This document shows, piece after piece, positions 1-45,263 of a DNA stretch of 45,263 nt. The stretch comes from Solirubrobacterales bacterium 70-9 (GTDB taxonomy: Bacteria > Pseudomonadota > Alphaproteobacteria > Acetobacterales > Acetobacteraceae). Position 1 is the first letter of the stretch; every line of letters begins with the position of its first letter. The DNA lies in the NCBI GenBank assembly GCA_903970625.1, contig CAJCJG010000131.1:1-45263 (forward strand), in the 5' to 3' direction. The translations under genes were made by a program, and so were the position numbers. Under the pieces are notes generated by a model. That model worked only from the letters and a program-made list of their open reading frames with translations, ran no database searches and was not told the origin of the DNA.

Positions 1-261
1 ATGGCGGAGGTCCTGGCCGCCGCCCCCGGCCCGATCTGGCGGGAACTGCGGCCCCTCTGCTTCATGTTCGGGGTCAAGCGCCCCGCCATCCTGGCCCCGC
101 CGCCCCGGCCCAAACCGCCTAAGGCGGACAAGCCCCCGGCCGCCAAAGCGCCGAAGGCGCCCGAACCGCCCCCACCGGCACCGTCGGAGGGACCGTGGCC
201 CCGCATCCCCTCCGCCCGCTGGCCGAAAGGCGTCCTCACCCGACCGCGAAAAACCGCCTGA
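1..261 (+). CDS. Unknown protein, C-terminal part (5' end outside window)
   Basis: An open frame runs from the first base to a stop at 259-261. The first codon happens to be ATG, but the opening residues look like the interior of a longer protein, so this is probably a C-terminal fragment. After about 30 ordinary residues the tail is very rich in proline, lysine and alanine (roughly residues 31-65), which is typical of a disordered basic tail. I do not recognise the family and assign no function. The real start cannot be judged from this window. Confidence 0.5.
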   Translation: MAEVLAAAPGPIWRELRPLCFMFGVKRPAILAPPPRPKPPKADKPPAAKAPKAPEPPPPAPSEGPWPRIPSARWPKGVLTRPRKTA

Positions 262-270
262 TCCAAGCAG

Positions 271-299
271 TTGCCTTGGGACGTCCTTTTTGTTACGAT
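271..299 (+). promoter_or_regulatory. Possible sigma70-type promoter for the GNAT gene
   Basis: A -35-like TTGCCT at 271-276 and a -10-like TACGAT at 294-299 are separated by 17 bases. They lie in a locally AT-richer stretch about 75 bases before the GNAT start at 375. Each hexamer matches four of six consensus positions, so this is only a plausible candidate. Confidence 0.35.
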
Positions 300-374
300 A
301 TCAAAATAACAAGCCCCTTGGCAAGGGCCGCCCGCGTGGCATGGTGCCGCCAGCCCTCCTGCCGGCAGCATCTC

Positions 375-1133
375 ATGCCCCATCCCCAAGCCACTCCCGA
401 CCTCTTTTGGCGCATCGAGCATGCGTGCTTCGCCGCATGGCCGGCGCTGGAGGAGGCTCGATTCGAAGGGTGGCTGTTGCGCGCCGCCAACGGCCTCTCC
501 CGCCGTGCCAATTCGGCCAACCCGCTCGGCTCGCATTCCCAAAATCTCCCGGCCATCCTCGCCGCGTGCGAGTGGTTTTATCGCGCCCGCTCCCTGTCGG
601 TCATTTTGCGGCTGCCGTCCTTCATCGACCCTGCGATAGAAGAACGCGCCCGCGCATTGCACTACCGCGCCGAGGGCGAGACGCTGGTGATGCACACGCC
701 AATCGACTCCGCCCGCGCCGAGGCAGACGTCACAGTCGAGATATCGAATACTCCCACCGAGGACTGGTTTCACGCCATATCCCGGCTTCAGGATTACAGC
801 CCGGAAAAATTCGCATCCTATCGCCGGGTCGTCGGACTGATGTCGGTGCCGGCCGGTTACGCCCTCGTGCGGCACGAAGGCCGCGCGGTGTCCGCCGCCT
901 ACGGCGCGATGTCCGACGGGCTGCTGGTCTTCGAGTCCGTCGTCACCGACAAAGACCATCGGGGCAAAGGTCATGGCCGCCGGATGCTGGCAGCCCTGAT
1001 CGCGTGGGGCCGCGCCGCCGGGGCGCAGGGCGTCTGCCTCCAGGTGCAGGCAGACAACCCGGCCGTCGCCCTCTACGCCGGCCTCGGGCTACAGCCGCTG
1101 TATCGGTATCGGTATTTCCGCGAACCCGCGTGA
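375..1133 (+). CDS. GNAT-family N-acetyltransferase
   Basis: A 252-residue protein, probably transferring an acetyl group from acetyl-CoA to an unknown amine. The C-terminal third carries a GNAT fold: the acetyl-CoA loop appears as DHRGKGHGRRML (Q/RxxGxG/A type), followed by a helix and the usual NPAVALYAGLGLQ segment. The N-terminal half is a divergent region found in two-part GNAT proteins. The frame opens further upstream to 195, but ATG 375 is preferred because the upstream translation overlaps the previous gene and looks non-coding. The gene converges on ilvE with a gap of three bases. The substrate is unknown. Confidence 0.8.
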   Translation: MPHPQATPDLFWRIEHACFAAWPALEEARFEGWLLRAANGLSRRANSANPLGSHSQNLPAILAACEWFYRARSLSVILRLPSFIDPAIEERARALHYRAEGETLVMHTPIDSARAEADVTVEISNTPTEDWFHAISRLQDYSPEKFASYRRVVGLMSVPAGYALVRHEGRAVSAAYGAMSDGLLVFESVVTDKDHRGKGHGRRMLAALIAWGRAAGAQGVCLQVQADNPAVALYAGLGLQPLYRYRYFREPA

Positions 1134-1136
1134 CCC

Positions 1137-2039
1137 TCAAATCGGCGCCCGCTCCTCGACGGCGGCCGGCGACATGCGGACCAGTTGTTCGTAGTCGCGC
1201 AGCAAGGTTTCGGTGATCGGGCCGGGGTTGAAAGTGTGAACGCCGATCTGGCGGACGGGCGTGACCTCGGCGGCGGTGCCGGCCAGGAAAACCTCGTCGG
1301 CGCGGCCGATCTCCTCCGGCATGATGACCCGCTCCACCACCTTCATCTGGTGGCGGCGGGCAATGGACATCACCGTGCGGCGGGTGATGCCGTTCAGAAA
1401 GCAATCGGGCACGGGCGTGTGGATTTCGCCGCCATAGACGAAAAAGGCGTTGGCGCCGGTGCCCTCGGCCACCTGCCCGCGCCAGTCCAGCATCAGCGCA
1501 TCGTCGAACCCCTCCGCCTCCGCCGCGTGTTTCGACAGCGTTCCGATCATATACAAGCCGGCGGCCTTGGACGCGGTGGGTGCCGTCTCCGGGTGCGGGC
1601 GCTTCCAGTTCGCCATGCCGAGGCGCACACCCTTCATCCGGTTGTCGCCGAACAGGTTCGGCCACGCCCACGTCGCAATCGCCAGATGGATTTTCGTCTG
1701 CTGTGCCGAGACGGACAATTGCTCGCTGCCGCGCCACGCGATCGGGCGGATATAGGCGTCCGTCAGGCCGTTGGCCTCGACGACCTGCCTGCACGCCGCG
1801 TCGATTTCGTCGGCCGTGTAGGGAATCGTGAAGCCGAGAATCGCGGCGGACGCGATAAGCCGGTCGGTGTGGGCGCGGAGTTTGAAGATGTTGCCGCTAT
1901 ACGCCCTCTCGCCTTCGAACACGCCGCTGGCGTAGTGAAGGCCGTGGGAGAGAACGTGCAATTGGGCGTCCCGCCATGGGACCATGACGCCGTCGTACCA
2001 GATCAGACCGTCACGGTCGTCGAAAGGAACTAGCGCCAT
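1137..2039 (-). CDS. ilvE: Branched-chain amino acid aminotransferase
   Basis: A PLP enzyme of fold type IV (300 residues). It catalyses the last step of leucine, isoleucine and valine synthesis, and the first of their breakdown, using 2-oxoglutarate/glutamate in the cytosol. Visible marks are GVFEGERAYSG near residues 39-49, the PLP Schiff-base lysine K158 in TASKAAGLY, and E192 in AEGTGANAF, which contacts the pyridine nitrogen. Length is normal for the family. It is divergent from the MarR gene across 91 bases, so a shared regulatory region is likely. Related class IV enzymes such as D-amino acid transaminase are less likely given the family signatures. Confidence 0.93.
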   Translation of the reverse strand: MALVPFDDRDGLIWYDGVMVPWRDAQLHVLSHGLHYASGVFEGERAYSGNIFKLRAHTDRLIASAAILGFTIPYTADEIDAACRQVVEANGLTDAYIRPIAWRGSEQLSVSAQQTKIHLAIATWAWPNLFGDNRMKGVRLGMANWKRPHPETAPTASKAAGLYMIGTLSKHAAEAEGFDDALMLDWRGQVAEGTGANAFFVYGGEIHTPVPDCFLNGITRRTVMSIARRHQMKVVERVIMPEEIGRADEVFLAGTAAEVTPVRQIGVHTFNPGPITETLLRDYEQLVRMSPAAVEERAPI

Positions 2040-2058
2040 GGAAGCGTTCCTCGCAATA

Positions 2059-2088
2059 TTGTTGCTCTCAGTGGGCGGACGCTAGAAT
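2059..2088 (+). promoter_or_regulatory. Possible promoter of the MarR/response-regulator operon
   Basis: TTGTTG (2059-2064) and TAGAAT (2083-2088, five of six matches to the -10 consensus) have an 18-base spacer and lie about 45 bases before the MarR start. They sit in the short intergenic region between divergent ilvE and marR. MarR proteins often bind their own promoter, so an operator here is plausible, but I see no clear palindrome. Confidence 0.3.
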
Positions 2089-2130
2089 GCGACCCGGAAT
2101 CAGTCAATAAACCTGTCTTAGTTTGAGGGA

Positions 2131-2760
2131 ATGCCAGATATGCCCGATCCGAAGGGCGCCGCCCGGCGCGCAGCACCTACCGTCTCGGTGGTGCCGTCGC
2201 CGGAGGGGCGCGCGCCCGACCAATGGGGTGGCGACGCGAAGGGGCAGTCGGCCCAGGCGGGCGCCAACCTGCTGTTCCTGCGCGAGGAGGAAATCCGCGC
2301 GGCGCAGGATTTGCTGTTCTTTGCCTATCGCGACTTCACCAACGCGGCCGACGTGATCCTCGACGAGCTGGGGCTGGGCCGGGCGCATCACCGCGCGCTG
2401 CACTTCATCGGCCGCAACCCCGGCCTGCCGGTCTCGGACCTGCTGACGATCCTGCGGATCACCAAGCAAAGCCTCGCGCGCGTGCTGACGGAACTGGTGG
2501 ACCAGGGCTTCGTCTCGCAAGTGCAGGGGCGCGCGGACCGTCGGCAGCGGCTGCTGACCTTAACGCCGAACGGCGTGGCGCTGGAGCGGCGGCTGTTCGA
2601 GCGGCAGCGGGAGCGGCTGGTGGCGGCCTATCGCGAGGCCGGCGCCGGCGCGGTGGAAGGCTTCCGGCGCGTCATGCGCGGTATCATGGACGAGCAGGCG
2701 CGCGCCTACACCGAACGGCCGGACGGGCCGGCGCGGGAGCCACGGCCGCGGCAAGTCTAG
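2131..2760 (+). CDS. MarR-family transcriptional regulator (PetP-like)
   Basis: A 209-residue DNA-binding regulator. About 45 disordered N-terminal residues precede a MarR winged-helix domain: helices around FFAYRDFTNAADVIL, the recognition helix region ITKQSLARVLTELVDQGFV, and the wing RADRRQRLLTLTPNG. It ends four bases before the OmpR-type regulator, so the two are probably co-transcribed. In Rhodobacter a MarR protein (PetP) and an OmpR-type regulator (PetR) are paired the same way. Equating this pair with them is my inference from order and family. ATG 2140 is an alternative start. Confidence 0.88.
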   Translation: MPDMPDPKGAARRAAPTVSVVPSPEGRAPDQWGGDAKGQSAQAGANLLFLREEEIRAAQDLLFFAYRDFTNAADVILDELGLGRAHHRALHFIGRNPGLPVSDLLTILRITKQSLARVLTELVDQGFVSQVQGRADRRQRLLTLTPNGVALERRLFERQRERLVAAYREAGAGAVEGFRRVMRGIMDEQARAYTERPDGPAREPRPRQV

Positions 2761-2764
2761 CGCG

Positions 2765-3475
2765 ATGGCCGAGGACGCGCTGATCCTGGTGGTGGACGAC
2801 GACGCACGCCTGCGCGGGCTGCTGTCCCGCTATCTGGGGGAGAATGGGTTCCGCGTCACCACCGCCGGCAGCGCGTTGGAGGCGCGCGACCGGCTGCGGT
2901 TTTTGCAGCCGGACCTGATGGTGCTGGACGTGATGATGCCGGGCGAAAGCGGCCTGGATCTGACCGAAAGCCTGCGCGGGGAGAACAGCGAGGTGCCGGT
3001 CCTCCTGCTGACCGCGCGCGGCGGGCCGGAGGATCGGATCGCTGGGTTCGAGGCGGGCGCGGACGACTATCTGCCCAAGCCGTTCGACCCGCGCGAATTG
3101 CTGCTGCGCATCCGCGCGATGCTGCGCCGCGCGCCTCCCCCGCCCCCTCCCGGTCCGCCGAGCGGGCCGGTGCAACTGGGGGCGCTGGAGTTCGACCCGG
3201 ATCGCGGCGAGATGCGGGGCGAGGTGCGCGCCTATGCGGGACCGGTGCGGCTGACCGGCGGCGAGGCGGCGCTGCTGACGGTGCTGGCGCGCAAACCGAA
3301 CGAGGTGCTGTCCCGCGACGACATCGCAGCGGCGCTGGGGGGCGACGAGGCGGGCGAGCGGGCAATCGACGTGCAGGTGACGCGGCTGCGGCGGAAGATC
3401 GAGGTTGACCCGCGCGAGCCCCGCTTCCTGCACACCGTGCGCGGCCGGGGTTATATTCTGAAGCCGGGAGTGTGA
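2765..3475 (+). CDS. OmpR-family two-component response regulator (PetR-like)
   Basis: A 236-residue cytoplasmic regulator. The receiver domain (residues 5-118) has the acidic pocket DDD at 11-13, the phospho-accepting aspartate D55 in LMVLDVMMPG, the threonine in LLTARG and K105 in LPKPFDP. A proline-rich linker (about 122-134) leads to an OmpR/PhoB winged helix (about 140-235) with VTRLRRKIE and the terminal RGRGYIL wing. It follows the MarR gene closely. The likely partner kinase at 8170-9498 lies 4.7 kb away with five unrelated genes between them, which is unusual because these pairs are normally adjacent. Confidence 0.95.
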   Translation: MAEDALILVVDDDARLRGLLSRYLGENGFRVTTAGSALEARDRLRFLQPDLMVLDVMMPGESGLDLTESLRGENSEVPVLLLTARGGPEDRIAGFEAGADDYLPKPFDPRELLLRIRAMLRRAPPPPPPGPPSGPVQLGALEFDPDRGEMRGEVRAYAGPVRLTGGEAALLTVLARKPNEVLSRDDIAAALGGDEAGERAIDVQVTRLRRKIEVDPREPRFLHTVRGRGYILKPGV

Positions 3476-3629
3476 CGACACGGATATCGTGAGTTGGCGC
3501 CCGAAGTCCGGCCATGCAATCGTTCCCCGACGTACATGATGGCCATGTTATAACGCTGCCGGACAGACAAGGACATGCCGGTTCTAGAATTCGTGCATGA
3601 CGACACTGCGGTGGGTAGGAAAATTCATG

Positions 3630-3647
3630 TAACGAACATTTTCGTTA
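3630..3647. repeat. Short AT-rich inverted repeat in the leader of the 3761 gene
   Basis: TAACGAA, a four-base loop, then TTCGTTA form a perfect seven-base stem in an AT-richer 285-base gap (3476-3760). It could be an operator or a weak hairpin. The gap shows no coding frame I can support. Confidence 0.4.
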
Positions 3648-3760
3648 ACCAGACTTGTGATTTCAGGATGGGTTTTTTCTGTTGAGTAAAAGACATCTCT
3701 TCCGGCAATAGGTTTTCGGCAAGACAACAGTCTTCCAAACACCAATACCAGGAGCCAGAG

Positions 3761-4867
3761 ATGACCGTTCCGACAGTCCGCCTCACTCCAGACAACGCAA
3801 CCATCGACGCACAATTGGGCCTGCTCGCCGAATTGAACGGGACTTGGCATGGCCAGGGATTCAATCTGGTCGCGCGACCGGATTTCGAGGATACGGCGAA
3901 CACCTTCCTGCAACTCGACCTGACCCGGGAAACGCTGGAATTCGACCCGATCTCCTCGGCCATCCCCAATCGCGGTTTCGCGCAGCCGGACATCGAGTTG
4001 TTCGGCCTGACCTACCTGCAACAGATCACCGACGCCACGACGGGCGGCGCGCTGCATATCGAACCGGGGATCTGGATCACGCAGCCGGCGACATCCAACC
4101 CGCCGCTCACGCCGCCGCCGGCCGGGCAGATCGTCGCGCGCATGGGCAACATTCCGCACGGCAATTCCCTGCTGGCGGAGGGGGCGGCCACGCCGTTCTC
4201 CGGGCCGCCGGTGATCAGCCCAGGGGCGAATCCGATCGGCGGCGGCAGTCCGGCATTTTCGGCATTCCCGTCGTTCAATAGCACGCCGATCTTGCCGCTC
4301 GGGTCGCCCATCTTCGCCGGCGGCAACGCGGAGGCCACGTCCAAGCCGGGGGGCGGGTTTTCCCAATACACGCTGACCAACGCGGCGTCGCCCGCCAATC
4401 CGCGCACCCCGCTCGGCAATCTGCCGGAGGTGCTGCCGCCCGGAATTACGCAAGACCTCGTCAACGACCCGATCCTGCTGCTGCAACGGACGATCCAGGA
4501 CCAGATCGCCCAGGGCTATTCGTTCACGGGCACGGCACTCAACATCTCCACCCAAGCATCGGTGACGTTCAACACGCGGCCGATCGTGCTGCCGGCCACA
4601 CCGACCTCTCCGACGGTCACGGTGAGCCTGCCGCAGTTCGGCGGAGGCACCGAAAATCTGGCGTTCCTGCAAACCAACGCGACCACCGCGCTGGTCTATG
4701 CCACGTTCTGGATCGAGACGCTCACGCACCCGACGCAGCCGACCTTCATGCAATTGCAGTATGCGCAGATGGTGCTCCTGAACTTTCCCGCCATCACCAT
4801 CCCAGGCAAGCCGAACCTCAGTTGGCCGCACGTCTCGGTGGCCACGCTGCGCAGGACGTTCGGGTGA
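3761..4867 (+). CDS. Uncharacterised lipocalin/nitrobindin-like beta-barrel protein
   Basis: A 368-residue soluble protein without a signal peptide. Near the N-terminus LAELNGTWHGQGFNL resembles the GTWxGxG strand that opens calycin folds (lipocalins, nitrobindin-type heme proteins). Further strand-like stretches, LELFGLTYLQQI and GALHIEPGIWI in style, follow. The middle (about 110-230) is rich in Pro, Gly and Asn and low in predicted structure. The end regains strand character. A heme-binding or small-ligand role is only suggested by the GTW motif. The ATG has a good ribosome site (AGGAGCC) eight bases upstream. A strong hairpin follows at 4876-4915, so it is likely its own transcription unit. 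Confidence 0.6.
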   Translation: MTVPTVRLTPDNATIDAQLGLLAELNGTWHGQGFNLVARPDFEDTANTFLQLDLTRETLEFDPISSAIPNRGFAQPDIELFGLTYLQQITDATTGGALHIEPGIWITQPATSNPPLTPPPAGQIVARMGNIPHGNSLLAEGAATPFSGPPVISPGANPIGGGSPAFSAFPSFNSTPILPLGSPIFAGGNAEATSKPGGGFSQYTLTNAASPANPRTPLGNLPEVLPPGITQDLVNDPILLLQRTIQDQIAQGYSFTGTALNISTQASVTFNTRPIVLPATPTSPTVTVSLPQFGGGTENLAFLQTNATTALVYATFWIETLTHPTQPTFMQLQYAQMVLLNFPAITIPGKPNLSWPHVSVATLRRTFG

Positions 4868-4875
4868 TCCCAGCG

Positions 4876-4915
4876 CGCCGCCGCCCCCGTTCTGGCGCTC
4901 GGTCGGGCGGCGGCG
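4876..4915 (+). terminator. Likely intrinsic terminator after the 3761 gene
   Basis: An 11-base perfect GC stem (CGCCGCCGCCC at 4876-4886 pairing with 4905-4915) with an 18-base loop begins nine bases after the stop codon at 4867 and is followed by TTT. The T tract is short, so termination strength is uncertain. Confidence 0.6.
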
Positions 4916-5012
4916 TTTCACGGTATTTGTGACAACGCGATGCCATGGCGTTCAACTATCGAACGTGCAATCGTTCCCAAACGGGCATGGAAATCCGCCG
5001 GGAGAGAGCAAG

Positions 5013-5444
5013 ATGCCGTTAGCCGTCAGCGACGCATGCCGCGAGTGCTTTGCGGCCCACCGCGACGATTGCAGCGGGTTTGCCAAGGCGGTGGCGGCGC
5101 TGCTGGGCGTGCCGCTGGCCGGCGACGCGGACGAGATCACGCAGACACTGCGGGGCGGCGGGGCCTGGACAAAGCTGGCCGACGGCGTGGCCGCGCAAGC
5201 CGAGGCGGCGGCGGGAAAGTTCGTTGTCGGCGGGCTGAAAGGGTCGGAACAGCGACCGCAAAATGCGCACGGCCATGTCGTGGTCGTGGTGGCCGGCGCA
5301 CTGGCGCACGGCGCCTACCCGCCGGCGTGGTGGGGCAGCCTCGGGGGTACGCCCGGGCAGGACGAGACGACAAACCTAGCCTGGACACCGGCAGACCGGG
5401 ACCGGGTGACGTATGCGGCGGCGACGATTCCGGCCGCAGCCTGA
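5013..5444 (+). CDS. Small NlpC/P60- or CHAP-like cysteine peptidase/amidase
   Basis: A 143-residue protein with the layout of papain-fold peptidoglycan amidases. A cysteine sits at the start of a helix (DCSGFAKAVAALLGV, about residue 20), a histidine at a strand start (AHGHVVVVV, about 91), and an aromatic YPPAWWGSLGG segment follows. No signal peptide is visible, so export would need another route, or it could be a type VI amidase-like effector. ATG 5013 is preferred to upstream starts because GGGAGAGAG lies just before it. The secreted/membrane protein gene follows after 15 bases and an EcsC gene after that, suggesting one operon. The peptidoglycan substrate is inferred. Confidence 0.6.
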   Translation: MPLAVSDACRECFAAHRDDCSGFAKAVAALLGVPLAGDADEITQTLRGGGAWTKLADGVAAQAEAAAGKFVVGGLKGSEQRPQNAHGHVVVVVAGALAHGAYPPAWWGSLGGTPGQDETTNLAWTPADRDRVTYAAATIPAAA

Positions 5445-5459
5445 CCGGGAGCCAGAGCG

Positions 5460-6452
5460 ATGTCGCGAGTGATCGCCGCCCTGCTCCTGCTCCTGCCATT
5501 CATGTCCTCGCCGGCCGCCGCCGACGGTGCGTGCGCGGGGTTGCAACTCGACAAGGTGGTGAGTCCCCATGCGGCGCTGCACGACGTGCTGACGCTGCAT
5601 GTCGAGGGGCTGGCACACCTGCCCGCCGGCTGCGACCCGGCAAAGTTCACGCTGCGGCTGGCGGGCCAGGCGATGGCCGGGCTTGCGCCGACCTACGACA
5701 CCACGGCCGGGACAATCAGCTTCTTTCTCGACCGGAAGGACGGCGACAGCGCGCGATGGCTGCCCATCCTTGGATCTCCGACCGGTCTGACGAAAGTCGT
5801 GACAGTGGGCGTCGAGCCGGATGGTTCGGCCGACTTGCCGCATCCTGGCGACACGGTTCCGATGGTACCATTCGAAATCTTTGGCTATTGGGGCGCGTTG
5901 TTCGCGGGCCTGATGACCCTCGCGATGGCGGTGGGATTGGTTTGCGTGGCGCATTTCACCCCGGCGCTGCGCGACTCGCTGCCGGCAGGCGGCGACTTTC
6001 GGCGGCGGCCGTTCAGTCTCGGCCGGTGCCAGATGGCCTTCTGGTTTGTGCTGCTGACGACGGCCTTCCTGGCGCTTTGGCTGATTACCGGCAACTACAA
6101 CGGCATACTGACCTCGCAAAGCCTGGTCCTGCTGGGCATTTCCGGGGCAACGGGTCTGAGCGCGTTTAGCATCGACACGAGCAAGGCCAATACCCCCGTG
6201 CCGGCCGGCGCTCCCGATCCGCCAGCGCCGCCGCAGCATACGAACCTGCTGGACGATATCCTGACTGACAAGAACGGCATCGCGTTGCAACGGCTGCAAG
6301 TTTTCATCTGGACATGGATGCTCGGGCTGATCTCCGTGGTCTCGATCTACCGCAACCTGTCCCTGCCGGCGTTCGACGACACGTTGCTGACGATGAGCGG
6401 CATCAGTTCCGGCCTTTATGTCGGCTTCAAGTTTCCGGAGAAACAGTCGTAG
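5460..6452 (+). CDS. Membrane protein of unknown function with periplasmic N-domain
   Basis: A 330-residue protein. Residues 1-21 form a signal peptide (leucine-rich core, cleavage after AAA). Residues about 22-135 look like a beta-rich periplasmic domain with two cysteines (in GACAG and AGCDP) that might form a disulfide. At least four hydrophobic segments follow (about 140-165, 190-210, 218-235, 280-300), ending with SGISSGLYVGFKFPE. A hydrophilic proline-rich loop lies at about 240-265. I recognise the C-terminal pattern (two TM helices before GISSGxYxGFKxPE) as recurrent in uncharacterised membrane proteins but know no function. It lies between the peptidase-like and EcsC genes, probably in one operon. 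Confidence 0.7.
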   Translation: MSRVIAALLLLLPFMSSPAAADGACAGLQLDKVVSPHAALHDVLTLHVEGLAHLPAGCDPAKFTLRLAGQAMAGLAPTYDTTAGTISFFLDRKDGDSARWLPILGSPTGLTKVVTVGVEPDGSADLPHPGDTVPMVPFEIFGYWGALFAGLMTLAMAVGLVCVAHFTPALRDSLPAGGDFRRRPFSLGRCQMAFWFVLLTTAFLALWLITGNYNGILTSQSLVLLGISGATGLSAFSIDTSKANTPVPAGAPDPPAPPQHTNLLDDILTDKNGIALQRLQVFIWTWMLGLISVVSIYRNLSLPAFDDTLLTMSGISSGLYVGFKFPEKQS

Positions 6453-6482
6453 GCTGCCGCATGTCCGTGCGGAGGGTCGGGG

Positions 6483-7163
6483 ATGAGCGGTGCGGCGGCC
6501 AAGCAGGCGGTATTGTCCTGGCAGCTTAAATTGTTCGAGACGGTGTGGGCCGGCGTGGTCGGCGGCGACAGCAAATGGAACCCGGAAAAATCCTGCTACG
6601 ATCTGGCCACGGAGTTCCGCCAGAGCGGGCGCAGTGTCGCGCAATGCGTCGATAGTTTTATCGATTGGCAGGCGGCGAAGGCGGGGGCCGGCGGATTCGT
6701 GCTGGGGCTGCCGGGGATCGTCACGTCCGCCGTCTCGATCCCGGCGGACCTGACGATGACCACGTATATCCAGTTGCGGATGGTGGCCGTCATCGCGCTG
6801 CTGAAAGGGTGGGACGTAAGGGCGAACGGGATGAAGACCGTCGCCTATTTGTGCCTGCTGGGGTCCGGCGCGGGGCCGTTCGTCGCCCAACTGGGGCTGC
6901 CGGCGAACGCCGCTTCGCCGCCCCTGCTGTTCGGCGCCCTGCCCGCCCCGCTGCTCGCCAAGATCGACGGCATCATCGCCGGCAAGCTGGTGGTGGGCGC
7001 GGCCAAGACCGGCGTGCTGGGGATGGTGAAGTTCGTGCCGGTCGTGGGCGGGCTGGTCAACGGCGCGCTGGACGGGTTTGCGACCCGGTCTATCGGGAAA
7101 CAGGCGGACATCATGTTTCCGCCGCCGCCGCCGCGAGCGCCGCCAGCACCTGGGGCGGCTTGA
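6483..7163 (+). CDS. EcsC-family protein
   Basis: A 226-residue protein named for its likeness to EcsC, an accessory protein of the Bacillus Ecs transporter whose biochemical role is unknown. The diagnostic region is GLPGIVTSAVSIPADLTM followed by a helix of type YIQLRMVAVIALLKGWD (about residues 75-110), with several amphipathic or hydrophobic helices after it. The last 15 residues are a proline-rich tail. ATG 6483 has a good ribosome site (GGAGGGTCGGGG). It is the third gene of the 5013-7163 cassette. Its 3' end overlaps the end of the convergent GT9 gene by 53 bases. Confidence 0.78.
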   Translation: MSGAAAKQAVLSWQLKLFETVWAGVVGGDSKWNPEKSCYDLATEFRQSGRSVAQCVDSFIDWQAAKAGAGGFVLGLPGIVTSAVSIPADLTMTTYIQLRMVAVIALLKGWDVRANGMKTVAYLCLLGSGAGPFVAQLGLPANAASPPLLFGALPAPLLAKIDGIIAGKLVVGAAKTGVLGMVKFVPVVGGLVNGALDGFATRSIGKQADIMFPPPPPRAPPAPGAA

Positions 7164-8136
7164 TGAGGGCCATGCCGTTGATGCGATCCACGCCCGTCGC
7201 CGGCACGATGGGGACGATGCGGGTCGCGTGGTCGAACGGCGGCGTGGCGCCGAACATCACGAACGCCCGCGTGCCGACGGCGGCGGCGATATTGGCGATG
7301 CCTGTGTCGTTGCCGACATAGATTTTTGCCCGCGCCAACAGGGCGGCGACTTCGGCGAGTGGCCACGCAATCGCGGTGTCGATGGGTCTGCCGATGCGGG
7401 CAAGAATGTCGGCGGCCAGCGCGGCTTCGGCTTTGCCGCCGACCAGAATGGGGTGGGCGAAGCCGGCGGCGGCGATCAGGGCGGCGAACCGCGCCGCACC
7501 CCATTGTTTTGCCGGCTCGGAACTGGCGATGCCGATGGCGACGGGGCGCACATCGCCGAGGCGGGCACGGACGGCCGCTGTGGCAGCCTCCGGGACGGGC
7601 AGCACAGGTTCGGGGTCGCGGGCAAACAGGCCGGCGGCGTCGAGCCACGCGCTCGCTTGCAGGTAGGGATGCAGTGGCAGCGCGGCGGCGGCCAGGAACG
7701 GCGGCCGGTTCAGGAACAGGCGTTGCAACCCAAAACCGTACCCGTAACGGGCCGGAACGCGCGCCAGCGCCGCCGCGACCGCCAGCGTACGGGAATGGTG
7801 CAGCAGCACCACGGCGTCGAATTCCTGCGCGCGCAAGTCGGCGACCAGTTGCCGGCGCCGGTCGCGACGCAGCCATACGATGTCATGCACGCTCGGCTCG
7901 GCGACGAGAAGCTGGTCGGCGGCGGATCCGGGTTTCGTGACCAGGGTGACAGGGCGGCCGACGGCATGCGCAATCGCGCCGATATGCGGCAGGTGCCATA
8001 TCATGTCGCCGATGCCGGGCAGCGGCTGCACGACGGCGACGCGGCCGCCAAGCGGCAGGCTGTGGGCGCGCGGCACGGCGTCGGCCGGATGCAGGGCGGC
8101 GCGCAACGGGAGTAGGTAGGGCACGCGGCGGACCAT
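7111..8136 (-). CDS. Glycosyltransferase family 9 (heptosyltransferase-like)
   Basis: A 341-residue GT-B enzyme of the ADP-heptose:LPS heptosyltransferase type, which adds sugars to lipopolysaccharide core or another surface glycan on the cytoplasmic face. The N-domain begins VAVVQPLPGIGDMIWHLP, the GT9 nucleotide-domain entry loop. The C-domain has VGGKAE and the donor-site motif YVGNDTGIANIAAAVGT. The open frame extends to 8418, but the upstream part is the shadow of the kinase gene. ATG 8136 is the last start before the conserved domain. It is divergent from the kinase with a gap of 33 bases. The actual sugar is unknown. Confidence 0.88.
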   Translation of the reverse strand: MVRRVPYLLPLRAALHPADAVPRAHSLPLGGRVAVVQPLPGIGDMIWHLPHIGAIAHAVGRPVTLVTKPGSAADQLLVAEPSVHDIVWLRRDRRRQLVADLRAQEFDAVVLLHHSRTLAVAAALARVPARYGYGFGLQRLFLNRPPFLAAAALPLHPYLQASAWLDAAGLFARDPEPVLPVPEAATAAVRARLGDVRPVAIGIASSEPAKQWGAARFAALIAAAGFAHPILVGGKAEAALAADILARIGRPIDTAIAWPLAEVAALLARAKIYVGNDTGIANIAAAVGTRAFVMFGATPPFDHATRIVPIVPATGVDRINGMALIKPPQVLAALAAAAAET

Positions 8137-8169
8137 ACGCCGCGCGGCCAATGGTGGAACAGGTGCGCG

Positions 8170-9498
8170 ATGCGGGTGACGCTGCCGGAGCAGAGCCGGG
8201 TGGTGAAGAAGGTGCTGCCGCGCAGCCTGCTCGGCCGCAGCCTGCTGATCATTTCCATCCCGCTGGTGCTGGTGCTGGCCGTCGCGTTGCAGATTTTTTA
8301 CGGCAGCCATCTGAACGTGGTGTCGCGCAGATTCGCGTCCGCCGTGGCGGGCGAGATCGCGCTCAGCCTGGACGCGATGGCGCGATTCCCGGACGACCGC
8401 GCCTGGGTGACACGGCATGCGTTCGATTCGCTCGACCTGATCATGCGCTTCGATCAGGGGGGCGCGCTGCCGTCGATCGACAAGGGCTGGGTGTACAGCC
8501 CGATCGACGACGATCTGGCGGCGGCGCTGCGCGAGCGGGTGGGCAAGCCGTTCCGCACGGATTGGCAGAGCGATCCGCAGGCGGTGGTGGTATCGGTGCA
8601 GACCGACGACGGGATTCTAGTGGTGTACGTGCCGCGCAAGCGGCTGTACACCGGCACGATCTATATTTTCGTCGCTTGGCTGGTGGGCACGGCGGCCCTG
8701 CTGTTCGGGATTGCCGCGCTGTTCATGCGCAATCAGGTCCGCGCCATCCGGCGGCTGGCGGCGGCGGCGGAGGCGTTCGGGGTCGGGCGCGATACCGGGC
8801 CGATCAAGCCGGAGGGGGCGAGCGAGGTCCGGCAGGCAGCAACCGCGTTCAACCGGATGCAGGAGCGCATCCGCCGCTTCCTGCAGCAGCGGACGGAGAT
8901 GCTGGCCGGCGTCAGCCACGACCTGCGCACGCCGCTGACGCGGCTGCGGCTGGCGCTGGCGATGATGCCGTCGGGGGAGGAATACCGCCAGGACATCGCC
9001 GAGATGAGCGGCGACGTGGAGGAGATGGAGCGGCTGATCGGCAGCTATCTGGCGTTCGCGCGCGGCGAGGGCGTGGAACAGGCCAAACCCACCGATCTCT
9101 CCGCGATGCTGAAAGACGTGGCCGCCGGCGCGCGGAGGGCCGGCGCGCGGGTGACGGTGGAGACGCCGGACGCCCTGGTGCTGCCGCTGCGGCCGGACGC
9201 GCTACGGCGGGCGCTGACCAATCTGGTGGACAATGCCCGCCGCCATTCGCGGCAGGTGGCGCTGACCGCCGCACGGCTGGGCGAGCGCAACGTGCAGGTG
9301 ACGATCGACGACGACGGCCCGGGCATCCCGGCCGACCGGCGGGAAGAGGCGTTCCGCCCCTTCGCCAGCGGCACGGCCGGGGGCACCGGGCTGGGCCTGA
9401 CCATCTCGCGGGACATCGTGCGGGCGCATGGCGGCGAAATCGAACTGGGCGACAGCCCGCTGGGCGGCTTGCGGGCGCGTGTGCGACTGCCGGTGTGA
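8170..9498 (+). CDS. Membrane sensor histidine kinase (EnvZ/PetR-partner type)
   Basis: A 442-residue inner-membrane kinase. It has TM1 at about 24-44, a periplasmic region of about 118 residues, TM2 at about 163-186 and a HAMP linker. The dimerisation helix carries the phospho-accepting H250 in GVSHDLRTPLTRLR. The ATPase domain has the N box NLVDNARRHS, the G1 box DDDGPGIP and the G2 box GTGLGLTIS. It most likely phosphorylates the OmpR-type regulator at 2765-3475, the only response regulator in the window. The signal is unknown. Only 33 bases separate it from the divergent GT9 start, so its promoter may overlap that gene. Confidence 0.94.
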   Translation: MRVTLPEQSRVVKKVLPRSLLGRSLLIISIPLVLVLAVALQIFYGSHLNVVSRRFASAVAGEIALSLDAMARFPDDRAWVTRHAFDSLDLIMRFDQGGALPSIDKGWVYSPIDDDLAAALRERVGKPFRTDWQSDPQAVVVSVQTDDGILVVYVPRKRLYTGTIYIFVAWLVGTAALLFGIAALFMRNQVRAIRRLAAAAEAFGVGRDTGPIKPEGASEVRQAATAFNRMQERIRRFLQQRTEMLAGVSHDLRTPLTRLRLALAMMPSGEEYRQDIAEMSGDVEEMERLIGSYLAFARGEGVEQAKPTDLSAMLKDVAAGARRAGARVTVETPDALVLPLRPDALRRALTNLVDNARRHSRQVALTAARLGERNVQVTIDDDGPGIPADRREEAFRPFASGTAGGTGLGLTISRDIVRAHGGEIELGDSPLGGLRARVRLPV

Positions 9499-9551
9499 CG
9501 CGCCGCCGCGCCGCCGCATGAAGATGGACTGCCCGGGAAACCGTGGCAGAG

Positions 9552-9580
9552 TGTTCCTGCATTTGGAGGAACATGTTCCT
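9552..9580. repeat. Triple TGTTCCT/AGGAACA repeat with perfect palindrome
   Basis: TGTTCCT (9552-9558), eight bases, AGGAACA (9567-9573), then TGTTCCT again (9574-9580). The right part is a perfect 14-base palindrome, AGGAACATGTTCCT, at 9567-9580. The left copy can pair with the middle copy as an alternative hairpin. It lies 24 bases before the preferred start of the small membrane protein, so an operator or leader element is possible. Confidence 0.45.
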
Positions 9581-9604
9581 ATATCGGACGACGACGAACG
9601 CGAG

Positions 9605-9829
9605 ATGAGGTATAACCAGATGATCGTGAACATCGAAAAAATGCGCGCCGACATGGCGACCGAGCAGCGTAAGCTGGATTGGGAAACCCGGAAGTTCCTG
9701 GTATCTATTGTCCTTGCCGCCGCCGCCCTGGTCGGTGCCGGCGCCGCGCTGGGTAACTACGTGGCCCGCCGTCAGCCGCCGCCCGCCCCCATCGTGATCC
9801 AACTCCAGCCGGCCGCACCCGTGAAATAG
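9605..9829 (+). CDS. Small coiled-coil, single-TM protein
   Basis: A 74-residue protein. Residues 1-30 form a charged helix (NIEKMRADMATEQRKLDWE) likely to be a coiled coil. A TM helix follows at about 31-50 (alanine- and valine-rich) and then a proline-rich tail. This layout is common in small uncharacterised membrane proteins. The start is uncertain: the acidic stretch SDDDERE just before ATG 9605 also looks coding. GTG 9551 or ATG 9518 in the same frame would lengthen the protein and place the TGTTCCT repeats inside the gene. No function can be assigned. Confidence 0.5.
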   Translation: MRYNQMIVNIEKMRADMATEQRKLDWETRKFLVSIVLAAAALVGAGAALGNYVARRQPPPAPIVIQLQPAAPVK

Positions 9830-9920
9830 AGGCAACAGTCGTCTAAACAACCGTCTCCCCTGATTTGCCGCCTGGAGGTTGCTCCATTCCGCGGTCCAGT
9901 GGTGGGTATGGGTAGCCCCG

Positions 9921-10388
9921 TCAGCCCGCCTTCGCCGCGAGCAGCTTCACTTCCTCCATCGCCTCGGTGAAGCGGTGGTTCAGGGCGCCGACGGCTTCGG
10001 CGTTGGCGCGCTGGATCAGGTCGGTCAGTTCCTTGGTGTTGGCGACTGCGCGCTCGTAGGACTGTTTCAGCAAGTCGGCCTGCTTGGCGGCCTTCGCGGC
10101 CGGCGCCTCGGCGACCGCGAGCGCGCGGACCTGTTCGGACAGTTCCGCCATGGTCTGCTGCATGATCTCCATGTTCCGCTTGGCCACCGCCTGCGCTCCT
10201 TCCAGCGCGATGCGGTTGGCGGCCGACCACGCCTCGAAATTGCGGCGGTGGACGGCCAACAAAGCTTCGCTGTCCGGCAGCGACGGCAGCTTCATGCTGG
10301 AGAACATTTTCGAAAAATCCTCGGCGGCGGTCTTGGCCTGCGCCATCGCCTGCGCGAACGGGTTTTCGACGGGTTTGGACGCGGACAT
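9921..10388 (-). CDS. Phasin-family protein
   Basis: A 155-residue, almost wholly helical protein of the phasin type that coats polyhydroxyalkanoate granules. The pattern is typical: an N-terminal segment with NPFAQAM, then LLAVHRRNFEAWSAANRIALEGAQAVAKRNMEI and a long amphipathic helix with Glu/Ala/Lys heptads, ending near a lysine/alanine tail. It is the last gene of a minus-strand group (proC, TetR regulator, phasin), with 84 bases between it and the regulator. A role in granule size control is inferred from the family. No PHA synthase lies in the window. Confidence 0.88.
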   Translation of the reverse strand: MSASKPVENPFAQAMAQAKTAAEDFSKMFSSMKLPSLPDSEALLAVHRRNFEAWSAANRIALEGAQAVAKRNMEIMQQTMAELSEQVRALAVAEAPAAKAAKQADLLKQSYERAVANTKELTDLIQRANAEAVGALNHRFTEAMEEVKLLAAKAG

Positions 10389-10472
10389 GGCTGTCTCCTG
10401 ACCTGACGGACTACTCGGTTTGTAGGCCCGCCGCCGGCAAGGAACAATGCCGCCCCGATGACGGTAAGGCGA

Positions 10473-11117
10473 TCAGTCCGGCTTGGACGGGTCGGGCACG
10501 AACGGGTCTTCCGGGGGCGGCGCGGGGGCGGCGGGCGGTTCGGCGGGTGCGGGGCGGCGGCCGGAGACCCAGCCTTCCACCTGTTCGGCGCGGCGCAACG
10601 CCTTGTCCAGCGCCGCCATCGTCGCCGACAGATCCTCGCTCGCGTCGCCGCGCCAGGCATGGACGGTGGCGAGCCAGACCGCGAGCAGGCCTTTCGCGCG
10701 CAGTTTGCCGCGTGGGCCGGAGGCGTCGATGCCCGCCCCCTCCAGCATCCAGGCCATGCTGCGCAGGCTGGCGGCGGCGAGCATGGCAGCGGCGCATGGG
10801 TCGAACGGCAGATGGCGGAACAGGGCCAGCACGCCGTCGCGGTGCGATTGCAGCACGTCGATGCGGCGCATCAGGATTTCGAACAGCCGTTCGCGGGCGG
10901 GGGCCTCGGCCGGCGGGAAGGCCAGCGCCTCCTGATCGGCGAGGCTGCCGAATTTGCACAGCAGGACCATGCGGGCGGGGAAGCGGGTGCGGGCGCGGGC
11001 CAGCGGCAGATCGGCACGGCGGGCGGCCTCGGCGATGCTGACGCGCGACCAGCCGCGTTCGGCGGCCAGCGCGAAGGCGGCGCCCAGCAGGGCGCGGTCG
11101 AAATCGGCATCGGTCAT
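10473..11117 (-). CDS. TetR/AcrR-family transcriptional regulator
   Basis: A 214-residue regulator. Residues 1-50 hold the TetR helix-turn-helix (DRALLGAAFALAAERGWSRVSIAEAARRADLPL), followed by an all-helical ligand domain and a proline-rich acidic tail (about 185-214). ATG 11117 is chosen because translation upstream of it is implausible and the domain begins at once. It lies 46 bases downstream of proC and just upstream of the phasin gene. Control of the phasin or of storage-polymer genes is a guess from position. The low conservation of the C-domain also fits a COQ9-like TetR relative. Confidence 0.75.
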   Translation of the reverse strand: MTDADFDRALLGAAFALAAERGWSRVSIAEAARRADLPLARARTRFPARMVLLCKFGSLADQEALAFPPAEAPARERLFEILMRRIDVLQSHRDGVLALFRHLPFDPCAAAMLAAASLRSMAWMLEGAGIDASGPRGKLRAKGLLAVWLATVHAWRGDASEDLSATMAALDKALRRAEQVEGWVSGRRPAPAEPPAAPAPPPEDPFVPDPSKPD

Positions 11118-11163
11118 AGTTGCACCCCCATACGCGTTACAGTGGGGGTATGCCGCGCGCTTG

Positions 11164-11967
11164 TCAGCCCGCGAGTTCGCGAGATCGGGCGGTAGCGGCG
11201 GCGATGGCGCGGGAAACCAGGGCGGGCCATGCATCGTCCGCCATCAAAACCGCGAGCGCGCGCTCCGTGGTGCCTTTCGGGCTGGTCACGGCCTTCCGCA
11301 GCACAGCCGCGTCCTCGGTGCTGGCGGCGAGCAGCGCGCCGGAGCCGGCGACGGTTTGCCGGGCCATCAGCCGAGCCAGATCGGCCGGAATGCCCTGTTC
11401 GACAGCCGCGCGCTCCAGCAGTTCGGCGAGCAGGAAAACATAGGCAGGGCCGCCGCCGGAGACGGCGGTGACGGGGTCGATCAGCCCCTCGTCGTCCACC
11501 CAGGCCACCTGCCCCACCGCTTGCAGCAGCGTGTCGCACAGGGCGCGCTGAGCGGGGCTGACGCCCGGGCCGGGGAAGGCCACGGTGATGCCCTGGCGGA
11601 TCGCGGCGGGGGTGTTGGGCATGGCGCGCACGATGGCCGCCTCCTCGCCCAGCAGGCCGCGCATGCCAGCCACGGTGCGGCCGGCCATGATGGACAGGAA
11701 CACGGCCGCACCGGTGTAGCGGGCGAACAGCGGCAGCGAGGCATCGGCATTCTGCGGCTTGACGGCCAGAACCACGGCGGCCGGCGCAAAATCCGCCTGG
11801 ATCCCGGCGGCGTCGGGCACGACGATCACCTCCGGGCCGGGCGACGCGGGTGCGGCCGGATCGACGGCGACGGCCGCCTGCAACCCGCGCTCGCGCCAGC
11901 CGGCGAGCATGGCGCCGCCCATTTTGCCGAAGCCGACCAGCAGGATGGGCGGGATGCGGGGGGTCAT
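11164..11967 (-). CDS. proC: Pyrroline-5-carboxylate reductase
   Basis: A 267-residue cytosolic enzyme that reduces 1-pyrroline-5-carboxylate to L-proline with NAD(P)H, the last step of proline synthesis. The N-terminal Rossmann motif GFGKMGGAMLAGW is at about 12-24. The family motifs VLAVKPQ, RAMPNTPAAIRQG and AVSGGGPAYVFLLAELL (substrate loop and dimerisation helices) follow in order, then QTVAGSGALL and TSPKGTTERAL. Length is normal. It heads a minus-strand group with the TetR and phasin genes. The AT-richer island begins immediately upstream of its start. Confidence 0.94.
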   Translation of the reverse strand: MTPRIPPILLVGFGKMGGAMLAGWRERGLQAAVAVDPAAPASPGPEVIVVPDAAGIQADFAPAAVVLAVKPQNADASLPLFARYTGAAVFLSIMAGRTVAGMRGLLGEEAAIVRAMPNTPAAIRQGITVAFPGPGVSPAQRALCDTLLQAVGQVAWVDDEGLIDPVTAVSGGGPAYVFLLAELLERAAVEQGIPADLARLMARQTVAGSGALLAASTEDAAVLRKAVTSPKGTTERALAVLMADDAWPALVSRAIAAATARSRELAG

Positions 11968-12103
11968 AGGAACTTCCTGGGACGGGGCCGGTGTCTGCTC
12001 CGGGTGCCGAACTGCACTGAAAAATTAATTTGATTCATTATTCATTCGTGCTCAATAGGCCGAGCTTGCTGGAAGGACTGGGCGTGAAGCTCTTTGATCA
12101 TCT

Positions 12104-13051
12104 TTAAACCCGCAGTGGACCAATAGCTGACGCTGGACCTGACGTTAACCCAAGCAGCGATATAAGGCTCGTCCTAAGCCCTTCGAGCAACCTAGCCCGG
12201 CCCGGGATCGAATTATCATAAAATATACAGCGATGAGGGCCAATATCAAATGGTAGTTTCGTACCACGTTGCGCTAGTAAAACTGTCGGTTTTCTTAACG
12301 CGTGCGCAACTCCGACCTCATAATATACATTCGGATTTGCCTCCGACACCTCAGCTATGACGACGGTTGACTCCGTTATGCGCGCCCATATATCGTTTAG
12401 TATTATGCCGGGACCTGCCGCCTCGTCGACGCGGAAGGGTTCAAACCCTATCTCAGCTACTAAAGGTCTAATTGCGTCGCGATACACTTCATTGTACGGC
12501 TCAGAGAACTGCATCGCAATGAAAGCATTTGGCCGCCTATCATCTATACTGAGCGGGCCGAATAACGCCTCCTCTGTGCCACGAAAAGCAAACAATCCTA
12601 GGCCTGTTCCAGTATTACTTGGGAGCCTATCATAGTCAATGACAGTCACGCCATCTATTGACAGGATCACTCTTTGGCCTTCCAAAGCCATCTTCAGATG
12701 GTATGTACGATTAGACACCAGATTAGATATGTTTCCTGCTGACGTGAGTCGAGTCAGAGTAAGGTTTCGACCTTCGGCAAGCGTATATGCACCCTCCCAT
12801 CCCCCGAGGCCCGCAGCATAGTAGGATGTCTGTCCGTTACCTCTAAATGTTATGAAGGCGCCAGAAGATGCGTGGGCAGTTGGGAGCTGGATATCAGTTT
12901 CGAGGACGCCATCGTCTAGGGGTGTCGATAGTAGAGCTAGGCCGTGGCTAGCGTCAGCCGAGTTTTCACTCGAGAATTTGACTACAGCATTAGAAGCAAC
13001 CGTCCACTTCCCATAGAGCGGGAGCATCTTTCCGAGATCAACATCTGCCAT
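12104..13051 (-). CDS. Concanavalin-like domain fused to deoxyribosyltransferase/TIR-like domain
   Basis: A 315-residue protein in an AT-richer island (27 G+C of 60 at 12661-12720). Residues about 8-170 look like a concanavalin A/LamG-type beta sandwich (GVLETDIQLP, GAFITFRGNG, YYAAGLGGWEG, TYHLKMALEG, VILSIDGVTVIDYD). Residues about 175-285 resemble nucleoside 2-deoxyribosyltransferase and TIR-like folds: AFIAMQFSEPYNEVY, GFEPFRVDE, ITESTVVIAEVSEANPNVYYEVGVAHAL with the conserved glutamate E245. Related domains act as NAD or nucleotide hydrolases in anti-phage effectors. The role here is inferred. No signal peptide or partner gene is seen. Confidence 0.7.
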   Translation of the reverse strand: MADVDLGKMLPLYGKWTVASNAVVKFSSENSADASHGLALLSTPLDDGVLETDIQLPTAHASSGAFITFRGNGQTSYYAAGLGGWEGAYTLAEGRNLTLTRLTSAGNISNLVSNRTYHLKMALEGQRVILSIDGVTVIDYDRLPSNTGTGLGLFAFRGTEEALFGPLSIDDRRPNAFIAMQFSEPYNEVYRDAIRPLVAEIGFEPFRVDEAAGPGIILNDIWARITESTVVIAEVSEANPNVYYEVGVAHALRKPTVLLAQRGTKLPFDIGPHRCIFYDNSIPGRARLLEGLRTSLISLLGLTSGPASAIGPLRV

Positions 13052-13441
13052 GTGTTAGTTCCAATTGCCCTGTGTTAGGTGCCACGATTCTTGCGCTTTG
13101 CGTTCCTACAACGCCGATCCCCACAAATCATACGCTATGCCGGTTCTGCGTCGAACGTCAAACTCACCTAACATTTACAAACGGATACGTCTGCTCCCGA
13201 AGGAGAACGAAAACTAATCGATTACGCTAAAGGTTCATATCCGGCCCTACGAATGAAAAATGTCGCGAACCCACGACGACAGGTGTGGTCGTCGTCCCTC
13301 AATGCCGGTCAGCCATGTCCCAATGCCCAGACAATCTCCCGTCACAAGGCGGCTAGCCTCTGGGTCGGCGGAAAGGCCCGCCGTACTGGACAGCTTGCGA
13401 TGGCCCGCCACATCCTGCGGGTCGACCCGGGAGGCCGCCCC
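13052..13441. other. Gene-free AT-richer spacer with TGTGTTAG repeats
   Basis: I find no supportable gene here. TGTGTTAG occurs at 13051-13058 and 13071-13078, and TGTTAGGTG at 13073-13081 has an inverted copy at 13165-13173. The stretch probably holds the promoter of the minus-strand island gene and marks the island edge. Base composition returns to GC-rich at about 13400. Confidence 0.4.
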
Positions 13442-14086
13442 ATGCTGTTCGACTTCGATACCCTGTCCGCGCCGGACCGCTACAAGCTGCTGACCTCCAC
13501 CATCGTGCCCAGGCCGATTGCGTGGGTGGTGTCGCAGGATGCGCAGGGGCGGGTGAACGCGGCACCGTTCAGTTTCTTCAACGCGCTGGTGGGCGACCCG
13601 CCGGTGGTCGGCATCGGCATCGGCGGGCGGCGGCCGGAGGACGCGCCGGGGTCGTGGAAAGACTCCGGCGCCAACATCCGCGCGATCGGGCAGTTCGTGG
13701 TGAACCTCGTCTCGTTCGAGACGCGGGAGGCGATGAATGTCACCGCCATCGAGTTCCCGCACGATGTCGAAGAACTCAAGCAGGCCGGCTTGACGACCGT
13801 CGCCAGCACCAAGGTCAAACCGCCGCGCATTGCCGAAAGCCCGGTGGCGCTGGAATGCGAGCGGCTGGCCATCGTCGAACTCGGAGTGGACCGGGCGATC
13901 GTGCTGGGCCGCGTCGTGGCCCTGCATGTCCGCGACGACTGCGTGCTGGACGAAAAACGGTGCTACATCGACACGCCGAAGCTCGATCTGATCGGGCGCA
14001 TGCATGGCGGCGGCTGGTATTCGCGCATCACCGAGCGGTTCGAGATGCCGCGCATCCCGGTCGAGAAGTGGGCGCTGAAGGACTGA
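13442..14086 (+). CDS. Flavin reductase-like FMN-binding protein
   Basis: A 214-residue protein of the flavin reductase/FMN-binding split-barrel family, which uses NAD(P)H to reduce FMN or carries bound FMN. The fold begins with DRYKLLTSTIVPRPIAWVVSQD, followed by NAAPFSFFNALVGDPPVVGIGIG (FMN phosphate region) and FVVNLVS. ATG 13442 has GGGAGG at suitable spacing. The frame is open to 13253, but the upstream part has no family likeness. The MFS transporter starts three bases after its stop, so the two are co-transcribed. The physiological acceptor is unknown. Confidence 0.85.
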   Translation: MLFDFDTLSAPDRYKLLTSTIVPRPIAWVVSQDAQGRVNAAPFSFFNALVGDPPVVGIGIGGRRPEDAPGSWKDSGANIRAIGQFVVNLVSFETREAMNVTAIEFPHDVEELKQAGLTTVASTKVKPPRIAESPVALECERLAIVELGVDRAIVLGRVVALHVRDDCVLDEKRCYIDTPKLDLIGRMHGGGWYSRITERFEMPRIPVEKWALKD

Positions 14087-14088
14087 CC

Positions 14089-15327
14089 TTGCTGCCGCCG
14101 ATTGCCCGCCCGCTGCGCGACCCGGCACTCGCCGCGCTGTGGGGCGGGCTGGCCACGTCGGCGGTCGGCGACCAACTGTTCGCGGTGGCGCTGGCCTGGA
14201 TCGCGGTGGGCGCGTTCGGGGCGGCGGCCGGCTATCTGACGGCGTTGCAGGCGGCAACGGCGCTGGCGACGGCGCTGCTGGGCGGCCGGTGGGCCGACCG
14301 GCGCGACCATTTTGTCCTGATGATCGCCTGCGACGGGACGCGCGCGCTGGTGCTGGCTTGTGTCGTCGCGATCTGGCTCGCGCACGGCGCGCCGCCGGCC
14401 TGGACGCTGATCGGGGCGGTCGTGGTGCTGGCGGCGGGGCAGACGTTCTTTCGGCCGGCGTTGCAGGCGACCATTCCGGCGGTGGTGCGGGGCGTGGCGC
14501 TGCTGCCGGCGACCAACGCTCTGCTCGACACGACGGAGCGGATCGCGCGGCTCTTGGGGCCGGGGATCGTGGGGATGCTGGCGGGCCTGCTGCCGCTGGC
14601 CCATTTCGTCAGCGTCGATGCGGCCACGTTCGTCGCCTCCGCGCTCGCGCTGCTGCTGGTCGGGCGGCTGCGCGCCCTGCCGAGAATGCCGGCGCCAGCG
14701 CGCGAGACGATGTGGGCCAGCGCGCTCCGCGGCTTCGTGGCCGCGCGGCGGCTGCCGATCCTGTTCTACGTGCTTGTCACCAACGGCCTCGTCAACGGCG
14801 TCTGGTATGCGGCGATGTTTTTGGGGCTGCCGTTGATGCTGGAGCGGGGCGGTGCCGGGATCGGCGCGTTCGGGCTGGTGATCGCGAGTTACGGCAGCAC
14901 GAACCTGTTGGCCACGCTCGTGGTCGGCAATTTCCCGGTGCCGCGCCGGCCGGCCTGGATGGTGTTTTCGGGCATGGCGCTGGTGGGGGTCGGCACGACG
15001 CTGTTGGGCGTGGCGGGCGCGGCACCGCTGCTGCAGGGGTGGCTGGTACCGGCGCTGTGCCTCGCGGCGGCGGCGGGCGCGGCCGGCGGCCCGATGGAGG
15101 ACATCGCGGTCGCGGTCCTGCGCCAGACCCGGCTGCCGCGGGAGGATCAGGCGGCGGTCATGCGGGCGTTCCTGGCGTGCAGCAATCTGGGGCTGCTGAT
15201 GGCCTTCCTGGTCGCGCCGCGATTGTTCGAGGCGCTGGGAGCAGCGCCGACCGTGATGCTGTGCGGCGCCACGCTGCTGGCAACGGCTGCGGTCGGGTTC
15301 GCACGGCATCGCACCGCCGACGGCTAG
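14089..15327 (+). CDS. MFS transporter (probable exporter, TTG start)
   Basis: A 412-residue inner-membrane protein with about 12 hydrophobic helices, of the major facilitator superfamily drug/metabolite exporter type. The loop between helices 2 and 3 has GGRWADRRDH, the MFS motif A equivalent. The best start is TTG 14089, two bases after the flavin reductase stop. The same frame stays open upstream to 13522 but is the shadow of that gene. Its stop overlaps the convergent aldolase stop by four bases. The substrate is unknown. Coupling to a flavin reductase might indicate export of an oxidised compound, which is speculative. Confidence 0.85.
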   Translation: MLPPIARPLRDPALAALWGGLATSAVGDQLFAVALAWIAVGAFGAAAGYLTALQAATALATALLGGRWADRRDHFVLMIACDGTRALVLACVVAIWLAHGAPPAWTLIGAVVVLAAGQTFFRPALQATIPAVVRGVALLPATNALLDTTERIARLLGPGIVGMLAGLLPLAHFVSVDAATFVASALALLLVGRLRALPRMPAPARETMWASALRGFVAARRLPILFYVLVTNGLVNGVWYAAMFLGLPLMLERGGAGIGAFGLVIASYGSTNLLATLVVGNFPVPRRPAWMVFSGMALVGVGTTLLGVAGAAPLLQGWLVPALCLAAAAGAAGGPMEDIAVAVLRQTRLPREDQAAVMRAFLACSNLGLLMAFLVAPRLFEALGAAPTVMLCGATLLATAAVGFARHRTADG

Positions 15328-16100
15328 CGCCGCAACAGCTCCGCCCGCGCCGTCGCCGCCGACATCAGAAACTGGTGGTCGCTGCCTGCGAGTACGAATT
15401 TGACGCCGAGCGCCATATAGGCCGGTGCGTGCGTGTCGTCGTACACGCCGCCCATCCCAAGAATTTTGCCGTGCCGGCGGCAGATTTCCGCGAGCGTCGC
15501 GTAAGCCGCCTGCACGCGCGGATGGCCGATCTGCCCGGCGATGCCCATGTCGGCGGTCAGGTCCGAGGTGCCGACCAGCAGCACGTCGATGCCGGAAACG
15601 GCGGCGATGGCGTCGGCGTTCGCCAGCCCCTCGGCGGTCTCGATCATGGCAACGACAAGGGTTTCGCGATTGATCTCGGCCTGCGCCTCGGCGGCGCCGG
15701 GCGGACTGAACCCGTACGCGAACGGCGGCCCGCCCCAGCTGCGATGCCCGTCCGGCGGGTAGCGAAAGGCGGCGGCGACGCGCCTGGCCTGTCCCGGCGT
15801 ATCGACATGCGGGATCACGATGCCCTGCGCCCCGTTGTCCAGCGCCCGCGTGCCCTCGTCCAGCGCATCGGCGCAGACGCGGACAATGGGGGTGACGCCG
15901 GTCGGCAGGGCCGCGATGCAGAGTTGCGTCGCCTCCTGCACAGTGAACGCGCCGTGTTCGGTGTCGATGAACAGCCAGTCGTACCCGGCAGCCCGTGCCA
16001 GCATCGGCACGGCGGCGGTGCGCAAATGATGCACCCCGAAGCCGAGCGCGATGTTGCCGGCGCGCAGGCGGCGGAGGGTCTCGTTTTGGATGATCGGCAT
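15324..16100 (-). CDS. HpcH/HpaI-family aldolase
   Basis: A 258-residue class II (divalent-metal) pyruvate aldolase. It cleaves or forms 2-keto-4-hydroxy acids, as in 4-hydroxyphenylacetate breakdown. The TIM barrel shows LGFGVHHLRTAAVPMLARAAGYDWLFID in pieces, DTEHGAF, NGAQGIVIPHVDTP, and the metal-binding glutamate in VAMIETAEGLANAD followed by GTSDLTADMG. ATG 16100 begins the fold, and an upstream ATG at 16133 adds eleven unrelated residues. Its 3' end overlaps the MFS gene by four bases. The true substrate cannot be read from sequence. Confidence 0.9.
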   Translation of the reverse strand: MPIIQNETLRRLRAGNIALGFGVHHLRTAAVPMLARAAGYDWLFIDTEHGAFTVQEATQLCIAALPTGVTPIVRVCADALDEGTRALDNGAQGIVIPHVDTPGQARRVAAAFRYPPDGHRSWGGPPFAYGFSPPGAAEAQAEINRETLVVAMIETAEGLANADAIAAVSGIDVLLVGTSDLTADMGIAGQIGHPRVQAAYATLAEICRRHGKILGMGGVYDDTHAPAYMALGVKFVLAGSDHQFLMSAATARAELLRR

Positions 16101-16429
16101 GACGTGCTCCCTACGTTGCCGGCACCAAATCACACGGGCAGCGTGCTATAAAGGGTCGCGGAGCGACGGAGGCAGGCGTCAGCGAAGGCGCCATCCGGCG
16201 AATGTCGGCGGACGAGTTCTTAATCCCCGCCGACCGCCTCGCCGTCATAGTCGGCGGACCGAATCGCCGGATCACATATTTCGTCAGCCGTTGCAATGTT
16301 CCGGAAACTGAGCCTAAGCTTTAATTGCTAGAAACCAAACGTTATCAAGTCGGCCGATCCGGTGTCGCTCTACGCGCATTTCGGTCGGGCAGTTCCGCAG
16401 AAGACGCTGTAAGTCCGGGGAAACATCGA
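16101..16429. other. Intergenic region between aldolase and beta-helix genes
   Basis: About 330 bases between divergent genes with no supportable coding frame. An eight-base GC hairpin (GTCGGCGG at 16204-16211 with CCGCCGAC at 16227-16234) lacks a T tract. The 3' half (16310-16400) is AT-richer and probably carries the promoter of the beta-helix gene. Confidence 0.4.
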
Positions 16430-17890
16430 ATGACCAGAAAGATCATCAGCGCGATCGACGGACCTTTTATCCTCAGCCTTTCGGACCCACTCGCATCCGG
16501 CGGTTCCGACGATCCATTGATCATCACCAGCACGGGCACGATCATCTCGACCGGCGAAGGGATCGACGGGATCGACGGGGCGGCCGGCACGGCATGGACG
16601 ATTCTCAATCAGGGCGTGGTTGCGTCGTCTGGGGGATCGGCGATCTCACTGGCGGGCGATGGGGTTATCTTCAATTCAGGCACGATCTCTTCCATCGGTT
16701 CCGGTATCGACATCGGTGGCTTCGGGATTGTTACCAACAGCGGTGCCATCCGCGGCTTCGTAGGGGTCGAGATCGGCGGGTTCGGCGTGGTCACGAACGC
16801 AGGTTCGATCACCGGCGATATCGAGATCAATGGCGGTGGCCTGGTCACGAACCAAGGTGTGCTCAGTTATAGCGCCAGCAACGTCATCGATATTGCCGGC
16901 GGCTACGGTACTGTCATCAATCAAGGCACGATCGGAGCCTATGGCACCGCCGTCTCCCTCGCCGATGGCGGCACGGTCGTCAACGGCAAGGGCGGATTGA
17001 TTGTTTGTCCACGGGTGGGCGTGAGCATCGCGGGCGGCGGCGTGATCGAGAATCAGGGCACGATCCAGGGTGGAGAATTCGCGGCGGTCATAATCGCCGG
17101 CGGCGGTGTCGTCGATAATTGGGGGACGATCAGCGACGGGTTTAGCGCTATCCAGATCACCAGCGGCTCCGGCACCATCGAGAACCACGGCACGATCGTG
17201 GACAGGGCAGGTCCGAGTTACAGCAGTGTCTTGTTCGAACCCGGCACGACCAACAACCTGCTCGTAATCGATCCCGGCGCTGTCTTCATCGGCACCGTCG
17301 GTGCGCCCAGCGGCAGCAACAGCGCGATCGAACTTACCGGCGGTCTCGGCGCGATTAACGGAGTCGGTACCGGCCAGTTCGACGGGTTCGACACGCTGTC
17401 GGCGGATTTCGGCGCGAACTGGACGCTGAACGGCCCGAACATGATCGGCACGGTGCTGAACGACGGCAGCCTCAACGTGTCCGGCTCGCTGGACATTGCG
17501 ACGGCAATCGATCCCCACAGCGCGGGGCTGTTCAGCCTCGTGAGCGCGTCCACGCTCGAAGTCGCTGCCGCGCTCGGAATCGCCACGAAGATGAGCTTTT
17601 CGGCCGGGAGTGAGCTTGTGGTGGACAATTTCGCGCTGTTCGGCCAGCACGTCGGCACAAGCCACTACACCGGCTCGCTCCTGGAGAATTTTGGCGGCGC
17701 CACGATCGATCTGGATGGGTTCGGCATCGCCGGTCTCAACGCGAGTTTCTCGACATCGACGGGCCTGTTGCAACTGACCAACTCGGCCGCCCAGGCTGCG
17801 ACACTCGACTTCCAAAAGTCCAGCCTCGGCGCTGGGACATTCCATTTCGCCAGCGACGGGGGCGCCGGCATCCTGATCACGCACTCGTAA
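16430..17890 (+). CDS. Beta-helix repeat protein, probable surface or secreted protein
   Basis: A 486-residue protein. Residues about 25-290 contain repeated strands of the pattern GGGxVxNxGTIxG with small variations (for example FNSGTISSIGSGIDIGGFG, TNSGAIRGF, TNQGVL, ENQGTIQGG, ENHGTIVD). This is the right-handed beta-helix style of autotransporter passengers and hemagglutinins. Residues about 300-460 are also beta-rich. It lacks an obvious signal peptide and a C-terminal beta-barrel, so export would need a type I or other route. The last residues (FHFASDGGAGILITHS) resemble the end of a type I-like secretion signal, a weak inference. ATG 16430 is chosen. Upstream codons in frame back to 16325 look non-coding. 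Confidence 0.72.
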   Translation: MTRKIISAIDGPFILSLSDPLASGGSDDPLIITSTGTIISTGEGIDGIDGAAGTAWTILNQGVVASSGGSAISLAGDGVIFNSGTISSIGSGIDIGGFGIVTNSGAIRGFVGVEIGGFGVVTNAGSITGDIEINGGGLVTNQGVLSYSASNVIDIAGGYGTVINQGTIGAYGTAVSLADGGTVVNGKGGLIVCPRVGVSIAGGGVIENQGTIQGGEFAAVIIAGGGVVDNWGTISDGFSAIQITSGSGTIENHGTIVDRAGPSYSSVLFEPGTTNNLLVIDPGAVFIGTVGAPSGSNSAIELTGGLGAINGVGTGQFDGFDTLSADFGANWTLNGPNMIGTVLNDGSLNVSGSLDIATAIDPHSAGLFSLVSASTLEVAAALGIATKMSFSAGSELVVDNFALFGQHVGTSHYTGSLLENFGGATIDLDGFGIAGLNASFSTSTGLLQLTNSAAQAATLDFQKSSLGAGTFHFASDGGAGILITHS

Positions 17891-17943
17891 CGGCACGCCA
17901 GACGGACAACAGTTTTCTCATGGCCGGGTGCTGTCATGCGCCG

Positions 17944-17967
17944 TTACAGGGAATTGCAGTCCCGTAA
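17944..17967. terminator. Weak hairpin between convergent genes
   Basis: TTACAGGGA and TCCCGTAA pair as an eight-base stem with one bulged A and a six-base loop. It lies between the convergent ends of the beta-helix gene (17890) and the ligase (18059). No T tract follows in either direction, so a terminator role is doubtful. Confidence 0.25.
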
Positions 17968-18058
17968 GACTTGTCCACTGCCCGGCCCGTAGGGCAGCGC
18001 GCTGCGACGGCGTATGGCGCTGCGCTTATCCGCCATCCGGGGCTCGCCTCGTTCGCGA

Positions 18059-19648
18059 TCAGGCCTGAACTGCGGCGGTCTCCACCAACCGCATCAGCAC
18101 CTCCAACCGATCCGCGTCCGCTGCCGGTTTGTCGGTGCGGATACGGGCGATGCGGGGGAAGCGCAGTGCCACGCCGGATTTGTGGCGGCTAGATAGTTGC
18201 GCGGCATCGAAGGCGACCTCCAGGACCATCGCCTTCTCCACCTCCCGCACCGGTCCGAAGCGGGCGGTCGTGTGGTTGCGAATCCATTTGTCGAGGAACA
18301 GCAATTCCTCGTCGGTGAAGCCGAAATAGGCTTTGCCGACCGGCACCAGTTCGCCTTCGCGCCACAGCCCGAACGTGTAGTCGGAATAAAAACTGCTGCG
18401 CTTGCCGTGGCCGCGTTGGGCGTACATCAGCACCGCGTCGATGGTCAGCGGGTCGCGCTTCCATTTCCACCACTGGCCGCGCGGCCGGCCGGGCACGTAG
18501 GGCGAATCGCCGCGCTTCAGCATCAGCCCTTCGATGGACGCGGCGCGCGCGCCGTCGCGCAGGATGGCGAGGTATTCGAGCGAGGCGAACGGGATCAATT
18601 CGGACAGGTCCATGCGGGGCGGTCGGTTTTTCGCGTACCACGCTTCCAGCCGCGCGCGCCGCGCGTCGAACGGTAGCGCACGAAGATCTTCGGTGCCGTC
18701 GAACAGAATGTCGTACAGGCGCACGGCGACCGGATAGTCGCGCATCATTTTTGGCGTCACCGTCTTGCGATTCAGGCGCTGCTGCAATTCCGAAAATGGC
18801 GCGACGATGCCATCGCGGATCACCAGCAACTCGCCGTCGAGCACCGCGCGCGCGTGCATCGCATCGACGATTTCCGGGAATCCCGCAGAAATATCCTCGG
18901 CGCCGCGCGAATACAGGCGGACGCCGGCGTTGGTGGCGACCAGTTGCACGCGAATGCCGTCCCATTTCCATTCGGCCCGCAGAGCGGTGGGATCGAGCGA
19001 CGCGAAATCGCCGGGTTCCAGCGGATGCGCCAGCATCGGCGGCCGGAACACCGGCGCCTCCGCCGGATCGGGTTTGTCCGCGCGGCCCTCGATCCACGCG
19101 AACAATTCCGCATAAGGCGGCGCAAGGCCGTGCCACACCTCCTCCACATCGTCCGGCTGCACCCGCCCGTCCGACATTTCTGCGAGCGCCACTTTCGCCA
19201 ATCGGGCGGAGACGCCAACGCGCAAGCCGCCGGTGATCAACTTCAACAACGCCAACCGCACGGACGCATCCGAGGCATCCAGCCACGCGGCGACGATACG
19301 GGGCAGGTCGGCTTTGGGCGCCGTGGTGAGGGTGGAGACCACTTCGAACAAACGCGGCGGCGGCGCGTTTACGTTTGCGGCCGGCCACATCAGCGCCACG
19401 GTCTCGGCCAGGTCGCCCACATAGTCGTAGGACAGCGCGAATAATTCCGGGTCCGTGTGCGCGGCGGCGAGGTCGCGGATCAAGCCGGCCTTGGCGGCGG
19501 CGAACGACAATTCGCCGGTGACGGCGGCGAGCCCAATGCCGCGATCCGGGTCCGGCTGCGTCGCAAAATACCGGCGCAGCAGCGCGATTTTTGCGTTGCG
19601 ACCGGGCGTGAACACCAGCCGTTCGAGCAGGTTGGCGAAGGCGATCAC
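18059..19648 (-). CDS. ATP-dependent DNA ligase of the Lhr repair cluster
   Basis: A 529-residue ligase of the cisplatin-damage-response type. The N-terminal domain (about 1-200) includes LLERLVFTPGRNAKIALLRRYF and LLKLITGGLRVGVSARL. The adenylation domain carries the catalytic lysine in EWKWDGIRVQL, then LDGELLV, SIEGLMLKRGDSPY and WWKWKRDPLTIDAVL. The OB domain follows. The GTG start at 19648 overlaps the exonuclease stop by four bases (GTGA), so translation is coupled. The frame runs on to 20698, but only as a shadow. With the exonuclease, DEXH helicase and PdeM it forms the known four-part cluster. In other bacteria it is linked to survival after crosslinking damage. Confidence 0.93.
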   Translation of the reverse strand: MIAFANLLERLVFTPGRNAKIALLRRYFATQPDPDRGIGLAAVTGELSFAAAKAGLIRDLAAAHTDPELFALSYDYVGDLAETVALMWPAANVNAPPPRLFEVVSTLTTAPKADLPRIVAAWLDASDASVRLALLKLITGGLRVGVSARLAKVALAEMSDGRVQPDDVEEVWHGLAPPYAELFAWIEGRADKPDPAEAPVFRPPMLAHPLEPGDFASLDPTALRAEWKWDGIRVQLVATNAGVRLYSRGAEDISAGFPEIVDAMHARAVLDGELLVIRDGIVAPFSELQQRLNRKTVTPKMMRDYPVAVRLYDILFDGTEDLRALPFDARRARLEAWYAKNRPPRMDLSELIPFASLEYLAILRDGARAASIEGLMLKRGDSPYVPGRPRGQWWKWKRDPLTIDAVLMYAQRGHGKRSSFYSDYTFGLWREGELVPVGKAYFGFTDEELLFLDKWIRNHTTARFGPVREVEKAMVLEVAFDAAQLSSRHKSGVALRFPRIARIRTDKPAADADRLEVLMRLVETAAVQA

Positions 19649-20655
19649 GCCTCCTCCTCCCCGTACCCCACCAGCCGCAGCGCCCGCCCGCGAATGCCGC
19701 GCAGGCCGGCGGCGTGGATCAACGCTTCCTCGCGCCCGTGCGTGACCCAGACTTCCGGCGCGCCCACATCCTCCAGCGTTTGCAACAGTTCGTCCCAGTC
19801 GGCGTGATCCGAAATGACCAGCGGCAGTTCCACACCGCCCTGCTTGGCCCGCTGCCGCACGCGCATCCAGCCGGAGGCGGCGCAGACGACGGGTTCGGCC
19901 AGCCGCCGCGCCCACCGGTCGGCAATGGCGGACGGGGGCGCCAGCACGATGGCGCCCACCAGCGCGTCTTTTTGCGCGACCGTCGCCGGCCGCAGATCGC
20001 CAAGCTGCACGCCCAGCATGGCGTACGTGTCGCAGATGGCGACGTGGGCGCCGTGCAGGTAGATCGGGCGGTCCCAGCCGGCGGCGCGCAGCAGGGCCAC
20101 AAGACGCTGGCACTTTCCCAGCGAATAACAGCCGACGACGTGCGTGCGCTCCGGAAACAAGTCCACGCTGTCCAGCAGGCGGGCGATCTCGGCCTCCGGC
20201 TTCGGGTGGCGGAACACCGGCAGCGCGAACGTCGCTTCGGTGACGAACACGTCGCACGGGATCGGCACGAAACCGGGCGTCGTCGGGTCCGGCACCCGCT
20301 TGTAGTCGCCGCTGACGACCGCCCGGCTGCCCTGCCACTCCATTGCCACCTGCGCGGAACCCAGCACATGGCCGGCCGGCTCCAGCCAGACATCGACCTC
20401 GCCGACGCGGACCCGTTCGCCCCACGCGAGCGCCTGTTGCGACAACCCTGCCTGATCCTCGCCCATCCGTGTGCGCATGATCGCCAGCGTCTCCCGGGTC
20501 GCCAGCACGGCTTGGTGGCCGGGGCGGGCATGATCCGAATGCGCGTGCGTGACGACGGCACGCTCCACCGCCCGCAGCGGATCGACGTAAAACCCGCCCG
20601 GCTCGCAAAACAGGCCGGACGGGGTGACTTTGAGCCAGGTCTCGGGATGTGGCAT
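19645..20655 (-). CDS. Ligase-associated MBL-fold DNA exonuclease
   Basis: A 336-residue metallo-beta-lactamase-fold nuclease of the SNM1/Pso2-like family found beside Lhr-cluster ligases. Metal-binding motif THAHSDHARPGH is at about residues 36-47, followed by EPAGHVLGSAQV, VSGDYKR and GCYSLGKCQRL. The C-terminal part ends in SDHADWDEL and VWVTHGREE, typical of the beta-CASP-type end. ATG 20655 (PHPETWLKVTPSGLFC) is preferred to 20685 because the family usually begins at this point. It overlaps the ligase and is divergent from the VOC gene by 41 bases. Confidence 0.92.
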   Translation of the reverse strand: MPHPETWLKVTPSGLFCEPGGFYVDPLRAVERAVVTHAHSDHARPGHQAVLATRETLAIMRTRMGEDQAGLSQQALAWGERVRVGEVDVWLEPAGHVLGSAQVAMEWQGSRAVVSGDYKRVPDPTTPGFVPIPCDVFVTEATFALPVFRHPKPEAEIARLLDSVDLFPERTHVVGCYSLGKCQRLVALLRAAGWDRPIYLHGAHVAICDTYAMLGVQLGDLRPATVAQKDALVGAIVLAPPSAIADRWARRLAEPVVCAASGWMRVRQRAKQGGVELPLVISDHADWDELLQTLEDVGAPEVWVTHGREEALIHAAGLRGIRGRALRLVGYGEEEA

Positions 20656-20696
20656 GTTCTCGATATGGACCTTTTCGGCCGCCACGGGAGTGCCCC

Positions 20697-21110
20697 ATGC
20701 TGGATCATATCACCCTGACCGTCACCGACCTCGCACGGGCACGGGCGTTCTACGACCCGGCGCTCGCGCCCCTGGGCATCGTGCCCCTGGTGGTGCTTAC
20801 GAAGGCGGAGACGGGCGGCTTCGAGGGCGTGGGCTACGGGCGCGACGGCAAGGCGGCATTCTGGCTCGGCGACGGCAAGGCGCCAGGTTCCAGCAGCATG
20901 GCGCCGAAGGCCGGCGGACCGATCCATGTGGCGTTCGTGGCGGCGTCCCGCGCCGAGGTCGATGGCTTCTACGCGGCTGCGATCGCGGCGGGTGGGCAGG
21001 ACAATGGCGGCCCTGGCCTGAGGCCGCACTACCATCCGGATTATTACGGCGCGTTCGTGCTGGACCCGGAGGGCAACAACGTCGAAGCGGTATGTCGCAA
21101 GCCAGCGTAA
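20697..21110 (+). CDS. VOC-family (glyoxalase/dioxygenase fold) protein
   Basis: A 137-residue vicinal-oxygen-chelate protein. It starts MLDHITLTVTDLARARAFYDPALAPLG, the usual first VOC strand with H4 as a possible metal ligand. IHVAFVAASRAEVDGFYAAAIAAGG follows, then DYYGAFVLDPEGNNVEAVC with a terminal glutamate ligand. Members include glyoxalases, dioxygenases and resistance proteins. The reaction here is unknown. It sits between the exonuclease and the VapBC-type pair and interrupts the repair cluster. ATG 20697 matches the domain start. Confidence 0.87.
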   Translation: MLDHITLTVTDLARARAFYDPALAPLGIVPLVVLTKAETGGFEGVGYGRDGKAAFWLGDGKAPGSSSMAPKAGGPIHVAFVAASRAEVDGFYAAAIAAGGQDNGGPGLRPHYHPDYYGAFVLDPEGNNVEAVCRKPA

Positions 21111-21131
21111 ACGACCCCGCGACAACGCGGT

Positions 21132-21539
21132 TTAACCTATGCGCGCGACGCCTTCGGCCAGTGCGGCGCGCGCCAGTCGCTCGTCCAGCGTGGCCAGCGC
21201 CAATCCGGCCCGTTTAGCCAACTCGACGTAAGCAGCATCATATACGGTCAGTCCGTTCGCCAACGCCAACGCGACAGTCTCCGACCAGACGCGGGCGGTG
21301 ATGCCCTGGTCGACGGCGATGGGCAGCGCCCCGAGTCGGCGCAACAGGACCGGCACGCGGTCCGCAGGCAGACGTCCACGGCGTTGATTCACTACCAGGG
21401 CGTTCGCGACCTCAAAATGCCACAGCGGTGGAACGATGGCTCCCGCCAGCACCAGTTGCTCCATCACAACTGCCGCGCGGCCTCGATGCACTTCGCCGGG
21501 AAGCGCCCAGGCCAGCGCGACCGAGCCATCGAGCACCAA
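21132..21539 (-). CDS. PIN-domain toxin, VapC family
   Basis: A 135-residue PIN-fold ribonuclease, the toxin half of a type II pair. Acidic metal-binding residues appear in order: D4 in MVLDGSVALAW, the glutamate in HFEVANALVV, the aspartate in VYDAAYVELAK, and the last in LATLDERL. The start is uncommon: TTG 21539 or GTG 21536 directly after the antitoxin stop (21551), so translation is probably coupled. Cleavage of initiator tRNA or other RNA is the family role. The target here is unknown. Confidence 0.88.
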   Translation of the reverse strand: MVLDGSVALAWALPGEVHRGRAAVVMEQLVLAGAIVPPLWHFEVANALVVNQRRGRLPADRVPVLLRRLGALPIAVDQGITARVWSETVALALANGLTVYDAAYVELAKRAGLALATLDERLARAALAEGVARIG

Positions 21540-21550
21540 CCCCGGCGCGC

Positions 21551-21838
21551 TCAGAAGCGCCGCCCCTCGTCGCGCGCCGATAGGAGATCGTCGAACGTGA
21601 ACGGGCCGATGCCGTCAGCCACCAACTGGTCGCGGACTTCTGCCAAGGCGGCTGCGGCTGTGCGGGCGGCTGCGACATCGTGGCCCGGATCGTTGGGAAC
21701 GAGCCGCGCAATGGGACGACCATGCCGCGTGATAACGATTTCCTCGCCCCGTTCCACGCGATCCAGCAACCGCGCCAAGTGCGTCTTGGCGTCGTGTGCG
21801 CCGACAACGGCTTTGTGCGGGTTGAGGTATTCCTGCAT
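21551..21838 (-). CDS. Phd/YefM-type antitoxin paired with the VapC toxin
   Basis: A 95-residue antitoxin. The N-terminal half has the Phd/YefM fold (VGAHDAKTHLARLLDRVERGEEIVITRHGRPIARLVP), which binds DNA and represses the operon. The C-terminal half (AALAEVRDQLVADGIGPFTFDDLLSARDEGRRF in style) binds the toxin. ATG 21838 is the start. The open frame extending to 22363 is the shadow of the helicase gene. The stop lies 11 bases from the toxin start. The antitoxin and helicase starts (21838 and 21921) are divergent with 82 bases between them. Confidence 0.88.
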   Translation of the reverse strand: MQEYLNPHKAVVGAHDAKTHLARLLDRVERGEEIVITRHGRPIARLVPNDPGHDVAAARTAAAALAEVRDQLVADGIGPFTFDDLLSARDEGRRF

Positions 21839-21920
21839 GGCCGATCGATAGCATCTGTTTTCGGGCCGGTCCATCGGATGGGCTTTCCGCCCGCGGCGAC
21901 CCGCCCTAAGTTTGCCGTCA

Positions 21921-24419
21921 ATGGGAACACTTCCGGAACCCTTCTTGTCGTGGTTCGCCGCCCAAGGCTGGGCGCCGCGCCCGCACCAGCTTGCTGTGCT
22001 GGCGGCGGCGCGGGCGGGGGAAAGCGTACTGCTGATCGCGCCGACCGGCGGCGGCAAGACGCTGGCGGGGTTTTTGCCGTCGCTGGTCGATCTGGCCGAA
22101 CGCCCGCGCGCCGGGATGCACACGCTGTATGTCAGCCCGCTGAAGGCGCTGGCCGCCGACATCGCGCGCAACCTGATGCGGCCCGTCGGCGACATGTGCT
22201 TACCGATCACGATTGCCACCCGCTCCGGCGACACGAAAACCGACGAGCGGCGGCAGCAACGGGAACAGCCACCGAATTTTCTGCTGACGACGCCGGAAAG
22301 CCTGTCGCTGCTGATCTCGCTGCCGGAAGCGGACAAAATGTTTGGGTCGCTGGCGGCGATCATCGTGGACGAGGTGCATGCGCTGGCGGGGACGAAACGG
22401 GGCGATCAGTTGGCCCTGTGCCTGGCGCGGCTGGGCGCGCTGGCGCCGGGGGCGCGGCGGGTCGGGCTGTCGGCCACCGTCGCGCATCGCGTGCCGTTGC
22501 AGGCATACGTTTCGCCGAGCGGGCAGGCGGACGGCGTGCGGGTGATCGAAGTGACGGGCGGCGCGCCGCCGGACATCGAGATGATTCTTCCCGTCGGCCG
22601 CCTGCCGTGGTCCGGCCACATGGGGCTGTCCGCCGCGCCCGAGATTTTGGCGCGGATACGCGCGGCCGGCATGACCATCGTGTTCGTCAACACGCGGGCG
22701 CAAGCCGAATTGCTGTTTCAGGAACTGTGGAAGATCAACACGGACACGCTGCCGATTGCGATCCATCACGGCAGCCTGGAACTGGAGCAGCGCAAGCGGG
22801 TCGAGAGCGCGATGGCGGACGGGAAATTACGCGCCGTCGTCGCCACCTCCTCGCTCGATCTCGGCATCGACTGGGGCGGCGTCGATCAGGTGTTGCAGGT
22901 CGGCGCGCCCAAAGGCGTCAGCCGGCTGTTGCAGCGGGTCGGGCGCTCCAATCACCGCATGGACGAGCCATCGAAAGCCATCCTGGTGCCCGCCAACCGC
23001 TTCGAGGTCTTGGAGTGCGAGGCGGCGATCTTGGGGGTTGCGGCCCGCGAACTGGACGGCGATCCGCCGCGGCCGGGCGGGCTGGATGTGCTGGCGCAGC
23101 ACATTCTGGGCGTCGCGTGCAGCGCGCCGTTTCTGCCCGACGACATGTTCGCGGAAGTCCGGCGGGCCGCGCCGTATGCGGACCTCACGCGCGACAATTT
23201 CGACGATGCTTTGCGGTTCGTCGAAGACGGCGGCTACGCTTTGTCGGCCTACGAGCGATATCGCAAGTTGTTTCGCGATTCGGAGGGGCGCGTGCATGTG
23301 CGCTCGGATCGCGTGGCGCGCCAACATCGCATGAACATCGGCACCATCGTCGAGGAGCCGTTACTAAAAGTGCGGCTGGCCGGGCGCGGCGGCGGGGCGC
23401 TCGGCGAGGTGGAGGAGTATTTCGCCAACATGCTGTCGCCGGGCGACACGTTCATGTTCGCCGGCCGGCTGCTGAAATTCCTGCGCATCCGGGAAACGAC
23501 GCTGGAAGCGGCCGAAGGCGGCGACGGCGAGCCGGCCGTCCCCGCCTATGCCGGCGGCCGGATGCCGCTCACGACCAATCTGGCTGACCGCGTGCGCACG
23601 ATGTTGCAGGATTCTTCGACCTGGAGCGCGTTTCCGGACAGCGTGCAGGAATGGCTGGCCACGCAGCGAAAAGTCTCGCGCATGCCGGGGCGCGACGATC
23701 TGCTGGTGGAGACGTTTCCGCGCGGCGATCGGTTTTTCCTCGTCGCCTACTGCTTCGAGGGTCGCAACGCGCATCAAACGTTGGGGCTGCTGCTGACGCG
23801 GCGGATGCAACGCTACGGGATGCAGCCGCTGGGCTTCGTCGCCACCGACTACGTGCTCGCGACCTGGAGCGCCGACGAACCCACCGACGTGGCGCGATTG
23901 TTCGAGCAGGACATTCTGGGCGACGATCTCGAAGCCTGGATGGCGGAAAGCTCTATGCTGCGACGGACCTTTCGCAACGTCGCGGTGATCGCGGGCTTGA
24001 TCGAGCGGCAGCATCCGGGCGTGGTCAAAACCAAGCGGCAGGTCACGGTCAACAGCGACCTGATCTACGACGTGCTGCGCCGCCATCAGCCGGACCATTT
24101 GCTGTTGCGCGCCACTCGCGCGGACGCGGCGGGCGGTCTGACGGACGTGGGCCGCATCGCGGGGATGCTGGCGCGCATCCACGGCCGCGTGCGCCATATG
24201 GTCCTATCCCGCGTCTCGCCGCTGGCGGTCCCGGTGCTGCTGGAAGTCGGCCGCGAAAGCGTGCGCAACCAGGGCGGCGACGATTTGTTGCTGGAGGAAG
24301 CCGAACTGGTCGCGGAGGCCCTGGGCGAGGCCGAACCGCCGCCCTTCCGCCCGCGCGAGCCGCCGCGTTTGCGGACCCGTTCCATCGGGACGCACGGTCA
24401 GGGTAGATTGTTCGGATGA
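21921..24419 (+). CDS. Lhr-like DEXH helicase of the ligase-associated repair cluster
   Basis: An 832-residue superfamily 2 helicase. Motifs in order: Walker A APTGGGKTLA, YVSPLKALA, TTPES, DEVHAL (motif II), GLSATV (III), SSLDLGIDW (V) and RVGRSNHR (VI). A winged-helix and Lhr-core C-terminal region follow. The family name is ligase-associated DNA damage response DEXH box helicase, and length is normal. ATG 21921 is preferred to TTG 21912. Its stop overlaps the MNT gene start by four bases (ATGA), so the downstream MNT, HEPN and PdeM genes form one coupled operon. It acts on DNA with ATP, probably moving 3' to 5' on single strands. Confidence 0.93.
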   Translation: MGTLPEPFLSWFAAQGWAPRPHQLAVLAAARAGESVLLIAPTGGGKTLAGFLPSLVDLAERPRAGMHTLYVSPLKALAADIARNLMRPVGDMCLPITIATRSGDTKTDERRQQREQPPNFLLTTPESLSLLISLPEADKMFGSLAAIIVDEVHALAGTKRGDQLALCLARLGALAPGARRVGLSATVAHRVPLQAYVSPSGQADGVRVIEVTGGAPPDIEMILPVGRLPWSGHMGLSAAPEILARIRAAGMTIVFVNTRAQAELLFQELWKINTDTLPIAIHHGSLELEQRKRVESAMADGKLRAVVATSSLDLGIDWGGVDQVLQVGAPKGVSRLLQRVGRSNHRMDEPSKAILVPANRFEVLECEAAILGVAARELDGDPPRPGGLDVLAQHILGVACSAPFLPDDMFAEVRRAAPYADLTRDNFDDALRFVEDGGYALSAYERYRKLFRDSEGRVHVRSDRVARQHRMNIGTIVEEPLLKVRLAGRGGGALGEVEEYFANMLSPGDTFMFAGRLLKFLRIRETTLEAAEGGDGEPAVPAYAGGRMPLTTNLADRVRTMLQDSSTWSAFPDSVQEWLATQRKVSRMPGRDDLLVETFPRGDRFFLVAYCFEGRNAHQTLGLLLTRRMQRYGMQPLGFVATDYVLATWSADEPTDVARLFEQDILGDDLEAWMAESSMLRRTFRNVAVIAGLIERQHPGVVKTKRQVTVNSDLIYDVLRRHQPDHLLLRATRADAAGGLTDVGRIAGMLARIHGRVRHMVLSRVSPLAVPVLLEVGRESVRNQGGDDLLLEEAELVAEALGEAEPPPFRPREPPRLRTRSIGTHGQGRLFG

Positions 24420-24754
24420 GCGCCTCCGACGCCATCGCCGACCCGACGCAACACCCCGCCATGCGGCACTTCGCCGCCGCCGTGCGGGCGCTGTACGGCG
24501 ACCGCGTGGAACGGATCGTGCTGTACGGCTCGCGGGCGCGCGGGGATGCGCGGGACGATTCGGATTGGGATGTGGCGGTGTTTTTGCGTGGCGCGTTGCA
24601 TTCATGGGGGGAGGCAAGCCGGCTGGCAGATATTACGACGAAGACGTTGCTAGAATCGGGCACGAATATTTCCGCTATGCCATTCGAAGCAGGCTCCTAC
24701 AACGCGCGAAATATGTTGATGCACGAGTTGCGTCGCGAAGGGCGCGACCTGTGA
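24416..24754 (+). CDS. MNT-type nucleotidyltransferase (antitoxin of HEPN/MNT pair)
   Basis: A 112-residue minimal nucleotidyltransferase. The active-site signature is exact: G38-S39, ten residues, D50-W51-D52 (GSRARGDARDDSDWD), matching the GSx10DxD motif of MntA-type proteins, which add AMP to the HEPN toxin and so neutralise it. Its start overlaps the helicase stop (ATGA) and its stop overlaps the HEPN start (GTGA). That fixes it inside a DNA-repair operon. Substrate and activity are inferred from MntA/HepT work in other organisms. Confidence 0.87.
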   Translation: MSASDAIADPTQHPAMRHFAAAVRALYGDRVERIVLYGSRARGDARDDSDWDVAVFLRGALHSWGEASRLADITTKTLLESGTNISAMPFEAGSYNARNMLMHELRREGRDL

Positions 24755-25158
24755 AACCGGAGGCTGCGGGGGAATTGCAACTGGCGAAGGAAGCCCTGGC
24801 GGGAGCCGAGGAAATACTCGCCCTCACAACCCGCGCGAAAGTGGTCGCTCGCGAAGCCTACATTGCCGCCTTGCATGCGGCACGCGCGGTCATCTTCGAG
24901 CGGACGGGCAAGGTCTCGAAGACGCATTCCGGCACGCACTCGGAGATCGGACGTCTCGCCCATTTGGATGCAACCATTGACCCGCAGTTCTCGCATTTTC
25001 TGAAAGCTGCATTCGACGCCAAAATCAACTCGGACTATGGCGAAGGCAAATCGAAAATTTCGACCATGGACGATGCCCGTTATTTCGTTGCCACCGCCAC
25101 CCGCCTCGTCGCCCACGCCGAATGGCTTCTCGCTCAGGAGCCGCCGCCCGCCCCATGA
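24751..25158 (+). CDS. HEPN-domain protein, UPF0332-like (probable toxin)
   Basis: A 135-residue all-helical HEPN protein, starting at GTG 24751 inside the MNT stop (GTGA overlap). The pattern EAYIAALHAARAVIFERTGKVSKTHSGTHSEIG is the usual HEPN helix pair. In active HEPN RNases an Rx4-6H motif lies here. This protein has R51 and H59, seven residues apart, so the classical motif is not clearly kept and it may be a weaker or non-catalytic relative. It ends at 25158, overlapping PdeM by four bases. It is presumed to be the partner of the MNT protein. Confidence 0.82.
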   Translation: MKPEAAGELQLAKEALAGAEEILALTTRAKVVAREAYIAALHAARAVIFERTGKVSKTHSGTHSEIGRLAHLDATIDPQFSHFLKAAFDAKINSDYGEGKSKISTMDDARYFVATATRLVAHAEWLLAQEPPPAP

Positions 25159-25850
25159 CCCCTGCCCCCGTCCACCTTGCCGGCGAGCGCCTCATGCTCG
25201 ATCCGGATGGCGCGCTGTTCTGGCCCGCGCAAAAGCTGCTCGCCGTCGCCGATCTGCATTTCGAGAAGGGGTCGGCTGCCGCCGTGCAGGGGTCGCTGCT
25301 GCCGCCGTGGGACACGCGGGCGACGCTGGATCGGCTGGCGGCGCTATTGCGGCGCTACAAGCCGGAAACCGTCGTGGCACTCGGCGACTCCTTCCACGAT
25401 GCGCGCGGCGCCCTGCGGCTGCATCCGCACGATCTGGCGCGGCTCAATCTGTTCGCGGGGGCGCATCGCTTCGTCTGGGTGCTGGGCAACCACGATCCGG
25501 AGCCGCAGGGCTTGGCCGGCGAGGCGGTGGAGGAATGGCGGCTGGGGCCGTTGCGGTTCGTGCATCAGACACGGCCGGGGCCGACGGTGGGCGAGATTTG
25601 CGGGCATCACCATCCGAAAGCGCACGTGCAGACGCGGGCGGCCACGGTCTCGCGGCCGTGCTTCGTGCTCGACGCCAAGCGCCTGATGCTGCCGGCGCTC
25701 GGCGCTTACACCGGCGGGCTGGACGTGCGCGACCCAGCCATCGGCAACCTGTTTCCGCGCGGCGGCCGGGTGTTTTTACTCGGCAAGGACCGCCTGTTCA
25801 GTTTCGCCTATCAGCCGATCCGCACCCGCCAGCCCGCGCCGCCGGCCTGA
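25155..25850 (+). CDS. pdeM: Ligase-associated phosphoesterase PdeM
   Basis: A 231-residue calcineurin-like metallophosphoesterase, the fourth part of the Lhr repair set. Metal-binding motifs: ADLHFEKGS (about 33-41), GDSFHD, GNHDPEP and GHHHPKAH. These fit the PdeM-type DNA endonuclease/phosphoesterase. ATG 25155 overlaps the HEPN stop (ATGA). Separation from the helicase by an MNT/HEPN pair is unusual because helicase and PdeM are commonly neighbours. Its cleavage preference is not readable from sequence. Confidence 0.91.
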   Translation: MTPAPVHLAGERLMLDPDGALFWPAQKLLAVADLHFEKGSAAAVQGSLLPPWDTRATLDRLAALLRRYKPETVVALGDSFHDARGALRLHPHDLARLNLFAGAHRFVWVLGNHDPEPQGLAGEAVEEWRLGPLRFVHQTRPGPTVGEICGHHHPKAHVQTRAATVSRPCFVLDAKRLMLPALGAYTGGLDVRDPAIGNLFPRGGRVFLLGKDRLFSFAYQPIRTRQPAPPA

Positions 25851-25913
25851 CCACATTGATTGCGGCCACCGTGTGCCATATAAATTCTCCGTGCCACTTC
25901 AGAAGATCGTGTC

Positions 25914-26165
25914 ATGTCGCAACACGTTGCCATGGCCTCCAATGGCAGGCTTGTCATCCCCGCGAACGTCAGATCCGAGCTGGGAATGCAGGACGGCGGC
26001 AAGTTCATCGTCCATGTGCAAAACGGAGAGATCCGGCTTGAGCCTATCAACGCCGCCATCGCCCGCGCGCAGGCGATCGTCCGCCGCTACGTGCCCGAGA
26101 CGGCAAGCCTTGTCGGGGAACTGACCGAGGATCGGCGACGCGAGAGCGATGCCGAAGGCGAGTGA
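25914..26165 (+). CDS. AbrB/MazE-type antitoxin, orphaned
   Basis: An 83-residue SpoVT/AbrB-type swapped-hairpin DNA-binding protein. The N-terminal half carries VAMASNGRLVIPANVRSELGMQDGGKFIVHVQNGEIRLEPI, the AbrB fold. The C-terminal helices (IARAQAIVRRYVPETASLVGELTEDRRRE) are the toxin-binding tail usual in VapB-type antitoxins. The toxin directly downstream is broken (26149-26357). The antitoxin frame itself is intact, so it may survive as a regulator or as a decoy antitoxin. The start at ATG 25914 follows a weak ribosome site. Confidence 0.85.
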   Translation: MSQHVAMASNGRLVIPANVRSELGMQDGGKFIVHVQNGEIRLEPINAAIARAQAIVRRYVPETASLVGELTEDRRRESDAEGE

Positions 26166-26357
26166 GCCAGCCCTCGAAGCCTCGCCCTTGCTTGCGCTGT
26201 TGAACAACAAACCGGGCCAGGAGTAGGTCTCGACCGTCATGCCATAGCTCTTGCCCGTGAACGGCGCGCGACCGTCATCACGGCGGAGCGGCACTGGGAC
26301 GAGCGGGTGGAGGCGGTGGCAGGTGTCGGCATCCAACGAATTCGCAATTCGGGCTGA
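26149..26357 (+). pseudogene. Decayed VapC-like PIN toxin
   Basis: Start ATG 26149 overlaps the end of the antitoxin. It translates to a PIN-like N-terminus (MPKASEPALEASPLLALLNN) and stops at 26221-26226. In another frame, 26238-26357 reads HAIALARERRATVITAERHW and ends QRIRNSG, which is a typical VapC C-terminus. So two ends of one toxin remain, and about half of the roughly 130 codons, including central active-site residues, is deleted with a frameshift. The first acidic residue is also E in place of the usual D. This explains the orphan antitoxin. The reconstruction rests on family resemblance. Confidence 0.72.
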
Positions 26358-26417
26358 CCTCTCAATCATGAATGGTTGTTTGGCTGCAAAAACGCGGCGC
26401 CAGCGTATATCCCGGCC

Positions 26418-27839
26418 ATGACCCAACCCACGATCCTATGGCTGCGCCGCGAATTGCGGCTGCGCGACAATGCGGCGCTGCTGGCCGCCGTCGCCTCCGG
26501 CCGGCCGGTGGTGCCGGTGTTCGTTCTAGACGAAGACACGCCGGGGGCCTGGGCGCCGGGCGGCGCCTCGCGCTGGTGGCTGCACGACAGCCTTGCGTCG
26601 CTAGCCGCCGATCTGGCCACGCGCGGCGCCCCGCTGGTGCTGCGGCGCGGGCTGTTCGCGGACGAATTGCCGCAACTGGTGGCGGAAACCGACGCAGCCG
26701 AAATCCACGCCGGCATCCCGACCGAACCGTGGGCGCGGGAGGCTATCGCCCGGCTGACGCGCACGCTGTCCGTGCCCCTGCATCTGCACCGCACGGCAAC
26801 CCTGTTCGGCGGCGAGGAGATCAGGACGCAGGCGGGCGGCCCGTACGGCGTGTTCACCCCGTTCTCCCGCGCCTGCCGCGCCAATCTGACGCCGGCGCGC
26901 CCGCACGCGGTGCCGGCGCAGATCGCTGCCGCCCCTGCCCCGCCCTCCGACCGGCTGGAGGATTGGGGGCTGTTGCCGACACGGCCCGATTGGGCCGCGG
27001 GCCTGCGCGAAAACTGGACTCCGGGCGAGGACGGAGCGCGACGAACGCTGGCGGCTTTCACCAAGAATGCCATCGCTTCCTACGACAAAACGCGGAATTT
27101 TCCCGGCCGGCCGGGCACGTCCGCGCTGTCGCCATACCTGGCGTTCGGCGAAATTTCGGCTGCGACGGCTTGGTACGCAGCGTCCCTCGCGGGCGAGGGG
27201 CGCGGGGTCGAAATCTGGCAGAACGAATTGTTGTGGCGCGAATTTTCCGCCCATCTGCTGTGGCACAATCCGGCGCTGCCGGAAGCGCCGCTGCGGCCGG
27301 AATATGCCGCGATGCCCTGGCGCAAAGACCCTGCGGGACTGGCCGCGTGGCAGCGCGGGCAGACCGGGATTCCGATTGTCGATGCCGGAATGCGCCAACT
27401 CTGGCACACCGGCTGGATGCACAACCGCGTCCGCATGATTGTCGCCAGTTTCCTCGTCAAACACTTGTTGCTGCCGTGGCAGGACGGGGAAAAATGGTTC
27501 TGGGACACGCTGGTCGATGCGGATCTGGCCAGCAACAGCGCGCAATGGCAGTGGGTGGCGGGCTGCGGTGCCGATGCCGCGCCCTATTTCCGAATCTTCA
27601 ACCCCGTCCTCCAGGGCTGGAAATTTGATCCCGAAGGCGACTACGTGGCGCGCTGGGTTCCGGAATTGGCGCAACTGCCACCGAAAGAACGGCAGGCGCC
27701 GTGGGAAGCCCCCGACATGCTTTTGCGCAGCGCGGGCGTGGTGCTGGGCACCACCTATCCGCATCCGCTGGTCGATCTGGCCGCCGGCCGCGCGCGGGCG
27801 CTGGCGGCGCTGGAGACGGTGACGGCGTCGAAGGCATGA
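26418..27839 (+). CDS. phr: Deoxyribodipyrimidine photolyase
   Basis: A 473-residue FAD-dependent DNA repair enzyme that uses blue light to split cyclobutane pyrimidine dimers. The N-terminal alpha/beta domain starts TILWLRRELRLRDNAAL. The helical FAD domain has GRPGTSALSPYLAFGEIS, WQNELLWREFSAHLLW, GIPIVDAGMRQLWHTGWMHNR and ASNSAQWQWVAGCGADAAPY, including the tryptophan of the electron-transfer chain. ATG 26418 is preferred to 26376, which adds 14 unrelated residues. Its stop overlaps the phosphatase start by four bases, so the two are coupled. It is a class I-type photolyase. A cryptochrome role is less likely. Confidence 0.94.
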   Translation: MTQPTILWLRRELRLRDNAALLAAVASGRPVVPVFVLDEDTPGAWAPGGASRWWLHDSLASLAADLATRGAPLVLRRGLFADELPQLVAETDAAEIHAGIPTEPWAREAIARLTRTLSVPLHLHRTATLFGGEEIRTQAGGPYGVFTPFSRACRANLTPARPHAVPAQIAAAPAPPSDRLEDWGLLPTRPDWAAGLRENWTPGEDGARRTLAAFTKNAIASYDKTRNFPGRPGTSALSPYLAFGEISAATAWYAASLAGEGRGVEIWQNELLWREFSAHLLWHNPALPEAPLRPEYAAMPWRKDPAGLAAWQRGQTGIPIVDAGMRQLWHTGWMHNRVRMIVASFLVKHLLLPWQDGEKWFWDTLVDADLASNSAQWQWVAGCGADAAPYFRIFNPVLQGWKFDPEGDYVARWVPELAQLPPKERQAPWEAPDMLLRSAGVVLGTTYPHPLVDLAAGRARALAALETVTASKA

Positions 27840-28513
27840 CGATCCCGCACGGCAAGCTGCGCGTGGTCGGCGACGTCCACGGCGACGCGCGCGGCTTCGC
27901 GGCGGCCGTGGCCACGGATCGGTTCGTGGTGCAACTCGGCGATCTGACCGACCATGGTCCGGACAGCGCCGAGGCGTTGCGGATCATGTTCCGGCTGCTC
28001 GACGAAGGGCGCGGGCTGTTCCTGCTCGGCAACCACGATTTCAAACTGCTGCGCGCGCTCGCCGGCCAGCCGGTGCAAGTCGGGCCGGCGCTGGCCGAGA
28101 CCATCGCCCAACTCGACACGGAACTGCGCGAGCGGACGATGGCCGAGATCGCGCGCGCGCCGGGCTGGCTGGTGCGGGGCAAGACATTGTTCGTCCATGG
28201 CGGCTTCCACCCGGCGATGCTGGCGGAAGCACCGCCGAAGGTGCCGCTGACCCGCCCGGACGCGATCCTGTCCCGCGCGCTGTATGGCGAGCCGACGGGC
28301 CGCACCCAGCCGGATGGGTTCCCGGAGCGCAGCCTGCGGTGGGTGGACCGGATTCCGGCGGGCATGACCGTCTATTGCGGGCACGACCGGCGATCCGGCG
28401 ACGGGCGGCCGTATGTGCATCGTGGCGCGGAGGGCGGCGTGGCCGTATTCCTCGATACCGGAGCCGGCAAGGGCGGACACCTGTCATGGATCGATCTGGC
28501 CGAGGAGGGGTGA
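27836..28513 (+). CDS. Calcineurin-like metallophosphoesterase
   Basis: A 225-residue phosphatase of the PPP/ApaH-like branch. Metal motifs in order: GDVHGDARG (11-19 region), GDLTDHGPDS, GNHDFKLL, VHGGFHP and CGHDRR. The protein start ATG 27836 overlaps the photolyase stop (ATGA), and its own stop directly abuts the esterase start. The family includes diadenosine tetraphosphatases and protein phosphatases. The substrate is not readable. It belongs to an operon of photolyase, phosphatase and esterase. Confidence 0.86.
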   Translation: MTIPHGKLRVVGDVHGDARGFAAAVATDRFVVQLGDLTDHGPDSAEALRIMFRLLDEGRGLFLLGNHDFKLLRALAGQPVQVGPALAETIAQLDTELRERTMAEIARAPGWLVRGKTLFVHGGFHPAMLAEAPPKVPLTRPDAILSRALYGEPTGRTQPDGFPERSLRWVDRIPAGMTVYCGHDRRSGDGRPYVHRGAEGGVAVFLDTGAGKGGHLSWIDLAEEG

Positions 28514-29353
28514 ATGCGGCGATTGCTACTGGCGACGTTCTTCGCGGTGGCGCTCGCAGGCGCCGCACGCGCGACCGATCCTTGCAACCCCTGCACGCTG
28601 CCCGGCGGCATCTATCATGTCTCGGTGCCACCCGACTGGGACGGGCAGAGCAAGTTGAAATTGTTCCTGTATCTGCACGGCTGGCGCCAGCACGGCACCG
28701 ACGCGACCGGAGACCCCAACATCGCGGGCACCGCCAACCATTTGGGCTACCTGCTGATCGCGCCCGATGGGGCGGAAGGCCAAACCGGCACCGGCTGGGG
28801 CCATGTCGGCTCGCCCGAGAAGGTGCGCGACGACCTGACATTCCTGCTCGACGTGGTGAAGGACGTGGAACGGCGCTGGCCCATCGACCTCGACACCGTG
28901 GTGGCCGGCGGGTTCTCGCAGGGCGCGTCGATGGTGTGGGATCTGGCGTGCTACCGCGCGCGCTATTTCACCGCGTTCATCCCGTTCTCGGGCGGGTTCT
29001 GGGAACCGATGCCGCCCGCCTGCACCTCCGGCCCGGTGGCGCTGCGGCACACGCACGGGCTGCACGACCACATGGTCCCGCTGGTCGGCCGCGCGATTCT
29101 GGACGGCAAATACAAACAGGCCGACATTCTGGAGGGCCTGACCCGCTGGCGCGCCGAAGACCGATGTGCTGCGGAGCCGGACAAAGTGGCGGAAGAAGGC
29201 GACCTGACATGCAGCCGCTGGACGCAGTGCGACGCGGTCGGCGAAGTGGCGCTGTGCCTGCACGACGGCGACCACGCGATGATCGCGCCTTGGCTGGATG
29301 CCAGTTTGAAATGGGCGCTGACAGCGCGCTCGGTGCCCGCCCTGGCGCCTTAA
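28514..29353 (+). CDS. Secreted polyester/feruloyl esterase-like alpha/beta hydrolase
   Basis: A 279-residue hydrolase. Residues 1-20 form a Sec signal peptide (RRLLLATFFAVALAGAARA). The alpha/beta fold shows the oxyanion region LYLHGWRQHG, the nucleophile S135 in AGGFSQGASM, an acid residue later, and histidine H259 in HDGDHAMIAP. Several cysteines (C24, C27 and pairs further on) suggest disulfides in the periplasm. It resembles the LpqC/PHB-depolymerase-like esterase group. The substrate is unknown. It starts immediately after the phosphatase stop, so the two are co-transcribed. Confidence 0.84.
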   Translation: MRRLLLATFFAVALAGAARATDPCNPCTLPGGIYHVSVPPDWDGQSKLKLFLYLHGWRQHGTDATGDPNIAGTANHLGYLLIAPDGAEGQTGTGWGHVGSPEKVRDDLTFLLDVVKDVERRWPIDLDTVVAGGFSQGASMVWDLACYRARYFTAFIPFSGGFWEPMPPACTSGPVALRHTHGLHDHMVPLVGRAILDGKYKQADILEGLTRWRAEDRCAAEPDKVAEEGDLTCSRWTQCDAVGEVALCLHDGDHAMIAPWLDASLKWALTARSVPALAP

Positions 29354-29570
29354 GCAGTGCGTGACGCACGTCGCTGCGCACCGGCAAATCTTGGCCGAGG
29401 CTCCCGGACTGCCGGCTCTCGTGCCGTCTCTATGTCGCCTTGATTTCTCTCCAAATTGTGACCCGTCGTTCGCTTATTTTTTGCACATTGCCTTGTTGCA
29501 CGATACACATCGGCGTGTGAAAAACCGTTTCACGAACTTATTTCTAATTGCACCGGACCGGAGCGTGGTC

Positions 29571-31034
29571 ATGCCAGGCGACCACCTGCCGTCCAAGGGC
29601 AGCAGATACGAACAATTGGCCGACGAGATTGCCCGCCAGATCGAGGACAATGTGCTTCGGCCGGGTGATCGCCTTCCTTCCGTGAGGCAGGCATGCGAAG
29701 CACGCCAGATCAGCCCCGCGACGGTTTTCCAGGCCTACTATCTGTTGGAAAGCCGTGGCCTGATCCGGTCGGAGCCGCGCTCGGGCTATTTTGTCAATCC
29801 GCGAGCGACGACGCGCAGCCTGGAACCTGCGCTGTCGGTCCCGCCCAAAGGTGCGCACCGGGTCGATATAACCACCTTGGTCATGGACGGGCTGACATTG
29901 GCCGCCGACCGCGAGATCATCCCGCTCGGCACCGCCTATCCGGACCCGTCGCTGTTTCCGCTCGACACCATCAACCGCTCGTTGGGGGTCAGCGCGCGCC
30001 AGAACGATGCCTGGAGCGCAGTGAACCACCTGCCCACGGGCAACGAAAGGCTGCGTCGCGAGATCGGCAAGCGATACCTGAGTCACGGAACGGACATCGG
30101 CGTCAACGAGATCGTCCTCACCAACGGCGCGATGGAGGGCCTGAATCTGTGCTTGGAGGCCGTGACCAAGCGCGGCGATTCCGTCGTGGTCGAGTCGCCG
30201 TGCTTCTACGGTGCGCTGCTGGCTCTGGAGCGCCGGGGGGTCAAGGCCATCGAAGCGCCGACGCATCCGCGCGACGGGATTGACCTGTCAGCCCTGGCAA
30301 ACATCCTGGAGACGCAACGTCCGCAGGCCGTCTGGCTGATGACGAACTTCCAGAATCCGCTGGGTTGCTCGATGCCGCGCGAAAAGAAGCGCGCTTTGGT
30401 CGATCTGCTGACACGCTATGAAACGCCGTTGATCGAGGACGACGTGTACGGCGAGCTGCATCACGATGGCGAAACGCCGTCGTCGGCCAAAACCTTCGAC
30501 AGGCACGGCCTCGTGTTGCACTGCTCCTCGTTCAGCAAGACGCTGGCGCCAGGCTATCGTGTGGGCTGGGTCGCCGCCGGGCGCTTTGCCGACGATATCC
30601 GGCGGCTGAAATTCATGGCCAGCATGGCCGGCTCCATTCCGGCGCAGGCGGCCTTGGCCGAATACCTGCAAAGCGGCAGCTACGAGCGGCATTTGCGCCA
30701 CATGCGGGCCGCCCTGAAGGCGCAGAAGGAGGCGCTGGTGGATTCGGTCACGCGCCATTTCCCTCACGGCACACGGCTCACCCGGCCCACTGGCGGCTAC
30801 TTCATTTGGGTGGATATGCCGTGGGATTCGACTGATGCACTGACGTTGCGCGACGCGGCAATCGTCGAAAAAATCAGCGTCTCGCCGGGACCCATGTTTT
30901 CCAGCCAAGGTGAGTTCCGCAACTGCCTGCGACTGAATTTTGGGCATCCGTGGGGAACGAACATGGAACAGGCCATCGCGACCCTGGGGGAAATCGCCGG
31001 TCGCGCGCCGGCCGCGATGATCGCGTCGCCGTAA
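29571..31034 (+). CDS. MocR-type regulator (GntR domain plus aminotransferase domain)
   Basis: A 487-residue PLP-binding regulator. Residues 8-75 are a GntR winged helix (RYEQLADEIARQIEDNVLRPGDRLPSVRQ, SPATVFQAYYLLESRGLI). Residues about 110-475 are a class I aminotransferase domain with PLP lysine K323 in SSFSKTLAPGYRVGW and the NFQNPLG segment. Members control genes for PLP, GABA, taurine or amino-acid metabolism. The target here is unknown. ATG 29571 is preferred. An upstream extension of the same frame to 29361 looks unconserved. The 217 bases before it are AT-richer and probably hold the promoter. Confidence 0.93.
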   Translation: MPGDHLPSKGSRYEQLADEIARQIEDNVLRPGDRLPSVRQACEARQISPATVFQAYYLLESRGLIRSEPRSGYFVNPRATTRSLEPALSVPPKGAHRVDITTLVMDGLTLAADREIIPLGTAYPDPSLFPLDTINRSLGVSARQNDAWSAVNHLPTGNERLRREIGKRYLSHGTDIGVNEIVLTNGAMEGLNLCLEAVTKRGDSVVVESPCFYGALLALERRGVKAIEAPTHPRDGIDLSALANILETQRPQAVWLMTNFQNPLGCSMPREKKRALVDLLTRYETPLIEDDVYGELHHDGETPSSAKTFDRHGLVLHCSSFSKTLAPGYRVGWVAAGRFADDIRRLKFMASMAGSIPAQAALAEYLQSGSYERHLRHMRAALKAQKEALVDSVTRHFPHGTRLTRPTGGYFIWVDMPWDSTDALTLRDAAIVEKISVSPGPMFSSQGEFRNCLRLNFGHPWGTNMEQAIATLGEIAGRAPAAMIASP

Positions 31035-31056
31035 AAAGATCGGATCACTCGCACCA

Positions 31057-31079
31057 GACGCGACGCGTCGCATTTTTTT
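31057..31079 (+). terminator. Likely intrinsic terminator of the MocR gene
   Basis: GACG (31057-31060), a five-base loop and CGTC (31066-31069), within the palindromic GCGACGCGTCGC, are followed by seven Ts at 31073-31079. It begins 23 bases after the MocR stop. A second T-run of seven lies near 31106. The stem is short, so the T tract carries most of the evidence. Confidence 0.55.
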
Positions 31080-31241
31080 GCCTGTTTGCCGCTGATCCGG
31101 TCGATTTTTTTGGTTTCTGATCCTGCCGCCCGTTTCTGATACGTGTCATATCGACACCCATGCGAATACCGATGTGCCGAAACGAAAGGCGGCTCCGGAA
31201 TTCCAGGTTCCCGTGTCGTTGCGAGCAAGAGGAGTGATCAA

Positions 31242-31829
31242 ATGAGCCAGATTTCTGACCTGATTGTTCGACTCCCTACGCAGGAAGACTCCCGCCATCC
31301 CGCAGTCGATGCCGCGCTCCGGGCGGCCGACTCGACCCTGCGCAGTTGCATCGAGAGTTCGCCCGTCACCGTCATTGTCGCCGGGTCGGCGGCAACGGCG
31401 ATGGAGGGCGTTTTGACGGCACGTCGCGGCCTCGGCACCGTGCATCGGACCGAGGATCTTCAGGGCGTCCTGGATGAACTGGAAGTGCGGCGCAACGAGC
31501 GCGGCGCACGGCCGGCCGGTGGCCTGCCGAGCCTGGGCCTGGAGCCGCGCTACCTGCGCAAGCGCCGGGAGCTGGCGTCCGAACCGGTGACGGTGGATAC
31601 AAAGGCATCGCCCAAGCCGATCGACATGTGGATCTACCCCTCGCCCCCGCCCAGCGTGGACATCGCGACGCGTACGTTGCGGCAAGTGGTGATGGAAAAC
31701 GAGGAGCCGCCGGCCTGGCGCATTCCGGCGCGCGTAACGTGGCCGATTGCCACGGTGCTTTCCTTGGGCATGTGGTACGGCCTCTTGAAACTGGCGTTTA
31801 TTGCTTACGATCTTTCGTTCGAACTCTGA
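31242..31829 (+). CDS. Unknown protein with C-terminal membrane anchor
   Basis: A 195-residue protein I do not recognise. Residues 1-150 look soluble, with charged and small residues and no clear motif. A stretch at about 165-188 (ITWPIATVLSLGMWYGLLKLAF region) is one TM helix, so it is probably anchored by its tail with the bulk on the cytoplasmic side. The start at ATG 31242 is supported by AAGAGGAG just upstream. It is flanked by terminator-like hairpins and lies between unrelated genes. No function is proposed. Confidence 0.55.
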   Translation: MSQISDLIVRLPTQEDSRHPAVDAALRAADSTLRSCIESSPVTVIVAGSAATAMEGVLTARRGLGTVHRTEDLQGVLDELEVRRNERGARPAGGLPSLGLEPRYLRKRRELASEPVTVDTKASPKPIDMWIYPSPPPSVDIATRTLRQVVMENEEPPAWRIPARVTWPIATVLSLGMWYGLLKLAFIAYDLSFEL

Positions 31830-32176
31830 TCGATCCGGCGACCGCGAGAGGGACTCGGGTGGGCTCGTCGGAGCGCAGAATGGACAATGCCGGGGCGGAA
31901 TGTTCTGCCCCGGCACGCCATCGCCCGCCGGTGCCCGCACCGTTCCCCCCAACCACTCTCCGCAAACGGACCTAAAATCTCGGCACGCACAAAGCCGGCT
32001 CGTTGGCTCGCCCATATGGTTCCATTATCGTAATACTAAACAGACCAGGTGCGCCGCCCGCCGCCCCATTCCGGTCATGGCAGTCCTCGCGCTGGCACCC
32101 GCCAACACGGGGTTCCTAGCCGCCCGTACCCGGGTTACTATGGAGAATACACGTCCCCGGTGAAGGAAGCCCCGCC
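31830..32176. other. Gene-free stretch upstream of the omega-aminotransferase
   Basis: About 350 bases without a supportable gene. The left part carries the hairpin at 31888-31915. The part after 32010 is AT-richer near 32030-32050 and probably holds the promoter of the aminotransferase and hydrolase pair. I see no riboswitch fold. Confidence 0.4.
31888..31915 (+). terminator. Terminator-like hairpin after the unknown protein gene
   Basis: TGCCGGGGC (31888-31896) and GCCCCGGCA (31907-31915) form a perfect nine-base stem with a ten-base loop, 58 bases after the stop of the 31242 gene. No T tract follows, so it may also be an RNA structure. Confidence 0.4.
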
Positions 32177-33577
32177 ATGACCCCGCCCCGCGCCAACTCC
32201 AACGCCGCGCGCGACATCGCGGTTGCCTTGCACCCCTACACCGACCTGCGAACCCATCTGGAAAACGGCCCGTTCGTCGTCAGCCGGGGCGAGGGGTGCT
32301 ATGTATGGGACGATTCCGGCAAGAAATATATCGACGCACTGGCCGGCCTGTGGTGCGCCTCGCTCGGCTTTTCCAACGAGCGGCTGGTGCAGGCGGCCGT
32401 CAAGCAGATGCGGACCCTGCCCTTCTACCACTCGTTCGCCGCCAAATCGCACGAGCCGATGATCGAACTGGCGGAAATGCTGATCGCCCGTGCGCCGGTG
32501 CCGATGAGCAAGGTGTTTTTTGCCAATTCCGGGTCCGAGGCGAACGACACCGCCATCAAGATGGTCTGGTATTTCAACAATGCCCTTGGCCGGCCGAACA
32601 AGAAGAAGCTGATTGGGCGGATCAAGGGCTATCACGGCATCACGCTGGCGTCCGCGAGCCTCACCGGCCTCGCCGCCAACCATCGCAGCTTCGACGTTCC
32701 GCTGGCCGGCTTCGTCCACACGATGACGCCCCACTACTACCATCAGGGCGTCGAGGGCGAGAGCGAGGAAGATTTTGCCACGCGCTGCGCCGACGAACTG
32801 GAGAAGCTGATCCTGGCCGAAGGGCCGGACACGGTGGCCGCCATGTGGGCCGAGCCGGTGCTGGGCGCCGGCGGCGTGATCGTGCCGCCGGTCGGCTACT
32901 ACGAGAAAATCCAGGCCGTGCTGAAAAAGTACGACATCCTGTTCGTCGCCGACGAGGTGATCTGCGGCTTCTGGCGCACCGGCAACTACTGGGGCAGCCA
33001 GACGATGGGCCTGCAACCGGACATTCTGGTGTGCGCCAAGGCGCTGTCGTCCTCCTACCTGCCGATCAGCGCCGTCATGGTCAACGAGCGGGTGTTTCAG
33101 GCGCTGGCGGACGAAAGCCACAAGATCGGCACGTTCGGCACCGGCTTCACCTATTCCGGCCACCCGGTGCCGGCGGCGGTCGCCGTCGAGACGCTGAAAA
33201 TCTACGACGAGACCAACATCGGCGAGCATGTCAATCAGGTCGGCCCGTATATGCAGAGCGAACTGCGCCGCCGCTTCTCCGGCCATGAACTTGTGGGCGA
33301 GGTTCGCGGCCTCGGTCTGATCGCGGCAGTCGAACTGGTCGCCGACAAGGCCACGCGCAAGAACTTCGACCCGGCGCAAAAGATCGGGGCGCGGGCCGCC
33401 AAGCTGCTGGAGGCGAACGGCGTGATCGGCCGCGCGATGGTCAACGAGTCGCTCGGCTTCTGCCCACCGCTGATCGTCACCGAACCCGAGATCGACGAAA
33501 TTCTGAACGGCTTCGAGAAGATGCTGAACGAACTGGCGTTGCAGTTGCGGCGCGACAAGCTGACGGTCGTCGCCTGA
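32177..33577 (+). CDS. Class III omega-aminotransferase
   Basis: A 466-residue PLP enzyme, fold type I, class III. It moves an amino group from an amine or omega-amino acid (such as putrescine, beta-alanine or taurine) to pyruvate or another keto acid. Marks: SGSEANDTAIKMVWYF (phosphate cup), D259 in FVADEVICGFWRTG, K288 in CAKALSSSYLPISAV, and GTGFTYSGHPVPAAVA. The length fits the pyruvate-dependent aminotransferase group. The serine hydrolase starts two bases after its stop, so they are co-transcribed. The exact substrate is unknown. Confidence 0.93.
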   Translation: MTPPRANSNAARDIAVALHPYTDLRTHLENGPFVVSRGEGCYVWDDSGKKYIDALAGLWCASLGFSNERLVQAAVKQMRTLPFYHSFAAKSHEPMIELAEMLIARAPVPMSKVFFANSGSEANDTAIKMVWYFNNALGRPNKKKLIGRIKGYHGITLASASLTGLAANHRSFDVPLAGFVHTMTPHYYHQGVEGESEEDFATRCADELEKLILAEGPDTVAAMWAEPVLGAGGVIVPPVGYYEKIQAVLKKYDILFVADEVICGFWRTGNYWGSQTMGLQPDILVCAKALSSSYLPISAVMVNERVFQALADESHKIGTFGTGFTYSGHPVPAAVAVETLKIYDETNIGEHVNQVGPYMQSELRRRFSGHELVGEVRGLGLIAAVELVADKATRKNFDPAQKIGARAAKLLEANGVIGRAMVNESLGFCPPLIVTEPEIDEILNGFEKMLNELALQLRRDKLTVVA

Positions 33578-33579
33578 GC

Positions 33580-34695
33580 ATGGTTGCGGGGACGGTGGAC
33601 GACCGCTTCGCGCGGGTGCGCGAGGCGTTTGCGGCCAATTTCGCGGACGGCATCGACCACGGCGCGGCAGTCGCCGTGATGGTCGGCGGCAAATTGGTGG
33701 TCGATCTGTGGGGCGGCCACGCCGACGCGGCACGGGCCAAACCGTGGCAGCGGGACACGATCGTCAATGTTTGGTCGGTCACGAAAGGCATCGTGGCGCT
33801 GGCCGTCGCGATGCTGGTGGAGCGGGGCAAGCTGGACTACGCCGCCCCCGTCGCCGCCGTCTGGCCGGAATTCGCCGCCGGCGGCAAGGGCGACATCGTG
33901 CTCGATCTGGTCATGTCGCACCGCGCCGGCCTGAACGGGGTGAATGTGCCGTTGACCGAAGACGACATGCTGGCCTGGACGCCGTATGTCGATGCGTTGG
34001 CCGCCATGCCGCCCCTGTGGGAGCCGGGCAGCCGCTGCGTCTATCACATGCTCAGCTATGGCCATCTGGCCGGCGAGCCGATACGCCGCGTCACCGGCGC
34101 ATCGCCCGGCCGGTTCATCGCCGAACATATCGCCGGGCCGCTGGAGGTGTCGTTCTATCTCGGCGTGCCGGAGGCGGAAGATTCGCGGGCGGCCGAGATC
34201 GTGACCGGGCCGCTGGTCTATCAGGGCATGGACCTCGTGGCCGCCAGCCCGTATCCGCAGGGCGTCCACAATCCCAAGCCAATCGCCACCGCGCCGAATC
34301 GCCGCGCATGGCGTGCTGCCGAAGTGCCGGGCGGCAACGGGCATTCCAACGCGCGGGCGCTGGCGACCATCTACGGCGTGCTGGCGCAGGGCGGCGGTTC
34401 GCTGATCTCCAAATCCGGCCTCGCAGCCGCGACTCGCGAGCGGTTTCGCGGCGAGGATGCCGGCTTCGGCCTGCCGACGGCCTTTGCCGCCGGGTTTCGA
34501 CTCGACGACCCGATCTACGCGGACCGCGCCACCCCCGGCACGTTCGGCCACAGCGGCTGGGGCGGCGCGCTGACGTTTGCCGACCAGGGCGCGGGCGTCG
34601 GGTTCGCCTACGTCACCAACCATCTGCGCGATTTCGAGGACGGCGTCGATGTCCGCCGCAGGCGGCTGGTGGAGGCGGTGTACGACTCGCTGTAG
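33580..34695 (+). CDS. Class C beta-lactamase-like serine hydrolase
   Basis: A 371-residue cytoplasmic hydrolase with the penicillin-binding/esterase fold (EstB or class C type). The catalytic S66 and K69 are in VWSVTKG, YHMLSYG is the second motif (usually YxN, here YxS-like), and FGHSGWGG is the third. There is no signal peptide. The family includes esterases and peptidases active on D-amino acid or ester bonds. The substrate is unknown. It follows the omega-aminotransferase by two bases and converges on ispB with a 14-base gap. Confidence 0.88.
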   Translation: MVAGTVDDRFARVREAFAANFADGIDHGAAVAVMVGGKLVVDLWGGHADAARAKPWQRDTIVNVWSVTKGIVALAVAMLVERGKLDYAAPVAAVWPEFAAGGKGDIVLDLVMSHRAGLNGVNVPLTEDDMLAWTPYVDALAAMPPLWEPGSRCVYHMLSYGHLAGEPIRRVTGASPGRFIAEHIAGPLEVSFYLGVPEAEDSRAAEIVTGPLVYQGMDLVAASPYPQGVHNPKPIATAPNRRAWRAAEVPGGNGHSNARALATIYGVLAQGGGSLISKSGLAAATRERFRGEDAGFGLPTAFAAGFRLDDPIYADRATPGTFGHSGWGGALTFADQGAGVGFAYVTNHLRDFEDGVDVRRRRLVEAVYDSL

Positions 34696-34709
34696 GCGCG
34701 GCGCGCCTT

Positions 34710-35747
34710 CTACCGCAGCCGGCTGACCGTATAGTCCGCCACGCCCTGCAACGCCGCGCGCAGCCGGCCTTCCGGAAACAGCGACAGGCCGCTCTTTGCC
34801 AGCCCGGCGAAATATCCGGCGCGCTCCAGCGTCGTCCGGATCGCGCCGTGCTTGTCCATCAGGCGCAACGCTTCTTCCAGATCGGCCTCGGTCTGCTCGC
34901 TGTCCTCGATGGTGCGGCGCCAGAACGCCCGCTCCGCCTCGGTTCCGGCCTCGTAAGCGGCCAGGATGGGCAGCGTGATCTTGCCCTCCCGGAAATCGTC
35001 GCCAACGGTCTTGCCGAGCGTGGCCTGGTCGGCCGCATAGTCCAGCGCGTCGTCCACCAGTTGGAACGCGATGCCGAGATTGGCGCCGTAGTCGCACAGC
35101 GCCTGTTGCTCGGCCGGCGGCCGGCCGGCGATCACCGGCCCGACCTCGCAGGCGGCAGCGAACAGGGCAGCGGTCTTGCCGCGCACGACGGTCAGGTATT
35201 GGTCCTCGGACGTCGTGAGGTCGTTCTGCGTGACCAGTTGCAGCACCTCGCCCTCGGCGATCGTGGCAGCGGCGTTGGACAGGATTTCCAGAACCCGCAG
35301 CGATCCGTCGGCGACCATGAGCTGAAATGCGCGGGCGAACAGAAAGTCGCCGACAAGGACAGAGGCCTGGTTGCCGAACACCGCGTTGGCGCTGGCCAGC
35401 CCCCGGCGCAACTGGCTTTCGTCCACCACGTCGTCGTGCAGCAGCGTGGCCGTATGGATGAACTCGACGCAGGCGGCCAGATTCACATGGCGCACGCCGC
35501 CCTCGTAGCCGCACATACGGGCGGCGGCGAGCGTCAGCACCGGGCGCAGCCGCTTGCCGCCGGCGGCGACGATGTGGGCGGCCAGTTGCGGGATCAGCGC
35601 CACCGGGCTGTCCATGTGCGCCACGATGGTCCGGTTACACAGGTCCAGATCGTCGCGCACCAGTCCTGCCAGCGCCGTCAGCGCGTCCTCGCCCGGCACC
35701 GGTGCGGGGGCACGTAAAACGGCTGTCGCTTGGGCGAATTTTGGCAC
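34710..35747 (-). CDS. ispB: Polyprenyl (octaprenyl/decaprenyl) diphosphate synthase
   Basis: A 345-residue trans-isoprenyl transferase that builds the ubiquinone side chain from isopentenyl diphosphate. The first aspartate-rich motif is in LLHDDVVDESQLRRG (D105 region), the second in QLVDDALDYAAD (about D232), and GGKRLRPVL binds pyrophosphate. GTG 35747 is chosen because a GGGAG site precedes it and the upstream codons (to 35870) have no family likeness. The chain length (C40 or C50) cannot be read directly. It is divergent from the DUF2007 gene. Confidence 0.92.
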   Translation of the reverse strand: MPKFAQATAVLRAPAPVPGEDALTALAGLVRDDLDLCNRTIVAHMDSPVALIPQLAAHIVAAGGKRLRPVLTLAAARMCGYEGGVRHVNLAACVEFIHTATLLHDDVVDESQLRRGLASANAVFGNQASVLVGDFLFARAFQLMVADGSLRVLEILSNAAATIAEGEVLQLVTQNDLTTSEDQYLTVVRGKTAALFAAACEVGPVIAGRPPAEQQALCDYGANLGIAFQLVDDALDYAADQATLGKTVGDDFREGKITLPILAAYEAGTEAERAFWRRTIEDSEQTEADLEEALRLMDKHGAIRTTLERAGYFAGLAKSGLSLFPEGRLRAALQGVADYTVSRLR

Positions 35748-35947
35748 GTCGTCTCCCGGCTGGCTGCTGCGCTGCCTGCGCGCGTCGGCGGTAAGGCTGC
35801 TGACGAGATCCAACAGGCCCTCCCGGCGCGTTATGGACAGACTTGCGCATCTCCCGCGCAAGGCCACCATATCGGCCGGTTCGAAGCAGGGTCAAGGCAA
35901 GGCGGATCAAGGCGTTGCCGGAAGCGGGCGCGAGGATCGGGGGATTG

Positions 35948-36154
35948 ATGCGGGTGGTGGCGCGGTCGAACGACCAGATCAGGCTGAGTTTTCTGGCGGC
36001 GCTGCTGGCGGATGCCGGCATCGGATGCGTGCTGCTGGACCAGCATATCAGCGCGGTGGAGGGCAGCATCGGCGCGTTTCCCCGCCGGCTGGCGGTCGCG
36101 ACGGAGGACGAGGGGCGCGCCCAGCGCGTGCTGCGGGAGGCGGGCGAGGCGTGA
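35948..36154 (+). CDS. DUF2007 small protein (putative signal transducer)
   Basis: A 68-residue DUF2007 protein: MRVVARSNDQIRLSFLAALLADAGI (ACT-like beta-alpha start), GCVLLDQHISAVEGSIGAFPRRLAV and a terminal helix. Members are small ligand-binding-like proteins of unknown role, often encoded next to a TrmN6-like methylase and a polyprenyl synthase, as here. The stop TGA overlaps the methylase GTG start, so translation is coupled. ATG 35948 is preferred. Confidence 0.85.
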   Translation: MRVVARSNDQIRLSFLAALLADAGIGCVLLDQHISAVEGSIGAFPRRLAVATEDEGRAQRVLREAGEA

Positions 36155-36864
36155 CGGGGGCGTTGCTGGGTGGCCGCGTGCGGCACGCGCAGGCGGCAGG
36201 CGGGCACCGCACCGGGATCGAGCCGGTGCTGCTGGCGGCCAGCATTCCGGCCAGGCCCGGCGAGCGGGTGCTGGAGGGTGGCACCGGCAGCGGGGCGGCG
36301 CTGCTGTGCCTGGCCGCGCGCGTGCCGGGAGTTGCCGGCGTGGGGATCGAGCGGGATGCGGCGGCGGCCGAACTCGCGGGGGCCAATGTCGCAGCGAACC
36401 ACCTGTCGAACGTGCAGATCGTCACGGGCGATCTGGCCGTCCTGGCGCCGGAGGGCGCGTTCGATCACGCGCTGGCCAACCCGCCCTGGCACGACGCGGC
36501 GGGAACGGCCTCGCCCGACATGGGCAAGGAGGCGGCGAAGCGGGCGGAGGCCGGCCTGTTTGCGCTTTGGGCTTGGCGGCTGGCGGGGCCATTGCGGCAC
36601 CGAGGCACGCTGACCTTCGTGGTCGCGGCCGGCGAATTGCCCACCTGCCTGGCTGCGTTCGGCGCCGCCGGCTGCGGCAGCTTGTCCGTGCTGCCACTAT
36701 GGCCGCGCGCGGGCGTGGCGGCGAAGCTGGTGATCTTGCGCGGGGTCAAAGGCGGCCGGGCGCCGTTTCGGCTGTTGCCGGGGCTGGTCCTGCACGAAGG
36801 ATCGGGCGCCTTCACCGCGCAGGCAGACGCCATTCTACGCGACGGCGCAGCATTGCCGCTTTAG
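36151..36864 (+). CDS. TrmN6-like tRNA/N6-adenine methyltransferase
   Basis: A 237-residue Rossmann methyltransferase. The SAM site is in VLEGGTGSGAALLCLAARV, and the catalytic motif NPPW (LANPPWHD) is that of N6-adenine methyltransferases. It probably methylates adenine 37 of tRNA-Val or a similar substrate, like E. coli TrmN6 (YfiC). GTG 36151 overlaps the DUF2007 stop (GTGA). Its stop overlaps the end of a convergent 90-residue gene by four bases. RNA target is inferred. Confidence 0.88.
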   Translation: MTGALLGGRVRHAQAAGGHRTGIEPVLLAASIPARPGERVLEGGTGSGAALLCLAARVPGVAGVGIERDAAAAELAGANVAANHLSNVQIVTGDLAVLAPEGAFDHALANPPWHDAAGTASPDMGKEAAKRAEAGLFALWAWRLAGPLRHRGTLTFVVAAGELPTCLAAFGAAGCGSLSVLPLWPRAGVAAKLVILRGVKGGRAPFRLLPGLVLHEGSGAFTAQADAILRDGAALPL

Positions 36865-37133
36865 GACTGGTCCTGGTCGGGGTGGCGCAGGTGCCACAGC
36901 CGCTCATGGGCCGCGACCAGACTTTCCATGCTGCGACGGCGATTGCCGTCTGGAGTTAACGGACGGCGCATGATCAGCAATTCGAGAATACGCAGCAATT
37001 GGTCGGCAATCTCGAAATCCGCCTGGTCGCAGGCGTGGTGAAACGCGATCAGGATCTTGTCGGACAGGCGCCGCGTGTAGCGCGGCGCATTGCCCCCGAG
37101 ACTGTCGCGACCGATATCGTCCGTGTCGCTCAC
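36861..37133 (-). CDS. Conserved-looking small unknown protein
   Basis: A 90-residue hydrophilic protein of unknown family. It is helical and rich in charge: SDKILIAFHHACDQADFEIADQLLRILELLIMRR in pieces, then PLTPDGNRRRSMESLVAAHERLWHLRHPDQ. The helix pattern looks like a small protein-binding module. It overlaps the methylase stop by four bases. The start ATG 37133 is followed by a plausible acidic N-terminus. I give no function. Confidence 0.6.
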   Translation of the reverse strand: MSDTDDIGRDSLGGNAPRYTRRLSDKILIAFHHACDQADFEIADQLLRILELLIMRRPLTPDGNRRRSMESLVAAHERLWHLRHPDQDQS

Positions 37134-37250
37134 GCGCTGGTCCGTTCCTTCGTCTCACCGCTGCGTTGGCAGGGGCGCTGCGTTCCAATAGTGGAATGGA
37201 CAACACTTTAAGATTTCCTGACAAAGACGCAAGCGGTGATACCGCCGCGA

Positions 37251-38309
37251 TCAGGCCGGCAGGATGGCGCCCTCCGGCTGGGCGGTGTCGAACACGGCGT
37301 CGGCAAAGGCTTCTTCCCACGAGCCGGTGGTAGAGGCTTTGCTGTATTCGGTCGCACGGTTTTCGAAGAAATTGGTGTGCTCGACAGCATTCAGCATGTC
37401 GTCGAGCCATGGCAGCGGGTTGCGTTCAACGTGGTATAGTTCGTTCAGGCCCAATTGTGTCAACCGGCGGTCGGCGATGAAGCGGATATACGTCTTCACA
37501 TCGGCCGCATTCAGCCCCTCGATTGCACCCAGTTCGAACGCGAGGTCGATAAAGGCGTCCTCGTGGTCGACGATGGTGGCGCAGGAGAGGTAGATTTCGC
37601 GCTTCAGATCCTCGGTCCAGATTTCCGGATTTTCCTGCACAAAGGTGCGGAACAGGCGGATGACGGATAAGCAATGCAACGTCTCGTCGCGCACGGACCA
37701 TGAAATAATTTGGCCCATGCCCTTCATTTTGCCAAATCGCGGAAAATTGAGCAGAATTGCGAATGACGCAAATAATTGCAGACCTTCGGTAAAGGCGCCG
37801 AAGGCGGCCAATGTCTTAGCGATCTCCGTCTTGTTATCAACTGTGAAGTTCTGCATGTAATCGTATTTCGCCTTCATCTCCTCATATTGGAGAAAGGCGC
37901 TGTATTCGACCTCCGGCAAGCCGATCGTGTCGAGCAGATGGCTGTAGGCAGCGACATGAATCGTCTCCGTGTTGGAGAACGCCGAAAGCATCATCAGCAC
38001 TTCGGTGGGTTTGAACACCTGGCTGTAATGCTTCATGTAACAATTATTGACCTCGACATCCGCCTGCGTGAAGAAGCGGAATATCTGCGTCAGCAAGTTG
38101 CGCTCGGACTTGGTGAGGTTCTTGTGCCAGTCCTTCACGTCGTCCGCCAGTGGCACCTCCTCCGGCAGCCAGTGGACGCGTTGCTGCGTCAGCCACGCCT
38201 CGTAGGCCCACGGGTAGCGGAACGGCTTATAGACCGGGTTCTCGGTCAACAAATCAAAATGTTTCTCGGGGCAGGGCGACTGGGCGTTCATGGGCAAACC
38301 TTTGGACAT
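37251..38309 (-). CDS. nrdB: Class Ia ribonucleotide reductase, beta subunit
   Basis: The 352-residue R2 subunit. It holds the diiron-tyrosyl radical cofactor and supplies the radical to NrdA for making dNDPs. Ligands visible with this start: D84, E115, H118 and tyrosine Y122 in NTETIHVAAYSHLLD, with later ligands in AFTEGLQLFASF and SWSVRDETLH. The tyrosine shows it is the radical type. ATG 38291 is an alternative start with a better AAGG site, six residues shorter. Two NrdR-like boxes lie upstream (38367-38407). It is separated from nrdA by about 2.5 kb holding three unrelated genes. Confidence 0.94.
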   Translation of the reverse strand: MSKGLPMNAQSPCPEKHFDLLTENPVYKPFRYPWAYEAWLTQQRVHWLPEEVPLADDVKDWHKNLTKSERNLLTQIFRFFTQADVEVNNCYMKHYSQVFKPTEVLMMLSAFSNTETIHVAAYSHLLDTIGLPEVEYSAFLQYEEMKAKYDYMQNFTVDNKTEIAKTLAAFGAFTEGLQLFASFAILLNFPRFGKMKGMGQIISWSVRDETLHCLSVIRLFRTFVQENPEIWTEDLKREIYLSCATIVDHEDAFIDLAFELGAIEGLNAADVKTYIRFIADRRLTQLGLNELYHVERNPLPWLDDMLNAVEHTNFFENRATEYSKASTTGSWEEAFADAVFDTAQPEGAILPA

Positions 38310-38366
38310 CGCATGCGGTTCATATGGGCAGACCTCGCAAGCCTAACAGGAGTCGCCGATTTGAGA

Positions 38367-38376
38367 CAAGATGTTG
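38367..38376 (-). promoter_or_regulatory. NrdR-like box, distal member of pair at nrdB
   Basis: The core CAAGATGTTG matches eight of ten core positions of the NrdR consensus (CwAtATaTwG). It sits 31 bases, three helical turns, from the second box at 38398-38407. NrdR works through paired boxes with such spacing, so nucleotide-dependent repression of nrdB is likely. Confidence 0.6.
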
Positions 38377-38397
38377 TGGTATAAATGCCGATTGCGA

Positions 38398-38407
38398 CTA
38401 TATCTTG
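38398..38407 (-). promoter_or_regulatory. NrdR-like box, stronger member of pair at nrdB
   Basis: The core CTATATCTTG matches nine of ten positions of the NrdR core consensus and is flanked by AT-rich DNA. The pair with 38367-38376 lies 58-98 bases upstream of the nrdB start. Confidence 0.65.
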
Positions 38408-38468
38408 ATTTTTTGCGACTCCGGCAGGTTCGATCATGCCACCGAACGGGCGCCGGCGGGAGGGCGCG

Positions 38469-39092
38469 CTACACGTCCGTCCAGGCGATTAGCAGCCGGT
38501 CCGTCATCTCCGCCCACCCTGCGACGCGGGCGAGCAGGGTGGCGAAGGCCGGGTCGGCGGCCAGCTTGTCCTGCGCCGCACCATAGGCCGCCCAGTCGGC
38601 AAAGCGCGCGGACGACATCCAATGGCCGGCGCGCAGGCCCGCCGTGACGCGGGTGAATAAATAGTCGCTGGAGCCGGCGGCGAGAAAGGCGTCCCGCGCT
38701 TCCCCCGCCGTCGAGCGCGTGTCGCCGAGCGTGCCGCCTTTGTAGAAACTGGCCTGCGACACGGTGCCGCCGGAGTTGGCGGGCGGGGTGCCGCCGCTCA
38801 GGACGACATGATGCAGCGTGCGGGAGGCGAGGCGCATGAAGGGCGCGATGCCAGCCAGCAGGGACTGATACTCGGCATCGCGGTCCATCGCCTGCTTGGC
38901 GCGGCCAAAGGCGGCCCAGTCGGCGTAGCCAAGGGAGACGGTCCAGTTGCCGGGCGTGCCACCCGCGAAAACCTGGCCGATCCGGTAAGACTGCGCACCG
39001 TGGCGCAGGATTTTTTGCTTGATGGCCGGCGCCGCGTCCCCGATCTGGGCCGGCGTGCCGCCGCTGTATTGCGTGACGACAATGACGGTCAT
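38469..39092 (-). CDS. Protein with two tandem ferredoxin-like (NIPSNAP-like) domains
   Basis: A 207-residue soluble protein made of two similar halves. Half 1 ends GNWTVSLGYADWAAFGRAKQAMDRDAEYQSLLAGI and half 2 ends GHWMSSARFADWAAYGAAQDKLAADPAFATLLARV, an obvious duplication. The pattern (strand, helix, DWAAF helix, DPAF helix) is like NIPSNAP or other dimeric alpha+beta barrel proteins. Ligand and reaction are unknown. It lies between nrdB and a HTH antitoxin-like gene. ATG 39092 is the only good start. It is not part of the nrd operon by strand spacing, though it follows the same direction. Confidence 0.68.
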   Translation of the reverse strand: MTVIVVTQYSGGTPAQIGDAAPAIKQKILRHGAQSYRIGQVFAGGTPGNWTVSLGYADWAAFGRAKQAMDRDAEYQSLLAGIAPFMRLASRTLHHVVLSGGTPPANSGGTVSQASFYKGGTLGDTRSTAGEARDAFLAAGSSDYLFTRVTAGLRAGHWMSSARFADWAAYGAAQDKLAADPAFATLLARVAGWAEMTDRLLIAWTDV

Positions 39093-39238
39093 GGGTGTTG
39101 CCTTCCCTATTTTTACGTCGTTGGACGGGACATGTGCCCGCCGGGAGGGAGGTTACGTCCGTATGTCGCCGGATGGCAACGATTTGTCGATGTCGGATTG
39201 CGATGACTGCCCCGACGCGCGGAAATGGAGAGATGACG

Positions 39239-39625
39239 ATGGCTTTGACAGGCAGCTTTCGCGAAACCGTAGTGAACCGCGCACAAAACGATCCTGCGTT
39301 TCGGGCGGCGCTGGTCGAGGAAGCGGCGCAGAACATGCTGGATGGCGACATCGAGACCGCGCTCGGCCAACTGCGCGATGTGGTCAACGCAACGATGGGG
39401 TTCGACGCACTGGCGGAGGCGACCGGGTTGCCGAAGAAGAGCTTGATGCGGATGCTGGGGCCGCTTAGCAATCCGCGCGCGGCGAATTTGGGACGGATTC
39501 TACAAGCGGTCGGAAAGCAGACCGGCGTTCTTATTTTGGCGCGAACAGCGGCGATGAAAGAATTTCGGTCACTCAACCGAAATATTGCTAATTCTTTTAC
39601 GTTGCCCCAAAATCAAGAATTGTAA
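39239..39625 (+). CDS. Helix-turn-helix antitoxin-like protein, partner not seen
   Basis: A 128-residue protein. Its middle (about 47-95) matches the HTH of antitoxins that accompany RelE-type toxins: LRDVVNATMGFDALAEATGLPKKSLMRMLGPLSNPRAANLGRILQAV. The last 20 residues (FRSLNRNIANSFTLPQNQEL) are AT-rich in DNA and may be a changed tail. No RelE/HigB-like toxin lies beside it on either strand. ATG 39239 is preferred to 39233 because GGAGAG lies six bases ahead. Its 3' end overlaps the convergent gene by 13 bases. Confidence 0.7.
   Translation: MALTGSFRETVVNRAQNDPAFRAALVEEAAQNMLDGDIETALGQLRDVVNATMGFDALAEATGLPKKSLMRMLGPLSNPRAANLGRILQAVGKQTGVLILARTAAMKEFRSLNRNIANSFTLPQNQEL
39562..39583. terminator. 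Bidirectional terminator-like hairpin near the shared 3' ends
   Basis: ATTTCGGT and ACCGAAAT form an eight-base stem with a six-base loop inside the last codons of the HTH gene, 30 bases beyond the stop of the convergent minus-strand gene. AT-rich tails (TCTTT on the minus strand, CTTTT on the plus strand) lie nearby. It may end transcripts from both sides. Confidence 0.45.
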
Positions 39626-40734
39626 CCTGCCCAGTCGCCCCGTTCGTAGGAATGTGAACCGCCTCCGTAACCGGCAGCACGCCACATCGCGTCAATCGGA
39701 AGTCTGAGGTCATTGCCTGTTGGTTTTGTTAAGTGTTCAAAATACAACTCGGGCAAGGCTACAAAAGGTCTATCAAACCCTCCAGCGACGACATCATTGC
39801 GACGTTGAAGTTTCGCGCCTTGAACATCCATAATACCAAGCTGCACGGCTACGGGCGTGTCAATACCCAGTTTTTCATATGCTTCTGCAATTTGGTCCAC
39901 AGTAAACACAATTCGACCCTCGATCGAATTCCCATTTAGTAAAGGTTGTACCCCATCAGCTTTGCGTTCCTCCAACGTACTGACAATTTCCACCGTCCCC
40001 AGGTTTGTTACAAAACTGCACCACCATGATTCGGGATTGAGGCGGCTGCTGGGCTGCGGCCGCTGCCAAAATCTCCATCCATCGATGGCTGAACGGCCCA
40101 GTGCATCTGTGTAGCCGTGAGGCCTAAAGTAATAAGCGACGTCTTGCATCCGGCGATGGTCAATTTGCGCACTCTCACGCGCCGCAGTTTCTGGAAAAAC
40201 GTGAATTACCAACTTTGGGCCTGGAACGAGGACGGTGGGTAATTGGCCGCCCATTTGAATAAATGTGATTCGGTCTGCTGCGAAAGTCCGCGCTGCTTCC
40301 ATCAAGCGAGCGGTCTCTCTCGGTGGAGTAGCGTCACGCCGCCCGTGTACAATGCCGAAAAGACTTACCATGGATCGCGTGGCCTCAAGGCAAACCTCAG
40401 CATCTTGAAAAGTCGCAGTACGCTTATGTAGAAGGGATGACGCTAAATCAACTGATGCACGAGCGAATTTTCGTGCGGCCTCGTTGGTGTTGGAGCCTAG
40501 TTCTACTTGGATGTAAGCCTCCAGTAGTCGCTTCGCATCGGTCGGGCTCGCAGATATACCATCGAGGATCGGATGCCGTTCTGGGTTCCATAGCAGTTGT
40601 GCGAGTGATATCAGAATCTCACGGCAACGATGTCCTATAGCCTGAAAATCTTCTTCGCTGGCTGCTCCATCCAATTGCTGTCGGCATTTCAAAAGACCAC
40701 GATCAACCCGTGGCCAATCGGCGGGTTCACTCAT
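39613..40734 (-). CDS. Accessory protein with HEPN-like N-domain and Schlafen-type C-terminus
   Basis: A 373-residue protein in moderately AT-richer DNA (29 G+C of 60 at 40381-40440). The N-terminal half is helical: EDFQAIGHRCREILISLAQLLWNP, TDAKRLLEAYIQVELGSNTNEAARKFARASVDLASSLLHKRTAT in pieces, a pattern I know from uncharacterised accessory proteins and suggestive of a HEPN-like module. The second half (VPGPKLVIHVFPE and later) resembles the C-terminal region of AlbA_2/Schlafen-like proteins, without their ATP/DNA part. A defence or regulatory role is possible but inferred. The start at ATG 40734 follows weak signals. ATG 40749 is an alternative. Confidence 0.55.
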   Translation of the reverse strand: MSEPADWPRVDRGLLKCRQQLDGAASEEDFQAIGHRCREILISLAQLLWNPERHPILDGISASPTDAKRLLEAYIQVELGSNTNEAARKFARASVDLASSLLHKRTATFQDAEVCLEATRSMVSLFGIVHGRRDATPPRETARLMEAARTFAADRITFIQMGGQLPTVLVPGPKLVIHVFPETAARESAQIDHRRMQDVAYYFRPHGYTDALGRSAIDGWRFWQRPQPSSRLNPESWWCSFVTNLGTVEIVSTLEERKADGVQPLLNGNSIEGRIVFTVDQIAEAYEKLGIDTPVAVQLGIMDVQGAKLQRRNDVVAGGFDRPFVALPELYFEHLTKPTGNDLRLPIDAMWRAAGYGGGSHSYERGDWAGYNS

Positions 40735-40822
40735 GACCGGGTCTCTCACTGCAAAGTTAAGGCAAACCTTACGTTACTTTCGCGCCAATGCAATACTAAC
40801 CTCCGGGTCCTAGGCCGTCAGC

Positions 40823-42700
40823 CTACTGACACACCAAACACTCCTCATAATTCGCCGCATTCACCAGCGTCTTCGCCACCACCATCAGCGGCAGTCCCGC
40901 TTCCGGCAACACCACCGGTTCGCCGCGTTCGCGCTGCACGATCTCGTCGGGGCGCACAGCCTTTTCGGAAACGTTATCGGCGCGCGCCAGCGACATGCTG
41001 CGGCAATAGTACAGGCTTTTCACACCGCGCTTCCACGCCAGCAGATGGATCTGGTGGAGGTCGCGCTTATGGACGTTGGCGGGCAAAAACAGATTCACCG
41101 ACTGGCTTTGGCACACATACGGCGTGCGGTCGGCCGCGTGTTCCACCACCCATCGCTGATCCAGCTCGAACGCCGTCTTGAACACGGCTTTTTCCTGCTC
41201 GGTCAAAAAATCCAGATGCTGCACGCTGCCGGCGGTCACGGTGATCGACGACCAGATTTCTTCCCGATCCTGCCCCTTCTCCGCCAGCAGCTTCTGCAAA
41301 TAGCGGTTGCGCACGGCAAAACTGCCCGACAGCGTCTTTTGCAAAAACACATTCGCCGCAATCGGCTCGATGCCCGGCGACGCATTGTTAGTGATGATCG
41401 AGATCGAGGCGGTCGGCGCAATCGCGATCTTGTTCGAGAACCGCTCGTGAATACCGTATTCCGCCGCGTCCGGGCACGGCCCGCGCTCGTCGGCCAGCAG
41501 GCGCGATGCCGAATCCGCCTGCGCGCGCACATGCTTGAAAATGCGCTTGTTCCACACTTTCGCAATCACGCTCTCGAACGGCACGTTTTGCGATTGCAGG
41601 AACGAGTGAAAACCCATCACGCCGAGGCCGACGGAGCGCTCGCGCATCGCCGCGTATTTCGCCCGCTCCATGCCCGGCGGCGCGCGGTCGATGAAATCCT
41701 GCAACACGTTGTCGAGGAAGCGCATCACGTCCTCGATGAACAGCGGGTGCTTCTCCCACTCGAACCAGTTCTCCAGGTTCAGCGACGACAGGCAGCAGAC
41801 GGCGGTGCGCTGCTGGCCGTGATGGTCGATACCGGTCGGCAAGGTGATTTCCGAGCAGAGGTTGGAGGTTTTCACCTCCAGCCCCGCCAGCTTGTGGTGT
41901 TCCGGCCGCGCGTTGTTCACATGGTCTGAGAAGATCAGGTACGGCTCCCCGGTCTCGATCCGCGCCGTCAGGATGCGGACCCACAACGCGCGGGCGGAAA
42001 TTTTGCGGACATGGGCACCGTCCTTCGGCGAGGTCAGCGACCAGTCCTCGCCCGATTCGACGGCGCGCATGAACGCGTCCGGCACCAGAATGCCGTGATG
42101 CAGGTTCAGCGCTTTCCGGTTCGGGTCGCCGCCGGTCGGCCTGCGGATTTCGACGAATTCTTCGATTTCCGGGTGCGAGACGGGCAGATAAACGGCCGCC
42201 GATCCGCGCCGCAGGCTGCCCTGGCTGATCGCGAGCGTCAGCGAATCCATGACGCGGATGAACGGGATCACACCGGAGGTTTTGCCGTTCTGCCCGACCT
42301 TTTCGCCGATGGAGCGCAGATTGCCCCAATAGCTGCCGATGCCGCCGCCCTTGGACGCGAGCCACACATTCTCGTTCCAGAGGCCGACGATGCCCTCCAG
42401 ACTGTCGGACGCTTCGTTGAGGAAGCACGAAATTGGCAGGCCCCGGCTGGTGCCGCCGTTGGACAGGATCGGCGTGGCCGGCATGAACCACATCTTGCTG
42501 ATGTAGTCGTACAGCCGCTGCGCGTGCGCCGCGTCATCGCCGTAGTAGCTGGCGACACGGGCGAACAGATCCTGGTACGATTCGCCCGGCAGCAGATACC
42601 GGTCGTCGAGCGTGGCGCGGCCGAATTCGGTGATCAGGGCGTCGCGCGAGCGATCCACCCGAACCTGGTGGCGGCCTTGCATCTGGACGGCATCGAGCAC
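40823..42700 (-). CDS. nrdA: Class Ia ribonucleotide reductase, alpha subunit
   Basis: The 625-residue R1 subunit, which reduces ribonucleoside diphosphates with NrdB and thioredoxin/glutaredoxin. Active-site residues: C92 in LPISCFLNEAS, N280-C282-E284 in KTSNLCSEITLP, C302 in AVCCLSSLNL, the tyrosine pair in VKSLYYCRSM, and the C-terminal shuttle CxxC in EECLVCQ. No N-terminal ATP-cone is seen, and it is shorter than E. coli NrdA (761), so dATP overall inhibition through a cone may be absent. GTG 42700 with GGGGGA ahead is preferred to the ATG at 42826, which adds 42 unconserved residues. NrdR-like boxes lie upstream. Confidence 0.93.
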   Translation of the reverse strand: MLDAVQMQGRHQVRVDRSRDALITEFGRATLDDRYLLPGESYQDLFARVASYYGDDAAHAQRLYDYISKMWFMPATPILSNGGTSRGLPISCFLNEASDSLEGIVGLWNENVWLASKGGGIGSYWGNLRSIGEKVGQNGKTSGVIPFIRVMDSLTLAISQGSLRRGSAAVYLPVSHPEIEEFVEIRRPTGGDPNRKALNLHHGILVPDAFMRAVESGEDWSLTSPKDGAHVRKISARALWVRILTARIETGEPYLIFSDHVNNARPEHHKLAGLEVKTSNLCSEITLPTGIDHHGQQRTAVCCLSSLNLENWFEWEKHPLFIEDVMRFLDNVLQDFIDRAPPGMERAKYAAMRERSVGLGVMGFHSFLQSQNVPFESVIAKVWNKRIFKHVRAQADSASRLLADERGPCPDAAEYGIHERFSNKIAIAPTASISIITNNASPGIEPIAANVFLQKTLSGSFAVRNRYLQKLLAEKGQDREEIWSSITVTAGSVQHLDFLTEQEKAVFKTAFELDQRWVVEHAADRTPYVCQSQSVNLFLPANVHKRDLHQIHLLAWKRGVKSLYYCRSMSLARADNVSEKAVRPDEIVQRERGEPVVLPEAGLPLMVVAKTLVNAANYEECLVCQ

Positions 42701-42791
42701 GACAGAATCCCCCGGAGTCACGAACAAGTACTGGTCTCCATTCCGTCTCAAAGGCTTGGCGGCGTCAATTGAAATTCCACTTGAGGTTCCA

Positions 42792-42833
42792 CCATATATC
42801 GCGGTGTGTCCCTGCCGCACCCACAATATGAGC
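42792..42833 (-). promoter_or_regulatory. Candidate NrdR box pair upstream of nrdA
   Basis: Box-like CCATATATCG (42792-42801, eight of ten core matches) and a partial one, CAATATGAGC (42824-42833, the left half CAATAT intact), have centres 32 bases apart. The spacing equals that at nrdB within one base, and the pair lies about 92-133 bases upstream of the preferred nrdA start. The second box is weak. Confidence 0.45.
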
Positions 42834-42991
42834 CTTCCGTGCCGGCGATACGACTAGAACAATATGGGAACGCTGCGGAAGAATCGAGTCGCGAAGGGCT
42901 CGTGCCGATTCGTGGGACTGTGGCGCGTAACCGACCTATCTTTAGAGTGTCCACGGTGGTGGAAAGCGCACAAGGATGCTATATCACAGCG

Positions 42992-44122
42992 ATGATAGAT
43001 CGATTCTACGTCCACAATTTTCGGTGCCTGGACAATTTCGACTTAGGCCTCGGAAAACACCCGTCCGTCCTTTTGCTGGGACGGAATGGCTCGGGCAAAA
43101 CGACGGTCGGGCTTGCACTTAAAGTTTTGCAAAGCATCGCACGGGGAAGCAACCGTGTAGGTGACTTGGTGAAACCCAAAGATGTTGCACACGGACGGAC
43201 GGGCGTTCCGACACGCTTCGAAATCGATGTTACTCTAGTGGGCCGCAAATACTCATATACGGTGGCATTCGAGTTTCCCACAGGATTTCGTGAGTTGCGT
43301 GTCCACGAGGAAAAACTGACGGTTGATGGAGAGGCGATTTTTGAACGCGAACTTGCTCAAGTAAGGCTTGCTCAAACAAGAGTTGCTTTAGATGCCGCTT
43401 TTCGAATCGATTGGCACTTGGTTGCTTTACCGATTGTCCAGGAGCAAAGTGAAGAAGATCCGCTATATATTTTTAAAAATTGGCTGGCCAACATTTTAAT
43501 ACTCAGGCCAGTCCCAAGTCTAGCTCGGGGGGATTCCGACCAGAACAATGCCCAAACTCGATCGCCCGATATGCAGGTAACGGATGTCGGTGCTTGGTTT
43601 TCTAGTATGGTTGCTGCTGCGCCTTTGACCTATTCGAAGATTAGCGAATATCTCGCGCACGTAATGCGGAATTTTAGTCAAATAAGAAACCCAATCGTTG
43701 GCAAGGATGCCAGAAGTTTGGTGTTTGATTTTCAGAAGGGGGACCAACGCATGACGCTACCCCTCGAAGAACTTTCTGACGGAGAGAGGTGTTTTGTTAT
43801 ATTTTCACTCACGATCGCAGCGAACGCAGTGCATGGCCCGATACTTTGCTTTTGGGACGAGCCAGACAATTTTCTTGCGCCGGACGAGGTCGGTCATTCG
43901 ATTATGGCCCTTCGCAGGGCTTTCCAAAATAGTGGTCAGCTGATAGTAACATCCCATAATCCCGAGGCCATACGTCGATTTTCGGAAGCCAATACGCTAT
44001 ATTTATTTAGAAAGAGTCATTTGGAGCCAACCCTTGTCATATCTGTGGAAGAAATGCGCGCGAGTGGACAATATGATGGAGGCTTTATCGACGCTCTTGT
44101 TCGCGGCGATATCGAACCATGA
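42992..44122 (+). CDS. AAA/ABC-type ATPase of a two-gene accessory module
   Basis: A 376-residue OLD/RecF-like ATPase in AT-rich DNA (25 G+C of 60 at 43681-43740). Walker A GRNGSGKTT is at 30-38, an ABC-like signature is in EELSDGERCF, Walker B is in ILCFWDEPDNFL, and the switch histidine is in TSHNPEAI. The N-terminus MIDRFYVHNFRCLDNF is the usual start of such sensor ATPases. It overlaps the next gene by four bases (ATGA), so both are made together. Related ATPases in anti-phage systems (PARIS, Gabija-like, retron-associated) hold back a nuclease or sense phage proteins. A defence role here is inferred. ATG 42992 is chosen because upstream codons to 42806 are unconserved. Confidence 0.85.
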   Translation: MIDRFYVHNFRCLDNFDLGLGKHPSVLLLGRNGSGKTTVGLALKVLQSIARGSNRVGDLVKPKDVAHGRTGVPTRFEIDVTLVGRKYSYTVAFEFPTGFRELRVHEEKLTVDGEAIFERELAQVRLAQTRVALDAAFRIDWHLVALPIVQEQSEEDPLYIFKNWLANILILRPVPSLARGDSDQNNAQTRSPDMQVTDVGAWFSSMVAAAPLTYSKISEYLAHVMRNFSQIRNPIVGKDARSLVFDFQKGDQRMTLPLEELSDGERCFVIFSLTIAANAVHGPILCFWDEPDNFLAPDEVGHSIMALRRAFQNSGQLIVTSHNPEAIRRFSEANTLYLFRKSHLEPTLVISVEEMRASGQYDGGFIDALVRGDIEP

Positions 44123-44598
44123 GCTGCAATAAATACGAACCACATGTCTTTATTCTTCCGGAGGACGATGCCAACCGCCAGTTGGCCAATGGATTCGTCC
44201 TGGAGGTCCGATACAGCAGGCGAATACAGGTTTTACAGGAAGCAGGGGGGTGGCTGCATGTTTGCGAGACATTTCTCTCCGAACATGTGAAGGAAATGCA
44301 GAAATACATACATAGATATGTGGTGTTATTGCTAGATTTCGATAATCAAAATGATAGGCCCGATAAGGTCAAGGCCAAGATCCCACTAAATCTCGCGGAT
44401 AGAGTTTTTTTGCTTGGTGTTCGGACGGAGCCGGAAGCGCTGAGGCGGGCGGGTTTGGGCTCGTTCGAAGATATTGGACGTTTGCTCGCAATGGAATGTC
44501 GCAACGGGGTTAGGAACGTTTGGGAACATGACCTCCTGCGGCAAAATGCCGGCGAACTGGCTCGATTAGAACAGACTGTTCGCGTCGTTCTCTTTTGA
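44119..44598 (+). CDS. TOPRIM-like small partner of the ATPase
   Basis: A 159-residue protein. The acidic positions fit a TOPRIM-type centre: E15 in LPEDDANRQLANG and D73/D75 in VVLLLDFDNQNDR. TOPRIM nucleases use one Glu and a DxD pair with Mg2+. Further conserved-looking blocks are GVRTEPEALRRAG, SFEDIG and VWEHDLLRQNAGELARL. It is much smaller than OLD nucleases or AriB, and I know no experimental function for this size. Translational coupling (ATGA) to the ATPase suggests a complex. The TOPRIM assignment is by motif only, so a different metal-binding fold is possible. Confidence 0.65.
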   Translation: MSCNKYEPHVFILPEDDANRQLANGFVLEVRYSRRIQVLQEAGGWLHVCETFLSEHVKEMQKYIHRYVVLLLDFDNQNDRPDKVKAKIPLNLADRVFLLGVRTEPEALRRAGLGSFEDIGRLLAMECRNGVRNVWEHDLLRQNAGELARLEQTVRVVLF

Positions 44599-44776
44599 TT
44601 TTTACCAAATTTTGCTACGGTAGGCTGCTGGAAAGGGAAGTGCCGATCGCCCTCCGGGACGAGGCCGCCACCGTCCGCGCCGCCGCACCTGACAGCGGAG
44701 GAAATCGGCGAGCGGCGACACAAAGTCGGGTTGCCGCCGACAAAATATCGCACCAAGATGGTGACGGCCTGAACTA

Positions 44777-45058
44777 CTAGCTCGCGTAGGAGACGAACGG
44801 CAACGCGAACGTGTCGCGCGGGTTCGGGCCGCTCAGGATGATCGCCGCCGCGCTGCCGGAGTCGGGACCGGGCGGGGTTCCGAGTGGCGTCCCAGTCTTG
44901 CCGGACGTGGGCGGCAGGCAGGTTGCCAAAAACTGCGCCTCGGTGACGCCGGCCTTGTCGAGCGTCGGGCGCAGCGCCGCATAGGAGGCGCCGCAATCCG
45001 CCCGGGCCGCCGGTGCCAGCACCGCCATCGCGCAAAGGCAGCAAGCCGTCGGGCGCAT
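44777..45058 (-). CDS. Small secreted protein with signal peptide
   Basis: A 93-residue protein with a Sec signal peptide (MRPTACCLCAMAVLAPAARA, cleavage before DCGAS). The mature part of about 73 residues has two cysteines (in DCGAS and LATCLPP) and is otherwise proline- and serine-rich, ending ALPFVSYAS. I do not recognise the family. The frame opens further to 45097. A second signal-like start in another frame exists at 45140, so the start is uncertain. It is divergent from a possible gene at the window end. Confidence 0.55.
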   Translation of the reverse strand: MRPTACCLCAMAVLAPAARADCGASYAALRPTLDKAGVTEAQFLATCLPPTSGKTGTPLGTPPGPDSGSAAAIILSGPNPRDTFALPFVSYAS

Positions 45059-45183
45059 AAGCGCAGCGCCATGCGCCGTCGCAAGCCGCCCACGCAAAAG
45101 CCGGTAGCAGGAGGGACCAACCGGCTGCGGCCCAAATCATTTTTCTCTTGCCCAGATATCGTCAATCATACTAACTTGCACGA

Positions 45184-45263
45184 ATGCAAACCGTCCCCCT
45201 CCTCCCGGAAAGGCGACTGACCGCCCCGATCGATCGGCTCCTCATCGCCATCGAGCGGCGGCG
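45184..45263 (+). CDS. Possible start of a gene cut by the window end
   Basis: From ATG 45184 a frame stays open for 26 codons to the edge (MQTVPLLPERRLTAPIDRL and onward). Its composition is ordinary coding-like, but the stretch is short and I recognise no family. Only the neighbouring divergent gene and the GC-rich third positions support it. Confidence 0.3.
   Translation, partial: MQTVPLLPERRLTAPIDRLLIAIERR

Follow-up and report, generated by a model that had tools for sequence, protein, structure and literature searches.

The adjoining genes at positions 42992-44598 of the window (the whole 45,263-nucleotide stretch of DNA that was analysed) encode an ABC-type ATPase and a protein of 159 residues, and the best-supported description of this pair is an OLD nuclease in two pieces. 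The predicted structure of the ATPase matches residues 1-369 of the OLD enzyme TsOLD (6p74; Z 16.6, rmsd 4.5, 249 aligned residues), while the best match of the small protein among solved structures (VIA) is the TOPRIM domain of the same enzyme (6p74 residues 368-525; Z 7.4, rmsd 3.9, 127 aligned). As the two proteins match consecutive parts of TsOLD, with 376 plus 159 residues versus 528, the pair looks like an OLD nuclease divided between two genes. Two-gene combinations of an ATPase with a TOPRIM protein are already known from PARIS, AbiL, and AAA/OLD_TOPRIM pairs, so that the pair is not a new kind of system. Because the small protein belongs to none of the families searched, the pair is, judged from its sequence, probably a new and compact form of this known type of phage-defence module. 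The initial annotation, which had suggested a compact and perhaps undescribed relative with an unusually small effector, is supported in part: the effector is unusually small, has a predicted TOPRIM-type fold, and is paired with an OLD-like ATPase, while the anti-phage role is putative.

Gene organisation and motifs of the ATPase

The pair and its neighbours occupy the following positions.

40823-42826, reverse strand: ribonucleotide reductase class I large subunit gene (nrdA), neighbour of the pair
37251-38309: nrdB, farther from the pair than nrdA
42992-44122, forward strand: ABC/OLD-like ATPase gene, 376 residues, identified by Pfam, PADLOC, and structure matches
44119-44598, forward strand: gene for a predicted TOPRIM-fold nuclease (P0002), 159 residues, based on the AlphaFold2 model and the VIA match
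44119-44122, forward strand: ATGA stop/start overlap, 4 bp common to the ATPase gene and the small gene

At its longest, the ATPase reading frame begins at 42806, but homologues back a start at 42992. The contig ends 665 bp past the pair. By tblastn, NrdA points to relatives resembling Acetobacteraceae, and no 16S gene was found in the window's genome. Both the position beside nrdA and the AT-richness of the DNA had been pointed out before, the latter being correct in a relative sense, since the GC content is 48.5% for the ATPase gene and 49.4% for the small-protein gene versus 65.1% for the whole window. The four-base overlap of the two genes, also part of the initial annotation, likely leads to translational coupling of the ATPase and the small protein. 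This overlap is kept in 11 of the 12 pairs measured (the window and ten other loci); in the copy found in a second genome of the window's family (G540), a gap of about 70 bases separates the genes and the -4 overlap is absent.

The motifs on which the reading as an OLD/RecF-like ATPase was originally based have all been located and are kept in the homologues.

43079-43105, forward strand: Walker A GRNGSGKTT, ATPase residues 30-38
43775-43792, forward strand: ABC signature SDGERC, within LSDGERC (ATPase residues 261-267)
43841-43870, forward strand: Walker B and D-loop (ILCFWDEPDN), with Walker B ending in DE (289-290) and the D-loop PDN
43955-43957, forward strand: switch histidine H322 in an invariant T-S-H motif

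In 11 homologues, no variation is found in the Walker A residues G30, N32, G33, G35, K36, and T38 or in D289, E290, P291, D292, and N293 of the Walker B and D-loop region. The signature residues S262, G264, and E265 are likewise invariant, and D263 is present in 10 of 11, being replaced by alanine in one. Because P-loop, signature, Walker B, and switch histidine are all retained, the ATPase should hydrolyze ATP. Matches to the Pfam models AAA_21 (6.9e-16) and SMC_N (8.7e-11) have been obtained. For the ATPase, AlphaFold2 gave a model of moderate quality (pLDDT 67), which was used for domain-level matching only; in addition to TsOLD, it matches structures of SMC, Rad50, and PtuA.

Distribution and genomic neighbourhood of the pair

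Of the 397 genomes from the window's family that were searched with a profile, 2 contain the pair, and among 299 genomes across the window's phylum it is present in the window's own genome only. A single scan covering about 85,000 species genomes yielded eleven further loci in Acidobacteriota, Planctomycetota, Cyanobacteria, and Desulfobacterota, and as it required exact peptide patterns, the true abundance may be higher; two of these loci are partial, one being cut by the locus end (L012) and the other containing fragments of both genes (L013). The pair is also encoded on a plasmid of Kovacikia minuta, as found by tblastn, while no homologue of it was found in viral contigs and phage records. 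Homologues from other phyla have the same gene order and share 40-58% identity in the ATPase and 43-56% in the small protein. Pairwise distances of the two proteins are strongly correlated (Mantel r 0.92, reached in 0 of 5000 permutations). The ATPase gene and the small gene are a conserved, co-diverging unit.

At the nrdA site of a relative from the same genus (G299), the pair is absent. Homology between the two genomes spans nrdA and the sequence upstream of it and ends at window position 42892, which is 100 bp before the start of the ATPase gene. Beyond this point the sequences differ, and the sequence following nrdA in the relative is absent from the window's genome except for a 39-bp match. 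In the ATPase tree, the window copy clusters with the G540 copy and the copies from Acidobacteriota. The pair is rare and patchy in its distribution and has probably spread horizontally. Some copies look broken: an in-frame stop interrupts one ATPase gene (L004), another has frameshifts (L005), and the small gene of G540 contains a stop; assembly error would be an alternative explanation.

Defence genes adjoin the pair in only two homologous loci. In L008, a PvuII-type restriction-modification system consisting of methyltransferase, control protein, and restriction enzyme lies near the pair together with a caspase-domain gene. In L009, a fragment of a type II methyltransferase gene and the genes for an MjaI-like restriction enzyme, GmrSD/NsnA, and a HEPN protein are located upstream of the pair. 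At the other loci, where open frames were inspected, the pair lies among housekeeping genes or mobile DNA. The contexts of L008 and L009 are no more than suggestive of a role in defence. A further feature of L009 is that the 5' part of a DNA methyltransferase gene is present twice (2079-2543 and 6256-6534). The copies flank the genes for the MjaI-like restriction enzyme, GmrSD/NsnA, and HEPN just upstream of the pair, as if they had arisen by duplication or insertion.

The fact that most loci do not adjoin defence genes, and that the pair in the window adjoins nrdA, would also agree with a split OLD-like ATPase-nuclease whose main job is something other than phage defence, such as the exclusion of plasmids or other elements, DNA repair, or housekeeping. 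That OLD enzymes can be non-defensive is illustrated by the archaeal OLD protein Cran1, which has a role in the cell cycle (PMC12796447). An essential or core role, however, is difficult to reconcile with the occurrence in 2 of 397 family genomes, the absence from the corresponding site of the relative, and the spread across phyla, and two loci do lie in or beside defence genes. A main function outside of phage defence is therefore regarded as unlikely.

Relation to known ATPase-TOPRIM systems

TsOLD, the Class 1 OLD enzyme of Thermus scotoductus, resembles the pair in that an N-terminal ABC ATPase is followed by a TOPRIM domain without an inserted helical domain, and the acids that bind metal A in TsOLD have predicted equivalents in the small protein. 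In contrast to the single polypeptide of TsOLD, the pair consists of separate genes in every locus containing both, and its small protein has no significant sequence similarity to the TOPRIM half of TsOLD. Of the features of the OLD family, Walker A, signature, Walker B, and switch histidine are present in the ATPase, and a TOPRIM fold with the E/DxD acids of metal A is found in the AlphaFold2 prediction of the small protein, with a structure-match Z of only 7.4.

Several known systems share the two-gene architecture. In PARIS, which has been designated 'Class 4 OLD' (PMC10568477, PMC12796447), the ATPase AriA and the TOPRIM protein AriB are encoded by adjoining separate genes as in the pair, but the PADLOC model for AriB does not match the small proteins, and the 159-residue protein represents a separate sequence family. 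AbiL (AbiLi/AbiLii) and RloA/RloB likewise combine an AAA ATPase with a small OLD_TOPRIM-related protein. Among the PADLOC models, AbiLi matches the ATPase best (4.5e-23), although many ATPase families of the superfamily also score, whereas AbiLii is RloB-like and the small protein has no match to RloB. The PADLOC candidate system HEC-01 and the DUF4276-like pairs are also composed of two genes, for an ATPase and for a protein of about 200 residues with an E...DxD...E pattern. However, these families have an ExExW motif that is lacking in the small protein, and their ATPases belong to a different clade. Gabija GajA and Septu PtuA are OLD/RecF-like ATPases from the same superfamily as the ATPase of the pair. 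Gabija was rejected, as no UvrD-like helicase (GajB) is encoded between nrdA and the pair or in the 665 bp up to the contig end; at the other loci, absence of the helicase was judged from open frames only. Septu was rejected because the partner is a TOPRIM-like protein without a match to an HNH family, so that PtuB is missing.

No match to the small protein was found among Pfam, PADLOC, and NCBIfam models. When its relatives were compared with family models, the only signal was to HEC-01B, in four relatives (best E 0.0026), and this similarity is not significant for the window protein. The Pfam model OLD-like_TOPRIM (PF20469) matches neither the small protein and its relatives nor any other protein of the window's genome, PF13707/AbiLii matches neither the small protein nor its relatives, and searches of the window's genome for RloB, HEC-01B, and OLD_TOPRIM found nothing. 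In the ATPase tree, the ATPases of the pair form a separate clade (support 1.0), which stands outside of the RloAB, HEC-01, DUF4276-like, and OLD ATPases; comparison sequences were taken from genomes of the same phylum, with AbiLi and AriA left out. Because of the separate ATPase clade and the lack of matches of the small protein to OLD_TOPRIM, RloB, and HEC-01B models, the pair was assigned to no named system.

A divergent member of AbiL, HEC-01, or PARIS that is scored poorly by current models would account for the PADLOC matches of the ATPase, which comprise MAD3 (2.6e-19), HEC-01A (3.1e-19), AriA (2e-16), GajA, and PtuA besides AbiLi, as well as for the weak HEC-01B signal in four small-protein relatives. 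These ATPase matches, however, all belong to one very broad superfamily, and such membership is further opposed by the unmatched small protein, the negative searches of the window's genome, and the separate clade in the tree from which AbiLi and AriA were omitted. It thus appears quite improbable that the pair belongs to one of these systems.

Predicted fold of the small protein and putative mode of action

An AlphaFold2 model of the small protein based on an alignment of ten sequences reached a pLDDT of 88.9 and a pTM of 0.85. It consists of β1 (10-14), α1, β2 (36-38), α2, β3 (67-73), α3, β4 (96-101), and α4, which is the order of strands and helices of a TOPRIM fold. E15 follows immediately after β1, D73 is at the end of β3, and D75 lies just after it. 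The TOPRIM-like placement that had been proposed for these acids is thus reproduced in the model, and all three are invariant. Residues without variation in the 11 sequences are E15, D16, G43, G44, W45, D73, F74, D75, R80, P105, W135, H137, and N143, and E106 is present in 10 of 11. The following residues are the candidates for the metal site.

44161-44163, forward strand: E15, predicted ligand of metal A (TsOLD E377), aligned with the invariant E of OLD TOPRIMs
44335-44343, forward strand: D73-F74-D75, predicted ligands of metal A (TsOLD D431/D433), aligned with the DxD of OLD TOPRIMs
44428-44436, forward strand: E/D/N104-P105-E106, candidate motif for metal B (TsOLD S478/E480)

In TsOLD, metal A is bound by E377, D431, and D433, and metal B by D381, S478, and E480 (PMC7049728). 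As the VIA alignment begins with model residue 6 at chain residue 368, E15 would fall on TsOLD E377 if the alignment is ungapped. With respect to the metal-B and basic residues of TsOLD (D381, S478, E480, R487), residue 19 of the small protein is D or N, residue 104 is E, D, or N, and basic residues are present at 109-110 in most homologues, all of these being equivalent by position only. The presumed correspondence of 104-P105-E106 to S478/E480 is drawn from the position of the motif after β4.

The VIA list includes the C-terminal regions of Burkholderia and Xanthomonas OLD proteins, topoisomerase II, and gyrase, and many TOPRIM, primase, and RloB entries appear in the list from the viral structure library, with weak E-values throughout. 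Lumazine synthases and other α/β folds tie with the TsOLD TOPRIM match (VIA, Z <8), so that the fold match does not settle the matter by itself. Foldseek with the model gave no match at E<=0.001 in the PDB or the viral library, and searching PDB sequences with a profile of the small protein gave no meaningful match. In profile-profile comparisons with TOPRIMs of the OLD, RloB, and HEC-01B/DUF4276-like types, scores were no higher than those of shuffled controls; for the OLD TOPRIM, hhalign reached 15.2 versus a shuffled maximum of 17.3, which is not significant. With OLD and HEC-01B, the top alignments run collinearly and have the acids in register, also at non-significant scores, and in the best hhalign alignment E15, residue 19, D73, and D75 fall on the invariant E, E, D, and D of OLD. 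A TOPRIM-type fold with the named acids at metal-binding positions is predicted with good confidence. An α/β protein other than a TOPRIM nuclease, with an acidic metal or ligand site and, for instance, a role in regulating its partner ATPase, would fit the nearly equal scores of non-TOPRIM folds and the non-significant profiles, but is very unlikely in view of the invariant E, D, and D at the ends of β1 and β3 as in TOPRIM, the OLD-like partner, and the concentration of TOPRIM entries in the VIA and viral structure lists.

The TOPRIM metal site does not account for the invariant GGW (residues 43-45) following β2 or for the invariant C-terminal WxH...N (135-143). These motifs may bind the substrate or the ATPase.

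With regard to function, the pair is rather likely to be a compact abortive-infection module of the split OLD type, with a two-metal nuclease under the control of the ATPase. In AbiL, which also acts by abortive infection, the TOPRIM partner is the toxic effector, and two AAA/TOPRIM_OLD gene pairs have been tested as toxin-antitoxin systems, so that there is precedent for AAA and OLD_TOPRIM bicistrons as toxin-neutralizer pairs (PMC10440598). In PARIS, AriB is a two-metal tRNase (PMC12409363). By analogy, the ATPase would restrain the small nuclease and release or activate it upon infection. The OLD/RecF/SMC-like ATPase and the minimal TOPRIM nuclease would be co-translated via the ATGA overlap, and a dimer of the ATPase would bind the small protein and hold its two-metal site inactive. 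The ATPase could then be altered by a phage-borne trigger or by a shift in nucleotide or nucleic-acid state, which would free or activate the nuclease. Cleavage of tRNA or DNA by the E15/D73/D75 metal site would halt growth and result in abortive infection. For this pair we infer complex formation, nuclease activity, the class of substrate, the trigger, and the anti-phage role.

If this mechanism is true, the pair is among the smallest two-component OLD-type systems and would be a compact model for studying the control of a free TOPRIM nuclease by an ABC ATPase and the substrate cut by that nuclease. Because the two proteins align to successive halves of a single OLD enzyme of solved structure, the split can be tested directly. 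More tentatively, the pair could have arisen by an independent split of OLD apart from PARIS, AbiL, and HEC-01 and represent a new two-gene defence class of ABC ATPase and minimal TOPRIM, with an effector close to the smallest possible TOPRIM whose own motifs may set the substrate. Since none of the family libraries searched recognizes the small proteins, model-based tools for finding defence systems would miss the pair.

Elsewhere in the window, two adjoining genes for proteins of about 380 residues lie between nrdB and nrdA (38434-40749, reverse strand), neither with a Pfam or PADLOC match. The segment is GC-poor, with 52% GC in the second gene, and the gap between nrdB and nrdA is about 2.7 kb in the window versus 0.3-0.6 kb in three relatives. 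It is possibly a second acquired island adjoining nrdA. A GC-poor patch at 12104-13051 (reverse strand) encodes a 315-residue protein, the C-terminal region of which resembles TIR effectors (PADLOC 1.5e-11) and weakly resembles nucleoside deoxyribosyltransferases (2.9e-4, below the cut-off); this gene is a possible second defence gene of the window.
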